NCBI RefSeq assembly: GCF_024346975.1
Contig: NZ_AP024885.1
Location: 1,240,001-1,304,000, forward strand
Direction of reading: 5' to 3'
DNA from: Vibrio neonatus
GTDB lineage: Bacteria > Pseudomonadota > Gammaproteobacteria > Enterobacterales > Vibrionaceae
DNA length: 64,000 bases
The position numbers and the translations under genes are program-made. This document shows, in pieces, positions 1-64,000 of this stretch. The notes under the pieces are model-generated. The model was not told the DNA's origin and did not search any database. It saw nothing but the letters and a program-made list of their open reading frames with translations. The stretch's first letter is position 1; each line of letters opens with the position of its first letter.

Positions 1-2962
1 ACAACGCGGCTTTCAAGGTGATATTGAAAGCCAATACGCCAGCCGATTGGCGGTAGCAACCGACAACAGTGTTTATCAACAATTACCGCAAGCCGTACTG
101 CATCCCAAAACGCAGCTTGATGTTGAACTGTTAACCGAAATTGGTCACCAAAGTGAATTTCAATCGGTTCGTTTTTCTCCAAGAGGGGGCGGCACAGGTA
201 CTAATGGACAGTCTTTGACCGAACATATTGTGGTCGACTTATCTCGCTATTTAAATAATTTGGTTGAACTGAACCTTGAAGAGGGCTGGGTAATTGTCGA
301 AACAGGGATGATTAAAGACAAGCTCAATGATTTGATTCGAGAGCACGGTTATTTCTTTTCCCCTGAGCTCTCAACCAGTAACCGAGCCACAATTGGTGGC
401 ATGATCAATACTGACGCGTCGGGGCAAGGTTCGCTGCGTTATGGCAAAACCTCTGATCACGTATTGGGATTAACCTCAGTATTGGCCGATGGTTCTGTAT
501 TAGACACCGAACAATGGCAACAAACGAAAGAAAACAGCTTTGCGGCGAATGCAATTGCTGAAACACAAAGGATTTGTCGTGAGCATCGTCAAGCGATTGA
601 AGCGCGCTTTCCTCCGTTAAATCGCTTTCTTACTGGCTACGATTTAAAAAATGCTCTGATTGACGATCAATTTTTACCAGAGCGAGTGTTGTGTGGCTCT
701 GAAGGTTCATTGGGCTTTATTACTCGCGCCAAACTCAATCTCACCAAAATTCCTAAATCTCGCGTACTCGTTAACGTTAAATACGACAGCTTTGATTCAG
801 CGCTTCGTTCAGCTCCCATGATGGTAGAGGCGAATGCATTGTCGGTTGAAACCATTGACTCCATCGTGCTTAACCTGGCCAAGCAAGATATCGTATGGCA
901 CACCGTCAGTGATTTGTTAACTGAAGTTCCCGGCCAAGAAATGCTCGGCGTTAATATTGTAGAGTACGCCGGCTATGATTCAGCAGAAATTGATCAGCAA
1001 GTGAACGCGTTATTGCTGCGTTTAGATGAAATGATCGCATCGCAAAAAGGCGGCATCATCGGCTATCAAATCTGCGACGATCTTGCCAGCATAGGCAAAA
1101 TATACGGCATGCGTAAAAAGGCAGTAGGTTTACTTGGCGCGACTAAGGGCGCAGCCAAGCCAGTGGCTTTTGCCGAAGATACCTGTGTACCTCCGGAAAA
1201 TCTGGCGGATTTTATCGCTGAGTTTAGGGCGCTGCTGGATGGGCACAATCTTCGTTACGGCATGTTTGGTCACGTTGATGCAGGCGTGTTGCACGTTCGA
1301 CCGTCACTGGATATGTGCGACCCTAAGCAAGAAGCACTGATGCACCAAATTTCCGACCAAGTTGTAGAGTTGGTGTCTAAATATGGCGGATTGATGTGGG
1401 GCGAGCATGGTAAAGGCTTCCGCTCGGAATACGGCCCTGAATTTTTCGGCGAGCATCTTTTTGAACAATTGCGCCGCGTGAAAGGGGCGTTTGATCCGTT
1501 AAATAAGATGAACCCAGGCAAAATTTGTACTCCATTGGGTTCGAGTGACGAATTGGTCAAGGTCAACGGGGTGAAACGAGCGCATTTTGACCGTCAAATC
1601 CCCGTCACTGTGCGCGATAGCTTTAATGGCGCGATGGAATGTAACGGTAACGGTTTATGTTTCAACTATGATGTTGCGTCGCCTATGTGTCCTTCTATGA
1701 AGATCTTAGCTGACCGTCGACATTCACCAAAAGGTCGCGCGGGAATTGTCAGAGAGTGGTTGCGCCAGTTATCTGAACAAGGCGTTGATATTCTTGATTT
1801 AGAAAGTAAAACACTAAAAGGTTCGTTGTCGCTAAAGAATATGCTCGATAGAGTCATGAATCGCGTTAATCGTCGTCATCATTACGATTTTTCTCATGAA
1901 GTGTATGAGGCGATGCAAGGCTGTCTTGCGTGTAAAGCGTGTGCAACGCAGTGTCCGATTAAAGTCGATGTGCCTAACTTTAGAGCGCGTTTCTTAAATC
2001 TCTACCACACCCGCTATCAAAGACCACTAAAAGATTACTTTGTTGCTAACATTGAATCTTTGCTACCGCTGATGGCTATTTCACCAAAACTGGTTAATAC
2101 GGTACTTAATACTGGTTGGGTGCAGTCGTTAGTGGCTTCTAGCATAGGTTATGTGGATGCGCCGCTGCTGTCGTCGCCGACCTTAAAACAACGTTTGAAG
2201 AGCCAACATGTCTCTAAATACGATTATCAAAAATTATCGCAGTTAAGTGATGAGCAAAAACAAAAGCATGTCATTGTGGTACAAGACCCGTTTACTAGCT
2301 ACTACGATGCGCAAGTGGTGGACGATTTTGTTTCATTGATCATTAAGCTCGGTTTTACTCCAATCATGTTGCCATTCCAGCCCAATGGTAAAGCGCAACA
2401 TATTAAAGGGTTTTTAAAGCAATTTACCAGCACAGCAGAGAGCACTTCTCAATTCTTAGCCGACGCCGCCAAGCTTAAAATGCCGATGGTCGGCGTTGAT
2501 CCTGCACTGGTGCTCTGTTATCGCGATGAATATAGAGAAATACTGAAGAAAAATTGCCCAGATTTTAGCGTGCAGACAGTGCATGAGTGGCTATTGCCAC
2601 TGCTAACCACATTGCCCGAAATAGAGAGTAAGCAGCAACCGTCATGGTATTTGTTGGCGCACTGTACTGAAAAAACCATGTTGCCTAACGCAGAGAAAGA
2701 GTGGGGAGCTATCTTTAGTCACTTTGGTGCGTCACTTAACTCTGTGCCAGTGGGTTGTTGTGGTATGGCAGGCACCTTTGGTCATGAAGCGGATAAACTG
2801 CAATGGTCAAAAGATATTTACGATTTAAGTTGGCGACCAAGTCTAGAACAATTGCCAAAAGAGCGTTGCTTAGTGACCGGCTATTCATGCCGAAGCCAAG
2901 TGAAACGACTGCAAAGTGTAGTAGCAAAACACCCATTGCAGGCGCTGCTTGAAATAGTGTAA
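1..2962 (+). CDS. ydiJ: YdiJ-type FAD/4Fe-4S D-2-hydroxyacid dehydrogenase (5' end outside window)
   Basis: The reading frame is open from base 2, so the gene begins upstream of the window and about 986 codons are visible (E. coli YdiJ is about 1018 aa). A TTG at 47 is internal: the preceding residues still match the family. Seen: a PCMH-type FAD-binding loop RGGGTGTNG near 180-210, a ferredoxin-type cluster CLACKACATQCP at 1922-1957, a second Cys-rich stretch (ECNGNGLCFNY) near 1640, and a C-terminal CCG-type motif GCCGMAG near 2755. YdiJ in E. coli is a membrane-associated D-2-hydroxyglutarate dehydrogenase passing electrons from FAD through Fe-S; the same activity here is inferred from the family. 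The stop lies 3 nt before a palindromic repeat that probably ends transcription. Base composition matches the housekeeping genes around it. Confidence 0.93.
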   Translation, partial: QRGFQGDIESQYASRLAVATDNSVYQQLPQAVLHPKTQLDVELLTEIGHQSEFQSVRFSPRGGGTGTNGQSLTEHIVVDLSRYLNNLVELNLEEGWVIVETGMIKDKLNDLIREHGYFFSPELSTSNRATIGGMINTDASGQGSLRYGKTSDHVLGLTSVLADGSVLDTEQWQQTKENSFAANAIAETQRICREHRQAIEARFPPLNRFLTGYDLKNALIDDQFLPERVLCGSEGSLGFITRAKLNLTKIPKSRVLVNVKYDSFDSALRSAPMMVEANALSVETIDSIVLNLAKQDIVWHTVSDLLTEVPGQEMLGVNIVEYAGYDSAEIDQQVNALLLRLDEMIASQKGGIIGYQICDDLASIGKIYGMRKKAVGLLGATKGAAKPVAFAEDTCVPPENLADFIAEFRALLDGHNLRYGMFGHVDAGVLHVRPSLDMCDPKQEALMHQISDQVVELVSKYGGLMWGEHGKGFRSEYGPEFFGEHLFEQLRRVKGAFDPLNKMNPGKICTPLGSSDELVKVNGVKRAHFDRQIPVTVRDSFNGAMECNGNGLCFNYDVASPMCPSMKILADRRHSPKGRAGIVREWLRQLSEQGVDILDLESKTLKGSLSLKNMLDRVMNRVNRRHHYDFSHEVYEAMQGCLACKACATQCPIKVDVPNFRARFLNLYHTRYQRPLKDYFVANIESLLPLMAISPKLVNTVLNTGWVQSLVASSIGYVDAPLLSSPTLKQRLKSQHVSKYDYQKLSQLSDEQKQKHVIVVQDPFTSYYDAQVVDDFVSLIIKLGFTPIMLPFQPNGKAQHIKGFLKQFTSTAESTSQFLADAAKLKMPMVGVDPALVLCYRDEYREILKKNCPDFSVQTVHEWLLPLLTTLPEIESKQQPSWYLLAHCTEKTMLPNAEKEWGAIFSHFGASLNSVPVGCCGMAGTFGHEADKLQWSKDIYDLSWRPSLEQLPKERCLVTGYSCRSQVKRLQSVVAKHPLQALLEIV

Positions 2963-2965
2963 TTG

Positions 2966-3015
2966 AAAAGGGGTCAGGTCTTGAAATTTGCATTTCAAGA
3001 CCTGACCCCTTTTTT
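2966..3015. repeat. Palindromic GGGGTCAGGTC repeat, copy R1
   Basis: Two complementary arms of about 21 nt (AAAAGGGGTCAGGTC... and its reverse complement ending CCCCTTTT) around a TTTGCA centre. The A-run before and T-run after would make this a bidirectional intrinsic terminator between ydiJ and the convergent DUF3581 gene. First of ten loci of the same repeat family in the window (R1-R10). Confidence 0.95.
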
Positions 3016-3145
3016 AGATGCTGTTACTTATCGAAGTTGTTTTTGGCTTCGTTAAATTTGTCCACGTAGGCCATCATGTCTTCTTCTACCCAAGGGATAA
3101 GACCGCTGGCGATCATGCGCTTGGTGCCTTTGCCAATCACTTGTT
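3016..3145 (-). pseudogene. Ectopic duplicate of the 3' end of the DUF3581 gene
   Basis: This segment repeats the last ~39 codons plus stop and the trailing bases of the gene at 3206-3913. Within the coding part it differs at five positions, and all five are synonymous third-position transitions (ATC/ATT, GGT/GGC, CGT/CGC, GTA/GTG, GAT/GAC). It lies between repeat copies R1 and R2, so repeat plus gene tail form a tandem unit of about 182 bp. The fragment has no start and is not expected to be made alone. The pattern suggests an allele from a related strain rather than a copy decaying in place (inference). Confidence 0.9.
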
Positions 3146-3197
3146 AAAAAGGGGTCAGGTCTTGAAATTTGCATTCCAAGACCTGACCCCTTTTTTT
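3146..3197. repeat. Palindromic GGGGTCAGGTC repeat, copy R2
   Basis: Second copy, nearly identical to R1 (GCATTCCAAG instead of GCATTTCAAG in the right arm), with A-run and T-run flanks. It lies 8 nt downstream of the DUF3581 stop codon and would serve as that gene's terminator on the minus strand. Confidence 0.95.
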
Positions 3198-3205
3198 AGA
3201 TGCTG

Positions 3206-3913
3206 TTACTTATCGAAGTTGTTTTTGGCTTCGTTAAATTTATCTACGTAGGCCATCATGTCTTCTTCTACCCAAGGGATAAGACCGCTGGCGATCATAC
3301 GCTTGGTGCCTTTACCGATCACTTGTCCTTCACCTTTAAATTCAAAGTTTAAGGTCACAACGCCGCGTTTACCGCTTACATCGAAGGTGGCACTGCTTAA
3401 ATCAACCGTTGGCTGTTTAATATCAAAACGACTGAATTCAAGTTTCATGCTTTCGTAAATAATAAGAGGGCGCTTGGTGTTGAACATCATTTGTTCTTCT
3501 TTCATAAGAGGAACCATGATGTGTGGGAAGTTCATTCCAGAAAATTTCACATAGCCGCGAATCACATTTTCGATAAGCTCTTTGTCAGTGCTGTTATTGC
3601 CGTTGCGGTTGAGGCTGAGGTATTGTTTTTCTTTCGTATCAACAACGGCACTGATTTCTTGGTTTTCGTGCTCTACTTTTAGCTTTACACCGTCACCCAC
3701 CATTCCAGAGAAGGTGAACTCCATGTTTTGGCTGATCCCTTCTTTTTGTAGTAATACAGCGAATAAAAGATCGCCCGGTACACAGAAGCGTTTGTGGTCT
3801 TCGTCATGGATAGGGTTAAAGTCACCGGCAATGCCTTTGGCAAAATTGCTAGCTTGTTGACGAGTAAAATAAAACGACGAATCTTCATTTACGAAGTAAG
3901 GGGATAAAAACAT
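3206..3913 (-). CDS. DUF3581 family protein
   Basis: 235 aa cytosolic protein without signal peptide or membrane segments. It resembles the DUF3581 family conserved in Vibrio and Shewanella, whose function is unknown. Near residues 30-55 there is a stretch FNPIHDEDHKRF...VPGDLLFA that looks like the signature of MaoC-type hot-dog enzymes (N-P-[IL]-H-x-D followed by a G-x-L-F helix), so a hot-dog fold is possible (inference). The gene is monocistronic; its 3' end is duplicated downstream (3016-3145) and followed by repeat R2. The start ATG at 3913 is the first in frame. Confidence 0.85.
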   Translation of the reverse strand: MFLSPYFVNEDSSFYFTRQQASNFAKGIAGDFNPIHDEDHKRFCVPGDLLFAVLLQKEGISQNMEFTFSGMVGDGVKLKVEHENQEISAVVDTKEKQYLSLNRNGNNSTDKELIENVIRGYVKFSGMNFPHIMVPLMKEEQMMFNTKRPLIIYESMKLEFSRFDIKQPTVDLSSATFDVSGKRGVVTLNFEFKGEGQVIGKGTKRMIASGLIPWVEEDMMAYVDKFNEAKNNFDK

Positions 3914-4165
3914 AATGGCGCTTAAAGTCTTTGTTGTTACCTGTTATTTTTCGAAGTATACCAAAGCGCTCACATTTAATGGTCTATCCAGTGTATCAAT
4001 TGATGACAATTGTATGAATTTTCTAATAAACAGGGTCAAGAGTAGGGGACAGACTAGGCTTTTCTATTGTCATTTTGGGGATTTTAGTTACAATACTCCG
4101 CTTGTTTGTTAAATGGCGTCGTTCACATCAGTATTTGTGACGGATTTAACCAACAATTCATTTGG

Positions 4166-4231
4166 CTCTTGTTTTCTAAGGCATTGAACACAAGAGATTG
4201 ACTTAAACATGTGTTGCTTCGTATGTAACAC
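4166..4231 (+). promoter_or_regulatory. thrS translational operator (tRNA-Thr mimic)
   Basis: Two hairpins precede the thrS start. The upstream one pairs CTCTTGT (4166-4172) with ACAAGAG (4190-4196). The downstream one is a 7-bp stem (4211-4217 with 4225-4231, one G-U pair) closing a 7-nt loop TTCGTAT (4218-4224). In anticodon-loop numbering this gives U33, then C34 G35 U36, then A37: a copy of a tRNA-Thr (CGU) anticodon arm, 19 nt before the ATG. E. coli thrS is repressed by ThrRS binding a leader with exactly this plan (anticodon-like domain 2, single-stranded domain 3, hairpin domain 4). Feedback control of thrS here is inferred from that match. Confidence 0.82.
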
Positions 4232-4250
4232 CACTGGAATAGGACTTAAA

Positions 4251-6179
4251 ATGCCTGTAATTACTCTTCCTGACGGCAGTCAGCGTCAATTTGACAACCC
4301 TGTATCAACTCTTGATGTCGCAGCTTCTATCGGCCCTGGTCTGGCAAAAGCCACCATTGCAGGTCGTGTGAATGGCGAACGTTTTGATGCGTGCGATCTT
4401 ATTGAGCAAGATGCAAGCCTAGAAATCATCACTGCAAAAGATGAAGTTGATGGTCTAGAAATCGTGCGTCACTCATGTGCTCACCTTCTTGGTCATGCCA
4501 TTAAGCAACTTTATCCTGATGCAAAAATGGCTATCGGTCCTACGATCGACAGCGGTTTTTACTACGACATCGATATGGAGCACCACCTTACGCAAGAAGA
4601 TTTAGACAAAATCGAAAAGCGTATGAAAGAGCTTGCGAAAACTAAGTATCAAGTTGTTAAAAAGAAAGTCAGCTGGCAGGAAGCTCGCGATGCATTTGAA
4701 GCTCGCGGAGAAACCTACAAGATTGAAATCTTGGATGAAAACGTTGCTAGAGACGATCGTCCAGGTTTATACCACCACGAAGAATACGTTGACATGTGTC
4801 GCGGTCCACACGTACCCCACATGGGCTTCTGTCAGCACTTCACGCTACTTAACGTAGCAGGTGCATACTGGCGTGGTAACAGCGATAACAAGATGCTACA
4901 GCGTATCTACGGCACAGCGTTCCACGACAAGAAAGCACTTAAGGCGCACTTAACACGCCTTGAAGAAGCGGCTAAGCGTGACCACCGTAAGATTGGTAAG
5001 CATCTAGACTTGTTCCACATGCAGCAAGAAGCACCGGGTATGGTGTTCTGGCATCACAATGGCTGGTCTATTTTCCGTAATCTAGAAGTATTCATCCGTG
5101 AAAAACTGACTGAATACGATTACCAAGAAGTAAAAGGTCCTCTAATGATGGACCGCGTTCTTTGGGAACGTTCTGGTCACTGGGACAAATACGCTGATGC
5201 GATGTTCACAACCAGTTCAGAGAACCGTGAATACGCTATCAAACCAATGAACTGCCCAGGTCACGTTCAGATCTTTAACCAAGGTCTAAAATCGTACCGT
5301 GATTTGCCGCTACGTATGGCTGAGTTTGGCTCATGTCACCGTAACGAACCATCAGGTGCACTGCACGGCATTATGCGTGTGCGTGGCTTTACTCAGGATG
5401 ATGCACACATCTTCTGTACTGAAAGCCAAATTCAAGATGAAGTGATTAGCTGCATCAAGATGGTTTACGATACATACCAAACTTTCGGTTTTGATAACAT
5501 CGTAGTGAAGCTGTCTACACGCCCTGAAAAGCGCGTTGGCTCTGATGAAATCTGGGATGAATCAGAAAAAGCACTAGAGCAAGCGCTGCAATCTATGGAC
5601 ATCGCTTACGAGATCCAAGAGGGTGAAGGTGCGTTCTACGGACCGAAAATTGAATTTACTTTGTATGATTGTCTGGATCGTGCGTGGCAATGTGGTACAG
5701 TGCAACTCGATTTCAACTTACCGGGTCGTTTAGGTGCAACTTATGTGGGTGAAAACAACGAACGTTTAGTTCCTGTTATGATTCACCGCGCTATTTTGGG
5801 CTCACTTGAGCGTTTCATCGGTATTCTTATCGAAGAATACGCTGGGTTCTTCCCAACGTGGTTGGCACCGGAACAAGCGGTAATTTTGAACATTACTGAT
5901 AAACAAGCAGAATATGTTCAAGAAATCGCACAAAAAATGCAAAAAAGTGGAATTAGAGCCAAAGCGGACTTGAGAAATGAGAAGATTGGCTTTAAAATCC
6001 GCGAACACACTTTAAAACGTGTACCGTACATGTTGGTAGTCGGTGACCAAGAAATGGAAGCTGGCGAAATAGCAGTACGTACTCGTAAGGGTAAGGACCT
6101 AGGCAAGTTCAAAGTGGATGATTTTATCTCATACATCCAAGCCGAGGTTTCAAGCCGTAAGCTCAATCTGGAGGAATAA
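4251..6179 (+). CDS. thrS: Threonyl-tRNA synthetase
   Basis: 642 aa, the usual length. Charges tRNA-Thr in the cytosol. The N-terminal TGS domain starts MPVITLPDG; then the editing domain with the [10 protein letters not shown] motif, the class II core with MNCPGH (zinc-ligand Cys) and motif 2 around [12 protein letters not shown], and the C-terminal anticodon-binding domain. The start is taken at 4251 with AGGA upstream, not the in-frame ATG at 4209: the 14 extra residues would be encoded by the operator hairpin and are absent from the family. First gene of the thrS-infC-rpmI-rplT operon; only 3 nt separate it from infC. Confidence 0.97.
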
Positions 6180-6182
6180 GCT

Positions 6183-6737
6183 ATTAAAGGCGGAAGACGT
6201 GGTCAACAACAACCGGCCAAACAAAACCAGCACCGTTTAAACGGTGAGATTCGAAGCGTACGTGAAGTTCGATTAACTGGCGCTGATGGCGAACCAGTAG
6301 GTATCGTAACTTACTCAGAAGCACAGGCTGCAGCAGACGAAGCTGGTATGGATCTCGTAGAGATCAGCCCTAACGCCGAGCCACCTGTCTGTCGAGTGAT
6401 GGATTATGGTAAGTTCCTCTTTGAAAAGAGCAAAGCTCTTAAAGAGCAGAAGAAGAAGCAAAAGCAGATTCAGATTAAGGAAGTAAAATTCCGACCTGGA
6501 ACTGATATTGGAGACTATCAGGTAAAACTACGCAACCTGACGCGTTTCCTAGAAGACGGCAACAAAGTGAAGGTAACAATTCGCTTCCGTGGCCGCGAAA
6601 TGGCACACCAAGACATCGGTGTAGACGTTCTGAAGCGATTGAAAGAAGATACAGTAGAATTTGCTGTTGTTGAATCTTTCCCTAGCCGAATTGAAGGTCG
6701 TCAGATGATCATGGTGCTAGCCCCTAAGAAGAAGTAA
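6183..6737 (+). CDS. infC: Translation initiation factor IF-3 (ATT start)
   Basis: 184 aa. IF-3 binds the 30S subunit, keeps 50S off and checks the start codon. The reading frame begins with the rare ATT at 6183, preceded by GGAGG at 6170-6174 that lies inside the end of thrS. Starting there gives [11 protein letters not shown]..., matching the E. coli IF-3 N-terminus, whereas the first in-frame ATG (6348) would delete the N-terminal domain. The conserved [15 protein letters not shown] signature follows. IF-3 discriminates against AUU, so the factor limits its own synthesis in E. coli; the conserved start implies the same here. Confidence 0.96.
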
Positions 6738-6841
6738 TTACAGGCCTACAAGTAATCCAACCTTGCTGCTCCTGAGTGGCAGGGTTTTATTCGCCCTAAT
6801 TACTATGTTATTAACAACTCAACAATGCGGAGTTATTCATC

Positions 6842-7036
6842 ATGCCTAAGATGAAAACCAACAAAGGTGCTTCTAAGCGTTTCAAGAAAACAGCTGGTGG
6901 TATCAAATTTAAGCACGCTGGTAAACGTCACATCTTGACTAAGCGTACTACTAAGAACAAGCGTCAACTACGTCCTAACGCTATCCTTCCAAAATGTGAA
7001 GTGGCTGGTGTTATGCGTATGATGCCATACGCTTAA
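6842..7036 (+). CDS. rpmI: 50S ribosomal protein L35
   Basis: 64 aa, very basic ([20 protein letters not shown]...), the normal size and sequence for L35, a structural protein of the large subunit. GGAG lies 8-11 nt upstream of the ATG. The 104-nt spacer from infC contains a GC-rich inverted segment near 6763-6786; in E. coli this spacer carries the L20-binding translational operator, but I cannot prove the same fold here by eye. Confidence 0.97.
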
Positions 7037-7077
7037 TTCTTTTTAGTTTTTAATTCGTTTAGTTTAGGAGAGACATA

Positions 7078-7431
7078 ATGCCTCGCGTAAAACGTGGTGT
7101 ACAAGCTCGTGCACGTCATAAGAAAGTTCTAAAACAAGCTAAAGGTTACTACGGAGCACGTTCACGTGTATTCCGCGTAGCTTTCCAAGCAGTTACTAAA
7201 GCTGGTCAATACGCTTACCGTGACCGTCGTGCTAAAAAGCGCGTGTTCCGTCAGCTATGGATCGCTCGTATCAATGCTGCATCTCGCCAGAATGGTCTAT
7301 CTTACAGCCGTTTCATCAACGGTCTTAAGAAAGCATCTATCGAGATCGACCGTAAGATCCTTGCGGATATTGCGGTATTCGACAAAGCTGCATTCGCAGT
7401 TCTAGTTGAAAAAGCAAAAGCTGCTCTATAA
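7078..7431 (+). CDS. rplT: 50S ribosomal protein L20
   Basis: 117 aa, standard length, starting [17 protein letters not shown]20 is an early 23S rRNA assembly protein and, in E. coli, the translational repressor of rpmI-rplT. AGGAG precedes the ATG and a strong terminator follows at 7457. In enterobacteria pheST comes next; here the first pheS base is 13 kb away because the integron relic and neighbours intervene. Confidence 0.97.
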
Positions 7432-7456
7432 TTTTTTAGAACATATAGCTTTATCT

Positions 7457-7484
7457 AAAGGAGACCTCTGGGTCTCCTTTTTTC
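7457..7484 (+). terminator. Intrinsic terminator of the thrS-rplT operon
   Basis: Perfect 10-bp stem (7457-7466 with 7471-7480), loop TCTG, followed by a T-run. It lies 25 nt after the rplT stop and points to the end of the operon. The AAA on the 5' side also makes it usable from the convergent LysR gene. Confidence 0.92.
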
Positions 7485-7497
7485 TTGCCTGAAATTC

Positions 7498-8421
7498 CTA
7501 GCCGAAAGCCTGTTTTCCAAGCTCAATAGATTTGCACAGTTCGTCCTTTATCAGCGGTAAACAAAGCTCTCTAAACCACTGGTGTTCAGGATCGTTGTTA
7601 TAACGAGCGTGCCAAAGTAGGTAATAGTGATGTTCGTTGGTATCAAACGGTACAGGCTTAACCACCAATTCTTTATTAGAAAAACTCGCAGCAATATGTA
7701 GGGGAACCGTCATTAAGGTATGAGTAAGAAGCAAGGCTTCCACAGCAGACTCAAAAGAGGGGGCTGTCGCGAATATATGTCTTTGTTGCTCTGCATCCGC
7801 AATAAGTCGATCCACTTCTCTTTGCTTATCTACCACACCATTAACCAAAATGTGTTTAGCATCCATATAGCGTTTGGTCGTCATCGACATAGGAGCCAGT
7901 GGATGTGAAGCTGACATTAGCACCACGTACTTATCGCCACCAAGACGCTTGCCGTATAGATTTTCAGGGATCTCTTCTGCCATGGTCGCGACCAAATCAA
8001 CGCTTCCTTTATGAAGCTCGCTGAGATCTTCGTTTTGCCACAGTTGAGTGGTTAAACTTGATAATGGGGATTCTTGTTCCAATTGCTGACAAATAACAGG
8101 CAGCATTTTGGGGGCAATAAAGGCATTGAAGGCGAGGGTAAAGCGGCGGGAGATCTCTTTCGGCACAACTTCATTAGGAGAGTAAAGCCTGTTTAACCTT
8201 TGTAAAAGCTCAGGCAGCTCTTTTTGCAAATGAATAGCACGTTGACTCAATGAAAATTGATTGCCTTCACGGATCAAAATGGGATCGCCGAAGGCATCTC
8301 GAATTTGCAATAATGTTTTACTCATTGCTGACTGACTAACGTTCAACTCTTGAGCTGACAGCGTCAGGTTGCGGGTTTTAAGCAATGAGTCTAGGGCGAC
8401 TAATAATTTATAGTTGTGCAT
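7498..8421 (-). CDS. LysR-family transcriptional regulator
   Basis: 307 aa. N-terminal winged helix-turn-helix at about residues 5-60 (TLSAQELNVSQSAMSKTL is the recognition region), followed by a LysR effector-binding domain to the end. Target and ligand are not evident. It lies 34 nt downstream of the acetyltransferase gene on the same strand and may be co-transcribed with it. Its 3' end is convergent with rplT. Confidence 0.92.
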   Translation of the reverse strand: MHNYKLLVALDSLLKTRNLTLSAQELNVSQSAMSKTLLQIRDAFGDPILIREGNQFSLSQRAIHLQKELPELLQRLNRLYSPNEVVPKEISRRFTLAFNAFIAPKMLPVICQQLEQESPLSSLTTQLWQNEDLSELHKGSVDLVATMAEEIPENLYGKRLGGDKYVVLMSASHPLAPMSMTTKRYMDAKHILVNGVVDKQREVDRLIADAEQQRHIFATAPSFESAVEALLLTHTLMTVPLHIAASFSNKELVVKPVPFDTNEHHYYLLWHARYNNDPEHQWFRELCLPLIKDELCKSIELGKQAFG

Positions 8422-8455
8422 CCTTCATCCTTGAATGATTTCTTACTAGTGCGAG

Positions 8456-8938
8456 CTATAAGGCTTTCAACATCCAAACATCACACATGTTATGGAGCGT
8501 ACCCTCTAGTGGTTTGGTTAAATGCTCAAAACCGAGCCCTTCATACAAACGCACGGCTGAGGTCATATTTGAAAGCGTATCCAAGTAGCATTGAGTGAAG
8601 CCTTGTTCTTTAGCAAAGTCTAAACAGTGATTAGACAGCGCTTTACCCAAGCCTAAACCTCTTGCTCCCTCTAATAAAAAAAGCTTTTTTAATTCACAAG
8701 TTGAAGAGCCTTCTACAAAGGGTGCGACTCCGCAGCCACCCACAACCACACCGCCTTTCAGTGCGACAAAGTAACGACTATTGTTGTCTAACGTATAATA
8801 GCGACTCATATTTTCGACTTCAGGATCTGAAGGTCCATAACCTTCACCCACAGCGCCAAACTCTTTGCCCACTTTTTTGATGATTTCTTTGACAGTAGGG
8901 TCAAATTCTGGAGTTATGCTGACTATTTTTAACGACAT
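8456..8938 (-). CDS. GNAT-family N-acetyltransferase
   Basis: 160 aa, single GNAT domain. The acetyl-CoA-binding loop is visible as EGARGLGLGKAL (Q/RxxGxG/A form) near residue 95, followed by the SAVRLYEGLGF motif near residue 130 typical of the family. The substrate (small molecule or protein N-terminus) cannot be told. GAGG lies about 10 nt upstream of the ATG. First gene of a probable two-gene unit with the LysR regulator. Confidence 0.9.
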   Translation of the reverse strand: MSLKIVSITPEFDPTVKEIIKKVGKEFGAVGEGYGPSDPEVENMSRYYTLDNNSRYFVALKGGVVVGGCGVAPFVEGSSTCELKKLFLLEGARGLGLGKALSNHCLDFAKEQGFTQCYLDTLSNMTSAVRLYEGLGFEHLTKPLEGTLHNMCDVWMLKAL

Positions 8939-9160
8939 AATGGTTTCCTCATCTTTAGCTTTTAATCACAAGTTACCGTTATTCATCATCATAGAGAAAT
9001 GGATAAAAAGATTAATTGGTATGAATTTTTATCAAGTCTAGCAGAAAAATTAGAACTAATATCATGCTTCATGTGGCGATGGTACTGAGCTTTATGCTTG
9101 TCACAAGAGTCAGTTTGATAAATACTGAATTGTTAGGCCGCAATACTTTAGGGATATAAA

Positions 9161-10000
9161 ATGAGCAATGTGTTGGTAGATTGTACTTGGTTAAGTAAGC
9201 ATTTAGGTGACAAAGATTTGGTGCTATTGGATGCCTTTATGCTCAATGTTGTGGGCAAAGAGCCGATTGAATACTCAGAGTTTGTCACCATTCCTGGTGC
9301 ATTGCCTTTCGATATAGAAAACGACTTTTGTAACAACGAATCTAGCCAACTGCATGCACTTCCTACAGCGCAACAATTCACTAAAAATGCGCAAAAGTTA
9401 GGCATTAACAAGCAAAGTACGATCGTTGTGTTCGACAATCAAGGGATCTACAGCGCCCCCAGAGCATGGTGGACGTTTAAGGTTATGGGTTTTGACAACG
9501 TAAAGGTCTTGGATGGTGGACTACCGGCTTGGATAGAAAAAGGATACCCAACCAGTCACGCTTATTCAAAGATTGTTGGCCGTGGTGATTTTGTTGCGAA
9601 CTACGAGTCAAATAAGGTGACCGATTACCAAAGGGTATTAGCCGAACTGAATAATCCTAAACAATTGGTGGTGGATGCCAGAGGCCGTGCACGGTTCAAT
9701 GCTGAAGTTGCAGAGCCAAGACCCGGCGTTAGAGCAGGGCGAATCCCTAATTCAGTAAATCTCCCATTTGCCTCTTTGATGGAGGGGAATGGATTTAAAT
9801 CAAAACAGGCGTTATTACAGTTGTTCTCTGATATTGGTAGTGAGGATTCTGAGCGTTTAGTGTTTTCCTGTGGCTCGGGGATCACCGCCTGCATTCTTAT
9901 TTTAGCCGCGCATGAAATGGGCCTATCCAACACTATTTTATATGATGGGTCTTGGGCGGAGTGGGGTGCGAATGAGGCACTTCCGCTAGAAGTGGAATAA
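9161..10000 (+). CDS. Thiosulfate/3-mercaptopyruvate sulfurtransferase (two rhodanese domains)
   Basis: 279 aa with two tandem rhodanese domains. The active-site loop in the second domain reads CGSGIT, the form associated with 3-mercaptopyruvate sulfurtransferases (SseA-like) rather than the CRKGVT of thiosulfate sulfurtransferase; donor preference is inferred from this. The first domain lacks a catalytic Cys in that position, as usual. Transfers sulfur to cyanide or thiol acceptors in the cytosol. Monocistronic, with a terminator downstream. Confidence 0.9.
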   Translation: MSNVLVDCTWLSKHLGDKDLVLLDAFMLNVVGKEPIEYSEFVTIPGALPFDIENDFCNNESSQLHALPTAQQFTKNAQKLGINKQSTIVVFDNQGIYSAPRAWWTFKVMGFDNVKVLDGGLPAWIEKGYPTSHAYSKIVGRGDFVANYESNKVTDYQRVLAELNNPKQLVVDARGRARFNAEVAEPRPGVRAGRIPNSVNLPFASLMEGNGFKSKQALLQLFSDIGSEDSERLVFSCGSGITACILILAAHEMGLSNTILYDGSWAEWGANEALPLEVE

Positions 10001-10047
10001 ACAAGGAGCCGTATCGTAAGGTATTGCGCTTTGATGGTACTGATACC

Positions 10048-10076
10048 AAAAGGAATTCTTCAAGAGTTCCTTTTTT
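10048..10076 (+). terminator. Intrinsic terminator after the sulfurtransferase gene
   Basis: Stem AAAAGGAATTCTT / AAGAGTTCCTTTT with one mismatch and a 2-nt loop, followed by more T residues; 47 nt after the stop codon at 10000. Confidence 0.8.
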
Positions 10077-10170
10077 ATTGCGATTTAGGTTTTAAAGCTT
10101 GTACTTTTTAGTTGCAGGTAGGGGATGTTAGTAAACTCATTTCTGACTCTTTATCATTTAGAGCAATTAC

Positions 10171-10395
10171 TCATTCGAACTTTGTTTTTCTATGCTCGCC
10201 GACACTTCGCACTCCACTGCTAAAAAAGCTGAGAAATTGTTCAATCAAAGTGTGGGTTATATCAGAGCCATGACGAATATTGCAATGTCGAATGAAATAG
10301 CAGTTCCAATAGAGGTAGGATTTTTCTGTTTGATAGCTGTAATGGCATAACCTGATCTCTGTCCGTATAGCATCCAAAAATGTTAATTGCCCCAT
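10171..10395 (-). pseudogene. Truncated integron integrase (intI relic A)
   Basis: 74-codon frame. Its first ~57 residues look like the N-terminal SAM-like domain of integron integrases (FLDAIRTEIRL...HYSYQTEKSYLYW...YFIRHCNIRHGSDI...IEQFLSF). After that the homology stops and a short unrelated tail runs to a stop, so the whole catalytic domain (R...HxxR...Y) is missing and the protein cannot recombine DNA. Position and orientation are those of Vibrio intIA: just downstream of rplT and reading away from the cassettes. The same N-terminal region aligns without gaps to a second relic at 28330-28530. The integrase assignment rests on my memory of the family and is firm on topology, less so on subfamily. 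Confidence 0.8.
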
Positions 10396-10723
10396 AACTG
10401 TTACCTTACTAATTCACTGTGTTTATATACAGTTGCAGTTAAGGTAATAACTATGAAAAAGATGCATAAATCGTTTGATTGGCGCATCGATAATACTAAC
10501 TTTTAGACATGAACACATTATTATCAATCGTTTGTAATATATAAAATTGCTATGCAGATCTCGTAAAAACTTATGCATCTTTTGTATCCGCTAAATTGTT
10601 ATGTTCAACTCATGTTTTTATTAAAAAATGCATTTACAACAATCACTTACAGGTGATATTTTAATGATGAAACTTACAGGAAAACAAGAGGTTATCCTGC
10701 TGCTAATTAATAAGCTGTTATGT
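10396..10723 (+). other. intI-attI leader region of integron relic A
   Basis: About 330 bp without a gene, AT-rich, between the divergent intI relic and the first cassette. It should contain the intI promoter (see LexA box), the attI site and the cassette promoter Pc. A GTTATGT at 10717-10723 is the probable attI x attC crossover point (G/TTRRRY-like; the same GTTATGT follows attC2 at 16117-16123). I could not assign Pc hexamers with confidence. Confidence 0.6.
10417..10432 (-). promoter_or_regulatory. LexA (SOS) box upstream of the intI relic
   Basis: CTGTGTTTATATACAG, i.e. CTGT-N8-ACAG with an AT-rich centre, 21 nt upstream of the relic's ATG. Integron integrases are known to be SOS-controlled through a LexA box at this place. 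The operator is intact although the gene is truncated. Confidence 0.8.
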
Positions 10724-10751
10724 GCCAGCGACAACAATAAGTAAGGTAAGC

Positions 10752-11555
10752 ATGATTTTATTAAATGACATTCTAAATTTTGATAATTTAGATAATGTGA
10801 AGATTAGGTTCAACCTAATGTTTTCTGATAACTGGAATCCGTCAGAAATATATGGAATGCGAGATTTTTCAACATTATTAAACGGGCACTATCACAACTA
10901 CAGTCACAATCGTTCGTATAAAGAGGGGCAAATCACCGTTGGCTTCCTGAAAATCGAAGACGACAAATTTTTGTTATTCCACGTTGGAAAAGTGACTAAA
11001 GATTTGAATGTCTTTAATGGTGTCGGGTACGAATACGAGTCTATCCCTAAATATGAGAAGTACTGCGGTCGCCTAGTAGTTAAATTTCAAAATTCATCTC
11101 AAAATATGGTTAGAAGAGCTGTTTCAGTTATTGATGATATTTCTGTACATGAAATCTTATCCGATGATTTTAGTAATGATAAATTCCCAGGGTACGACAA
11201 TGTAAGATTATCATGGGGTGAAATGCATTCGGTACTTCAAAAGGACAGTTGGAAGACAGCACTTGAGAATCAAAAGGCAATTTACTTAATAACTGATAAA
11301 CAAAGTGGCAAGATGTATGTAGGTTCGGCTAGTGGTGAACAAATGTTACTGGGGCGGTGGAAGTCATATGCACGTAATGGTCATGGCGGTAACGTTGAAC
11401 TACGACAGCTGACATTTGACTATATCCAGAACAACTTTGAGTATTCGGTCTTAGAAATATTCAAATCTACTACAGATAGCAGCTTGATCATCGAACGCGA
11501 ATCATGGTGGAAGCAAACATTAAAATCACGACAGTTTGGGTACAATAGTAATTAG
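10752..11555 (+). CDS. Cassette 1: GIY-YIG nuclease-like protein
   Basis: 267 aa from the ATG at 10752 (AAGG 9 nt upstream; the in-frame ATG at 10722 overlaps the recombination junction and has no ribosome site). The C-terminal third carries a GIY-YIG-like core: AIYLITDKQSGKMYVGSA, then GRWKSYARNGHGG, then an ERE segment (IIERESWWKQTL), where the metal-binding Glu is expected. The first ~165 residues match no family I know. Probably a DNA endonuclease domain with its own recognition module; a role in phage or plasmid defence is only inference from its place in an integron cassette. Confidence 0.75.
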   Translation: MILLNDILNFDNLDNVKIRFNLMFSDNWNPSEIYGMRDFSTLLNGHYHNYSHNRSYKEGQITVGFLKIEDDKFLLFHVGKVTKDLNVFNGVGYEYESIPKYEKYCGRLVVKFQNSSQNMVRRAVSVIDDISVHEILSDDFSNDKFPGYDNVRLSWGEMHSVLQKDSWKTALENQKAIYLITDKQSGKMYVGSASGEQMLLGRWKSYARNGHGGNVELRQLTFDYIQNNFEYSVLEIFKSTTDSSLIIERESWWKQTLKSRQFGYNSN

Positions 11556-11566
11556 CATCAAGCACA

Positions 11567-11663
11567 TTACAAGCATTTAAGAGTGATTCACAACGCTTGG
11601 CATTATTCATTCCATCGTGGGGTCTTGTGTTTATGGTGGTATGGTTAAGTTTTGCTTAATGTA
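11567..11663 (+). repeat. attC site of cassette 1, 5' part
   Basis: Begins TTACAAGCATTTAAGAGTGA just after the cassette 1 stop and continues with the CAACGCTTGGCATT and TTGTGTTTATGG blocks typical of Vibrio repeat (VCR-like) attC sites. The site is broken by the IS1111-type element; its distal end appears to be the TTAGGC at about 14156-14161 (GTTAGGC, a perfect GTTRRRY core). Confidence 0.75.
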
Positions 11664-11678
11664 GCTACATGGATTCTC

Positions 11679-11926
11679 TAAGTTGTCAAACATCCGCTAA
11701 ACTTCTGTTGGTGGGTTTTGGACTGCCGCTCTATATTAGGCTTACTTATCGACAATTCGCATATGTCGTGGGCCTGATGACTTTGCGCGACTGCGGTGCC
11801 TTATTCGTTAGATGATATCTAGTGTGTCCGCCGCATTAATAGGCTCTCCGCAAGTGGTCTTAACCTATCTCCATCATTTGCGTCTGCAATGCCCGGTGAG
11901 TTTAACTCTCTATACTGCTTAAGTTT
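11679..11926 (-). ncRNA. Candidate bridge/seekRNA region of the IS1111-type element
   Basis: About 250 bp of non-coding sequence between the transposase stop and the sub-terminal repeat. In IS1111-type elements the long non-coding end lies downstream of the transposase and encodes the guide RNA for target choice; on the other side only ~52 bp separate repeat and ATG. The RNA is inferred from this layout; I have not folded it. Confidence 0.35.
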
Positions 11927-12788
11927 CTACTTAAGCAGTATAGTTTTCATATTCTGTTTGATTGTGTAAAGCGACCATATAATTCGTGCGTTCTTCGCGG
12001 CAAGAGCCACTATCGCTCGGTTCATTCCTCTTCGTTCTAGAACGCCTCGACACTACTGACTTAACTTATCTTGCTTGTCGTCAGGTTAGCAATGAAGGTT
12101 CTAGCCCCATGAACTAATAATGTTTGTAAGTATTTGTCGCCGTGTTTGGTTATCCGACCTAACCGAGTATTGCAGTAGCAGTTTGTGGCCCAATACCTCG
12201 AACTTTCATCGCTCGTTGAACATTAGTGCTGACCTTAGCAAAAGAGTCAAAGATTTGCTCAGTATCGGCGGTACGTTGATTCAATTCTCCAAGGTAGTGA
12301 TAAGTCTCAGCAATAGCTGTTCTTGCGAGGTGTGGCAGTTCATTTTCTGCGTCTTCAGCATTAAGGGAACCTGTTTTATTAATGAAGAGAGGCCAACAGG
12401 AATGATCAACCCGAATTCAGAGAGCAAGGCACGCATGCGATTCATAAGAGCGGTGCGCTCACGAACCCAATGCTCTCTCATTCTATGTACCGATAAGATG
12501 GCTTGTTGTTTGAGGGATTTTACAGGCACAAAGCGAGTTGATGGTCGTTGAACAGCTTCGCATATAGCAACAGCATTATTAAGGTCGTTCTTTCCCTTAG
12601 TTCGATAAGGAATGACGTATTTAACGGCCATAATAAGGGCGTCGTTCCCCAGTGTTCTTGCCCAATAATGTGCACCACCACACGCTTCAACGCCTATACG
12701 CATGAGTGGCATATTTGCTATTGTAGTGGTTTAATGATCCCGGACACCCAATTAGGTGATAAAGTCACCACAATTAATGAGGTGTTCA

Positions 12789-13948
<1,160 letters not shown>

Positions 13949-14174
13949 CCACTACATATTGTAGTCAGTAGTTTAGAGCGGGTTACCGACTTATGAAGTA
14001 TGAGTTTACCATTTTGGTCTACAGCATGAAGACTAAAGTGGCTTTTAGCTAGGTCGATACTGCAGAAATAAGAATAATCAGACATGGAGCCTCCGATGCA
14101 TGTAAGTACCATATAAGGGTGGCAGATTCTCAGTAGGGAGAATCCATGTCATTTGTTAGGCAAATGGATAAACT

Positions 14175-14744
14175 ATGTCAGAATTTAAGTATGAAATTAT
14201 TGCTCCTGAGGGTTCAACAGAGATAGATTACAGAGCATATTTTGATGGGAAAGCTTGTGATTTATCTGAAGTTTCAGGCCATATTGCGAAGCGAAGAGCA
14301 TCACTTCAACTAATACTTGCTGATATAAGAGAGTGTCACGAAATACTTAACTCAATGAAAAATTATGAATACTTGTCCAGTCATTTATATAAAGCCTTTG
14401 TGATTACCTACGGTAAATGTTTTGCTAGTGGTGCTGTACGAGGGTTATCTTTAGATTCAAAGCGAGTATACAAATTTGCTCCTGATCTACTAAAGCTTCA
14501 TGACCATGTTTACAGAATGAGAAATACTTATATCGCTCATGCAGATAACTCAGCTTGTGAACAGGCAGAGGTCTATTTTGTCAAATACGAAAGTATTTCA
14601 GAAGTGTTTGTCCCAACTAGCAAGTATTCGGCGCCATGGTCGCATAGATTCGAGGAGCTATTTAGTTTAATCAATGAGTTGTATGCTCATGTTGCTGAAC
14701 AAACTCGCAAGGTTGATTCGAAAATCACGGAGCAATTTGCCTAA
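14175..14744 (+). CDS. Cassette 2: HEPN-like protein
   Basis: 189 aa, soluble. No family recognised with certainty. It is mainly helical by composition and contains RNTYIAH near residue 117, an R-x5-H motif like that of HEPN ribonucleases (Rx4-6H). It begins 15 nt after the GTTAGGC recombination core and its stop TAA is the first base of the next attC, i.e. a tight integron cassette without its own promoter. A role as toxin or abortive-infection RNase is inference only. Confidence 0.7.
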   Translation: MSEFKYEIIAPEGSTEIDYRAYFDGKACDLSEVSGHIAKRRASLQLILADIRECHEILNSMKNYEYLSSHLYKAFVITYGKCFASGAVRGLSLDSKRVYKFAPDLLKLHDHVYRMRNTYIAHADNSACEQAEVYFVKYESISEVFVPTSKYSAPWSHRFEELFSLINELYAHVAEQTRKVDSKITEQFA

Positions 14745-14815
14745 CAAACTGTTCAAGATGGACTATGTAGTTGACCCGATCTAGTGGACACCTTCAATTA
14801 ATATTGGAGGTGGTT

Positions 14816-15157
14816 ATGCCAGCTTATAAATCAGGTAAAAAGACGCAACAATACCCAACAGAATTTAAGGTCACAGCTGTTCGACTTTCTCTTCGAGATG
14901 GGGCTACAGTTAAGGGAGTAGCTCAGTCGTTGGATATACATCCTTTCATGTTATCCAGATGGCGCAAGGAGTATCGAGAAGGGATCATCATGGAAGATAA
15001 ACGAAAGAAAAAACCACACATACCCAAGCAAAAGGTAGAGTCTAATCGACTTGCTGAACTAGAGCGTCAAAACGAACAGCTTAGGTTAGAGAATGATCTG
15101 CTAAAAAAGTGGCAACGATTCGTAGCCCAGGAAAATCGACAAAATTCAGGTTCATAA
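14816..15157 (+). CDS. IS3-family element b, OrfA
   Basis: 113 aa from ATG 14816 with GGAGG upstream (14806-14810). Helix-turn-helix domain (YPTEFKVTAVRLSLRDGATV, then QSLDIHPFMLSRWRKEY) and a zipper (LAELERQNEQLRLENDLLKK) ending at the slippery site. The zero-frame product ends at 15157; a -1 shift gives OrfAB. Confidence 0.9.
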   Translation: MPAYKSGKKTQQYPTEFKVTAVRLSLRDGATVKGVAQSLDIHPFMLSRWRKEYREGIIMEDKRKKKPHIPKQKVESNRLAELERQNEQLRLENDLLKKWQRFVAQENRQNSGS

Positions 15158-15999
15158 AGAAATACAAATCAGTGTTTCCTATAGTGATGATGTGTCGCCA
15201 TTTATCGGTTTCTAGATCTGGCTATTATGCTTGGCTGGTGCGTTCGCCTAGTAAATATAGTCAGTCTGAATCGGACTTACTCATGGAAATCAAAAAGATA
15301 TTTGCGAAGAGTCGTGAGACATATGGTAGTCCAAGAGTTCATGCTGAGCTGAGAAGGCATGGCATATCTGTTAGTCGTAAACGTGTTGCGCGATTAATGA
15401 AGGAGCATGGACTCAGAGCAAGAAGCTATCGAATCTATTTGAAGATGGCCAAGTTGCATCGTTTTTATCAATCGATAAAGAATATTAAGAAAGATACGCC
15501 TAAGCCAACAGCGGTGAACCAACAGTGGTCTGGCGATTTAACTTATATTCGACAAGGTAATCGTTGGATGTACCTTGCGGTCATTATTGATCTTTACTCA
15601 CGAAAAGTGGTGGGTTGGTCTCTTGGTAAGCAAAAAAGTACAGCATTGACTATGAGTTCATTAAGGATGGCAGTACGTAACCGTGCTCCGTCTAGTGGTT
15701 TATTGTTCCATACAGATAGAGGCTCAGAGTATCGTTCCCATGAGGTGCAAGCGCTTCTTAAAAAAAATGGTATTGTGCCGAGTATGAATCGCCCTAGTCA
15801 CTGCACAGATAACGCTGAGGTCGAATCATTTTTTCACACGCTTAAAAGCGATATTATTAGAAAGAATACGTTTAAAAGTGAGAAGCAGCTCAGAGATAAA
15901 CTAGCGGGTTATATCCAGCATTTTTATAACCGTTATAGACTGCATTCTAGTTTAGGATATCGAAGCCCACATGAATATGAAGTTGTGATGGGGTTTTAG
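15109..15999 (+). CDS. IS3-family element b, OrfB (DDE integrase domain)
   Basis: 296 aa when read from a GTG at 15109; functionally the -1 extension of OrfA. DDE residues are visible: D in QWSGDLTYI, D in LFHTDRGSEY, E in CTDNAEVESFFHTLK. Intact to its stop 33 nt before the right end. Inserted in an attC site. Confidence 0.92.
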   Translation: MATIRSPGKSTKFRFIKKYKSVFPIVMMCRHLSVSRSGYYAWLVRSPSKYSQSESDLLMEIKKIFAKSRETYGSPRVHAELRRHGISVSRKRVARLMKEHGLRARSYRIYLKMAKLHRFYQSIKNIKKDTPKPTAVNQQWSGDLTYIRQGNRWMYLAVIIDLYSRKVVGWSLGKQKSTALTMSSLRMAVRNRAPSSGLLFHTDRGSEYRSHEVQALLKKNGIVPSMNRPSHCTDNAEVESFFHTLKSDIIRKNTFKSEKQLRDKLAGYIQHFYNRYRLHSSLGYRSPHEYEVVMGF

Positions 16000-16139
16000 A
16001 AAATAGGTGTCCATTTTATCGGGTGAAGATCACTATCAACGGTCGGCAATTTTAGTTCTCGTTTGGTACAGTGTTTACGGTAGCTAGTTTAAGCGTTGTT
16101 AGCCACTTAGCTGGGCGTTATGTATTGTAGGAGGGTTCT

Positions 16140-16901
16140 GTGGGAATAGGTTCAAATTATATGGTTGAGCTCATGGAGGAGCAGCACCAAGAAGCAAAAG
16201 AAGATTGGATTCGTGAGCAGTTAGTTGATAAAGACGCAAATGAATACAGTGCTGGCTGGGATGAGCTTTCGGATGCATACGATGAAATGAGTGCAAATGA
16301 TGAGCCGTATTACGAAGACTGGAATGATAATTGGATTGAACCAGATAAATCTAGAAAAGAAATATACATTGAAGCTGTAGATGTAGCATCAGAATTATTA
16401 TCTGCATCACTGCGGCCATCAGTAAAAGAAAATGTACTAATAATGCTTCATGGTCATATTGTCGCCGCACTAGAGGGGTACTTATCTTCGACCTTCATTT
16501 CAGCAACTTTGTCTTCTGATGATCTTGTTCGTAAATTGGTTGAAACGGATCCAGAATTTGCGGGTAGAAAATTCACAATTAAAGAAATATTCTCGAAACA
16601 AGAATCATTAAAAGGTGATATCGCAAAATATCTACAGGATCTTATTTTCCATAAAATTGATAAAGTTCGTCCTATGTACAAGAGTGTGCTAGATATAGAT
16701 CTTGGCGAAACATCATGGTTGTTTAAGGCTGTATCAGTGCGACATCATTGTGTTCACCGAGCAGGATATGATCATGATGGGAACAAAGTTCAGATCTCAA
16801 CTGATGATATCGAGTTGCTAATTCAGCGCTGTACTTCATTAGTAGAAAACATAGATGCTGAAATAGTGAAGCTTCTTTTGATGGGTACAAAAAATACATA
16901 A
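16140..16901 (+). CDS. Cassette 3: HEPN-like protein with acidic N-terminus
   Basis: 253 aa with GTG start and a strong AGGAGGG 5 nt upstream. The first ~80 residues are very acidic (EEQHQEAKEDW..., DELSDAYDEMSANDEPYYEDWND). The C-terminal half contains VRHHCVHRAGYD near residue 200, an R-x4-H motif followed by a short hydrophobic turn, as in HEPN-type putative RNases. The stop TAA opens attC3. No relative recognised by name. Like cassette 2 it may be a stress or defence RNase (inference). Confidence 0.7.
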   Translation: MGIGSNYMVELMEEQHQEAKEDWIREQLVDKDANEYSAGWDELSDAYDEMSANDEPYYEDWNDNWIEPDKSRKEIYIEAVDVASELLSASLRPSVKENVLIMLHGHIVAALEGYLSSTFISATLSSDDLVRKLVETDPEFAGRKFTIKEIFSKQESLKGDIAKYLQDLIFHKIDKVRPMYKSVLDIDLGETSWLFKAVSVRHHCVHRAGYDHDGNKVQISTDDIELLIQRCTSLVENIDAEIVKLLLMGTKNT

Positions 16902-16993
16902 CAAAATATTCAAATGGACTAAAACGCTCGGTATTATCGCTTTGAAGCGAAATTTTACGCCAAACGTTTTTGCCATTTAGCAGGGCGTTAGGT
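16899..16993 (+). repeat. attC site of cassette 3 (intact)
   Basis: Starts TAACAAAATATTCAAATGG and ends GCCATTTAGCAGGGCGTTA with a good GTTRRRY core (GTTAGGT, 16987-16993). The outer blocks CAAATGG and CCATTT are complementary, as required for the folded bottom strand. The only complete, uninterrupted attC in the array. Confidence 0.85.
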
Positions 16994-17005
16994 GAACAGG
17001 AAATT

Positions 17006-17521
17006 ATGCAAGCAATAATTGAAACGAATAGACTAACTCTTAGACCCTTTACCGAACTTGATGCAACAAGAGTCGCAGAACTAGCGGGTGAAAAAGTCAT
17101 CTCAGATATGACAGCGAATATCCCATATCCCTACGACTTAAGTGATGCTGTTGACTGGATTAGAACGCATCAAGATTTATTCAACACTGGCAAAGGTGTC
17201 GTCTACGCTTTGCTTTTAAAGAATAGCAATACTCTAATTGGTACAGTGGGCTTTCCTAGGATTGAAGAGGGAGAGGGGATATTAGGGTATTGGTTGGGTG
17301 TTCCTTTTTGGGGCGTCGGTTATGCTACGGAAGGATCTAGAGCACTAATCGAGTACGCTAAAGAGAATCTAGGTCTCAGCAAACTCAAAGTCATGCATTT
17401 AACTGAAAATGATCGTTCAAAATCAGTTATAAGTAAGTTGGGTACAACGTATGTTGGAACCAAAACAATTCAAGCTCAAGGTAGAGTGCGTGAGGTGTGC
17501 GTTTACACGGCGTGGTTATAA
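17006..17521 (+). CDS. Cassette 4: GNAT acetyltransferase (RimJ/RimL type)
   Basis: 171 aa from ATG 17006 with AGG upstream; the longer frame from 16970 would start inside attC3. TNRLTLRPFTELDA at the N-terminus and GYWLGVPFWGVGYATEGSRALIEYA (GxGxA loop with W-G-x-G) are signatures of the RimJ/RimL acetyltransferases, which modify ribosomal proteins, antibiotics or metabolites. Common cargo of Vibrio integrons. Substrate unknown. Confidence 0.88.
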   Translation: MQAIIETNRLTLRPFTELDATRVAELAGEKVISDMTANIPYPYDLSDAVDWIRTHQDLFNTGKGVVYALLLKNSNTLIGTVGFPRIEEGEGILGYWLGVPFWGVGYATEGSRALIEYAKENLGLSKLKVMHLTENDRSKSVISKLGTTYVGTKTIQAQGRVREVCVYTAWL

Positions 17522-17529
17522 ATTCACCA

Positions 17530-17565
17530 TACAAGCATTTAAGCGTGATTCCTTAATTTGACGTT
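17530..17565 (+). repeat. Truncated attC after cassette 4
   Basis: TACAAGCATTTAAGCGTGATTC matches the 5' block of attC1 (TACAAGCATTTAAGAGTGATTC), then identity is lost. No 3' core is visible before the next gene, so the array ends here by deletion. 17566-17794 holds no gene or clear signal. Confidence 0.65.
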
Positions 17566-17794
17566 ATTTTCTCAAATATCAGCTAATCCGTTATATCCTA
17601 ATTTAGTAATATAACTGACAAGGTTTTGTCCAATATGGTGTTAGAAATCAACGCCTTAATGAGTCTGATGTGACTATACATTAAGGCATTGGAGTACGTT
17701 TACTCGGTTAAGGTAACAGTAAAGCGCAATGGCTTGGCCGTATAGGTTCCTTTTTTGACAAATGTTCAATCAATTAATCAATTACGCCTTGAGC

Positions 17795-18508
17795 TTAGAA
17801 CTCGTAGCCAACGCCAGCATAGGCGCTCATTGACTCTGTTGCCGTGTCGTAAGCGCCACCGAGTTTTGCTGTAAAGTTTTCCGTGAATCGTTCACCTACA
17901 CCAACGGCAACAGCTTGTGCATCACCATGATATCCAACGGCAGCCGTTACTGAAAACTTGCCTACACCATACGGGTTCACTAGACCTGCAAAAGCAGCTG
18001 ACTCTGCGTATGCCCCCTCAACGTTCTTCGCCATTTGTTCAAAGTCTTTACGTAGGTTTTGAAGATCAGCGCTGTTTTGTGCTACTTTCTCTGAGTTTTG
18101 TTCAGCCATAGCATGATTTTGCTGAGACATTGTTTCTGCATGTGTAGCGTGATTTTCTACATCAGCTAATTGTTCGTCGTGGCGCTTAAGACGGGCTCGG
18201 TTTTGTGATACACCTTTGGCATTAGCCACTGTGGTGTTCTCGACAGATTGCACTCGTTTTTCATTGTGTGTTGAACGCTGTGTATTGCTCTGCAATTGTG
18301 CCTCATCTGCATTAAGACGATCAGTTTTGTCTTTCGCGTCGGCTTGCAGCGATACCAACCACTGATTGTTGTTGTATACAGATTGAAATGTGGCCGTTGT
18401 CATGGCGTGGTTTGTTGCCACTTGTTGTTCCAATGTTTGATCGGCTAGAGCATTAACTGAAACAAAACTAACAGACAGAGTAAGTAGAGCAGTAGTGAAT
18501 CTTTTCAT
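17795..18508 (-). CDS. Small YadA-like trimeric autotransporter/outer-membrane protein
   Basis: 237 aa. Signal peptide at residues 1-22 ending NALA. Residues ~40-165 are heptad-rich, Gln/Asn/Ala-rich coiled coil. The last ~60 residues (FSVTAAVGYHGDAQAVAVGVGERFTENFT..., ending YAGVGYEF with terminal Phe) look like a YadA membrane-anchor domain. There is almost no passenger head, so it may act as a short stalk or spacer protein instead of a full adhesin. The stop is followed by 228 bp of spacer to the truncated attC. Confidence 0.82.
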   Translation of the reverse strand: MKRFTTALLTLSVSFVSVNALADQTLEQQVATNHAMTTATFQSVYNNNQWLVSLQADAKDKTDRLNADEAQLQSNTQRSTHNEKRVQSVENTTVANAKGVSQNRARLKRHDEQLADVENHATHAETMSQQNHAMAEQNSEKVAQNSADLQNLRKDFEQMAKNVEGAYAESAAFAGLVNPYGVGKFSVTAAVGYHGDAQAVAVGVGERFTENFTAKLGGAYDTATESMSAYAGVGYEF

Positions 18509-18886
18509 AATGTAGTTCCCCTTAGAATGTGAAATTTTCAGCGCCTAGAGCTTCTGTTTGTGTGTTCAGCGTCTTGGGCTTGGGGTTAATTTATGTATTA
18601 TTGACTGTTCAGAAAAACGACATTTAGGAATGTTTAGTGTGAATTAATTTCATGCTAATAACGAAACGAAGTCTATTTTGGCGTTGAAATATAGGGTTCA
18701 AAACGTAGCAAAGTATGGCGTAAAAGATGGCGATTTAAGGGATTAGTTGCCTGCCGTTTGATGCTGACTAATGGAGAAACTAGAAAATTTGCGTTAATGC
18801 TGGAGGGGATTAAGCAGGCATCAGCGTAATATGCAAAAAGGCAAATTTTCTAGAAGGTTTGGGGTTACAAGTTTAAAAATATAAAA

Positions 18887-19996
18887 TTAAGGCAGGAGCC
18901 TTATGACTTTTCCGCTATCTGTTGTAACGTACAGATAGTCATCAGGTGAGACCTGTATATCACGAATTCTTTCGCCTAAATCTTCAAACAAGCGCTTCTC
19001 TTCAATCAGTTTGTTGCCGTCTATCTTGATAACGTTGATATGAGTGAGCTTTAATGCACCCGCCAGTAATTTCCCATTAAGCTCAGGATAGCGTTTACCT
19101 TGATAAAGAATTAACGACGAAGGCGCGATAGAAGGGGTGTAAACCAGTGCTGGCGCGGTGACGCCTTCTTTATATTCTGAATCACCGACGCTAATCGGTC
19201 CCCAATATTCTTTACCGTGTGAGGTCTCAGCCCAGCCATAATTATGGCCTTTTTGAATGTGATTAATCTCATCACCGCCACGCGGGCCATGCTCTATAGC
19301 CCATAAGGTATTGGTGTCTTGTGCAAAGGTGATTCCTTGCGAGTTGCGGTGTCCATAGCTCCATATCTCAGGTAGTGCTTGTGGGTTTTTCACAAATGGA
19401 TTATCCGCAGGGACTGAGCCGTCACTGTTAACTCTAAGAATGCTGCCCGCATGCGTAGACAAATCTTGTCCGTTATCTCTTACGCCGCGATCGCCAATAC
19501 TAAAGTACAGTTTATTGTCTGCATCAAAGGCTATTCGACTGCCAAAATGACGGCCGCTATCAGAATCTGATTGAGTCAGTACAATATCGTTAAAGCCAGT
19601 AATAGCGCCATTTTGATAAGTCATAGTCGCAAGTGCCACTCGCGCACCTTGCTGAGTGTTTTGGCTATAGGTGAGGTAGACCTGAGTTTTGTCTAAAGGG
19701 TTTATCGCAAGGTCGAGCAGGCCGCCTTGGCCTTTGGCATAAACATTAGTGGGTGTATATAAAGGTTTGATTGCTTTATTGGTAATGTCGAGCTCGACAA
19801 TGGCGCCATTGCGTTCACTGATTAATGCCGTATTCGCATTAACAAATTCAATCGACCAAGGGATTTGCAAACCCGTTGCCACAGTTTCAAGGCGATAAGA
19901 GGTAGATTGTGGCTCAGCAACCACCGCAAAACTTGCCGTTAGTGAAGCAAAACCGAGTATGGCGCTGCTGATAATCGTGGGTAATGGTGATTTCAC
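18887..19996 (-). CDS. PQQ-dependent aldose sugar dehydrogenase (YliI-like)
   Basis: 369 aa with an N-terminal signal peptide (about 27 residues), so periplasmic. Six-bladed beta-propeller of the soluble glucose dehydrogenase family: GLQIPWSIEF, DSDSGRHFGSRIAFD, LYFSIGDRGVRDNG, SYGHRNSQGI and EHGPRGGDEIN blocks are all present. Oxidises aldoses using PQQ and calcium. Diverges from pheS across a 429-bp spacer. Confidence 0.9.
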   Translation of the reverse strand: MKSPLPTIISSAILGFASLTASFAVVAEPQSTSYRLETVATGLQIPWSIEFVNANTALISERNGAIVELDITNKAIKPLYTPTNVYAKGQGGLLDLAINPLDKTQVYLTYSQNTQQGARVALATMTYQNGAITGFNDIVLTQSDSDSGRHFGSRIAFDADNKLYFSIGDRGVRDNGQDLSTHAGSILRVNSDGSVPADNPFVKNPQALPEIWSYGHRNSQGITFAQDTNTLWAIEHGPRGGDEINHIQKGHNYGWAETSHGKEYWGPISVGDSEYKEGVTAPALVYTPSIAPSSLILYQGKRYPELNGKLLAGALKLTHINVIKIDGNKLIEEKRLFEDLGERIRDIQVSPDDYLYVTTDSGKVIRLLP

Positions 19997-21409
<1,413 letters not shown>

Positions 21410-21426
21410 TCCAGGGACACAAATAG

Positions 21427-23814
21427 ATGAAATTCAGTGAATCATGGCTTCGTCAGTGGGTTAGCCCTGCGGTTACTACTGACGAACTAACACACCAAAT
21501 TACAATGGCTGGCTTAGAGGTTGACGACGTTCTTCCTGTAGCGGGCGAATTTACCGGCGTTAAAGTAGGTAAAGTAGTGGAATGTGGTCAGCACCCAGAT
21601 GCTGACAAATTGCGCGTAACAAAAGTAGATGTTGGCGCAGAAGAACTTCTTGATATCGTATGTGGCGCGCCAAACTGTCGCGAAGGCCTAATTGTTGCTG
21701 TAGCAACCGTTGGTGCTGTTCTACCGGGCGATTTCAAAATCAAAAAAGCAAAACTACGTGGTCAACCGTCACACGGCATGCTGTGTTCTTTCACAGAGCT
21801 AGGCATTGATGTGGAATCTGACGGCATCATGGAATTACCAGAAACTGCGGTTGTGGGTACTGATTTCCGTGAATTCCTAGATCTTGACGACGTAACAGTT
21901 GACGTAGATCTTACTGCAAACCGCGCTGATTGCTTTAGCATTCGTGGTCTTGCTCGCGAAGTAGGCGTACTTAACCGTGAAGCGGTAAAAGAGCCAGAAT
22001 TCACAGCGGCTTCTGAAAGCATTCAAGACACAGTTGCTATCGAAGTGAAAGCGGCGCACGCATGTCCTCGTTACCTTGGTCGTGTGATCAAAAACGTCAA
22101 CGTGAAAGCGGCTTCTCCAATTTGGATGCAAGAAGCACTGCGTCGTTGTGGTGTTCGCTCTATTGACCCAATCGTTGATATCACTAACTACGTGATGTTA
22201 GAGCAAGGCCAACCAATGCACGCATTCGATCTGAGCAAGATTGAAGGTGGCATTGTGGTTCGTATGGCAGAGCAAGATGAGAAACTGACTCTTCTTGACG
22301 GTAACGAAGCAAAATTAAATGCAGATACGCTGATCATTGCCGATCACAAACAAGCTCTTGCTATCGCAGGTATCTTCGGTGGTGAAGGCTCTGGCGTAAC
22401 TGGCGAAACAACAGACGTACTTCTTGAAAGTGCCTTCTTTGCACCGGATGCGATTCGCGGCCGTGCACGTGCTTACGGTTTGCATACTGATTCTTCAATG
22501 CGTTTTGAGCGTGGTGTGGATTTTGAACTGCAACACAAAGCAATGGAACGTGCTACTCAACTTTTGGTTGAGATTTGTGGCGGTGACGTTGCTCCAATCG
22601 CTGGTGTTGAGTCAGCGCAAGACTTGCCAAAAGCCAACACCGTTTCTCTACGTCGCACTAAGCTAGACAGCCTACTAGGTCACGCTATCTCTGATGCAGA
22701 CGTTGTTGAAATTCTAGAGCGTCTTGGTTGTACAGTAACGACAACTGAATCAGGTTGGGATGCAGTTGCTCCAACATGGCGTTTTGATATCGCTATCGAA
22801 GAAGATTTGGTTGAAGAAGTAGGCCGTATTTTTGGCTACAACAACATTCCAAATCAAGCGCCTCTAGCGGCACTGACAATGAATGATCACAAAGAGGCGA
22901 ATCAGCCACTAAAACGTGTTCGTGATCTGCTGGTGGATCGTGGCTATCATGAAGCGGTAACGTACAGCTTTGTTGAGCCTGAGCAACAAAAACTGATTGC
23001 ACCAAGCATTGAGCCTTTAGTGCTGCCGTTCCCAATCTCTGCTGACATGTCAGCAATGCGTGTACAGTTGATCCAAGGTCTGCTAAACACCGTTGTTCAC
23101 AACCAAAAACGTCAACAGCCACGCGTTCGTTTGTTCGAATCTGGCCTACGCTTTATTCCTGATGCCAATGCTGAAAACGGCATGCGTCAAGAATTCATGC
23201 TAGCCGGCGTTCTTGCAGGTTCTCGCAGTGAAGAGCATTGGGACATCGAAACCAACACTGTTGATTTCTTTGATCTTAAAGGCGATCTAGAAGCGGTACT
23301 TGAGCTGACTTGCAACGAAAAAGCGTACAGCTTTGCGGCAACTAAGCACCCAGCACTTCACCCAGGTCAAGCTGCGGCTATCATCCTAGACGGTAAAGAA
23401 GTGGGCGTTATCGGTACTGTTCACCCAGAACTTGAGCGTAAGTTTGGTCTTAACGGCCGCACTGTTGTATTTGAACTAGAGTGGGATGCAATTGCAACTC
23501 GCGTGCTTCCTGAAGCGGTAGCCGTATCTAAGTTCCCTGCAAACCGTCGCGACATCGCGCTAGTTGTTGATGAAGCTGTGGCATCTGGCGACGTAGTAGC
23601 TGCCTGTCTTGCTAACGGTGGCGAGTTAATGACAGATGCGAAACTGTTCGACGTTTACCAAGGTAAAGGCGTTGAAGACGGTAAGAAGAGTCTGGCGATT
23701 GCACTGACTCTGCAATCTGTTGAGCGTACTTTGGAAGAAGCGGACATTGCTGGCGCTGTTGAAGCAACAGTGAGCGCAGTTTCCGAGAAGTTTGGCGCAG
23801 TATTGCGTGACTAG
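21427..23814 (+). CDS. pheT: Phenylalanyl-tRNA synthetase beta subunit
   Basis: 795 aa, standard for gamma-proteobacteria. N-terminal tRNA-binding (OB) domain with [15 protein letters not shown] near residue 55, B3/4 editing domain, B5 domain, catalytic-like core and C-terminal FDX-ACB domain ([17 protein letters not shown]). Co-transcribed with pheS and closed by a terminator at 23852. In E. coli and many vibrios ihfA follows directly; here it is 17.4 kb away. Confidence 0.97.
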
Positions 23815-23851
23815 TTTTATCACTAGTTCCGAGTGTGAATAACACCCGATG

Positions 23852-23884
23852 AAAAAGGGAGCCTAATGGCTCCCTTTTTTTATC
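23852..23884 (+). terminator. Intrinsic terminator of pheST
   Basis: Perfect 12-bp stem (23852-23863 with 23868-23879) with TAAT loop and a T-run, 38 nt after the pheT stop. Confidence 0.93.
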
Positions 23885-23944
23885 TATCTTCTGCAAAATA
23901 CGCTAGAATGCACCCCCATTATTTAAGTCTGAGCCAAATTATCT

Positions 23945-25240
23945 ATGACCAATGCCACAACCCCTAACAGCTTTGCTGATCTTGCGTTAATTAAACCTCT
24001 TTTAGCACGCCTAGAAGAGCTGGAGTATCAACAACCTACACCTATTCAAGCGCAAATCATTCCTAGCGTACTAGCGGGTCGTGACGTTATTGCTGGCGCT
24101 AATACTGGTTCAGGTAAAACCGCTGCATTTGCACTGCCTATGCTACAAGAGTTGTTCACTAAGCATGATTTGGTGAAATCGAGCCCAAGCAAGGGCAACT
24201 ATGTCTCGGGTTTGATCTTGGTGCCAACACGAGAGTTGGCAAAACAGGTGGCCGATAACGTTAAGTCCTATGCAGTTCACTTTAACGGTGAGATCAAAAC
24301 TGTCGCTGTGTTCGGTGGTGTATCAACCAATGCACAAATGCAAACATTGCGTGGTGGCACAGATATCTTGGTGGCAACGCCAGGTCGTTTGCTTGATCTG
24401 ATCTCTAGCAATGCCATTAAACTGGACAGAGTGAAGACGTTAGTATTGGATGAAGCCGACCGTATGTTGAGCTTAGGCTTTACAGAAGAACTGTCCGATC
24501 TGTTAGCGAAGCTTCCTAAGCAAAAACAAACGCTGTTGTTCTCAGCCACTTTCCCAGAACAAGTGCAGGCGCTTACTCAAGAACTGCTCAATGATCCAGT
24601 TGAAGTTCAACTGCAAAGCGATGACGAGAGCACCGTGGTACAGCGCGTATTCAACGTCAACAAAGGTGAGAAGACGGCGGTACTGGCGCACTTGATCAAA
24701 AAGCACCAATGGCGACAAGCGTTAGTGTTTGTGAATGCAAAAAACAGTTGCGAACACTTAGCGGACAAATTGTATAAGCGCGGCATTGAAGCCGACGTAT
24801 TCCACGGTGACAAAGGCCAAGGCTATCGTACTCGTATCCTTGATGCGTTCAAGTCAGGTGAGATTGAAGTGCTTATCGCAACCGACATCGCAGCCCGTGG
24901 TCTAGATATTGAAAAACTGCCCGTTGTTATCAACTTCGATCTGCCAAGAAGCCCATCCGATTACATGCACCGCATTGGACGAAGTGGTCGTGCCGGTGAA
25001 GTAGGCTTGGCTTTATCGCTGATCGATTATGAAGATCTGCATCATTTCAAAGTTATTGAAAAGAAAAACAAAATTCGCCTTGAGCGCGAACAAGTAGCAG
25101 GTTTTGAAGTAGACGAAACCATTACTCAAGAAATGATTGAAGCCAACAAACCAAAAGCAGCACCAGCAGGTACTGGCAAGAAAAAGCGTAAGAAAAAAGC
25201 CCAAGGCGGCTCTGACGACATTTGGTTAAGAAATTCTTAA
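23945..25240 (+). CDS. DEAD-box ATP-dependent RNA helicase (RhlE-like)
   Basis: 431 aa. All helicase motifs are visible: Q motif region, AGANTGSGKT (I), PTRELAKQV (Ia), ATPGRLLD (Ib), DEADRML (II), SAT (III), ATDIAARGLDI (V), HRIGRSGRAG (VI). A short basic tail (GKKKRKKKAQGG) ends the protein, as in RhlE/SrmB-type helicases that help ribosome assembly or mRNA decay. Exact orthology not certain. Confidence 0.92.
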   Translation: MTNATTPNSFADLALIKPLLARLEELEYQQPTPIQAQIIPSVLAGRDVIAGANTGSGKTAAFALPMLQELFTKHDLVKSSPSKGNYVSGLILVPTRELAKQVADNVKSYAVHFNGEIKTVAVFGGVSTNAQMQTLRGGTDILVATPGRLLDLISSNAIKLDRVKTLVLDEADRMLSLGFTEELSDLLAKLPKQKQTLLFSATFPEQVQALTQELLNDPVEVQLQSDDESTVVQRVFNVNKGEKTAVLAHLIKKHQWRQALVFVNAKNSCEHLADKLYKRGIEADVFHGDKGQGYRTRILDAFKSGEIEVLIATDIAARGLDIEKLPVVINFDLPRSPSDYMHRIGRSGRAGEVGLALSLIDYEDLHHFKVIEKKNKIRLEREQVAGFEVDETITQEMIEANKPKAAPAGTGKKKRKKKAQGGSDDIWLRNS

Positions 25241-25328
25241 TCAAAATTGATGCGTGTCAGCCCGTTGTGTTCAAGTTAACTGGCTGGCACTTTTTTATGA
25301 TTCATATTGTAGTGATAAGGGCGCAAAC

Positions 25329-25520
25329 ATGAGCGGAACTCAACGATCTAACATACGTAAAGGGCTTGAAGTAAACATTGTCCTGAAAAAAGATCAACGC
25401 ACTGGAACACTGACTTCAGGCGTAGTGAAAGATATTTTGACCAAGTCACCTAACCATCCGCACGGCATTAAGGTTCGCCTAGAAAGTGGCGATGTGGGGC
25501 GAGTAAAAGAGATCGTATAA
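25329..25520 (+). CDS. YwbE-family protein
   Basis: 63 aa from ATG 25329; the longer frame from 25254 lacks family similarity in its first 25 residues. Matches the small YwbE/DUF2196 family (NIRKGLEVNIVLKKDQRTGTLTSGVVKDILT...HGIKVRLESG.VGRVKEI), a KOW/SH3-like fold protein of unknown role, often near helicase or translation genes. Follows the helicase gene by 88 nt. Confidence 0.85.
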   Translation: MSGTQRSNIRKGLEVNIVLKKDQRTGTLTSGVVKDILTKSPNHPHGIKVRLESGDVGRVKEIV

Positions 25521-25571
25521 GCCCACGTTTGAGCCTGTCTTAGTAAGGTTTGAGCGTTGCAAATATCAGCG

Positions 25572-25973
25572 TTAGGAATAGCTTGATGGCCGGCTCGAAC
25601 TCATTAATTTGTCTAGCTGCTTCTGTGCTTTGTTTGGGTTATCCAAATCAACAACTTCAATCATTTCACATTCATCTCTAACCATTTCATCGATAAGGCT
25701 AGGGTAGTGGCGACAATCTTCGGGTCGGTCGAGGTAAATGCTACACGTATATTTGTCTTTTTCTTCAGCCCTGCTTTTTGGTACCAATTCTAAAAATGGA
25801 CAACGCTCTAGTTGCTCTCTTGTTTGCGGATCAAACCAGATCTTGCCATCTTTCACATACTCAAAGATATCTGGGTTAAATAACTCCCACAGGTCTATCT
25901 CTTGTTGTGTGGCCGCTAAATCACCATTGCCATATTTGATGCAACATTTCCCGCACTGGTTACAGTCTTTCAT
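25572..25973 (-). CDS. YkgJ-type Cys-rich (CxxCxxCC) metal-binding protein
   Basis: 133 aa from ATG 25973 (GGAAA 9 nt upstream), or 148 aa from 26018, which has no ribosome site. The start MKDCNQCGKCC, the DPQTREQLERCPFLE stretch and the YLDRPEDCRHYPSL motif are those of the YkgJ/zinc- or iron-chelating CxxCxxCC family (UPF0153-like), function unknown. The doubtful N-terminal extension is encoded by a 12-nt direct repeat (TTTCCGCATAGT twice, 25978-26004), another reason to prefer the inner start. Confidence 0.85.
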   Translation of the reverse strand: MKDCNQCGKCCIKYGNGDLAATQQEIDLWELFNPDIFEYVKDGKIWFDPQTREQLERCPFLELVPKSRAEEKDKYTCSIYLDRPEDCRHYPSLIDEMVRDECEMIEVVDLDNPNKAQKQLDKLMSSSRPSSYS

Positions 25974-26156
25974 CGCATTTCCGCATAGTGTTTCCGCATA
26001 GTATTTCCGTTGAGTCATGATGATGGGTTCAGTCTATCACTAATCGTCATAAGCAAAATGAGTAAATCAGCAACGTTTAAGGCAGATTAGTCGCACAACC
26101 ACCTGCATTATTTCGCTATAATCCCTCCTATTATCTAAAATTCAATAAGATAGAAC

Positions 26157-26318
26157 ATGAGAAAATACTACATTGTGGAAGGTGACACTTCTTCTAAAAA
26201 GCAAAAACTCGCCTACCCAAAGATGGCATTGTGCGAGAAATGCGTACCCGATTTCGCCGTGATTAGTGAAGGCGAGAGAACCTACGAACCATGTCAAAAA
26301 TGCGGCGCTGACGATTAG
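26157..26318 (+). CDS. Small zinc-ribbon-like protein (53 aa)
   Basis: Starts MRKYYIVEGDTSSKK and contains two CxxC pairs, CEKC near residue 27 and CQKC near residue 47, the spacing of a small rubredoxin/zinc-ribbon knuckle. A good -10 hexamer TATAAT lies at 26117-26122. Too short for many gene finders. The TAG stop is immediately followed by repeat R3. Function unknown. Confidence 0.75.
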   Translation: MRKYYIVEGDTSSKKQKLAYPKMALCEKCVPDFAVISEGERTYEPCQKCGADD

Positions 26319-26319
26319 G

Positions 26320-26358
26320 TGCGGGGTCAAGGTGCGGGGTCAGGTCTTGAAATTTGCA
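26320..26358. repeat. GGGGTCAGGTC repeat, copy R3 (single arm)
   Basis: One arm only, preceded by a partial duplication of its first bases (GGTGCGGGGTCA twice). Starts 1 nt after the stop of the 53-aa gene, continuing the stop-codon-adjacent placement of the family. Confidence 0.85.
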
Positions 26359-26536
26359 CCTATATTTAAGCGACTGCTATTTTAAAAAATGGCGGTTACT
26401 TTAAGTAATCCACGCTATCGTAAAAATTATTTGAACCAAATCACCTCATCATCCGCACAGCATCAAGATATGTTTGAGGGTAGTGATGTAGGGCATGTAA
26501 AAGAAATTTTATACTATGAATTTAAAGGACATTACT

Positions 26537-26935
26537 GTGAAAAACATATTCCTTGTTGTTGCACTTAGCTTTTTTATGGCGGGCTGTGTCTCCAAGCCAG
26601 TTCTAAATATTGAACAAGCTTATGTACCGACGTCACAAACCGGTGAACACGTTTCAAGTGAATCTGTACGAGATGCAATATTTCGCGCAACAGAGCGCCG
26701 CGGCTGGACGCCTAGGGTAATCGAACCTGGCTTGATTATGGCGGATATCTCAGTGCGTTCTCACACTGCTAGAGTCAAGATTGAATATGATGAGAGTGAA
26801 TACAGTATCCATTATGTAAGTAGCCAAAACCTGAATTACAACAACGGCACTATCCATAGAAACTACAACAACTGGGTGTTAAAACTGTCTCGTACTATCC
26901 AACAAGAACTAGGTGTGAATTCTCAAAAATACTGA
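26537..26935 (+). CDS. Putative lipoprotein
   Basis: 132 aa from GTG 26537 (AAAGGA 8 nt upstream), giving MKNIFLVVALSFFMAGC, a clean lipoprotein signal with lipobox MAGC. An in-frame ATG at 26516 has no ribosome site and would weaken the signal. The mature part (residues 17-132) has a repeated-strand look with an SVRDAIFRATERRGW segment near residue 50. Outer-membrane sorting is likely (Val at +2). No known function. A terminator follows at 26965. Confidence 0.82.
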   Translation: MKNIFLVVALSFFMAGCVSKPVLNIEQAYVPTSQTGEHVSSESVRDAIFRATERRGWTPRVIEPGLIMADISVRSHTARVKIEYDESEYSIHYVSSQNLNYNNGTIHRNYNNWVLKLSRTIQQELGVNSQKY

Positions 26936-26964
26936 TTGTTTTTTGCTAAATTGAGTTAAATTGC

Positions 26965-26999
26965 GCCACTTATTTTATACATCATGAGTGGCTTTTTTT
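26965..26999 (+). terminator. Intrinsic terminator after the lipoprotein gene
   Basis: Stem GCCACT / AGTGGC (26965-26970, 26987-26992) with a 16-nt loop and seven T. Confidence 0.7.
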
Positions 27000-27230
27000 C
27001 GTTCTTTGTTGGTTGATGTAATGATGGAAATACGGGTATATCTAGCTCTTTCATCGTAAGCAGCAAAGCAATGGAGTGGGGCATATGTAAAGTATTGCTC
27101 TCTTAGTTTTCCCTGATATTATCACCATACTTACTCCCATAAACAGGTTATTTTTATTAGCTTGATCAAATCTACAGCCAATGAAAGTGGTAGCATTGAC
27201 ATCTATTATTTGAGGTCTACATCTACAAGT

Positions 27231-27316
27231 AGAAGCCCACTCTAAGGAAGCACAAGACCTAACGATGGAATGAAAAATCCCAAGCGTTAAAAATCACTGT
27301 TAAATGCTTGTATAAG
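27231..27316 (-). repeat. Stray attC-like site of integron relic B
   Basis: Read on the minus strand it begins ATACAAGCATTTAACAGTGA, then TTAACGCTTGG, TCATTCCATCG and TCTTGTG, block for block like attC1 at 11567 (TACAAGCATTTAAGAGTGA, CAACGCTTGG, TCATTCCATCG, TCTTGTG). The distal core is eroded (GGGCTTCTA where GGGCGTTA is expected). It follows the stop codon of the 52-aa ORF by 3 nt, just as an attC follows a cassette gene. 26.9-27.2 kb holds nothing else but a terminator. Confidence 0.65.
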
Positions 27317-27319
27317 CAA

Positions 27320-27478
27320 CTATTTATTGCCACTTTTTGCTGGTGGTTTTACTGGGGGGATTGGCCTACGTTCATAACGAGTTGGATTATAACCACCTTT
27401 AACTCTGTCATCAGCATTTGTAGGATTGCTTTGATGAGAATGTGGTCTATTCGGTTTCTGGGGAGTCTTTTGGCTCAT
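27320..27478 (-). CDS. Small Pro/Asn-rich protein (52 aa) in the relic-B cassette
   Basis: Frame starts ATG at 27478 inside the end of the membrane-protein gene (32-bp overlap in another frame) and runs to TAG just before the attC-like site. Composition is Pro/Lys/Asn-rich (MSQKTPQKPNRPHSHQ..., ...PIPPVKPPAKSGNK), without Cys or hydrophobic segments. The tight overlap argues for translational coupling with the 213-aa protein. Coding status is inferred from overlap and position. Confidence 0.55.
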   Translation of the reverse strand: MSQKTPQKPNRPHSHQSNPTNADDRVKGGYNPTRYERRPIPPVKPPAKSGNK

Positions 27479-28088
27479 TATCTATTTCCTCTTCTGTTTT
27501 CATAAATTCGATGAATTCAATATCTGCTTTGTGGAACAAAATACCATGAGAATTAGTTTCAACATACTCTCCATCATCAACCCATGCTGCTTGTGTGAGG
27601 TAGATAAAACCCTCATCAGGATCATTAGAAAAATATGTTGGCCAACCCACTATAATTCGGTCATCTTTTAGGTGAAGTGATAAAAACCTAACTTCGTTGG
27701 TAAAAACATCATCCCAAACCGTTTGTCGTGAAGTTTTATTTGTTAAGCGAAGCTTACGCAAAACTAACATATGATAATCGTAATGAGTAATAGCTCCCCA
27801 AATTAGTGGTAAAACAATACTCGACACGATGGTTATAGAAATCAACAGTTTGTCAGCAGACATTACATAAGAAAAATCATTACCTATTTTCTGGTACTTA
27901 AAGGCTGGAGCCCAACCATGTACATATTCAACAAAAGAGTAAATGGCAAGATTATAAATAAGCCCCTCAATCAAGCGATCTATATTGTCTTTAACTTCAA
28001 CACTCCGAAATAAATCATAGATTTTTAGGCTCAAAAAACCTGGTATTAGCAACATGATAATGTTGATCAATTCATACGATATTTTCAT
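27447..28088 (-). CDS. DUF6338-like membrane-associated protein (relic-B cassette)
   Basis: 213 aa. N-terminal hydrophobic helix (ELINIIMLLIPGFLSLKIYDL, broken by the conserved-looking PGF), a second hydrophobic stretch near residues 80-100, then a soluble C-terminal domain with short strands (DRIIVGWPTYFSNDPDEGFIYL). Resembles DUF6338-type proteins that anchor by one or two helices and carry a cytosolic beta-rich domain; identification is tentative. First gene of a two-gene cassette ending at an attC-like site. Confidence 0.65.
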   Translation of the reverse strand: MKISYELINIIMLLIPGFLSLKIYDLFRSVEVKDNIDRLIEGLIYNLAIYSFVEYVHGWAPAFKYQKIGNDFSYVMSADKLLISITIVSSIVLPLIWGAITHYDYHMLVLRKLRLTNKTSRQTVWDDVFTNEVRFLSLHLKDDRIIVGWPTYFSNDPDEGFIYLTQAAWVDDGEYVETNSHGILFHKADIEFIEFMKTEEEIDNEPKDSPETE

Positions 28089-28329
28089 TCAATTTACCAT
28101 AAATCAATAATGTATAGATTGTGTGCGTTACATTTCGCATTCCACCTTTACATAAAAATTGGCCTGCGTGTTATCACTTTTTAACAATGTTCATTATTTT
28201 AGGAAGATAACGTATTAATCATATGATTAACAATAACTTATTTGGTTTGCTCTCAACAAAACAAGTTATTACTAAAACCGAATTCGACTTTAATAAGCTG
28301 TATTAATACATGGAAAAGCGCGTTTAGAG
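28089..28329 (-). other. attI/leader-like spacer of integron relic B
   Basis: 241 bp, about 70% A+T, no gene, between the divergent cassette gene and the intI relic, the place where attI and both promoters would lie. CTGTATTAATACATGG at 28298-28313, 17 nt before the relic's ATG, looks like an eroded LexA box (CTGT-N8-ACAG with the last block altered). Confidence 0.4.
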
Positions 28330-28530
28330 ATGGCAAGCAAGTTTATAGAATCAATTAGATTACATATGCTAATAAGGGGTTTTAGCCCAAAAGGAGAAAA
28401 AGGAGCCTAATATTGGATGAAATAGTTCATGTGCTTCAACTGTAGTGAATTAACGTGTTTGACCATATCGTTAGAGTCATGGGTATCAGGAAAAGTAAGA
28501 CAAATTGTCTGGATTCAAAATAAGGAATAA
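28330..28530 (+). pseudogene. Stop-riddled integron integrase remnant (intI relic B)
   Basis: Starts ATG (MASKFIESIRLHMLIRGFSP) and keeps one frame to 28530 with internal stops at 28408 and 28426. Read through, residues FIESIRLHMLIRGFSPKGEK then YWMK then FMCFN align without gaps to relic A (FLDAIRTEIRLCHYSYQTEK, YWNC, FIRHC), including the paired Y-W and F positions and the later SGKV typical of IntI N-terminal domains. Only the N-terminal domain is recognisable. Function lost. The weak identity makes this a supported inference, strengthened by the attC-like site on the other side of the cassette. Confidence 0.6.
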
Positions 28531-28693
28531 TGCAACTCTAGGTCGCTTTTGTGTAGACCTGAGTTACATAGCTGAACCGTCTAGATCAATCCATCAACTT
28601 TACCTACATTAAGCAAATAAAACTGACAGACTGATTCAGGTTAATCTAAATATTAATTAGATCGTTGCGCTTGTTTCTTGCGTCAAACCAAAC

Positions 28694-28957
28694 TCACTCA
28701 ACTCTCTTACCACGCCTAACCTGATACACCGCGATATTCTTCTCAGTGAGATGCCTTACAACATCAGGGATCGTTTGCATCGGCATTGCCATTTGATAAC
28801 CGTGCTCAAGATGCACTATCTGATCGGCGCTTTTATTATTCAAAAACGATGTCAGTACATCGAGAGTTGCGTCTTGTGACGTCTCTTGCGCGTGAGCGAC
28901 CTCAAAGTAAACAAGATATAAATCGTCGCTATAGTCCTGTGGTGTTCCATTATTCAT
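28694..28957 (-). CDS. Hypothetical protein (87 aa)
   Basis: No family recognised. Soluble; N-terminal acidic stretch (PQDYSDDLYLVYFEVAHAQE), central helix, and a C-terminal VVRHLTEKNIAVYQVRRGKR that looks like an alpha/beta ending. GGAGGC precedes the ATG (minus strand), which supports translation. Flanked by the intI relic and the divergent efflux operon. 28531-28693 has no visible feature. Confidence 0.65.
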   Translation of the reverse strand: MNNGTPQDYSDDLYLVYFEVAHAQETSQDATLDVLTSFLNNKSADQIVHLEHGYQMAMPMQTIPDVVRHLTEKNIAVYQVRRGKRVE

Positions 28958-29142
28958 AGTGCCTCCGGGATAAAGAATTGACTGCTATTCATACCGCAAT
29001 GGTTGATGTTTTAAACATAAACCATTGCTAGGGGCTGATCTAGAGAATACAAGTGACGAAAAAGCATTTATATGACGTGAGACGTGTTTGTTGCCAAGGT
29101 ATGTGACTGCGATAGAAGTTTATTTCTTAGTATAAAATAATA

Positions 29143-29164
29143 TTTTGTTGCACATGAAACAAAA
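29143..29164. promoter_or_regulatory. Inverted repeat upstream of the efflux operon (probable MarR operator)
   Basis: Perfect 7-bp arms TTTTGTT (29143-29149) and AACAAAA (29158-29164) around 8 nt, the size of a MarR-type operator, just downstream of an AT-rich -10-like TATAAAAT (29131-29138 region) and 42 nt before the operon's first ATG. The operon's last gene is a MarR regulator, so autoregulation is the simplest reading. Confidence 0.6.
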
Positions 29165-29206
29165 AGAGAATACTATCACCTTAAATATTGTTGCAGGTGA
29201 AACATT

Positions 29207-30259
29207 ATGATGAATAAAGCGTATCAATGGGCCTTGTATCTTGTGCTTGGTTTAAGTGCAGTTTTTGCTGTGTTTTTGGTGGTGAGTGACAACGTTGCTC
29301 CATTTACCACCCAAGCTCAATTACATATCCCGACCAGTCGCATTGCGGCAGAAGTGTCTGCTCCCGTGATTGAATTAGCGGTTGAGAACGGACAGAAAGT
29401 GAAGAAAGGGGACTTGCTAGTTCGTTTAGATTCAGCTCGTTACCAACTCGCGTTGACACAGGCTCAAGCCAATTTAGTAGAGGCTGAACAAACCTATCAA
29501 GCCAACAAACAGCATCTAAACAGTGCATTAGCTGCGCTTCGTCAGCGTCAGCAAGAGGCGAGCAATGCACAGCGTAAAATAAAGCGTAATGATCGATTAA
29601 TTGCTCGCAAGCTAATTAGCCAAGAAGCGTATGACGATAGTCATGCCAGTTTAGTCGTGCATCAACAAGCGGTGGAATCGGCGCGCGCACAAGTGGCGCA
29701 AATTAAAGCTGAGTTGGTACAAAGCAGTGATAACGGAGCATTGGCCGTTGCTCGCGCTCGTGTTGAATTAGCAAAGTTAGATCTTAAAAAGACCACAATC
29801 TTAGCGCCAGTAGATGGCGTGATCAGTAACTTGAATTTAAATTCGGGGACTTATGTGAACGCGGGGACACCAGTGTTGTTCTTAGTGGACAGAAATCACG
29901 CGTGGGTAAATGCCGACTTTAATGAAAAAGGTTTAGCAAAATTAACCAAAGGTACAGATGTACGTTTAGTGTTTGATGCGCTACCAGGTGAGGTTCATAG
30001 AGGTGAAATTCAAGGTAAGGAACTTGCAATACATGATGCAAGCAGTGACAACAACGGATTGGCGCGCGTAGTCAATGATGATCACTGGATTCGCGATCAA
30101 CAAAAAGTGCGTACTCAAGTTTCCCTCTCTGATTTAGACAGTTCGGCACTGTTCTCTGGTTCAAAAGTGAGTGTGATGGTGGTTTCTAACACATCAACTT
30201 GGGATTGCCTAGGCAGCACTTGGATGGGATTTTTAGCTCATCTGCGATACCTAGTGTAA
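29207..30259 (+). CDS. HlyD/EmrA-type membrane fusion protein
   Basis: 350 aa. One N-terminal membrane helix (residues ~9-28), a lipoyl half-motif (AEVSAPVIELAVENGQKVKKGDLL), a long coiled-coil hairpin (residues ~80-180), then the second lipoyl half (TTILAPVDGVISNLNLNSG) and a beta-barrel domain. Periplasmic adaptor that links an inner-membrane pump to an outer-membrane channel. Its partner is the DUF2955 protein 29 nt downstream. Confidence 0.9.
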   Translation: MMNKAYQWALYLVLGLSAVFAVFLVVSDNVAPFTTQAQLHIPTSRIAAEVSAPVIELAVENGQKVKKGDLLVRLDSARYQLALTQAQANLVEAEQTYQANKQHLNSALAALRQRQQEASNAQRKIKRNDRLIARKLISQEAYDDSHASLVVHQQAVESARAQVAQIKAELVQSSDNGALAVARARVELAKLDLKKTTILAPVDGVISNLNLNSGTYVNAGTPVLFLVDRNHAWVNADFNEKGLAKLTKGTDVRLVFDALPGEVHRGEIQGKELAIHDASSDNNGLARVVNDDHWIRDQQKVRTQVSLSDLDSSALFSGSKVSVMVVSNTSTWDCLGSTWMGFLAHLRYLV

Positions 30260-30288
30260 GACAACGAACGTAAGAACGGGGGGCAGAA

Positions 30289-31302
30289 ATGAGTAATATT
30301 ATACGTGGTGATATTAAGTGGTCTGAAGTGATATGGATGGTTTCCATTGTGTCACTAGGAATGCTTTCGCAATTGTGGCTACAACTGGATATAGCGGCTT
30401 ATCTTGCGTTATATCCGGTCATGGCGGCGACCAAACTTAACGATTATTCTATGCAAGGGATATTAAAAGCATTCTTGCCCATCTTACTCGTAGCATGCGT
30501 TGCATTATTGGTGGATCAACTGTTTGGCTCACATCCATTTGTGGTTTGGGGAATCAGTTTGTGGGTGTTTGATTGTGCAAGACGCTGGGCTGATACTCCC
30601 GCTAAATTGGGGCAAATTTATATACCGTTATTAAACTGGTTTTTAGTGATTGTGTTTGCTCAGCACGCTCCGATACCTATGACACACTGGGTGCGCGATA
30701 TTGCCGTTAGCATGGTGACCACAATAGTGGTGGTGCGTTTTGTCATGCTCTTTATGTCACCGCCAAAAGCCAGTTCACCACCGCCTATGCAGGCTAGAAA
30801 AGTGACCTATCAGCAGCGTCTTATTTATGTCGTTATGTTGGGATCAGGTTTAGCATTTTTAATGATGGTTAACTTAATTGCTGCCACATTTTGTATGATG
30901 CCGGTAATTATTGCCGCAGCCCAAAGCGAAAAAGCCATTTATCAAATGATCGTAAAAACCTGTTTGCATGCCCACGTTGGTGGATGTGCTTTGGCGATGG
31001 TATTTGTGACTCTATTAGCCGGGGAGCACGTTCATAACCTTGTTTATATCATAGGTTTGACACTGCTCGTGCTGTTGATTGCGGTATGGATTAGCGGCAG
31101 TAGAGCAGGGGTTAAAGCGTTACATACTGAAGCTATGCTGGGAACTATGTTACCCTTACAACTTTATGTATCAGCGACGGATTTAGGTTTGCAAGACACC
31201 TATTTTCGAGGTGAATTAATGCTGATGGTGTTGGCATTGTTAGTCGTCAGCCAAGGAATTATATATGGAAAATCAACCAGCCTTGTCAATCACGGGCATT
31301 GA
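30289..31302 (+). CDS. DUF2955 inner-membrane protein (FUSC/AaeB-like)
   Basis: 337 aa with about ten hydrophobic segments in two groups separated by a short Pro-rich loop (MSPPKASSPPPMQ near residue 160), the plan of aromatic-acid exporter/FUSC-type proteins. DUF2955 proteins are regularly encoded beside HlyD adaptors, and here the pair is probably a small-molecule exporter. Substrate unknown. The 3' end overlaps the MarR gene by 38 bp. Confidence 0.85.
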   Translation: MSNIIRGDIKWSEVIWMVSIVSLGMLSQLWLQLDIAAYLALYPVMAATKLNDYSMQGILKAFLPILLVACVALLVDQLFGSHPFVVWGISLWVFDCARRWADTPAKLGQIYIPLLNWFLVIVFAQHAPIPMTHWVRDIAVSMVTTIVVVRFVMLFMSPPKASSPPPMQARKVTYQQRLIYVVMLGSGLAFLMMVNLIAATFCMMPVIIAAAQSEKAIYQMIVKTCLHAHVGGCALAMVFVTLLAGEHVHNLVYIIGLTLLVLLIAVWISGSRAGVKALHTEAMLGTMLPLQLYVSATDLGLQDTYFRGELMLMVLALLVVSQGIIYGKSTSLVNHGH

Positions 31303-31732
31303 TAAATTAGATTCAAACCCTTTGTTTTTAATGGGGTTTGCTTATAAACAGTTTCGTTCAAAAATTGCGCTTGAGCTCTCTAGTGCATCGCATATTTCGC
31401 TGGAAATGTATGGAGCGCTTAAAGTATTGAGCACCAATGGTATGCTCACACAGCAAGAGCTATCTGATTTGTTGTTACGCCACCGCTCGGTGACAAAACG
31501 TTTAGTGGATAATGCGATAAAGCTTGAGTTAGTCGTGGCAAGCAAAAGTGACACAAACAAAAAAGTGAAACTATTGGCTCTGACACCACTTGGGCAACAA
31601 ACGGTTGTTGATTGTGCACCTATTGTGGATAGCGTTTCGGCGCAGTTTCAACAAAGTCTTACCGCGCAAGAGTCTAAGCAATTGACCGACTTACTGGCAA
31701 AGTTAGTGAAAACGGACGAATTTGTGGATTAA
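31265..31732 (+). CDS. MarR-family transcriptional regulator
   Basis: 155 aa with a central winged helix (ISLEMYGALKVLSTNGMLTQQELSDLLLRHRSVTKRLVDNAI). Third gene of the efflux operon, its start inside the DUF2955 gene, implying translational coupling. Likely represses the operon through the palindrome at 29143-29164 and releases it when the exported compound binds (inference). Confidence 0.88.
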   Translation: MENQPALSITGIDKLDSNPLFLMGFAYKQFRSKIALELSSASHISLEMYGALKVLSTNGMLTQQELSDLLLRHRSVTKRLVDNAIKLELVVASKSDTNKKVKLLALTPLGQQTVVDCAPIVDSVSAQFQQSLTAQESKQLTDLLAKLVKTDEFVD

Positions 31733-31887
31733 TCGTCCGTTATGAAAGCGCTCATTTTTAAAGTGCCCAAAGCTGGGTAAGCATCAATGATGTATTGTGC
31801 GGGGAAGAGTTCTGCCTAACGTGATTTTGCAGTGAGATGTCGACATGTTCTCTGCCTTTTCTAGCGCAATGGCACTAGATAAGTGAA

Positions 31888-32496
31888 TTATTTTATCTGG
31901 TAGGCCGCCACAAATTGCTGTACGGCGCAGTTAATGACAATGCGCTGCGTAGTTACATCTGGTGGCGGGGTATGTGCCATTAATTGCGGCCAAAATATGA
32001 TTGATTTTAAACTGGCAATAAACTGCTCTGAAGCAATAGCAGGATGCTCCACCTTCAATTGCTTAGCGTTAATGCCTTGCTCTATCCATTGTGTCATTCC
32101 GTTGGCGCTTTCAAGAGATTCAAGCTTCTCCATCAATACATTCGCCAGTGCTTTTGAACCCATACATTCGCGCATAACCATGCGAGTTACAGCGATAAAG
32201 GGGGCTGAGCACAGTAGTTTGACTTCTTTTTCTGCAATGTCGGTTAATTGCTCGGTGAGTGATTGAGTTTGCTCGAAGGCAATATCACTGAGCACTGTAA
32301 TGCTTGATAATAGTCGCTCAATGATGACAGAAAATAGGCTTTCTTTGGTTGGGTAATATTTGTAAAGGGTACGTTTTGATACGGCAGCTTTTTTTGCAAT
32401 CGCTTCCATACTTGCTTGATCTAACCCTTTTTCAGAAAAAATTTCGATAGCGGCACAGATAATATTTTCTTGTTTAATTTCAGCAAGTTTAGCCAT
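31888..32496 (-). CDS. TetR/AcrR-family transcriptional regulator
   Basis: 202 aa from the ATG at 32496, preceded by AGGAG; the longer frame from 32529 would be translated from the operator itself. N-terminal helix-turn-helix (AAIEIFSEKGLDQASMEAIAKKAAVSKRTLYKYYPTKE region, residues ~12-48) and a helical ligand domain. Diverges from the metallo-hydrolase gene across 116 bp containing a long palindrome. Confidence 0.92.
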   Translation of the reverse strand: MAKLAEIKQENIICAAIEIFSEKGLDQASMEAIAKKAAVSKRTLYKYYPTKESLFSVIIERLLSSITVLSDIAFEQTQSLTEQLTDIAEKEVKLLCSAPFIAVTRMVMRECMGSKALANVLMEKLESLESANGMTQWIEQGINAKQLKVEHPAIASEQFIASLKSIIFWPQLMAHTPPPDVTTQRIVINCAVQQFVAAYQIK

Positions 32497-32522
32497 AACA
32501 GCGGCTCCTTTTAGAGAAAGCG

Positions 32523-32602
32523 AAAGCATAAAAGTAAACGTTGCTGTTTACTTTTATGCTTTCAAGGGTATGCTTAAAGTATACACCACTGTTTACTTTT
32601 AA
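32523..32602. promoter_or_regulatory. TetR operator region between divergent genes
   Basis: A perfect inverted repeat with 17-nt arms (32523-32539 and 32546-32562) and a 6-nt spacer; the core of each arm is AGTAAAC/GTTTACT. A third half-site CTGTTTACTTTTA lies at 32590-32602 beside the metallo-hydrolase start. A looser palindrome GTATGCTTAAAGTATAC sits between them (32569-32585). Placement covers both divergent promoters, so the TetR protein probably represses itself and the hydrolase. Confidence 0.8.
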
Positions 32603-32612
32603 GGCTAGCTTA

Positions 32613-33776
32613 ATGAATTCACAATTAACTTCATCATTAAATACCATTATTAAAAGCATTCGATTGACGCTAGATGATAAGCGAGCACAACGCATACAAA
32701 GTGAACAAATACGTCAAACCCGCATCGAACACTCGCCGCAATTTATGAATGGCCGAGTAAAATCGAACATACCTTCAGTGGAAACAGACGATAGTTTCTT
32801 CGGTTTATTGTGGAAGTTTTTCAGCACTCGCAGTCAATATAAACCGAAGCATGCTTTGCCATATCAGGCCGTAGACACCAATAAATTGCAAAGCCGAAGC
32901 CAAGCATTACGCGTGACATGGTTAGGGCATTCATCGCTGTTTATTGAAGTAGACAAGCAGCGGATCTTAATCGATCCCGTATTTGAATACGCAGCCCCAC
33001 GTTTTTCGTCTCGACTTTTTAAGCGCAATGTTGCAGCGCCTGTTAGCAAAGAGGCATTATCACTGCCGGATGTGATTTTGATTTCTCATAATCATTATGA
33101 TCATTTAGAAGAGTCAACAGTCAGATATTACGCGAGTAAAAACGTGATGTTTTATGTGCCACTTGGAGTGGGACGTTATCTAGAAAAGTGGGGGATTAAT
33201 CCTGACAGTATCCAAGAATTTGATTGGTGGGAAGAGCAGGTATTAAATGGCGTGCAGATAATGGCCACACCTGCAAATCATAACTCGGCAAGAGGCTTAT
33301 TTGATGGCAATAAAACCTTATGGGCGTCTTGGGTTATTAAAGCAGAGTCAGGCAGTGTATTTTACAGTGGTGATACTGCTTATGGTGCGCACTTCAAAGC
33401 CATTGGCGACAAGTTAGGCCCATTTGACCTAACATTTATGGAAGTTGCCGCAAACGTAAAAGGTGGCAAGCGTTTCCCCGTAGAGGCATGGGGGCACATG
33501 CAAGCCTCACATACCATGCAGGCCCATTTAGATGTGCAAGGCGATAAACTTTTCCCTGTGCATTGGTCTACTTATGAGTTATTTATGCACCAATGGGACG
33601 AACCTGTGAACGATCTTATCGGTGAGGCGCAAAAGACCAGTATTGAATTAGTGACTCCTTTTATTGGTCAATCTGTCGATTTTTCGAAACCGATTTCTAG
33701 CCACTACTGGTGGCAAGAAAGCAGTAAAGTCCAAAATGAGATAGATGATTCATTATGTTTGATCAAAGCGCGTTGA
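32613..33776 (+). CDS. Metallo-beta-lactamase-fold hydrolase (UlaG/NAPE-PLD-like)
   Basis: 387 aa from ATG 32613; the upstream ATG at 32541 lies inside the operator. The MBL metal site is visible: HSSLFIEVD, LIDPVF, SHNHYDH (HxHxDH) near residue 165, NHNSARG, YSGDT, and a final HW. Resembles NAPE-PLD/UlaG-like phosphodiesterases or lactonases; the substrate is not evident. Likely controlled by the divergent TetR regulator. Confidence 0.88.
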   Translation: MNSQLTSSLNTIIKSIRLTLDDKRAQRIQSEQIRQTRIEHSPQFMNGRVKSNIPSVETDDSFFGLLWKFFSTRSQYKPKHALPYQAVDTNKLQSRSQALRVTWLGHSSLFIEVDKQRILIDPVFEYAAPRFSSRLFKRNVAAPVSKEALSLPDVILISHNHYDHLEESTVRYYASKNVMFYVPLGVGRYLEKWGINPDSIQEFDWWEEQVLNGVQIMATPANHNSARGLFDGNKTLWASWVIKAESGSVFYSGDTAYGAHFKAIGDKLGPFDLTFMEVAANVKGGKRFPVEAWGHMQASHTMQAHLDVQGDKLFPVHWSTYELFMHQWDEPVNDLIGEAQKTSIELVTPFIGQSVDFSKPISSHYWWQESSKVQNEIDDSLCLIKAR

Positions 33777-33857
33777 TGAAAAAGAGCCTTTATTGTTAGA
33801 CCTGATCAAAAGTGAGGATTATGCTAGCGTATTCGCTTTAGCTTTTAGGACGGTTTC

Positions 33858-34508
33858 ATGTCTCAAATTTATCAAATGGATGCCGTAGAGTGGTTGAAGA
33901 CTTTGCCAGATGCCAGCGTCGATCTTTTTATCACCGATCCACCTTATGAGTCTTTGGAAAAACATCGGAAAATTGGCACCACAACTAGACTGAAAGAAAG
34001 TAAATCGTCGAGCAATCAGTGGTTTGGTATTTTTCCGAATACGCGTTTTGCAGAGTTGTTTACGCAAATCTATCGCGTCTTAAAGAAAAACTCGCATTTC
34101 TATCTGTTCTGCGACCAAGAAACCATGTTCATCGTAAAACCCATCGCAGAACAATTAGGCTTTAAATTTTGGAAGCCTATTGTGTGGGACAAATGTGCTA
34201 TTGGCATGGGTTATCACTATCGCGCACGCTATGAATTCATTCTGTTTTTCGAAAAAGGAAAACGAAAACTCAACGATTTAAGCATCCCGGATGTGTTACA
34301 ACACAAACGCGTGTGGCGAGGCTATCCGACCGAAAAACCAGTCGAATTATTAGAAGTGCTGATCAAACAAAGCTCATCAGAAAACGAAGTCGTTGCCGAT
34401 TCCTTTTTCGGCTCCGGCACAACCCTAATCGCCGCCAACAATCTCTCAAGACAATACCTAGGTTGCGACATCTCCGACTCCGCCCACCACCACTTCAACC
34501 ACCGATAG
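33858..34508 (+). CDS. Orphan DNA methyltransferase (N6-adenine/N4-cytosine type)
   Basis: 216 aa. DPPY catalytic motif near residue 33 (LFITDPPYES) precedes the SAM-binding motif FFGSGTT near residue 187, the order of beta-class methyltransferases. PTEKP precedes motif I as in that class. No restriction endonuclease gene is adjacent, so it is an orphan: regulatory or protective methylation. The stop TAG is directly followed by repeat R4. Target sequence cannot be read from the gene. Confidence 0.85.
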   Translation: MSQIYQMDAVEWLKTLPDASVDLFITDPPYESLEKHRKIGTTTRLKESKSSSNQWFGIFPNTRFAELFTQIYRVLKKNSHFYLFCDQETMFIVKPIAEQLGFKFWKPIVWDKCAIGMGYHYRARYEFILFFEKGKRKLNDLSIPDVLQHKRVWRGYPTEKPVELLEVLIKQSSSENEVVADSFFGSGTTLIAANNLSRQYLGCDISDSAHHHFNHR

Positions 34509-34535
34509 TTGCGGGGTCAGGTCTTGAAATTTGCA
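34509..34535. repeat. GGGGTCAGGTC repeat, copy R4 (single arm)
   Basis: One full arm (TTGCGGGGTCAGGTC ... TTTGCA) immediately after the methyltransferase stop codon; no second arm follows. Confidence 0.9.
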
Positions 34536-34638
34536 GCGCAAGATACATTAAATAGCCATCTATCAAATAGTTAGAATATTAGCTTTAAGAAAATAACTGC
34601 CAAGACAGGTAGTCAGAACAAAGATAAAAAGGAACACA

Positions 34639-35070
34639 ATGTCAGATTTTGCAGAAGAAAATAGCCGTAGATTTATCGCAGTACTAAATAAGAAAATGGA
34701 TCTAGGACGAACGTTAAATGTGTTAGGTCACATCAGTGTCGGATTATCAAATAGTCTGGACGCCAGTGAAACGGGTTATGTTGATTACCATGATAAAGAC
34801 GGCAATATTCACCCTAACTTATCGCATTTCCCATTTATTGTACTTAAAGCTGATAACTCCAATAAAATCAGAAAGGTAAGAGAAGAAGCGCTTGCTAGAG
34901 GAATCAAGTTTGTCGATTTCACAAGCACAATGATTGATGGCGGTTCTGAGGTTCAGCAACAAGTCACAAACGACACAGCAGAAGCTGATTTAGAGTACTT
35001 AGGTATTTCATTGTTTGGTAACACTGAAGAGCTTCGTGAGTTCACCAAAAAATTCAGCCTGTATCGATAG
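34639..35070 (+). CDS. DUF2000-family protein
   Basis: 143 aa. RFIAVLNKKMDLGRTLNVLGHISVGL at the start and the GGSEVQQQVTNDTAEADLEYLGISLFG stretch near the end fit the DUF2000 family (peptidyl-tRNA-hydrolase-like fold, function unknown). Aggaacaca precedes the ATG. Single-gene unit ending 5 nt before repeat R5. Confidence 0.8.
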   Translation: MSDFAEENSRRFIAVLNKKMDLGRTLNVLGHISVGLSNSLDASETGYVDYHDKDGNIHPNLSHFPFIVLKADNSNKIRKVREEALARGIKFVDFTSTMIDGGSEVQQQVTNDTAEADLEYLGISLFGNTEELREFTKKFSLYR

Positions 35071-35075
35071 ATAAA

Positions 35076-35172
35076 GTGGGGTCAGGTCTTGATATTTGCA
35101 TATGCTGGTCGCAATGCGATCTTTCTTCAATTTTAAAGAGAATTAATTATGCAAATTTCAAGACCTGACCCC
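35076..35172. repeat. GGGGTCAGGTC repeat, copy R5 (arms 49 nt apart)
   Basis: Left arm 35076-35100 (one base variant, TGATATTTGCA) and right arm 35150-35172 in inverted orientation, separated by 49 nt of unrelated AT-rich DNA. The arrangement looks like a tiny 97-bp element with 23-bp terminal inverted repeats, unlike the tight hairpins R7 and R8. Confidence 0.88.
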
Positions 35173-35222
35173 ATATATATTAAGTGGCATAATAGAGTTT
35201 CTCTTGTATTTAAGGAATTGTA

Positions 35223-35684
35223 ATGAGCGAGCAAAACACAGCCGAATTAACATTTAGTGCGTTTCAAAAAGCGTTAAACACGAACCGCATTGATGTTGCA
35301 AAAGGTGAATTGAATTCAGATATGTTAGTTTATTTGGATCAACCTGAAGGGGAAACTCGTTACACCTATGCACTAATGGCCTCGGGCACTCGCGTAAAAG
35401 CGCTTTGTGTTGCTACGGTAAAAGAATCTGCAGTAGATAATCTTAGTTTAGAAGTGGAAGTGGCTACTTTTCATAAGTTTCGTCAACAAGGTCATGCGAC
35501 TGCGGTACTTGAAAAAGCATTAGCTGAGTTGAAAAATGGCTTATCACGTAACAGCATTGATTCGTTTTCTATTACTTTAAATGTAGATAGCGATAATGTT
35601 GCTGGCCATGCTTTCTGCAAAAAGTTTGCGGATGAGGTTAAAGATACTGACACAGGTAAATCTTACTTTAAGAAAGTGAGCTAA
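35223..35684 (+). CDS. GNAT-like acetyltransferase
   Basis: 153 aa. A divergent GNAT fold is suggested by FRQQGHATAVLEKALAEL near residue 85 (Q/RxxGxA loop followed by a helix) and LNVDSDNVAGHAFCKKF near residue 125 (the N-x-x-A helix). No closer family recognised. Monocistronic between repeats R5 and R6. AAGGAATTGTA precedes the ATG. Confidence 0.65.
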   Translation: MSEQNTAELTFSAFQKALNTNRIDVAKGELNSDMLVYLDQPEGETRYTYALMASGTRVKALCVATVKESAVDNLSLEVEVATFHKFRQQGHATAVLEKALAELKNGLSRNSIDSFSITLNVDSDNVAGHAFCKKFADEVKDTDTGKSYFKKVS

Positions 35685-35737
35685 ATCAGTTGTTTGCAGG
35701 TTCATTAAATTCATACAAAGTGGCTATGTGGTGAACG

Positions 35738-35760
35738 TGCAAATTTCAAGACCTGACCCT
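35738..35760. repeat. GGGGTCAGGTC repeat, copy R6 (single arm)
   Basis: One inverted arm TGCAAATTTCAAGACCTGACCC with the last base changed to T, 21 nt before the ASCH gene start and 53 nt after the previous stop. Confidence 0.85.
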
Positions 35761-35781
35761 TTATATTTAGGATAATGTTTC

Positions 35782-36246
35782 ATGGATGAACAATCACAGC
35801 AGTATTTAAATCAGTATCTGGGTTCATTGTCGGAGTTGGAGCGCGATAAATATAGCTCATTCAGCTCTGATTATTTTTGCGGTGATGAAGTGAATGCCAA
35901 TGTATGTGCAGAACTGATTCGTACTGGCGTAAAAACGGCGACATGCAGTTTGGCTGCTTGGTATGACTCTGATGATGAGCCAATGCCAAGTGTAGGACAC
36001 CTGCAAGTGGTGCTTAATTGGCAACAGCAACCCGTTTGTATTGTTGAAATAGACTCAGTGGAAACATGTCGATATAACGAAGTGACTGCAGAGTTTGCCT
36101 TTGCCGAAGGAGAGGGGGATCGCTCGTTAGCATCTTGGCGAGAAACCCACTGGCAGTTCTTTTCTGGTGAATGTGCAGAGCTCAATATTACGCCTAATGA
36201 TGATATGCTATTGGTTTTAGAGCGTTTCCATGTAGTGTATGAGTAA
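35782..36246 (+). CDS. ASCH-domain protein
   Basis: 154 aa. GVKTATCSLAAWYDSDDEPMPSVGHLQVV (K-T-A-T-C/S motif) and CIVEIDSVETCRYNEVTAEFAFAEGEGDRSL are hallmarks of the ASCH (PUA-like, DUF984) family, which includes RNA-binding proteins and N4-acetylcytidine amidohydrolases. Reaction here uncertain. Stand-alone gene. Confidence 0.85.
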   Translation: MDEQSQQYLNQYLGSLSELERDKYSSFSSDYFCGDEVNANVCAELIRTGVKTATCSLAAWYDSDDEPMPSVGHLQVVLNWQQQPVCIVEIDSVETCRYNEVTAEFAFAEGEGDRSLASWRETHWQFFSGECAELNITPNDDMLLVLERFHVVYE

Positions 36247-36307
36247 CGTCATCACAAATAGTCCCATATAAACAACTTCCACATCTACGCCAGTAAGGAT
36301 ACGGCTA

Positions 36308-36919
36308 ATGAAACCTTCGCAAATAGAAAAAGCTTACGATCAAATTACGCACTTATGGGAAAGTGAGACATTTGATCGCTCAAATGGCATCGAACAGCAT
36401 AAAAAAGCGATCTCATTTACGAGTAATAAAAGAAAAGCATTAGATATTGGCTGTGGATGCACAGGACGTTTTATCGAGTTGCTTTTAGAGGAAGGCTTTA
36501 CGCCTTCGGGTATCGATATATCGTCTAAAATGCTAAAAATCGCAGGGAAAAGACATCCTAACGTTGATTTTACACATGCTGATATCTGTGAGATTGAATT
36601 AGAAGATAAGTACGATTTCATTACTGCATGGGACAGCATCTGGCACATACCTCTTGCCGAGCAACGTAATGTCATAAGCAAGATCGTGGCAAGTTTAAAT
36701 GAAGGCGGTGTGTTCATTTTTTCCTTTGGCGGTTTAACCGAAGAAGGCCACCACACAAATAGCGTAATGGGACCTGAAGTCTATTATTCATCCCTTGGTA
36801 CTAACGGCTTTTTGAGCTTATTCCTAGAATTAGGATGCGTTATTCGCCATCTCGAATTTGACCAATACCCCGAACTTCACACCTACCTTATCGTAGAAAA
36901 GTGCGGGGTCAGGTCTTGA
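36308..36919 (+). CDS. Class I SAM-dependent methyltransferase with repeat-derived C-terminus
   Basis: 203 aa. Motif I is KALDIGCGCTGRF near residue 45, followed by GIDISSKMLKIA (motif II acidic loop) and a DICEIELEDKYDFITAWDSIWHI segment. Substrate unknown. The last residues ...CGVRS and the TGA stop are encoded by the first arm of repeat R7, so the original C-terminus was replaced or extended when the repeat inserted (inference). Confidence 0.85.
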   Translation: MKPSQIEKAYDQITHLWESETFDRSNGIEQHKKAISFTSNKRKALDIGCGCTGRFIELLLEEGFTPSGIDISSKMLKIAGKRHPNVDFTHADICEIELEDKYDFITAWDSIWHIPLAEQRNVISKIVASLNEGGVFIFSFGGLTEEGHHTNSVMGPEVYYSSLGTNGFLSLFLELGCVIRHLEFDQYPELHTYLIVEKCGVRS

Positions 36920-36953
36920 AATTTGCATGCAAATTTCAAGACCTGACCCCGCA
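36902..36953. repeat. GGGGTCAGGTC repeat, copy R7 (perfect 52-nt palindrome)
   Basis: Two 26-nt arms, exact reverse complements with no spacer (36902-36927 and 36928-36953). Its left arm codes for GVRS-stop of the methyltransferase. On the far side it ends GCAATAAA, close to the GST ribosome site. Confidence 0.96.
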
Positions 36954-36984
36954 ATAAAACGGCCCCTTTATAAAGGAATAGATA

Positions 36985-37590
36985 ATGAAAGTATATGGAG
37001 ATTTACAATCTGGGAATTGCTTGAAAGTTAAGATGTTATTGTCATTTTTACAGATTGAACATGAGTGGATCCATGTTGATATCTTAAATGGTGAGTCAAA
37101 AACAGATTCTTTCTTGACGAAATTTCCGAATGGAAAAATTCCTGCAGTGGAATTGGATGACGGGCGTTATTTATGTGAATCTAACGCCATTTTAGGCTTC
37201 TTTGCTGAAGATACATCTCTTTTGCCTCATGATAGCTTTCAGAAAGCAAAAGTCTATGAATGGCTGTTCTTTGAGCAGTACAGTCATGAACCCTATATTG
37301 CGGTTGCGCGTTTTATTCAAAAGTATCTAGGTATGCCAGAGGAAAGAAGGGATGAGTATTTGTCGCTTCAAGCAGGGGGAAATAAAGCCCTGCAGCTAAT
37401 GGACAATCAATTGAGTCAGACGACATACCTTGTTGGCAATGAAATGACGATAGCCGATATCGCCTTGTATGCCTACAGCCATATTGCAGATGAAGGTGGA
37501 TTTGATCTCAATCGATATCCTGCGGTGCAGCGTTGGTGTCGCCAAATTCAATCGATGCCTAGATATGTTGGAATTGGGGTCAGGTCTTGA
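36985..37590 (+). CDS. Glutathione S-transferase with repeat-derived C-terminus
   Basis: 201 aa. Thioredoxin-like N-domain (MKVYGDLQSGNCLKVKMLLSF; GKIPAVELDDGRYLCESNAIL with cis-Pro and the ES that binds glutathione) and helical C-domain with TIADIALYAYSH (N-capping box). Conjugates glutathione to electrophiles, or has a related thiol role. The end ...IGVRS-stop is again supplied by a repeat arm (R8), exactly as in the preceding methyltransferase. Confidence 0.92.
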   Translation: MKVYGDLQSGNCLKVKMLLSFLQIEHEWIHVDILNGESKTDSFLTKFPNGKIPAVELDDGRYLCESNAILGFFAEDTSLLPHDSFQKAKVYEWLFFEQYSHEPYIAVARFIQKYLGMPEERRDEYLSLQAGGNKALQLMDNQLSQTTYLVGNEMTIADIALYAYSHIADEGGFDLNRYPAVQRWCRQIQSMPRYVGIGVRS

Positions 37591-37624
37591 AATTTGCATG
37601 CAAATTTCAAGACCTGACCCCGCA
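37576..37624. repeat. GGGGTCAGGTC repeat, copy R8 (perfect hairpin)
   Basis: Arms 37576-37598 and 37599-37621 are exact complements, followed by GCA. It lies between the convergent GST and pullulanase genes: the GST stop is inside it and the pullulanase stop (37626-37628) is 1 nt beyond it. Confidence 0.96.
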
Positions 37625-37625
37625 A

Positions 37626-40600
37626 TTAACGTTGTTCGAATATGGCGGCTGTCCAGGCTGGGATTATGGCGATGTTGTCGGTGAGTTCGGTGCCTTGGGT
37701 TAGTGAGAATGGGCCTAGTTGCTGGTGGTAGCGGTGCAATTTGAATTGGCTCATGTCCAGTTGGTTTATGGTTTGTAGATCGTTGCGGGCGTTGATTACG
37801 ATAAGCAGTCTTTGACGCACAGAGTCGATATTTTCAAATGGGGCTCGGTTGTCGATGCTCATTATGATAAGTCCAGGGATCTGCTTTGAGCCAGTATTAT
37901 GGAATTTAACTCGTTGAATAATTTCTCTGCCATCGCCTAAGGTAAAGAGTGGGCTACTGGCTCGAATTTCCATCATTTCTTTGAAGTAGCGTTCCATTTT
38001 AATCATATCGCGGGTCGAAAGTTCCACTTTGCCTTGGGTGTTTTCGTAGATGCTTTCAATCGTTTGCCAATTGTTTTTATCTTTGTCGGCGCTCGGTAGT
38101 CCAATATTCCAGTTGTTAGACTGCTTTGTAAAATCGACTTTGTTATACCAATCCCCTGAATTGTACGAATCTCTTTGCATTGATTTTGAGCGCAGTAATT
38201 CACTGCCCATATGATGAAAAACCACATTTTGCCCGTACATGACGGTAGCTAGACTAACCGCGTGCATACGGATGCGAGTATTAAGATCTGCATCAAAAGG
38301 CGCTTTATATTGCAGGTTATCCCATAGAGTTTGATTGTCGTGTTTTTCAACGTAATTGATGGTTTCCCACGCATCTTTGGCATAACCAGCAGGTTGGTTG
38401 TTGTAATCTAATTCAGCGCCGGTAATTGAACGATTTTGACTATCTTGCATCGGATAATCACGTAAATTACCTGCCATACCAAGGCGCACGAGATCGGCAA
38501 GATGCTTAGCTTGGGTTTCACTTAGCGCATTTAGCTCATTAGGATAGACAAAAGCGCCATTTCCAAACCCTTGCGATGCTCTTAACTGTGTTGATTGATC
38601 AAAGGGGGAACCGCCACGCACCGCATCGCGCATGCGATCGGAAAATGATCCTATACCCGTGCCGTATAAATTGAGCTGTGACGCTTGTTTGAACATTTTA
38701 TCGTTGGCGACTTCGCCAAAATCCCATCCTTCACCATAAAAATAGACATCTGGATTGATGGCTTTGACGGCATCTAATGAGGCTAATATCTGCGATCTTG
38801 GATGATGTCCCATAAGATCCCAGCGAAATGCGTCGATTTTATAATCTTTTGTCCAAACCAATATGGAATCAGTGATCAGCTTTTCCATCATAGCGCGCTC
38901 TGGAGCGGTATTGGCGCAACAGGTACTTTGTTCGAGTTCTCCGGTAATAGGATGCAGTCTGTGATAGTAGTTAGGGACAATTTTATCGAGCACTGATTTG
39001 TCAGCAAGACCTGCGGCGTGAGTATGGTTATACACCACATCCATCACCACGTTCATTTTTATATCAGACTTAATTGCCGCAACCATAGTGCGAAATTCTA
39101 AAATACGTTGCATGCCATTGGCGCTAGTGGCGTATGATCCTTCGGGCGTTGAATAATGGAAGGGATCATAGCCCCAATTGTAGCTGTCGTTTTTAGCGAT
39201 GATACCGGTTAACTCTTGCACTAGTGGTGTGGTGGAACTGTCCTTGTTTTTGAGTTGTTGCAACACTTGTATTCCCGTTAACGAGCTTTCGCAATACACA
39301 GATAAATCGGCATGACGCAACAGCTCTGGGTTAGCCTGACAAAGGGTTTTAAAAGGCTGATTAATATTGGCAATTTCAGTGACTTCTTCATTGATAGTGG
39401 CAATATCAAACACGGGTAATAAATGTAAGTGACTTGCTCCACGTCGTGACAGTGATTTCAAATGCTTTACGGGTAATGAATTCTCGTCAGTAAAAGCGAG
39501 GTATTTGCCTCGATGTGCTTCGATTGTGGAGAGTTCAAGGGCCGAGAAGTCTCTTACATGCGTTTCATAAATTACAAAAGAAGCCGGATTTTTCTGCGCT
39601 ACTGGCGCACTTAGCGCATCCCAACCGGCAGGCTTTAATTGTGGATGATTAAGATCCACAACTTGGCTATGTTGCGAGTTGGTGGAAAGACTCAATGAAT
39701 AAGGGTCGGTAACTGAAACGGTTTCTATTCTTGCTGAGTTTGGATGAAACAGCGTGACTTGATAACGATAGAAATCCCCATGCGTTAGGTTCGCGTATTC
39801 AACAAACCAACTTCCTGAACCAATATCACGACGCATGAGAATAGGAGTACCCGCTTGCAACTCTTGGTTAAATGGGATTAGCTTTACTTGCTGCGCGGTA
39901 GGTGCCCAAACGCGAAATGAAGTGGTGTTAGTTTCACTATCAACTACCGCACCAAATTGTAACTGTGTTGCGTTTTCGGCATACAAAGCATCCAATAGTG
40001 GCGCGAGTTGCACTTTGGTTACCGATTGTAATGTTGCAGGTTGATTGGCCTCTTTTTTATCACGGCTATAACTGGCAACCCAGATCTGCCCGCGAATTAA
40101 ATGATCAATTGAACCGCCAGTATCATTAATTTGCAGTTGATAAGCGTTAAACTGCGTCGAAAGGTGAGGATATTGCGCCTTCCATGAATCATCAGCTGTT
40201 TCAATAAGGGAGAGTGTTTTCGATGCTCCTTCAATCTGGTTTTGTTGTTCGTTGACACTCATTCCGCCTGTTGCCGCAATCACAAGTTGAGCTTGCTCAG
40301 TTTCAATAGGAAGTAATATCAGCGAAGGTGTGATCCAATGTGCTTTAGCATCTTGCACAGCAATGGACGATTTAGGCAGAGTTCTTGATGGGGTATAAAA
40401 AACGCGATTCGTATCTTTGAACACATAACCTACCTTAGCGCCTGGTGCGGATGATTGTGCAAACATCAGTTTTAAGTGAGATGTTTGATAATTAGGATCA
40501 AAGCTGTGCGGCATAAAGTTAACGCAGCTTGCATTGGTTTCGATAGGGATATCCCAATACAGCCCATAATTGGGATTACGTCCACTAGGCTCTAGCCCAT

Positions 40601-40847
40601 AATTCCAGTCTGTATCGTCACTTTGATAGCCAGAACACTGTTTAGTGTTCCAAACATGCAATGTGTATTCGACGCTGGTTTGACCGTCATTAAAATAAAT
40701 TCGCGCAATATTGGGGTTACTTAGAGTCACGCTATCGAGGGTGTCTTGCTGGTTCGATCCGCTGGAGCAGGCGAGGGTAGAAAGTGCAATTATGCTACTA
40801 AAACAAAGTCTAAAATAACGCTCAAAAGGTGAAAATAACGCGGTCAT
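37626..40847 (-). CDS. pulA: Pullulanase-type alpha-1,6-glucosidase, lipoprotein
   Basis: 1073 aa. Lipoprotein signal with lipobox STLAC (Cys ~27) and Ser at +2, so surface or outer-membrane anchored. N-terminal CBM41-like region (ARIYFNDGQTSVEYTLHVW), a CBM48/N-domain (FGAVVDSETNTTSFRVWAPTA), then the GH13 barrel: MDVVYNHTHAAG, DAFRWDLMGHHP (nucleophile Asp), FYGEGWDFGE (acid Glu), YVEKHDNQTL (Asp). A C-terminal DUF3372-type domain closes it. Debranches alpha-glucans such as pullulan, glycogen or starch, feeding the maltodextrin/glycogen pathway; glgC lies 10 kb on. No MalT box seen upstream. Confidence 0.93.
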   Translation of the reverse strand: MTALFSPFERYFRLCFSSIIALSTLACSSGSNQQDTLDSVTLSNPNIARIYFNDGQTSVEYTLHVWNTKQCSGYQSDDTDWNYGLEPSGRNPNYGLYWDIPIETNASCVNFMPHSFDPNYQTSHLKLMFAQSSAPGAKVGYVFKDTNRVFYTPSRTLPKSSIAVQDAKAHWITPSLILLPIETEQAQLVIAATGGMSVNEQQNQIEGASKTLSLIETADDSWKAQYPHLSTQFNAYQLQINDTGGSIDHLIRGQIWVASYSRDKKEANQPATLQSVTKVQLAPLLDALYAENATQLQFGAVVDSETNTTSFRVWAPTAQQVKLIPFNQELQAGTPILMRRDIGSGSWFVEYANLTHGDFYRYQVTLFHPNSARIETVSVTDPYSLSLSTNSQHSQVVDLNHPQLKPAGWDALSAPVAQKNPASFVIYETHVRDFSALELSTIEAHRGKYLAFTDENSLPVKHLKSLSRRGASHLHLLPVFDIATINEEVTEIANINQPFKTLCQANPELLRHADLSVYCESSLTGIQVLQQLKNKDSSTTPLVQELTGIIAKNDSYNWGYDPFHYSTPEGSYATSANGMQRILEFRTMVAAIKSDIKMNVVMDVVYNHTHAAGLADKSVLDKIVPNYYHRLHPITGELEQSTCCANTAPERAMMEKLITDSILVWTKDYKIDAFRWDLMGHHPRSQILASLDAVKAINPDVYFYGEGWDFGEVANDKMFKQASQLNLYGTGIGSFSDRMRDAVRGGSPFDQSTQLRASQGFGNGAFVYPNELNALSETQAKHLADLVRLGMAGNLRDYPMQDSQNRSITGAELDYNNQPAGYAKDAWETINYVEKHDNQTLWDNLQYKAPFDADLNTRIRMHAVSLATVMYGQNVVFHHMGSELLRSKSMQRDSYNSGDWYNKVDFTKQSNNWNIGLPSADKDKNNWQTIESIYENTQGKVELSTRDMIKMERYFKEMMEIRASSPLFTLGDGREIIQRVKFHNTGSKQIPGLIIMSIDNRAPFENIDSVRQRLLIVINARNDLQTINQLDMSQFKLHRYHQQLGPFSLTQGTELTDNIAIIPAWTAAIFEQR

Positions 40848-41262
40848 GAAATTCCTTTTCCAACAACTTTTCTAGCCGATTTGTGTAATGAAAACTTTAA
40901 TATCATTACCTCAGCTTATCTGTCTTTGCCAATATTCCCTATTAACATAGTAGAACAACCGACTGAAATTACTGAAAATATGACACTTTTTTGTAATCTT
41001 TACTTATAATTAAGTAGCCTTTAATTATAAAATTTAACGTAAATGTAGTTGAATTTTCTAAGTGTCTAATTCTTATAAATTTTATTTAGAAAAAAGTTGG
41101 CGAAAGTGAAAACCTTGTCATACACTTTCGAACGAGTCATCAATATGTAGTTGATTGTAGAGACAAATTTTAGGAGCTAACGTAAGGTTTCATTTGGTTT
41201 GAAATCGTGGAGGGATTAACTCCAGCGTAGCTATTGATTCATCTAGCTTTGAGGGAAGTTTT
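40848..41262. other. Divergent promoter region pulA / ihfA
   Basis: No gene in 415 bp. AT-rich, particularly 41000-41090. An 8-bp inverted repeat CGAAAGTG (41101-41108) / CACTTTCG (41123-41130) lies in the probable ihfA leader, and GAGGGAAG precedes the ihfA ATG. In many relatives ihfA is transcribed from pheST; here it must have its own promoter in this stretch. Confidence 0.5.
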
Positions 41263-41565
41263 ATGGCGCTTACCAAGGCCGATTTGGCTGAAAACCTGTT
41301 TGAAAATCTTGGGTATAGTAAACGGGATGCCAAGGAAACCGTGGAAGTGTTTTTTGAAGAAATTCGGAAATCACTCGAAAGTGGCGAACAGGTAAAACTA
41401 TCTGGATTCGGTAACTTTGATCTACGGGAAAAGAAAGAACGTCCTGGACGAAACCCAAAAACAGGGGAAGATATACCTATTTCCGCACGTCGCGTGGTCA
41501 CATTTAGACCAGGTCAGAAGCTGAAAGCTCGCGTTGAAGAGCTGAAAAAAGACGACGTAAAATAA
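41263..41565 (+). CDS. ihfA: Integration host factor alpha subunit
   Basis: 100 aa. DNA-bending HU-fold protein; [12 protein letters not shown] and the [12 protein letters not shown] beta-arm with its intercalating Pro are exact family signatures. Works with IhfB in replication, recombination and transcription. Separated from its usual partner operon pheST by 17.4 kb. A bidirectional terminator follows. Confidence 0.97.
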
Positions 41566-41605
41566 TACGTTGCTCATTAACAGTTTAAATATTTAGCGGT
41601 TTAAC

Positions 41606-41636
41606 AAAAAAGAGGTCTTAAGACCTCTTTTTTAGT
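41606..41636. terminator. Bidirectional terminator between ihfA and purT
   Basis: Perfect palindrome of A-run, AGAGGTCTTAAGACCTCT and T-run, 40 nt after the ihfA stop and 35 nt after the convergent purT stop. Confidence 0.9.
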
Positions 41637-41670
41637 ATCTAGCGTCTACTAAAACCAGTAACAGTTACGG

Positions 41671-42846
41671 TTAGTAGTTAATTTTGATCTTCTTAGCAGC
41701 GCTGGTTGCCGAGTGGACAGCTAACGTAGTGTCTTTAGCGCGAGTTAAAATCACTCCTAAGCGGCGGCGGCCATCGATATCAGGCTTACCAAATAGGCGA
41801 ATTTGCGTATCAGGATTAGCAACGGCTTCGTCGATGCCAGTGTAAGAAAGATTAGTTGACGTGCCTTGACCAAGAATCACAGCGGAAGCTGCTGGACCTG
41901 TTTGTCTGATCTTATTGATAGGGCTACCGGTAAATGCGCGCACGTGCAGGGCAAATTCAGACATATCTTGAGAGATCATAGTCACCATGCCAGTATCATG
42001 CGGGCGAGGAGAGACTTCATTAAAGATCACTTTATCGCCTTTAATAAACAGCTCTACGCCAAAGATGCCGTAGCCACCCAATGCATTGACGATTTGCTCT
42101 GCAACGTATTCAGCGGCTTTAATAGCCACTTCTGACATCTGTTGTGGCTGCCAAGATTCACGGTAATCACCATCTTCTTGACGGTGACCAATTGGTGCAC
42201 AGAAGTGAACACCGTCAACAGCACGCACTGTCAGCAGGGTAATTTCATAATCAAAATCAATGAAGCCTTCAACAATCACTCGGCCTTCGCCACTGCGACC
42301 GCCTTCTTGAGAGTAGTCCCATGCTTTCTGTACATCGTCAGCAGTGCGCATAACGCTTTGTCCTTTGCCTGATGAGCTCATTACAGGCTTAACCACGCAC
42401 GGCAGGCCAACTTCTTCTACAGCTTGCGAGAACTCCTCAAAGGTATCAGCAAAACGATACTCAGAAGTGGTTAGGTGCAATTCTTCACCTGCAAGGCGAC
42501 GGATGCCTTCGCGGTTCATTGTCAGTTGCGTAGCGCGAGCGTTAGGCACAACGGTTGTGCCTTTCTTTTCAAGCTCAACTAAAGTGTCGGTCGCAATCGC
42601 TTCGATTTCAGGAACGATATAAGTTGGCTTTTCTTGTTCGACTATCTTAGCCAGAGCATCGCCATCTAGCATATCAAGTACGTAGCTGCGGTGAGCAACT
42701 TGCATCGCTGGGGCATTGTCGTATTTATCACAAGCGATAACTTCAATACCTAGACGTTGGCATTCAATTGCCACTTCTTTACCTAGCTCACCAGAGCCGA
42801 GCAATAAAACTTTAGTTGCACTTGGTGCTGTTGCCGTACCCAACAT
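41671..42846 (-). CDS. purT: Phosphoribosylglycinamide formyltransferase 2 (formate-dependent)
   Basis: 391 aa, usual length. ATP-grasp enzyme making formyl-GAR from formate, the third step of purine synthesis. Seen: [16 protein letters not shown] (N-domain), [12 protein letters not shown] (P-loop-like ATP lid), [28 protein letters not shown] (metal-binding ATP-grasp end). A PurR box lies 58 nt upstream of the ATG, predicting repression by hypoxanthine/guanine-bound PurR. Confidence 0.96.
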
Positions 42847-42903
42847 AGTCGTTCCTTTAAAGATTATGATTTTTTTAGCTGATAATACTCATTTTTTAAT
42901 AGA

Positions 42904-42919
42904 GCGCAATCGTTTGCCT
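42904..42919 (-). promoter_or_regulatory. PurR box upstream of purT
   Basis: GCGCAATCGTTTGCCT matches the PurR consensus ACGCAAACGTTTGCGT at 13 of 16 positions, including the central CG and both GCAA/TTGC half-sites. Location upstream of a purine gene supports it. Confidence 0.82.
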
Positions 42920-42946
42920 AACGATATTTGGTAAATTTTTATGAGA

Positions 42947-42976
42947 ACACCATAACCAAGGCTATGGTGTTTTTTT
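42947..42976. terminator. Hairpin between cdd and purT
   Basis: 8-bp stem ACACCATA / TATGGTGT (42947-42954, 42963-42970) followed on the plus strand by seven T. Read from cdd (minus strand) the T-run precedes the stem as A, so terminator strength in that direction is doubtful; the hairpin may instead insulate the purT promoter. Confidence 0.45.
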
Positions 42977-42996
42977 GCGGAGGATTTTTGCGCAAA

Positions 42997-43890
42997 TTAC
43001 GCATCTAATGCAATGTAAGTAAACGCAATATCGGGGTTTATCGCTTCTAAGGTATTTTGTGTATCCGCAAGATGCGACATAGAAGCATCATTGATTTCCG
43101 CAAGTGCCACCTGTTTAATGTGCGAAAAGTCCATTCCTTGCATTTGCAATTGCACTAATGCCACTTGTAATGGCGGCAGGCTTGGATTAAATGCGGCATT
43201 TTCAGCGTAACTGCCGTGCACCGTCGTGCCATCAAGCATCTCAATCGCCACTCCGCTGTAGTTTTTGGTATAAGGCGCGTGACTCTTGTTTAGTGCGATG
43301 ATCGCGTCAGTAACAAGCGCGTCGTCGTTGGCACTGGAAAAGCCATGATCAATTGGCGACATAAGCCCAGATTCAATGCCTAAATCTTTAGGCCCAAACG
43401 ACTCTGGTAAATACTCCTGCAAACTTTTAGCATCCATAGATGGCAGTTGTACGGTGAGTTGCTGCGCGCTGGATAGCTCGTTCATAAACTGTCGGCAGTG
43501 TCCGCAAGGGCTAAAGTTGATGGTGATGTCGACAATTTCTTGTTCACCTTTCATCCATGCATGGCTAATGGCGGATTGCTCCGCATGCACCGTTTGCCCA
43601 AGTTGTACGTTGCTAAATTCTAGATTGGCACCAAAATAGAGATTGTTGGTCGCGCCTTTTACAATCGCCCCTACGTTAAATTTTGAGATAGGCGTAATCG
43701 AGAAAGCGGCCGCAAAAGGTAACAGTGTCACTTTTAGTTGTTGTTCATCTAAAGCGGTGCATTGTTGCAATTGCTTAACTTGCTGCGGAGTTAGCACACC
43801 TGCAAAAGAAGCGGAATCGAAAATGGCTTTAAAAGTATCAACATAGTCTGCAGGAAGGTCATTGTAGAGATGCTTAAATCGTGGATTCAT
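42997..43890 (-). CDS. cdd: Cytidine deaminase
   Basis: 297 aa, the long two-domain form of E. coli type. Zinc site: [12 protein letters not shown] (His and catalytic Glu) and PCGHCRQF (two Cys). FGANLEFSN is the substrate loop. Deaminates cytidine and deoxycytidine in pyrimidine salvage. Lies 227 bp downstream of yohK on the same strand, the same order (yohJ-yohK-cdd) as in E. coli. Confidence 0.96.
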
Positions 43891-44021
43891 TGCTCGTTCC
43901 TAATAGTGATAGGGCGAAATAGTGTATCGAGTGTAGATGACACAATTCAATAATGTCTATTACGTGTTTATGAATGCGTAATTTTGTCTGGTAAGGATAC
44001 TGGATTTAGCCCATTAAAAGT

Positions 44022-44052
44022 GAAACCGTTACCAAGGTAAACGGTTTCGTTC
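44022..44052 (-). terminator. Probable terminator of the sbcB-yohJ-yohK operon
   Basis: On the minus strand a long hairpin GAAACCGTTTACC / GGTAACGGTTTC with one bulge, followed by ACTTTTAA. It lies 66 nt after the yohK stop and upstream of cdd. Confidence 0.6.
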
Positions 44053-44117
44053 ACAGAGAATGTGCTTTTAAGCGCAATTTGCAGTGGCGGCTTGTAACGC
44101 CTTGTTGTTAAAGATAA

Positions 44118-44795
44118 TTAGGAAATTAGATGCAACATGAAGGTCATCACAAAGGGCGCAAGCAAAGAGGTGATAACGCCACAAAGCACCAAAGCCAATG
44201 AGCTAAATGCCGCATCTTTTTGATTGTGCTCAAATGCCGTCGCTGTGCCTAATGCGTGACTACAAGTACCCATACTCAACCCCTTTGCAATAGGGTGTTT
44301 GATATTGAGCATTTTAAAAATCGGATAGCCAAGTAACGAACCTGTAAGCCCTGCTAGCAACACCAAAATCGCCGCTACGGCGGGCTCGCCGCCAAGCTCA
44401 GTGGAAACCTGCATGGCAATTGCAGTTGTAACGGATTTCCCCATCATACTGGCGAGCAGTTGTGAGTCTGCACCTAACATAGCCGCTAGCGTACCTGCGG
44501 TTAACATCGAGCCTAAACTGCCAATAACACAAGTAGTTAGAATTAACTTCCATTTGGCGCGAATTTCATTGAGCTGTTCGTAAAGTGGGTACGCCAGCGC
44601 AACAACGGCAGGTTGCAGTAGATGCTGAATGATCTGATTGCCTTCGTAGTACTTTTGATAAGGCACCTTAAACAGCAGCAAAAACGGGATAAGAATTGCC
44701 ATACTGATCAATAGAGGATTCGCTAAAGGGTTATTGGCTTTTTTGGCAATAAATTTTGCAATGAAGTAAACAATAATGCTTAACAGTAACCACAT
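44118..44795 (-). CDS. yohK: LrgB/CidB-family membrane protein YohK
   Basis: 225 aa with about six to seven hydrophobic segments; the motif LDVGTCSHALGTATAFE-like stretch (SMGTCSHALGTATAFEHNQKD) near residue 150 is the LrgB signature. Antiholin/holin-like partner of YohJ, implicated in murein hydrolase control or export of small metabolites. Starts 1 nt after the yohJ stop. Confidence 0.92.
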   Translation of the reverse strand: MWLLLSIIVYFIAKFIAKKANNPLANPLLISMAILIPFLLLFKVPYQKYYEGNQIIQHLLQPAVVALAYPLYEQLNEIRAKWKLILTTCVIGSLGSMLTAGTLAAMLGADSQLLASMMGKSVTTAIAMQVSTELGGEPAVAAILVLLAGLTGSLLGYPIFKMLNIKHPIAKGLSMGTCSHALGTATAFEHNQKDAAFSSLALVLCGVITSLLAPFVMTFMLHLIS

Positions 44796-44796
44796 A

Positions 44797-45159
44797 TTAT
44801 CGATCCTCGTTAAGCAGTTTATCGAGCACTAACGATAAAATACACAACACAAAAAGAGTGCCGAATACGGTGCTAATTATGATGGCTAAAGCATTATCGA
44901 CAAGGATTTGATAGTGAATCATTAAACCGGTGCTGATTGGGATAAACAATAAAATCATGTACTTAATCAGTAATGAGGCACTAGGTTGAACCCAGTGAGG
45001 TTTAACAAGGCCACTGACCAAGCCCACAAACAGAATCAACAATCCAATGACACTGCCCGGAACAGACAGTGCGAAAAGGTCTTGCAACCAATTACCTAAC
45101 GCGAGAGATGCGGCAATTAATGCTGCACTAAGAAGGTAGAAAAAAGCTTTGTTTATCAT
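44797..45159 (-). CDS. yohJ: LrgA/CidA-family holin-like protein YohJ
   Basis: 120 aa with four membrane segments and the family signature SVPGSVIGLLILFVGL near residue 33. Works with YohK. Its start is 3 nt beyond the sbcB stop, so the three genes form one transcript. Confidence 0.92.
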   Translation of the reverse strand: MINKAFFYLLSAALIAASLALGNWLQDLFALSVPGSVIGLLILFVGLVSGLVKPHWVQPSASLLIKYMILLFIPISTGLMIHYQILVDNALAIIISTVFGTLFVLCILSLVLDKLLNEDR

Positions 45160-45162
45160 AAA

Positions 45163-46581
45163 TCAGGAAACCAACTTTTGAACATAGAGATAGACGGCTT
45201 TTAAAATTTTCATTTTTTGTTCGTCGTCTTGGTATTGAGAGCCTAAGTTTTCTAAGTTTAACATGTAATTGGGCAACTCGTTTTCAAACATATCGCGACA
45301 TTGGCGGAGCCATTGTTTCTGTTCTTGATCGGTTAAAGTATGAAAGAAGTTACGAGCGCGGTAGTTAAACAATAAAGGCATGATGCGCGGATCAGATACC
45401 TGGATATCTAATGCCCCCAATACTTCCGGCTCAGCTTCTCGGATAATGCGCATTTGCGCTTTATCCGCCGGTGAGAAGAAGCCGTCGTAAAGCAGCTCGT
45501 CGACAGTTTTGCTGTTGGCTGGATATTCGCGGTTTTGCGAGAACACCGCATCCAGTTTTTCGCGTATTTCAGGATGTTGTAATAAGCGTTGTTGGGTCTT
45601 AATGCATTGCTCTTTATTGAGTTGAGTGCGCTGCTCGGCTTCGGCGGTTAACACTCCAAGCGGGGCTAAAATAGGGCACTTATTGAGATGCACTAATTTG
45701 ACTGGAATAGGCAGTTCATCTTCTGCTAACTCGCTACGCTTGGTGTATAAGCGTTGCTTGATTTGTTCGGCGGATAGTTCAATTAAAGGCGAGATATCTT
45801 GGGTAAGATCAACGGCAATCAAGGCTTTAGTGGGAGTCCAACCAATAGGGCCCACCAAGGTCGCTTTTAAGTGTTCATTGCTTAACATGCCAGAGACATG
45901 CACCAGTGGATTCATGGTGACAATATCCACCAAGGCATTGAGCTTTTGTTTGCCTCTGTGTTTAAAGAAGAAATCAAACAGCTTAGGTTGAAACTGTTTT
46001 ACTTTTTTTGCCAACTCAATCGTGGCGTAGACATCGGCCATCGCATCGTGAGCATTGCTGTGCTCAATGCCGTTTGCCACCGATAGGTGTTCTAAGCGAA
46101 AACTGGTATTGCCGTCCTCGTTTTCTGGCCAATTAATGCCTTCAGGACGCAGTGCATGACAGGCGCGCATAACATCTAATAAATCCCAACGAGAGTTGCC
46201 ATTTTTGTAGCTCCACTCATAAGGTTCAATAAAGTTGCGATAACAGGTATATCGAGTCACTTCATCATCAAAACGAACGCTATTGTAGCCAAGGGTACAA
46301 GTGTTGGGACGGCTCATTTCGTTGTGAATGGCAGTGATAAACTCAGGTTCAGATAAGCCTTCTTGCATCGCCTTTTGCGGGGTAATTCCGGTCACTAATG
46401 CCGCTTCTGGATTGGGCAGATAATCTGCCGGTGGTCGGCAATAGATCACTAAAGGCTCACCAATCACATTAAGATCCGCGTCGGTGCGAACCCCTGCAAA
46501 TTGACAAGGTCTGTCTTTGGCTGGGTTCACGCCCCAAGTCTCATAGTCGAAAAAGAAAAAGGTGGATTGCTCCGTGTGCAT
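45163..46581 (-). CDS. sbcB: Exodeoxyribonuclease I
   Basis: 472 aa, normal length. 3'-5' ssDNA exonuclease of recombination and mismatch repair. DEDD exonuclease residues: FFDYETWG (DxE), YNSVRFDDE, and NAHDAMADVYATIELAK (HDAxxD). SH3-like and helical C-domains follow. The C-terminal SSB-binding partner ssb is encoded 12 kb away. First gene of an unusual sbcB-yohJ-yohK arrangement. Confidence 0.96.
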   Translation of the reverse strand: MHTEQSTFFFFDYETWGVNPAKDRPCQFAGVRTDADLNVIGEPLVIYCRPPADYLPNPEAALVTGITPQKAMQEGLSEPEFITAIHNEMSRPNTCTLGYNSVRFDDEVTRYTCYRNFIEPYEWSYKNGNSRWDLLDVMRACHALRPEGINWPENEDGNTSFRLEHLSVANGIEHSNAHDAMADVYATIELAKKVKQFQPKLFDFFFKHRGKQKLNALVDIVTMNPLVHVSGMLSNEHLKATLVGPIGWTPTKALIAVDLTQDISPLIELSAEQIKQRLYTKRSELAEDELPIPVKLVHLNKCPILAPLGVLTAEAEQRTQLNKEQCIKTQQRLLQHPEIREKLDAVFSQNREYPANSKTVDELLYDGFFSPADKAQMRIIREAEPEVLGALDIQVSDPRIMPLLFNYRARNFFHTLTDQEQKQWLRQCRDMFENELPNYMLNLENLGSQYQDDEQKMKILKAVYLYVQKLVS

Positions 46582-46721
46582 AAAAAATATCCAAAGATCA
46601 GAGTGTTGTCAGTTATTAGACCATTGCGTTAAGCGTATAGCAAACCAGTAACACTATCTAGGCGCGGAAAGTAATGTAAGCGCTTATATTAAAGGCAACT
46701 AGGGCTGCTAACGCAGCGGTC

Positions 46722-47384
46722 TTAAGAGTTACTCAGTTGTCGGTAGTGGGCGATGGTTGTATTAGATGTATGCGACTCGTGGCAAAGTGATTTGATTAAG
46801 TATTTGGCAACATCGTCTGCTTGCACAGGGCGCAGATTTTGCAATGGCCCTAACATTATTGGGCTAACCACCTTAAGTAGCTTTTGCACAATTATCTCAT
46901 CTCGCCTAGGGGCTGAACGCTCGCCAACAAGTGGCCCAGGACGGGCAAAAATTAGCTGTTCAAACCCAAGTTGTGAGACATCTCGCTCCATTTCGCCTTT
47001 GCATTTTAGGTAGTGCGACAGGGAATTTGCATTTGCGCCAAAACTTGAGACCACCGCCAGTCGGCGTACGCCAAGTGCTTGCATCTGTTTGGCAAATTTA
47101 AGCACCAAATCATGGTCAATACGGTATAAGCCTTGCGCACTGCCTGCTTGTTTTTTGGTGGTGCCTAAACAGATGATGCCAAGCTCGGCGATAGGTTCTT
47201 GTAAAGTGAAAAACTCATCATTGGCTAAGGTAATAAAGTGATTATGTTGAGTTGTGATAGGGCTTCGTGTTGGAATATACAAAGCATTGACAAGCTCAGG
47301 GTGCAAGGTGAGATAAGCCATCACGCTTTGACCAATTAAACCTGTACCTCCCGCTAAGATGATGTTGGGCTTTGTGATTGTCAT
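46722..47384 (-). CDS. NAD(P)-binding Rossmann-fold protein (HTATIP2/YwnB-like)
   Basis: 220 aa atypical short-chain dehydrogenase. NAD(P) loop AGGTGLIGQSV near residue 12, then GIICLGTTKKQAGS and VSSFGANANSLSHYLKCKGEMER with the YxxxK pair. Similar proteins are called NAD(P)H-binding or oxidoreductase HTATIP2-like; the reaction is unknown. Diverges from astE. Confidence 0.87.
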   Translation of the reverse strand: MTITKPNIILAGGTGLIGQSVMAYLTLHPELVNALYIPTRSPITTQHNHFITLANDEFFTLQEPIAELGIICLGTTKKQAGSAQGLYRIDHDLVLKFAKQMQALGVRRLAVVSSFGANANSLSHYLKCKGEMERDVSQLGFEQLIFARPGPLVGERSAPRRDEIIVQKLLKVVSPIMLGPLQNLRPVQADDVAKYLIKSLCHESHTSNTTIAHYRQLSNS

Positions 47385-47480
47385 AAAGAATGCCTATGAA
47401 TCTTCTGTTATCGGAAGCAAGTTTGGGTATGATGTTATATCAATGTTAATCGAACATAAACAGCTAAGGAAGGGCAGTCT

Positions 47481-48530
47481 ATGGCAAAAGCATTATTTGA
47501 ATCATCATTTTTACAAGAGACTTTGCAACCGAATCCCAATTCACCTCGAGCTGTGACCTTAGGTAATGGCGTTAAAATGGAGCTGTTACAAACAGGGATA
47601 TTGCAGATAACTCCAGCGCTTTCTAGACAAAATGAGGATCAAAATAGCAAACATATTGTCATTTCCAGTGCGATACACGGCAATGAAACTGCGCCGATTG
47701 AAATGGTTGATACGTTGGCAAGCTTGATAGCAGAACAAAAATTAACGCCTGTACATCATTTACTGCTGATTATCGCGCATCCACAATCGATTGTTGCCGA
47801 GCAGCGCTTCATTGATACCAATCTAAACCGCTTATTTGGCGAGCAGAATTATCCTGAATCTTTAGAGCTAGCGATTGCCGATGATTTAAAAGCCAGCGTA
47901 AGCCAATTTTGGCGAGGGACAGCAATGCAAGCACGCTGGCATTTAGACATGCATTGCTCCATTCGAGCCTCGAAACATTATACCTTTTCTATTATCCCGC
48001 AATCGTCTTATGCCACACGCAGTAAAGAGTTTATCGAGTTCATGCAGTTTGGCCATATCGAGGCACTATTACTCTCTGACGAGCCTTCTAGCACCTTTAG
48101 TTGGTATAGTGCGAGTCAGTTTGGCGCGCAAGCCGCTACCGTTGAGCTTGGGCAGGTGGCAAAATTTGGCTGTAACGATAAACAGAAGTTGGCTGAATTT
48201 AATCAAGCATTAATCAATCTCATTCAATGCGAGCAAGCAGAACGCACAACCTTGGCGGATTCGGCAATGATCTTCTACGAGGTGAACTGCTCTATCTATC
48301 GCCAACATCAAGAGTTTGAGCTGTTCTTTGATAAAGCATTGGCGAATTTTTCAAGCTTTGCGATAAATGAGGTGTTGGGCAAAGATGGGGAGCAGCTATT
48401 AACCATGCCTATCGAGCAAGGTCGAATCGTATTTCCTAATGCCAATGTAGAGTTAAAACAAAGGGCAGCACTGATAGTTAAACCGTGTGCTACCCAATAT
48501 GTTGACGAGCAACTGACGATTATTGATTAA
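47481..48530 (+). CDS. astE: Succinylglutamate desuccinylase
   Basis: 349 aa zinc carboxypeptidase-like enzyme, last step of the AST arginine catabolic pathway (succinylglutamate to glutamate and succinate). Zinc ligands in SAIHGNETAPIE (HxxE), the DTNLNRLFG arginine pair and WHLDMHCSIR (His). AAGGAAGGG precedes the ATG. The rest of the ast operon is not in the window. Ends 4 bp inside the convergent hydrolase gene. Confidence 0.94.
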   Translation: MAKALFESSFLQETLQPNPNSPRAVTLGNGVKMELLQTGILQITPALSRQNEDQNSKHIVISSAIHGNETAPIEMVDTLASLIAEQKLTPVHHLLLIIAHPQSIVAEQRFIDTNLNRLFGEQNYPESLELAIADDLKASVSQFWRGTAMQARWHLDMHCSIRASKHYTFSIIPQSSYATRSKEFIEFMQFGHIEALLLSDEPSSTFSWYSASQFGAQAATVELGQVAKFGCNDKQKLAEFNQALINLIQCEQAERTTLADSAMIFYEVNCSIYRQHQEFELFFDKALANFSSFAINEVLGKDGEQLLTMPIEQGRIVFPNANVELKQRAALIVKPCATQYVDEQLTIID

Positions 48531-49708
48531 TCGTTTGCTGGCGAACTGCGCTGCAAAAATTCGCTCATCCTGTGCATGCTTTGCGCAAAATAAGGGTTCC
48601 AACTGGTGCGAGCCCTTACCATTGACTCATCACCATCCCCATAAGAGGCGAACCATACTTGGTCACTGGCAACCTTAGTGCAGTCTTTTGGCGCATCGAC
48701 AGGTTGCTGGTGGAAACAAAAGCGCACTTTACCGTCTCTTTTATACATCGGATTGTTGGGAGAAAACCCCAATGACACATGCGACGCACTCAAGATTTTT
48801 TGTTCTGGTAAATGCATCGAAAAGGACGTGATTCGCGGGTCGTCAAACTGGGTTTCACCAAACCAAAGCACTTCACTGTTTAAATTAGTAAATTGCTGAC
48901 TAAACGTATTGACCGCAAATTGAGAATCGATGGTTTCATCTGCTTCACTGAGCATCATAAAGGTCGGCTTGGTATAGGGTTGCTGTTCTAGGTCGTCTCT
49001 CACCAGTTGCGATGTGCCGTAGTAGGTAGCCGCGCCTTTCATGTGTAAGGAGTTGTAGCGAGTGTAATTGTCTTCTTTTACTTTACTTTCCCAATTGACA
49101 AATTTGCTGGCCAAAGGAGAAAGGAAAGTAAGGGCGTTTCTTGGCTTGAATGCAGGAGAAAACAACAACAGACCTTTTATCTCGGGTTTCTGATAGGCAA
49201 GGGCAGTCACTAGGTTGGCTCCGGTAGAAAACCCCCCTAACCAAACCCCATCTACCTTTTTACTCAGCAATTGATATTGGTGAGAAACGGCTTGTTGCCA
49301 ATCTTCTAACTCAGGTAAAGATAAATCGGCGGGCTTGCTTCCGTGACCTGGTAACAAAATGACGCGCACAAGAAAACCATCAGCGGCCAAAACAGGGGCG
49401 ATGTCATGATAGAAGTAGGGCGAGTCACCTAAACCATGCACCAGTAATACGCCTTGTCCGTTTGGATGCTCTGGCACAATTTCAAAGGGCATCACAGTGT
49501 TTAACTCTGTGTCTTTGTCATTGCTTACATACACTCGGTGTTGTGCTAGCCATTGGTGGGTTTGCTGCAAATAGTCTTGATAGTTCGACTGCATATATGG
49601 CGCGAGAGAGTCCGAGGCGATGTATTCAGGGCTTTCGGGCTGATTATCACAGCCGGATATAATTAGCAAACAAGCACCAAGAGCCACGATTTTGTGTATA
49701 GAACGCAC
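48527..49708 (-). CDS. Alpha/beta-hydrolase lipoprotein
   Basis: 393 aa. Lipoprotein signal with lipobox ISGC (Cys ~20), Asp at +2 suggesting inner-membrane retention. Alpha/beta-hydrolase core: VLLVHGLGDSPYFYHD (oxyanion HG), LLPGHGSKPAD, and nucleophile elbow GGFSTGAN. Probable esterase or lysophospholipase of the envelope; substrate unknown. Convergent with astE with a 4-bp overlap of stop codons. Confidence 0.87.
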   Translation of the reverse strand: MRSIHKIVALGACLLIISGCDNQPESPEYIASDSLAPYMQSNYQDYLQQTHQWLAQHRVYVSNDKDTELNTVMPFEIVPEHPNGQGVLLVHGLGDSPYFYHDIAPVLAADGFLVRVILLPGHGSKPADLSLPELEDWQQAVSHQYQLLSKKVDGVWLGGFSTGANLVTALAYQKPEIKGLLLFSPAFKPRNALTFLSPLASKFVNWESKVKEDNYTRYNSLHMKGAATYYGTSQLVRDDLEQQPYTKPTFMMLSEADETIDSQFAVNTFSQQFTNLNSEVLWFGETQFDDPRITSFSMHLPEQKILSASHVSLGFSPNNPMYKRDGKVRFCFHQQPVDAPKDCTKVASDQVWFASYGDGDESMVRARTSWNPYFAQSMHRMSEFLQRSSPAND

Positions 49709-50223
49709 TAATAATACCTTTATTATTAACTTAACAATATATTATAAATTGTATGAATGTGATGCATTCATGATTCAAAATATGAAAATAAAAAGAGATT
49801 TAATTTCATCGTAATGTAACTTAAATATCGAAGAAACAAAGTAATATTGTAATAACTGAATCCTAATATTCAATATTATTCAGTTACATTTTTCTGTATT
49901 GACTAAATACGATAAAGCTATAAACATGGCAGAACAATTATCAGTTTTAGTGATAAGGAAAATGTAAATTAATGTGGTTTATAGTGAGTGCTATGTGATT
50001 AATGTCACTAAATGACACAAAAATTAATGCATACAGTGATCTTTGTCACGTATATGTAGCAGGTGAGTTTGAATTCACAAAAAGTGTGACTTCAAGCATA
50101 CATATTTTGACTGTTTAATTTACTATTATCCAACGACGTACAATTAGAGCTTCTAAAAGCCGAGTGTCGATCTTAATTTATTATTACTTAATTATATTAG
50201 TTCAATGTTAGAGGCCCCCATAA
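49709..50223. promoter_or_regulatory. Long glgC upstream region with two CRP-like sites
   Basis: 515 bp without a gene, AT-rich. Two CRP-like sites: TGTGATTAATGTCACT (49994-50009) and AGTGATCTTTGTCACG (50035-50050), centres 41 bp apart, about four helical turns. E. coli glgC is activated by cAMP-CRP, so control of glycogen synthesis by carbon status is likely. The rest of the region (49709-49990) shows only AT-rich DNA. Confidence 0.7.
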
Positions 50224-51483
50224 ATGACGGAACATAATAACAATTACTCGCATTTGTCGAGTAACAAGCTAGTACGAAATACAGTAGCATTAGTGCTAGC
50301 GGGCGGGAAAGGTACTCGCCTCAAGGGATTGACAAAAGAAATTGCTAAACCAGCGGTTTCTTTTGGTGGAAAATACCAAATTATCGATTTTACACTTTCA
50401 AACTGTATAAACTCAGGTATTCGCCGTGTTGGTGTTTTAACTCAGTTTATGGCACATGATTTGATTGATCACGTGCAAAAAGGGTGGGGCTTTATGACCA
50501 ACTCTACACTGGATGAAGGTGTTGCAATTATTCCTGCACAGCAACGTACTGGTGAAACTTGGTACCGTGGTACTGCTGATGCGGTTTATCAAAACTTGGA
50601 TTTAATTCGCAGACGTAAATGTGAACAAGTATTAATCCTTGGTGGCGATCATATCTACAAAATGGACTACTCTCGCATGCTTAACTTCCATGCGGAAAGT
50701 GGTGCAGATGTGACTGTTGCGTGTATCAAAAAACCTATCGAGCAAGCGTCGTCTTTTGGTGTAATGTCACTGGATGAAAACGGACGTATCGTTAAGTTTG
50801 ATGAGAAGCCAGAAAACCCAACGCCACACCCGAAAGATCCAAGCAAAGCATTGGTTTCTATGGGTATCTACATTTTTAATGCGGACATTCTAGATAAAGA
50901 ATTAAACGACGCGTTACTTGACCCTACGTATAATCACGATTTCGGTCACAACATTATTCCTAACCTTTTAGAGCGCGCAAAAGTTAATGGTTACGTGTTC
51001 ACTGAGAGCCACCCAGGCCACAATGGTTACTGGCGTGATGTAGGTGACTTGGATGAGTACTACGCGGCAAACATGGATCTTGTAGCTCCAGAACCAGAAT
51101 TGGATCTATACGACCATTCTTGGCCTGTCATTACGCAGCAGCAGCAACGTCCGGGCGCAAAATTCATCTTTAATGATGAAGGTCGCAAAGGTTTTGCAGT
51201 TGATTCAGTACTGTCTGCAGGTACGGTGATTTCTGGCGCTGAAATTAATCATTCTTTAGTGGCATTTAACTGCCGTATTGAAGAAGGTTCAGTCATCAAA
51301 GATTGTGTGATTTTACCAGAAGTGGTGATTGGTAAGAACTGTCGCTTAACTAAAGTGATTGTTGGCGACCATACTATCATTCCTGATGGCACAGTTATCG
51401 GTGAGAACCCAGAAGAAGATGCTAAATTGTATGAAGTGACTAAAGGCGGCGTCATCTTGGTGACGGAAGCAAACTTTAAATAA
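50224..51483 (+). CDS. glgC: Glucose-1-phosphate adenylyltransferase (ADP-glucose pyrophosphorylase)
   Basis: 419 aa. First committed step of glycogen synthesis: glucose-1-P + ATP to ADP-glucose. LVLAGGKGTRLKGLTKEIAKPAVSFGGKY holds the pyrophosphorylase loop (broken here for description: LAGGKGTRLKGLT then KPAV), GGDHIYKMDYS the catalytic Asp, and HPGHNGYWRDVG the sugar site. C-terminal left-handed beta-helix follows. Stands alone, without glgA or glgB, ended by a terminator. Confidence 0.95.
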   Translation: MTEHNNNYSHLSSNKLVRNTVALVLAGGKGTRLKGLTKEIAKPAVSFGGKYQIIDFTLSNCINSGIRRVGVLTQFMAHDLIDHVQKGWGFMTNSTLDEGVAIIPAQQRTGETWYRGTADAVYQNLDLIRRRKCEQVLILGGDHIYKMDYSRMLNFHAESGADVTVACIKKPIEQASSFGVMSLDENGRIVKFDEKPENPTPHPKDPSKALVSMGIYIFNADILDKELNDALLDPTYNHDFGHNIIPNLLERAKVNGYVFTESHPGHNGYWRDVGDLDEYYAANMDLVAPEPELDLYDHSWPVITQQQQRPGAKFIFNDEGRKGFAVDSVLSAGTVISGAEINHSLVAFNCRIEEGSVIKDCVILPEVVIGKNCRLTKVIVGDHTIIPDGTVIGENPEEDAKLYEVTKGGVILVTEANFK

Positions 51484-51506
51484 TCACCTCAACATAGAAT
51501 TTAGAT

Positions 51507-51537
51507 AAATGGAGCCTAATGGCTCCATTTTTTTTGT
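51507..51537 (+). terminator. Intrinsic terminator of glgC
   Basis: 10-bp stem (51507-51516 with 51521-51530), loop TAAT, T-run; 24 nt after the glgC stop. It overlaps the last codons of the convergent MATE gene. Confidence 0.9.
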
Positions 51538-52841
51538 AACGAAAGGAGTGTTTTACGATAGTGATACCAAGAAAATAGGCCGGCAAAAGAGTTACCGATG
51601 GCAGCGCCGATAAAGAGTCCGAACAAACCCCCTAGACAAGCCCCTAAATACAAACAAGGTAAAAAGAACACAAACAAGCGGAAACACGAGATAAGTAGCG
51701 CTTTCATGGGTTGGCCTAATGCGTTTGATACCGAAACTAACAAGATGCAAATGCCCAGTGGTGCCAGACTAAGTGGAACTATGGTTAAGTGCATGTTCAA
51801 AATGGCTCCGACGCTTTGCTCGCCCGACATCAGCGCAGAAAGTTGCCCTGAAATGAGTAATGTGAGTAGGGCGATGATGACTTGTGAGCAGAGAATATAT
51901 AAACAGGCAATCTTAACCAGTGCTGCGATTTTAATGCTGTTTTTTTCGCCCAAATAGCGACCAATCATAGGCGGCATCGACATAGTGAGTGCCAGTACCG
52001 AAACGATAGCGAAAAATTCATAGCGACTGCCTAGAGCCCAAGCCGCAACCGCAGCAGTGCCATACGAAGCAAGTAATTTAGTGGAGAGCATGGCAGCCAA
52101 AGGTGGCATCAGTTGGCTGGTCATCGCTGGCATCATGATGGCCAGTAGTGACATTACGCTTTGTTTTATGTGCAGTCCATTCCAATTAAAGGTGTAGTAG
52201 CCCTTGTTACGGGTTCGATAGATCACATACACAATGCCGATGCTGAAAGAAAGAATAGTGGCAATGGCGGCGCCATGAATGCCCATATCAAAATAGAAAA
52301 TAAACAGTGGGTCGAGTGCTACGTTAAGTAAACTGGTCACCACCATCATAATTCCGGGCAACAGCGTATTACCATTTGCTCGGCAAACACTGTACAAAAA
52401 GTACAGCGCCGCACCGACCCATGCACTGGCAAGCCAGACAATCCAATAGGTATCGATGATCGGCATGATCTGCTGTGTTGCGCCCAATAACCCCAGTAAA
52501 GGTGCACGCACGAGATACAACAGCAAGCAAATGAAAGCGCAGCCAATAGTGCCAACGGCCAAAATTAATCCGCCAAGTTGTTTGGCTTTTTCGGTTTCCG
52601 CTGCGCCTAAGGTTTGCGCAATAACAGCAGTAGTCGCAATCCCTAATCCTACTTGTACACCAATGATTAATTGACCTATGGGCAAAGTGAAGCCTTGCGC
52701 GGCCAGAGGTAATACACCCAATTGCGCGATAAAGGCTGAATCTATGAGCTGAAAACTCATTAAAGAGAGCACGCCAAAGATCATCGGCCATGTCATTTTA
52801 AAAAGCTCAATACCTAAGGTGCGGCTAGTGTTTGATTTCAT
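51516..52841 (-). CDS. MATE-family multidrug/Na+ efflux transporter
   Basis: 441 aa from ATG 52841 (454 aa if the ATG at 52880 is used; the extra 13 residues lack a hydrophobic role). Twelve membrane helices. TWPMIFGVLSLMSFQLIDSAFIAQLG is the typical first helix with the conserved D-S/T pair, and a matching second half begins near residue 230 (ended by GTAAVAAWALGSR). Exports cations or dyes using Na+ or H+. Its stop lies inside the glgC terminator. Confidence 0.9.
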   Translation of the reverse strand: MKSNTSRTLGIELFKMTWPMIFGVLSLMSFQLIDSAFIAQLGVLPLAAQGFTLPIGQLIIGVQVGLGIATTAVIAQTLGAAETEKAKQLGGLILAVGTIGCAFICLLLYLVRAPLLGLLGATQQIMPIIDTYWIVWLASAWVGAALYFLYSVCRANGNTLLPGIMMVVTSLLNVALDPLFIFYFDMGIHGAAIATILSFSIGIVYVIYRTRNKGYYTFNWNGLHIKQSVMSLLAIMMPAMTSQLMPPLAAMLSTKLLASYGTAAVAAWALGSRYEFFAIVSVLALTMSMPPMIGRYLGEKNSIKIAALVKIACLYILCSQVIIALLTLLISGQLSALMSGEQSVGAILNMHLTIVPLSLAPLGICILLVSVSNALGQPMKALLISCFRLFVFFLPCLYLGACLGGLFGLFIGAAIGNSFAGLFSWYHYRKTLLSLQKKWSH

Positions 52842-52880
52842 TGATATCCGATCAGTTATTAAGGGATAAGTGAATGCCAT

Positions 52881-53314
52881 GTGTCGTTAGCTGTTAACTA
52901 TTATCTATGCGTAGCTAACTATGAGCTATGGCAGTTCCTAAATACTAAAATGTTCGCCAACAGAGTTGAAATAAAGAGTATAAAATAGCTCGTTAGCGAA
53001 AAGTCGTGCATTGCATGTGAAAATGGTACTCGAGCATCATGTTGGGCTTATGCTGAACACATACTGTAGTCGCTATAAGCGTAGACGTTCACTATTTACT
53101 CAACAAGTTAGCGCGATTTTTTCTAGGGGCGCAATACTACGCTGTTTTTAGCACTAGCGGAAAGTGAAAGTGAGTGATTGGCTCATTGAATATGGATAGA
53201 TATAGTGAATTTCGGGCTGATTTAGCTCTGTATGTTGAGCTTCTGGTTACGGTGTCACGCAGTGCTAGTGGTGAATTTAGTATTAGTTGGGTGGTACAGA
53301 GTGTGATCTGTTAG
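52881..53314. other. Intergenic region without recognised feature
   Basis: About 430 bp between the MATE gene and the dCMP deaminase terminator. I see no coding frame with a ribosome site, no clear palindrome and no mobile-element end. Confidence 0.5.
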
Positions 53315-53349
53315 AAAAAAGCCTCAATTTCCGTGAAGAAAATGAGGCT
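53315..53349 (-). terminator. Intrinsic terminator of the dCMP deaminase gene
   Basis: On the minus strand AGCCTCATTTTC ... TTGAGGCT stem followed by six T; 23 nt after the stop at 53372. Confidence 0.85.
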
Positions 53350-53371
53350 AAAGTAGAGGCTTGTTATAGAT

Positions 53372-53833
53372 TTACAGATTAAGTGACTCGTCACTTAGCT
53401 CGTTTTTTGCCAGCCAATCAATTTTTACACCGGCTTGGTTGAACATGTCCTCACTGACCTTAATTTTATCGCCCCAACGAGAAAGAAAATCAGGGTCTTG
53501 TTCTGGGCAGTGTACGACAGAGATTCCGGTTTGAATGATTTTTGCTGCGCAATTTGGGCATGGAAAGTGCGTTACCCAAATTTCACAGGCATCCAGATCT
53601 CGCTTAGCAAATAAAATGGCGTTTTCTTCGGCATGCAAAGTTTTAAGATACTTCATGTCGCGGTCATCGGTTTCAGCACTATCGGCAATCCCGTGCGGGT
53701 AGCCATTGAAGCCAACGGAAACGATGCGGTTGTGTTTTGTGATTACAGCGCCAACTTGAGTAGAAGGGTCTTTGCTCCAAGACGCGACCAGTTTTGACAT
53801 TTGATAAAAGCGCTTAGCCCATTTAGTTAGCAT
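53372..53833 (-). CDS. Deoxycytidylate (dCMP) deaminase family protein
   Basis: 153 aa zinc deaminase: THAEENAIL near residue 65 (HAE) and PCPNCAAKII near residue 100 (PCxxC), with KDPSTQVGAVITKHNR at the start as in dCMP deaminases (ComEB type). Makes dUMP for thymidylate synthesis; other deaminase substrates cannot be excluded. Diverges from the kinase-adenine deaminase pair. Confidence 0.87.
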   Translation of the reverse strand: MLTKWAKRFYQMSKLVASWSKDPSTQVGAVITKHNRIVSVGFNGYPHGIADSAETDDRDMKYLKTLHAEENAILFAKRDLDACEIWVTHFPCPNCAAKIIQTGISVVHCPEQDPDFLSRWGDKIKVSEDMFNQAGVKIDWLAKNELSDESLNL

Positions 53834-54060
53834 ATTTAATTCCTTGATTTAGCTGACGGTTCAGCGTTAGCTTGTAGGCGTTTAGCTTAACGAATTCCGC
53901 TATAAGCCTAAACATTTTTCTTATAATAAACACTGACGTTTATCGTTTATTACAAAATTTTTCGCAAAATGAGCGGTAGTTAGCGAAGTGCTTAGCTGTG
54001 ATTGGCTAAAATTATCAAGGCATGGCTTCATAGCCAACATTTTAAAGGAACATCAGTACT

Positions 54061-54486
54061 TTGCAGTTACTTATTCTGGTTCGTGGTTTACCTGGTTCAG
54101 GTAAATCCACTTTGGCAAAAAAACTCTGCCAAAGTTGCGATGGCATGCATTTAGAGGCCGATATGTTTTTCACCGATAGCAATGATGAAAACTATCAGTT
54201 TAATGCCAATCAATTGAGTGAGGCGCACGCTTGGTGTCAGTCGCAAGCCTTAAAGGCACTTAAAACAGGTAACACGGTTGTTGTCTCAAACACCTTTGTA
54301 CAGAAATGGGAAATTGTGCCTTATCAAAAAATAGCCAAACAGTTGAATATTGGCTTTAAGATTTATGAATGTTATCAACAGTTTGATAGTATCCACCACG
54401 TGCCAAGCAGCAAAATAAAACAGATGAGTAAACGTTGGTTTACCTTGTCTGGCGAACTAAAACAGTGCTTGGAAACCCTGACTTAG
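54061..54486 (+). CDS. P-loop ATP-binding protein (AAA/kinase-like)
   Basis: 141 aa with TTG start (AAGGA about 13 nt upstream, so translation may be weak; no better start in frame). Walker A GLPGSGKST begins at residue 9. DADMFF-like acidic segment (LEADMFF) near residue 36 and a VVSNTFVQKWE stretch follow, the plan of small nucleoside/polynucleotide-kinase-like proteins. Reaction unknown. It precedes the adenine deaminase gene by 4 nt. Confidence 0.8.
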   Translation: MQLLILVRGLPGSGKSTLAKKLCQSCDGMHLEADMFFTDSNDENYQFNANQLSEAHAWCQSQALKALKTGNTVVVSNTFVQKWEIVPYQKIAKQLNIGFKIYECYQQFDSIHHVPSSKIKQMSKRWFTLSGELKQCLETLT

Positions 54487-54490
54487 GAAT

Positions 54491-55519
54491 ATGGAGAAAA
54501 TAACGTTGCAACAATTTATTGAACAAATGCCAAAAGTGGAACTGCACCTGCACATTGAAGGCACACTAGAGCCTGAATTAATGTTTGAATTAGCCAAGAG
54601 AAATCAGGTATCTATCCCTTTCTCCTCGGCTGAGGAAGTGAAGCAAGCCTATCAATTCCACAACTTACAATCGTTTCTCGATATTTATTACCAAGGGGCA
54701 AATGTTCTTATCCAAGAGCAAGATTTCTTCGACCTGACTTGGGCTTATATTGAGCATTGCCAGCAAGACAATGTTCGCCATTGTGAAATATTCTTTGATC
54801 CGCAAACTCATACCGCAAGAGGGATTGAGTTTGACACTGTGGTGAATGGTATTCATAAAGCGCTGCTGAAAGCAAAAGACGAATATGGCATCAGCAGCCA
54901 GCTCATTATGTGTTTTTTACGTCATCTTGATGAAAATTCAGCTTTTGAAACACTCACTCAAGCTTTGCCACATAAAGATAAAATCATTGGCGTAGGCTTA
55001 GATTCTTCTGAGTTAGGCCATCCGCCTGAGAAATTTGAAAGAGTATTTCAGCAAGCTATTAAAGAGGGCTTTTTAACTGTTGCGCATGCAGGAGAAGAAG
55101 GGCCATCAAGTAACATACAAGATGCCATGTCTTTGCTCGGTGTTTCTCGCGTTGATCACGGCGTAAGGTGTGTGGACGATCCTAAGTTGATTGAAACATT
55201 GCAGGTGTTACAAGTGCCGTTAACCGTTTGTCCGTTATCGAATATTAAACTGAAAGTATTTGAGACAATGGAAGAGCACAATGTAGTTGAACTGCTGCGG
55301 CAGGGATTGTGTGTGACCATCAACTCAGATGATCCGTCTTACTTTGGCGGATACATGACCGAAAACTTTTTGCAGGTTGCGATGGCGCATCCTATAGAAG
55401 CGGATGAATTGGCGCAATTTACGCGAAATGCCATCAAAGCCAGCTTTATTGATGAGCATCAGAAACAAGTATTAATGCAAGAAATTAACCACTATGTTGA
55501 TGCTTTTAAGCGAAAATAA
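54491..55519 (+). CDS. Adenosine/adenine deaminase family (adenine deaminase type)
   Basis: 342 aa. Metal-dependent barrel: PKVELHLHIEGTL (two His), AHAGEEG (His, Glu), DHGVRC (His) and NSDDPSYFGG (Asp). The substrate loop LDSSELGHPPEKF and SNIKLKVF fit Aah1-type adenine deaminases better than adenosine deaminases (which have D-L-A-G-D-E). Converts adenine to hypoxanthine in purine salvage (inference from motifs). Probably co-transcribed with the P-loop gene. Confidence 0.88.
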   Translation: MEKITLQQFIEQMPKVELHLHIEGTLEPELMFELAKRNQVSIPFSSAEEVKQAYQFHNLQSFLDIYYQGANVLIQEQDFFDLTWAYIEHCQQDNVRHCEIFFDPQTHTARGIEFDTVVNGIHKALLKAKDEYGISSQLIMCFLRHLDENSAFETLTQALPHKDKIIGVGLDSSELGHPPEKFERVFQQAIKEGFLTVAHAGEEGPSSNIQDAMSLLGVSRVDHGVRCVDDPKLIETLQVLQVPLTVCPLSNIKLKVFETMEEHNVVELLRQGLCVTINSDDPSYFGGYMTENFLQVAMAHPIEADELAQFTRNAIKASFIDEHQKQVLMQEINHYVDAFKRK

Positions 55520-55543
55520 AGGCTAATAGCAGATCTTAATACA

Positions 55544-55578
55544 ATGCCCCGTCAGTTTGATGCTGATGGGGCATTTTT
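55544..55578 (+). terminator. Intrinsic terminator of the deaminase gene
   Basis: ATGCCCC / GGGGCAT stem extended by TCAG/CTGA, followed by TTTTT; 25 nt after the stop. Confidence 0.88.
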
Positions 55579-55610
55579 GTATGTGCTGATTTAAATCATA
55601 ACTACGGGGT

Positions 55611-56666
55611 TTATTGATACTTAGCCAGAGCGCTGTTTAAATTATCGATCACTTTGTCGCGGATTTTTTGCGGTGAAACGACTTCAATTACGTTCGCATT
55701 TTTCATTAACCACCATTCAAAACCCAGACTATCGCGAACTTTTGCTCTGATGGTGGTGATTTTATTATCTTTATAGACGATTTGTTGACACGCGGAGAGC
55801 TTGGTTTCTTCTATTAAATGCAGTCCGGCGTAGTTATCAATATTCAGTTCTACCTCGATAAACTCACCGCCAGAAAAGTGCGGTACGTTACGTTGAATGT
55901 ATTGTTTCGCATTAAAGGTTTTGTGCGCATCTTGCAGGCTAAAGCCCAGTTTTAGCTGCTTGATTCGATGAATGGCAAAGGTTCGGTATTCGTTCGTACC
56001 TTCTTTGGTCGCAATAAGGTAGAAACTGCGCCCATGCAGCACGATCCCTAAAGGCTCGACGCTGTACTCTTGAGTGTGGCTATGCCCACGCTTTTGATAG
56101 GTTAAGTGTAAGCCGCGTTTATCTATAATCGCTTGTTCAATGTCATCAATGAACGACTCATCAAATTGAGGTGAAGTTAGCTGAAATTCAATCGGAGAGT
56201 AAGTAAAGCGCTCCTTCCATAGCTCCGTTCTTTTATCCAGTGCGCTGTTGCTGGTGCTGATGAGGTTAGCAACTTCTTTGCGCATGGTCGGTGGCAACAT
56301 TTGCAATACTTCATGCTCAATAATTTTCAGAGATAACACGCTGCTCATTGCCGAAGGGTTTATCGGGTGAGGATGACCTTGGGCGATCTTAATTTGATGT
56401 GGGCGAGTGTCGGCGTTGATTTCAACGGAATAGTAATCGCTAGCAACTTTTGCAATGACCCTTTGCACAGTTTTCATTTGGCTTTTGTCATCAAGGCTCG
56501 AATCGAGTAATTCGTGTGAGAGCAACATTTGCTTAAGCTCTAAACTGGTGACATGTGCCGGGTGGCAAGGAATGTTTTGCAATACCAACTGATAACGTTC
56601 AAATGTTTTCGACACTGTGATTACCTGATCATCCACGAAAGAGAATAATTGTACATTAAGGGACAC
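55611..56666 (-). CDS. WYL-domain transcriptional regulator
   Basis: 351 aa. N-terminal helix-turn-helix region (ERYQLVLQNIP...VTSLELKQML...KTVQRVIAKVA), then a WYL domain near residues 170-250 (RGLHLTYQKRGHSHTQEYSVEP, GRSFYLIATKEG, YRTFAIHRIKQL) and a C-terminal WCX part. Such regulators sense nucleic acid or nucleotides and often guard DNA repair or defence genes. Diverges from rmuC, its possible target. Confidence 0.87.
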   Translation of the reverse strand: MSLNVQLFSFVDDQVITVSKTFERYQLVLQNIPCHPAHVTSLELKQMLLSHELLDSSLDDKSQMKTVQRVIAKVASDYYSVEINADTRPHQIKIAQGHPHPINPSAMSSVLSLKIIEHEVLQMLPPTMRKEVANLISTSNSALDKRTELWKERFTYSPIEFQLTSPQFDESFIDDIEQAIIDKRGLHLTYQKRGHSHTQEYSVEPLGIVLHGRSFYLIATKEGTNEYRTFAIHRIKQLKLGFSLQDAHKTFNAKQYIQRNVPHFSGGEFIEVELNIDNYAGLHLIEETKLSACQQIVYKDNKITTIRAKVRDSLGFEWWLMKNANVIEVVSPQKIRDKVIDNLNSALAKYQ

Positions 56667-56745
56667 TTTTTGTCTCTATGTCAGGCATAATAGAACAAAG
56701 TATTCAGTTTATGCTCAGCATAGCTCTTTGATTCAAGGAAACACC

Positions 56746-58347
56746 ATGAACTTAACGTACGTGATATTTGGCTTAGTGTTAGTGATTGCCTGCGCAATAT
56801 CGTATTGGCTGGCTAATCGCACGCAAGCACAGCTGAAATTGGAGCTTGAGCTTGCCAATGCTGAACTGGCAAACCAAACCGAATTTGCCAAGGCGTATCA
56901 GCAAAAGTTGCAACAAGCACAAGAAGAAAATGGCGATTTGGAAGTGCGCTGTGCACAACTGGGCTCAGAAATGCAGGCACTGCGCGTGTCAGAGCATTCT
57001 TATCGTAAGCAGTTAACCGAAAAAGAGCATATGCTGCGTCAAGCTACGCAAGCTCTAGGGCAAGCCCAAGTCGCGGAAAGCTCGGCAAGCGCAAGTTTAA
57101 AAGCGAAACACGAACAGCTACTGGCGCAAAGTGAGCGTGCGTTAGCCCTGAATAACGAACTGAAAGAGCTCAATGAGAAGTACTCGATCGCAAGCGGAAA
57201 AATTGCTGAACTGCATACCGAAATGGATACTAAAGAGGTGCATTTCAAAGCGCAAATTGAGCTGTTAAAAGAGAATAAACAAGAACTAAGTAAAGAGTTT
57301 GAACGTTTAGCCAATGAGATTCTAGAGCGTAAAGGAAAGGCGTTTAAAGAGCTAAATACTGAGAGCATGAGCTCAATTTTAAATCCGATTCATCAAGAGC
57401 TTAGAGGCTTTAAAAATAAAGTTGAAGATATTCACAGCAAAGAAAGTGAACAGCGTGTTCAGCTTCGCACTGAATTGCAGAACCTACAAAAGCTCAACCG
57501 CGAGATCACCGACCAAGCCGATAAACTGACTACTGCTTTAAAAGGCGAGAAGAAAGTGCAGGGCAACTGGGGTGAGTTGATGCTAGAAAATGTATTGGAC
57601 AACTCAGGGCTTAGATTAGGCACAGATTACAAACGTGAAGTGAGTATAGATAGCGAAGAAGGGCGCTTTAGACCCGATGCCATTGTTTACCTTCCGCAGA
57701 AGAAGCATTTGGTTATTGATGCCAAAACATCACTGAACGCTTATACAAGATATGTGAATTCGGAAGATGTGGCAGAGCGAGAAATCGCACTGCGTGAACA
57801 TGCCAGCGCAGTACGCGATCGTATTAATGAGCTATCGGCCAAGGAATACAGTAAATTGCCCGGTATTAACTCACCGGAAGTGGTGGTGATGTTTATTCCA
57901 ATTGAATCGGCTTATGTTGAAGCGCTGAAAGCCGATCCCAACCTGTTCCAATCGGCATTGGAGAAAAATATTTTAGTGGCAACACCGACCACGCTACTGA
58001 CCAGTTTAAACATAGTTCGTCAGTTGTGGCGCTTTGAAGAGCAAAACAAACACACCGCTGAATTGGCTAACCGCGCCGAGAAGTTTTACACCAAGCTGAA
58101 TACTTTTTTGAACTCTATGGAAGGTGTCGGCAAGCAACTTGATAAAGCCAAAGAGACTTATGACCGAGCGTTGGGGCAGTTACATACGGGTAAAGGCAAT
58201 TTAATCAAACAAGCGTCCGAGTTTAAAGAACTAGGGGTTGCCGTGACCCGTGAATTGCCGAGCGAGTTGGTAGAAAAAGCTAATTTAGAGCTTGAGTATC
58301 ACACGCCAAGCCCTGATTTTACTGTGATTGAGCATAAGCAAGGTTAA
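56746..58347 (+). CDS. rmuC: DNA recombination protein RmuC
   Basis: 533 aa from ATG 56746 (AAGGA upstream; the TTG at 56728 is inside the leader). One N-terminal membrane helix (LTYVIFGLVLVIACAISYWL), a coiled coil from ~40 to 250, then the PD-(D/E)xK-like RmuC nuclease domain with QGNWGELMLENVLDNSGL, FRPDAIVYLP and LVIDAKTSLNAY. Limits inversion rearrangements in E. coli. Its neighbour is an ssb gene. Confidence 0.95.
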   Translation: MNLTYVIFGLVLVIACAISYWLANRTQAQLKLELELANAELANQTEFAKAYQQKLQQAQEENGDLEVRCAQLGSEMQALRVSEHSYRKQLTEKEHMLRQATQALGQAQVAESSASASLKAKHEQLLAQSERALALNNELKELNEKYSIASGKIAELHTEMDTKEVHFKAQIELLKENKQELSKEFERLANEILERKGKAFKELNTESMSSILNPIHQELRGFKNKVEDIHSKESEQRVQLRTELQNLQKLNREITDQADKLTTALKGEKKVQGNWGELMLENVLDNSGLRLGTDYKREVSIDSEEGRFRPDAIVYLPQKKHLVIDAKTSLNAYTRYVNSEDVAEREIALREHASAVRDRINELSAKEYSKLPGINSPEVVVMFIPIESAYVEALKADPNLFQSALEKNILVATPTTLLTSLNIVRQLWRFEEQNKHTAELANRAEKFYTKLNTFLNSMEGVGKQLDKAKETYDRALGQLHTGKGNLIKQASEFKELGVAVTRELPSELVEKANLELEYHTPSPDFTVIEHKQG

Positions 58348-58462
58348 GCGTTGTAATAAGAACTGCAATGGCAAAATGTAACCAGCACTATACTAAAAGC
58401 TATTGTCTATGAAGCGGTAGCAGTCACCCATATTGGGTAAATGAAACGTTTAAGGAATCAAA

Positions 58463-58924
58463 ATGGCATCACGCGGCGTAAATAAAGTCATCATTTTAGG
58501 TAATCTAGGTACAGACCCAGAGCTAAGACACTTTGCTAATGGCAATGCTGTCGCTAACTTTACTGTAGCAACCTCTGAAACTTGGCAAGACAAAGCTACT
58601 GGTCAGCAACGCGAAAAAACCGAGTGGCACCGCATTTCGGTAATGGGAAAACTAGCTGAAATTGCTGGAAATCACCTGCGAAAAGGCTCACAAGTGTATA
58701 TTGAAGGTCAGTTGCAAACTCGTAAATGGCAAGACAAATCGGGCCAAGAACGTTACACAACTGAAATTGTGGTACAAGGCTTCAACGGCACAATGCAAAT
58801 GTTGGGCTCTCGCCAGCAAGGCGAATCAAGTCAACACTCACCAAACCAACCACAACAAAACACTTCTAGTAACCAAGGTCAGTTCACACCAAACTCAGAC
58901 GATTACGACGATATCCCGTTCTAG
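58463..58924 (+). CDS. ssb: Single-stranded DNA-binding protein (short form)
   Basis: 153 aa, shorter than the ~175-180 aa main SSB of gamma-proteobacteria. OB fold ([47 protein letters not shown]), a short Gln/Asn/Ser-rich linker and the acidic tip DDIPF that recruits SbcB, RecQ and others. The main ssb normally sits next to uvrA, so this may be a second paralogue (inference). Stop 4 nt before repeat R9. Confidence 0.93.
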
Positions 58925-58928
58925 GTAG

Positions 58929-58994
58929 TGCGGGGTCAGGTCTTGAAATTTGCATGCCGCAAGCGGTATGCAAATTTCAAGACCTGACCCCGCA
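58929..58994. repeat. GGGGTCAGGTC repeat, copy R9
   Basis: Complementary 26-nt arms around a central mini-hairpin CCGC-AA-GCGG. Lies between convergent ssb and aldolase genes, within 4 nt of each stop codon; probable bidirectional terminator. Confidence 0.95.
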
Positions 58995-58998
58995 ATTG

Positions 58999-60072
58999 CT
59001 ACGCTTTCGCGTTTAACCAATCTAAAATGGAGAGTATGCGTTGGTCGGTTAGGTTTAGTAGGGTGTCGCCTACGTAGATTTCGACCAGTGTTTGGTTTGG
59101 ATGTCCGGTGACTTGTGGGAAACCTAGCCAAACTTTTTCTTCTATTGCCAAGTCGTCGCGTATTTGTAGCGCTGTTTTTTGATCAAACGGCAAGATCAGA
59201 TGCAGCATATTTGCTTGTGGTTGGCTTGGGCTTAAAGTGAATTTTGGATAGCGAGCAATCAAAGAGTACAGCTGTTTAGTGCGTTCAAATAACGCGGGCA
59301 TTTGTGCCAGTCTTTGGTCAAATTGCATGGCTGCTGAGACAACATAAGGGCTACGGTGAATTACATTGCCCCCTTGTCGCTGCATCCAGCGACTCGCTCG
59401 TTTAATAAATGCTTGATCGCCAAGCAAGATTGCGCCGCCTAATCCACCCAGTCCTTTGTATAAAGAGACGTAAGCGGTATCAAAACCTGCGCTAATTTCG
59501 TGATAAGGTTTTTGATAGTAAGCGGCGGACTCCCAAAGTCTTGCGCCATCCATATGTAGGTGAATGTTGTTGTTTTGGCAATGATTCTTAATTTTTTCTA
59601 GCTCTTGCCACTCAAGCAGTTGTCCACCAATTTCGCGCATTGGCAATTCGTACAATACCGCGGCTAATTCATCTGGGCAGTTTTCAAGGTCGTCAACAGT
59701 CCAAGGTTGGTATCGATTACCCAGCGGAGCAACAGTAAAGCGTTGTTGCAGTTGGTAGTTTTGATTTTCATGGCGCACGATATGGCTGCTTTCATGCATG
59801 CCCACTAATGGGTTGCGTTTGCTTCGACAAACAAGATCCAATGCAGTGACTTGCGCAAGGGTGCCAGTCATGACAAACAATCCCGCTTCATAACCTAATA
59901 GCTTGGCCACTTTCTGTTCAAAGCTCTGAATCAGCTCTCCCGTGCCATAAACATCGTGCTCAATGTTGTTTTCTTCACACCATGTTGCCATTTGTGCGTA
60001 CATTTCGGCCGGCGTTGGATCGCGGTGACCATAAAGAATGGTGTCGCATTGATTACGTAGATTTTGTGTCAT
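58999..60072 (-). CDS. Threonine-aldolase-like PLP enzyme (beta-eliminating lyase fold)
   Basis: 357 aa from ATG 60072 (AAGGA 9 nt upstream). An in-frame start at 60141 would add 23 residues encoded largely by repeat R10 and is rejected. Low-specificity L-threonine aldolase/beta-eliminating lyase fold: DVYGTGELIQSFEQKVAKLLG, HMDGARLWE (Asp for the PLP ring), SLYKGLGG (Schiff-base Lys). Likely cleaves threonine or another beta-hydroxy amino acid to glycine. Confidence 0.88.
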   Translation of the reverse strand: MTQNLRNQCDTILYGHRDPTPAEMYAQMATWCEENNIEHDVYGTGELIQSFEQKVAKLLGYEAGLFVMTGTLAQVTALDLVCRSKRNPLVGMHESSHIVRHENQNYQLQQRFTVAPLGNRYQPWTVDDLENCPDELAAVLYELPMREIGGQLLEWQELEKIKNHCQNNNIHLHMDGARLWESAAYYQKPYHEISAGFDTAYVSLYKGLGGLGGAILLGDQAFIKRASRWMQRQGGNVIHRSPYVVSAAMQFDQRLAQMPALFERTKQLYSLIARYPKFTLSPSQPQANMLHLILPFDQKTALQIRDDLAIEEKVWLGFPQVTGHPNQTLVEIYVGDTLLNLTDQRILSILDWLNAKA

Positions 60073-60100
60073 GGAAACAATCCTTTGCTTGTGATGGGAT

Positions 60101-60163
60101 GGGGTCAGGTCTTGAAATTTGCATCGCCAAAGGCGATGCAAATTTCAAGACCTGACCCCGCAA
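60101..60163. repeat. GGGGTCAGGTC repeat, copy R10
   Basis: Complementary arms around a central mini-hairpin CGCC-AAA-GGCG, different in sequence from R9 but equally paired. It lies 28 nt upstream of the aldolase start and 3 nt downstream of the sgrR stop, so it would terminate sgrR and separate the two same-strand genes. Confidence 0.95.
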
Positions 60164-60166
60164 TAA

Positions 60167-61810
60167 TTATGTTCGGTGATCGAACCAAATTGTAGAGAGG
60201 TTCATGAAGCCTAAGCCGTTGACATCTGTGCCTCTTAGGCTTTGATGGCTTTTGAATGAAATGGATTTTGTCCAAAGTGGGACAATTCTGTTTTGCTCTA
60301 TATAGCGGCGTTCTAGTTGCGCCAATATATCTTGAATATTGTCACTTTTTTGCACCTCAGACTGCCATTGCTGACGTTTAAAAGGTGTCAGTAAATTCAC
60401 TGCAGGCTCACTCAATAGCATCCAGTAGTAATGATCTAATATCGAATCTTGGCCGACAAGGAAATCATTGATCCACAATTCAGCTTTACTGAGTTCTTCA
60501 ACATACTCAATTTGCACCCCAAGTTCTGTGAAACGATGCCACATATGGTGAAAATCTTGGTGATTGTGCGCCAAGATCTTGATGGAATGTGGCAGGGCAA
60601 CTTTTAACTCTGAGTCATTGTCGATAATACAAAGTGGCGTTTTGCTGGGTTGGAATAGGTAACAACACAGATGATGCGTTTCTTGGTAGTGACTGAGCAA
60701 TACCTGACGGCAAACACGCGCAATGGCATTACGGCTGTTGTTGTCCAGTCTGTGGCTCAAACATAAGCTCTTAGTGCCAAGTTGAGAGGTGTGAATGCCT
60801 TCTTGTGCTTGGGACTTAGTATCAAGCTCTTCGTATTCAAACAAATGGCCGATAGAGGTTTTATTAGTTCTGATCACATGCCAAAAATCGGCTTTGCGTA
60901 GAATGCCGTGCTGAGCAAAATACTGGGTGTTCTTTTGCAAACTCCAGTGATCAGTTTTGCGATTTCCCCAGTAATAAGGCCCACTGCCGTATGGATATTC
61001 AGGCTCACTTGGATTTTCTAAAAATATGGCAGCATGAATATCGGCTAAGGTATGCAAAAAAATAGGATCATCATAGTGTAAGGTGATCGAGACCCACTGC
61101 ATGTCAATCTCAATCTCTTTGATGCATTGATAAAGCTCATTGGCTAAAACAGATTCTTCAGTATGCGCAAGTAATGACGATTTAACATGCTCTGGTGATA
61201 GCAATACGCCATTGTGAAAATACACATCGGGACGAATGCGAAAATAATAGGTCAAGCCTTCTTGGTAAAATTGATGCGCAAGATGTGGTTGAAAGGTTTG
61301 TGTGGCATCATCAAATTTTATTAAGGTATCAAATAGCACCGTCACATACATGCCTGCGTGACGATCTTGCATATACATAGGGTGACAAAGGGGCAGGGTA
61401 TACGGTACCAGTGAAACCAGTTCATCAGAGCGGTCGCTACCACTGGATAGCTCCGCTATCCAATCAGGAAGATGCTGTTTAAATACAGTTTGGTACTGAA
61501 ATATATCTGCGTAACGAGAGGCTTCGTTAAGCTCTCCCTTGGCGACGTAATCTTTGATCACATCACACAACACTTCATGAAAAGAGCGTTTCACTTGCAG
61601 CTGAGTTTTAATGCCGCGTCCACGACCGGGTATCCAATCTATCCAACCTAACTCTCGCAGGTTTTTCATGGTTTTCGCGACATTTCGTGTCGAACACGAC
61701 ATAACTTGCGCCAATGTTTGGCTATCTACGACGGTAGATTCTGTGCCGAAAAATCGATCCAGTTGTTTAAGACGGTTCAGATGGATAGTGCTACTGGTTT
61801 TTTCGGTCAT
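60167..61810 (-). CDS. sgrR: SgrR-family transcriptional regulator
   Basis: 547 aa. N-terminal winged helix-turn-helix (QTLAQVMSCSTRNVAKTMKNLRELGWIDW) then a long solute-binding-protein-like domain (SBP_bac_5; RIRPDVYFHNGVLLSPEHV). In E. coli SgrR activates the sRNA SgrS under glucose-phosphate stress. I found no SgrS-like RNA in the 115-bp spacer upstream, so the target may differ. Followed by repeat R10. Confidence 0.9.
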   Translation of the reverse strand: MTEKTSSTIHLNRLKQLDRFFGTESTVVDSQTLAQVMSCSTRNVAKTMKNLRELGWIDWIPGRGRGIKTQLQVKRSFHEVLCDVIKDYVAKGELNEASRYADIFQYQTVFKQHLPDWIAELSSGSDRSDELVSLVPYTLPLCHPMYMQDRHAGMYVTVLFDTLIKFDDATQTFQPHLAHQFYQEGLTYYFRIRPDVYFHNGVLLSPEHVKSSLLAHTEESVLANELYQCIKEIEIDMQWVSITLHYDDPIFLHTLADIHAAIFLENPSEPEYPYGSGPYYWGNRKTDHWSLQKNTQYFAQHGILRKADFWHVIRTNKTSIGHLFEYEELDTKSQAQEGIHTSQLGTKSLCLSHRLDNNSRNAIARVCRQVLLSHYQETHHLCCYLFQPSKTPLCIIDNDSELKVALPHSIKILAHNHQDFHHMWHRFTELGVQIEYVEELSKAELWINDFLVGQDSILDHYYWMLLSEPAVNLLTPFKRQQWQSEVQKSDNIQDILAQLERRYIEQNRIVPLWTKSISFKSHQSLRGTDVNGLGFMNLSTIWFDHRT

Positions 61811-61925
61811 TATTACTAACTTAAGGTGAACAAAAAAGATGAACTATTAAACAATAGTTCATCTATTATTAAGGTCAACACATCTTGTATTGCCGGAACT
61901 GATTTATCGCGTTATTTACTAACGA

Positions 61926-62612
61926 TTAATCGTTCTTTGGTCTCCAGCTCAACGCACTTGCGATACTACCTACTACGATAGTGTCACGTTGCGCTTCAGT
62001 TAGCTCAGGAAGCATTTGAATGCTGATTGAACCATTAGCTTGTGTTGCAGCCACTTCTTTTCCGTCAATTTTGAAGCTGTAACCTAGAGGCTCACCGGCT
62101 TCAAATGCAGAACCTTGCGCTTTTTTAACCGCAGCAAGTTGAATTTTAACGCCGTCTACGCTTACAAAGCCTTCTTCTTTGCTTGCGCCCATTAAGCTGT
62201 GTTCTTCAGTGATTTCGTAAGAACCTACGGCTTTTCCGTCTTCTGTGATATCACATTTGAATGGTTGGCTACCTGAAAAATCAATGCCGCCCAAGCTTAG
62301 GTTAGACTGTTCACCAGTACATTGAAGTTTCCAGTGTTTATCTGTTTTGCTATCAAGCTCAGCCATCATGCCGCCTTTGCTTGAACCAACAACACCAAAC
62401 CAGCTAGATTTTGATGAATCACGAGTAAAGTGACCACTATATTGTTCAGCTACTTTAAATGAACCTTCGTCGCCGAAGCCGCCAAATTTACCGTCAACAG
62501 TGACAGGAAGAACTGGCTGTGCATTGACTGCGTCTGACTTAACCATAATCGCAGTAGAGGCACAACCAAACAGGCTGCTTGCTACAAGTAGACCTAACGT
62601 TAACTTTTTCAT
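61926..62612 (-). CDS. Hypothetical lipoprotein
   Basis: 228 aa. Signal MKKLTLGLLVASSLFGC with lipobox SLFGC and Ala at +2, so probably outer membrane. The mature part is Gly/Ser-rich and looks beta-rich (KFGGFGDEGSFKVAEQYSGHF, LSLGGIDFSGSQPFKCDI, two Cys that could pair). No domain recognised. Vibrio-type conserved lipoprotein by appearance. Confidence 0.8.
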   Translation of the reverse strand: MKKLTLGLLVASSLFGCASTAIMVKSDAVNAQPVLPVTVDGKFGGFGDEGSFKVAEQYSGHFTRDSSKSSWFGVVGSSKGGMMAELDSKTDKHWKLQCTGEQSNLSLGGIDFSGSQPFKCDITEDGKAVGSYEITEEHSLMGASKEEGFVSVDGVKIQLAAVKKAQGSAFEAGEPLGYSFKIDGKEVAATQANGSISIQMLPELTEAQRDTIVVGSIASALSWRPKND

Positions 62613-63108
62613 AGTGTTCCTTATATTCTATTGATGGTTGAACTATATGAAACGAACGTTAATAAAAAGAGGAAGAGTCCGTGCAATTTAGTTCTGGTTT
62701 TAAATTGAGCAACTTTTGCGAAATAGAGGGGAAGGTCTCAGACTTATGCTGAGATTTGCTCTCTAGAAATCGACATTTTTACGTAAGCCCTTTATATAAA
62801 GGCAAATGTAGACAAACGGAAGGGAACAGTCGTGTGACTAAAATGCGAGAAACGCCATTCTGTATAGCTTGTGAAAGGCTTACACAGCTTGCTATATCGT
62901 CAATATTGAAAGCAATGTTTGAGCATATGTCATCATATGACAAAGGACAGAATCCACGAAGGCTCGCCCTATAAGGGGTTACCTTAATTCAACCAGTTTT
63001 ATATGTGTCGAGGAAATAAAAGTGGAACTGTGGCAATGACACTGTTCGCTTTTTAAGTGTGATTTCGGTCGTATACTTTTTTGCATTGAAGTTATAGGAG
63101 AAATCACA
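62613..63108. other. Divergent spacer between lipoprotein and OMP genes
   Basis: About 495 bp. A 72-codon frame at 62756-62974 has no ribosome site or plausible composition and is rejected. Seen: a small hairpin TCTCAG / CTGAGA (62737-62754), a palindrome CCTTTATATAAAGG (62789-62802) and CATATG-TCAT-CATATG (62925-62940). A small RNA is possible but not shown. Confidence 0.45.
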
Positions 63109-63690
63109 ATGAAAAATTTCAAGTGGGCTATTTTAGGTGTTGCGTTAGTAGCGGGCTATGCAAGTGCAAGCGAAGCGAATACAACAAGTTCTGAGGCTGG
63201 CTTTTTCTCTGGTATCACGATTGGTGGGGGTTACGCCAGTGACAGCAATGTGCAAGGCCATACTCTAAATGGTTACTCTGCTTACTCTCGCGGCTTTTTA
63301 GTACCTTCACTAAAAGATTATTTATTTACAGATTTCCGTTGGTCTCATACGACTAGTGATAATGAAGCTCCAACAGTTTCAGGTCAAAACTTTAGTGCAG
63401 TCACCTTTACTAAATATGACTTAGAACGTTATCAAGCAAACATCGGTGTTGATTACCCGTTTCACGCAACGCAAAGTATTACTATTAAACCTTACCTAAC
63501 AGCAGGTTGGGCGTGGGATACACTGGAAATTGCTTCTCAAAAAGATCATGACAACGGTATGGTTGGCGCATTGGGTCTCGAAACTCAATTTGGTCAACAT
63601 GTGGTGACAAATCTAGGTTACTCAGAGCAATTCTCTGGTGATTTGAAAGCAAATCAATTCATGCTTGATGTCGGTTACAAGTTCAAATAA
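63109..63690 (+). CDS. Outer-membrane beta-barrel protein
   Basis: 193 aa. Signal peptide to about residue 21 (ASA). The mature chain alternates polar and hydrophobic residues in strands (ITIGGGYASDSNVQGH, FLVPSLKDYLFTDFRWSH, QANIGVDYPFHAT, IKPYLTAGWAWDTLEI, VTNLGYSEQFSG) and ends LDVGYKFK with Phe next to the last residue, as in 8-strand barrels. Function unknown. AGGAG precedes the ATG; a strong terminator follows. Confidence 0.83.
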   Translation: MKNFKWAILGVALVAGYASASEANTTSSEAGFFSGITIGGGYASDSNVQGHTLNGYSAYSRGFLVPSLKDYLFTDFRWSHTTSDNEAPTVSGQNFSAVTFTKYDLERYQANIGVDYPFHATQSITIKPYLTAGWAWDTLEIASQKDHDNGMVGALGLETQFGQHVVTNLGYSEQFSGDLKANQFMLDVGYKFK

Positions 63691-63724
63691 CCGCTCGTTT
63701 TAAGCCTGAAATAACAAAATTTAC

Positions 63725-63760
63725 AGCCCCCAAATACTGAGGTATTTGGGGGCTTTTCTA
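63725..63760 (+). terminator. Intrinsic terminator after the OMP gene
   Basis: Perfect 13-bp stem (63725-63737 with 63742-63754), loop TGAG, T-run; 35 nt after the stop. Confidence 0.93.
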
Positions 63761-63970
63761 TATTGTGCGTTTTTGTGGCATGTAACCTGTAGGGAATCGA
63801 TTAACGATTGAGAAGCGTTAGCGGGTCATTTATTATCTAAAATTAGCCAATACTGCAATCGTACTTAGAACTTGTATTTTTCAGCCCGTATTTAAGTCTC
63901 AGTTACGTTTGTTGCTATCGGCCCTGATAAGGACATCTGGCACTTAAACCACTCTTACTCGTTGGTCTTA

Positions 63971-64000
63971 ATGAAAATATTGCACACCTCTGATTGGCAT
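63971..64000 (+). CDS. sbcD: SbcD-type exonuclease subunit, first 10 codons (runs off the window)
   Basis: ATG followed by KILHTSDWH, the invariant N-terminus of SbcD/Mre11 nucleases, in which the D and H bind the catalytic metals. Only this start is visible; the preceding Shine-Dalgarno is weak. With SbcC it would cut DNA hairpins, notable in a chromosome rich in perfect palindromes. Confidence 0.75.
   Translation, partial: MKILHTSDWH

Follow-up and report, generated by a model that had tools for sequence, protein, structure and literature searches.

The interval from 27231 to 28530 of a window in the Vibrio neonatus genome raises the question of whether a second, decayed integron lies there and, if so, whether it shares an origin with a first relic on the far side of pheST. 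The window, meaning the whole stretch of DNA that was analysed (64,000 nucleotides, G000:C1:1240001-1304000), belongs to a genome of 3.84 Mb in two contigs with a completeness of 100, whose pheS has sequences of Vibrio and Photobacterium as its closest named neighbours. Its genes run thrS, infC, rplT (assigned from its position and its match to relatives), a LysR gene, a 160-aa ORF, a mercaptopyruvate sulfurtransferase gene, relic 1 and IS elements, followed by a GNAT gene, a glucose/sorbosone dehydrogenase gene, pheS, pheT, an RNA helicase gene with smaller genes, relic 2 and an HlyD gene; relic 1 thereby sits in the rplT-pheST interval, three genes away from rplT. It is very probable, in our judgement, that 27231-28441 is what remains of a small integron of one integrase lineage (lineage 2), that relic 1 belongs to a different lineage and was separately acquired, and that the facing layout of the two most likely arose by chance. 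An Rfam scan of the window gave nothing above threshold. The window also holds a 183-base tandem duplication (2963-3326) and, near gene ends in the regions 36899-37629 and 58926-60165, several copies of short palindromic repeats, to which a repeat of about 30 bases recurring in this genome and in that of the relative G096 is related (query 1031-1066).

A first-pass annotation had proposed a second relic here, in the order intI, attI, cassette, attC, facing relic 1 from the other side of pheST. The orientation is as described, and the relic itself is confirmed by DNA alignment: 28083-28441 matched positions 144-529 of an intact attI-intI reference from G096 at 67% over 387 columns (E 5e-47). 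The reference gene of lineage 2 is G096 C37:20580-21518 (389 bits; locus L184). From 28083 onward the window was 72% identical over 180 columns to L184:8294-8472, upstream of the intact intI, and 28330-28440 was 74.8% identical over 111 bases to L184:8569-8679, inside that gene, with order and orientation both kept. We read 28083..28300, on the strand of intI (plus), as a remnant of the lineage-2 attI and intI-promoter region, and 28330..28440 (plus strand) as an intI remnant of about codons 1-37 with two in-frame stops; the DNA of the latter is 66-75% identical to the 5′ ends of intI genes at nine of the loci retrieved. The gene breaks off at reference position 529, about codon 37, and a complete IntI reading frame is lacking. 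Of the stop-interrupted integrase frame once drawn as far as 28530, the part at 28330-28440 stands, and nothing beyond 28440 is recognisable as intI; the tail up to the conserved flank (28441..28610, no strand assigned) shows weak likeness only, at 28459-28506. The resemblance of that short stretch is to the sequence following attI in three copies that lack intI (74-79% over 42-47 bases, E 8e-4 to 6e-3).

At the protein level the expected likeness of the read-through peptide to IntI was recovered in part. The first open piece of the relic 2 intI had the L184 IntI as its best match among 21 proteins (62.5% over 24 aa, E 1e-7), whereas a TIGR02249 search with stops read through did not report relic 2 at E<=10, and a profile of three IntI only left its open pieces unmatched at E<=1. 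The relic 2 gene can be called intI only as a truncated remnant, by its DNA homology to intact intI; TIGR02249 itself missed it. Beside it, the region flanking attI is kept and the core end of the site is missing, and the intI remnant and the cassette point in opposite directions around attI, so that the integron plan proposed earlier holds in order and orientation but without an attI core.

On the minus strand, the two-gene unit ending at an attC-like block was found as described. It comprises a gene for a DUF6338 protein (27447..28088, open over 213 aa; Pfam E 3e-20), a second, overlapping cassette ORF of 52 aa (27320..27478), and a truncated attC of the Vibrio type (27248..27312), whose alignment to full attC sites indicates that the R′′/L′′ side is kept and the L′/R′ core side replaced. 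A protein of Vibrio navarrensis shares 76% identity with the DUF6338 protein and begins at the same residue, for which reason the gene looks whole. The gene occurs in one of 227 genus genomes, this one alone, and so leaves no cassette trail to follow; PADLOC returned nothing for the protein.

The attC block had been said to match that of relic 1, and 27248-27312 does align with 11568-11632 at 86% over 65 bases; the block is nevertheless truncated and lacks the R′ core. Set beside complete attC sites from relatives, both blocks of the window keep the 5′ arm, that of relic 2 without the 3′ half carrying the core and that of relic 1 shortened with no clear core. A cassette end with the R′ core GTTRRRY was not found at relic 2, where the left part alone is present. 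When 27200-29200 was searched against the genus, a match at E<=1e-5 turned up in 121 of 227 genomes, with two candidates per genome scored, and the attC block accounted for most of the matches listed. Common in the genus and here without its core, the block shows homology to the complete attC sites of relatives, the stem of which shows covariation. An attC covariance model scored relic 2 weakly, at 17.2 bits (E 0.07 in the window, span 27194-27315). Folded as bottom strands, the window sites were equalled or bettered by 56/200 and 57/200 shuffles, and full-length sites of relatives by 31/200 and 107/200.

Relic 2 shares its attI, promoter region and intI start, in the same order, with the chromosomal integron of the L184 / V. 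chagasii IntI type (TIGR02249), and differs from it in that intI ends after ~37 codons and that the attI core and the attC core side are lost. The segment 28083-28242, in some genomes extending to 28440, recurs in other members of the genus and at one further place in this genome (C1:645713-645871). We aligned 16 fetched lineage-2 copies, relic 2 among them, to one intact reference. Fifteen of them begin at reference 92-99, the attI core, where cassettes take over, and relic 2 alone begins at 144, hence our view that it has lost the core end of attI. None of the 16 is intact and most end early; the longest (in G108, G096:C36 and G160) are interrupted all the same. Two or more copies each were present in this genome, G015, G096, G127 and G177, and open pieces near lineage-2 attI copies matched IntI in L160, L163, L165 and L168. 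An attC lay on the expected side and strand in 8 of 12 other loci with a lineage-2 attI (L163, L167, L168, L184, L185, L188, L191 and L192), and the attC model found none in L161, L162, L164 and L186. By eye, several copies have a right end in common (GGGGCAAAAC...GTTAG-like), placed downstream of either the leader or the gene of intI, as would be in keeping with a platform able to move in its own right between core-like ends. That the lineage-2 platform is a discrete unit which repeatedly enters Vibrio chromosomes and then dies seems to us doubtful. In L184, the stretch L184:9716-9852 matches a group II intron (RF02012, E 6e-16) and lies just downstream of the intact lineage-2 intI of G096, near the point where likeness to G108 ends.

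Among related genomes, G082 and G096 carry other DNA at the site of relic 2, which is absent from both. Their flanks are 94-96% identical to the window up to 27040 and again from 28611 or 28686, and the gene that they have in between, which we take to be cold-shock/DUF1294-like, is 85% alike between the two and missing from this genome, where only its short repeat was matched. The flanks are thus close to those of relatives without relic 2, while the relic itself has diverged from the intact copy by a third and may have been decayed before it arrived. One serious, if minority, possibility is accordingly that relic 2 never worked at this site, a dead fragment of a lineage-2 array having arrived at, or been swapped by homologous recombination into, a variable site spanning 27040-28611. 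Such a history fits both the other DNA carried by G082 and G096 and the strong decay of relic 2 within such similar flanks, for which a swapped-in fragment is the leading variant; weighing against it, no donor array was seen, and the rate of decay in unselected DNA is uncalibrated here. It is a variant of our preferred explanation and compatible with the first part of it. In that preferred explanation, a lineage-2 platform (intI, attI and promoters) would have captured the two-gene DUF6338 cassette, and, because the left edge of the cassette is not at a core site, we can only infer that capture was by IntI, through the usual attI x attC reaction. Function would then have been lost as intI and attC were truncated and the attI core disappeared, all three of which are observed, and relic 1, of a different lineage and with an array of its own, would have been acquired separately, about 16 kb away.

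The lineage-1 intI remnant of relic 1 (10145..10395, minus strand, open over 10171-10395) matches TIGR02249 positions 1-54 (E 1e-6) and is 92% identical to G082 and 91% to one G096 copy. The adjoining attI region (10396..10721, minus strand) was delimited by comparison of copies, which diverge just after CTGTTA near 10720. In G082 the platform occupies the corresponding position (88%), and G096 has its attI and first cassette there. This cassette (10722..11555, plus strand) encodes a GIY-YIG protein that matches UzuA models (PADLOC E 1e-59) and is 95% identical to a GIY-YIG protein of Aliivibrio fischeri; judged by these matches, it is likely to be a defence gene left behind in a dead integron. 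All on the plus strand, there follow the shortened attC without a clear core (11565..11670; covariance model 38.7 bits, E 1e-6), a second attC (16011..16123; 47.4 bits, E 1e-8), a probable cassette gene of 253 aa (16140..16901) with no family in Pfam or NCBIfam and a weak PADLOC match (E 0.002) only, an attC ending in GTTAG (16897..16993; 33.5 bits, E 2e-5), a probable cassette gene identified by domain search as a GNAT acetyltransferase (16970..17521), whose true start probably lies after the attC, and a weak attC fragment (17527..17569; 15.3 bits, E 0.19; 95% over 22 bases at C1:1257530). With three attC sites at E <= 2e-5 and one weak site bounding its cassettes, relic 1 still holds an array, broken up by IS elements. 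The covariance model was built from 29 Vibrio sites out of 41 trimmed (47 found), five of the 29 supplied by G023, after removal of near-duplicates, of sites lacking a clean end and of the site from this genome; 94.6% of its cells were paired, and it stood above all 500 shuffles on five measures, the structure being taken from the same alignment.

One IS in the relic 1 array (12722-13956; HTH_Tnp_1 and rve transposase ORFs, ends TGTAGTGG/CCACTACA) has eight copies in the genome, 98-100% identical, and four of the eight have an integron remnant no more than about 1.1 kb away (C1:1252722, C1:646142, C2:827220 and C2:1012648). We do not claim that it prefers integrons; insertion sites differ, and an exact 3-base duplication was seen, by eye, in 4/8. 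A dispersed repeat of about 125 bases (window 10018-10144) adjoins relic 1, occurs also in G082, G096, G015 and at 647 kb of contig C1 of this genome, and in places adjoins a further remnant on its intI side (L162, L182).

The first-pass annotation had offered either an inversion that split one integron or the acquisition of two. The attI regions of the relics are unlike (best 21 bits, E 0.16). The start of the relic 1 intI resembles the lineage-2 reference weakly (63% over 147 bases, E 8e-7), with chance matches only beyond it, and the relic 1 attI did not match that reference. In an IntI tree of 27 sequences, from which 2 of 21 IntI rows were left out (L039 and L041, long or divergent) and for which 8 of 120 listed proteins were used, the L184 representative of relic 2's lineage grouped with V. 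chagasii P0019 and with IntI of Bermanella, Marinomonas and Shewanella, apart from eight same-genus genes (G001, G002, G004, G007, G008, G012, G023 and G024). Of 12 loci fetched from the same genus, five have intI immediately next to rplT (L146-L150, L147 judged from its place); four of these five genes were placed in the tree, all within the eight-gene clade, so that relic 2's lineage falls outside the rplT-linked Vibrio clade. Relic 1 was itself too short for the tree, and its seven best IntI matches all lie outside that clade. Lineage 1 is rare, being present in five of 227 genomes, this one included.

Since the attI regions are unlike, the lineages differ, and G082 and G096 have the genes between the relics in an unchanged order except for the cassette and IS region, these comparisons argue that two separate platforms of different integrase lineages were acquired and that relic 2 is not half of relic 1. 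That a single integron was split by inversion, its ends now facing each other around pheST, is very unlikely: the opposite orientations and the 86% identity of the attC blocks would suit it, but the block is common in the genus, each relic has an intI start and attI of its own, which an inversion cannot double, and the unlike attI regions and the conserved gene order led us to reject it. That the likenesses of relic 2 are accidental, or come from a dispersed repeat that has nothing to do with integrons, we consider next to impossible, even though the profile searches missed it, given the E 5e-47 alignment to attI-intI, a score of 181 bits against at most 32.6 bits for the best of 500 random sequences with the dinucleotide make-up of 28083-28441, by which a chance match was rejected, and the presence of the same block beside intact and near-intact intI genes in relatives.

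The two acquisitions leave their proximity to be explained. The relics had been placed 10 kb apart; their attC blocks are in fact separated by 15.6 kb and their intI remnants by ~18 kb. No intact IntI was found, none in this genome (0/1) exceeding the TIGR02249 cut-off; below it, the profile gave relic 1 and eight other matches, the best of which we read as XerC/D-like. Four attI remnants (relic 1, relic 2, C1:645713-645871 and C2:826612-826855) and at least 13 attC matches at E <= 0.05, from a scan that scored 150 out of 1265 candidates, amount to about 12 integron-derived places; attC matches elsewhere numbered 75 in G023, 19 in G002, 18 in G096, 7 in G082 and 0 in G091. Twelve places form 66 pairs; multiplied by 34 kb / 3840 kb, these lead to an expectation of about 0.58 pairs lying within 17 kb, and to a chance of about 44% of at least one such pair, less for a facing pair. 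With so many places in the genome a close pair is unsurprising; a special meaning of the facing pair finds no support, and the layout around pheST is probably incidental. Among open-licence papers, no title on paired facing integron relics was found.

Clusters of attC sites without an integrase are known as CALIN. The relics likewise have attC sites without a working IntI and differ from CALIN in that attI and intI remnants persist; both integrons are apparently dead. The gain and loss of integrons in Treponema have reportedly been studied. Partial attI sites bounding cassettes are described in part of the text of another report (PMC12901181). In the excerpted text of a survey of intI genes, nearly one third of intI were pseudogenes and about a fifth of bearers had more than one intI, vibrios being exceptional with 4% pseudogenes (Nemergut 2008, PMC2426708). 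As in the pseudo-integrons described in that excerpt, intI here is stop-interrupted and non-functional and more than one lineage occurs per genome; against the 4% reported for Vibrio, the intI remnants found here are broken and of two lineages. Vibrio integrons adjoin rplT and their arrays translocate, according to the part of the text consulted of Boucher 2006 (PMC1382264). Like the integron of that excerpt, relic 1 lies between rplT and pheST and has Vibrio-type attC sites; its best IntI matches nevertheless fall outside the rplT-linked clade, and it lies three genes from rplT.

The case is one of ordinary decay of a known kind, its mild interest lying in the mixture of lineages among the remains. 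In this vibrio lineage, integrons belonging to at least two integrase lineages arrived, fell into decay and left open cassette genes behind, a multi-lineage decay that contrasts with the rarity of intI pseudogenes in vibrios given in the excerpted 2008 survey (PMC2426708). The relics are material for asking why integrons from elsewhere fail in a genus that is noted for a resident integron of its own.
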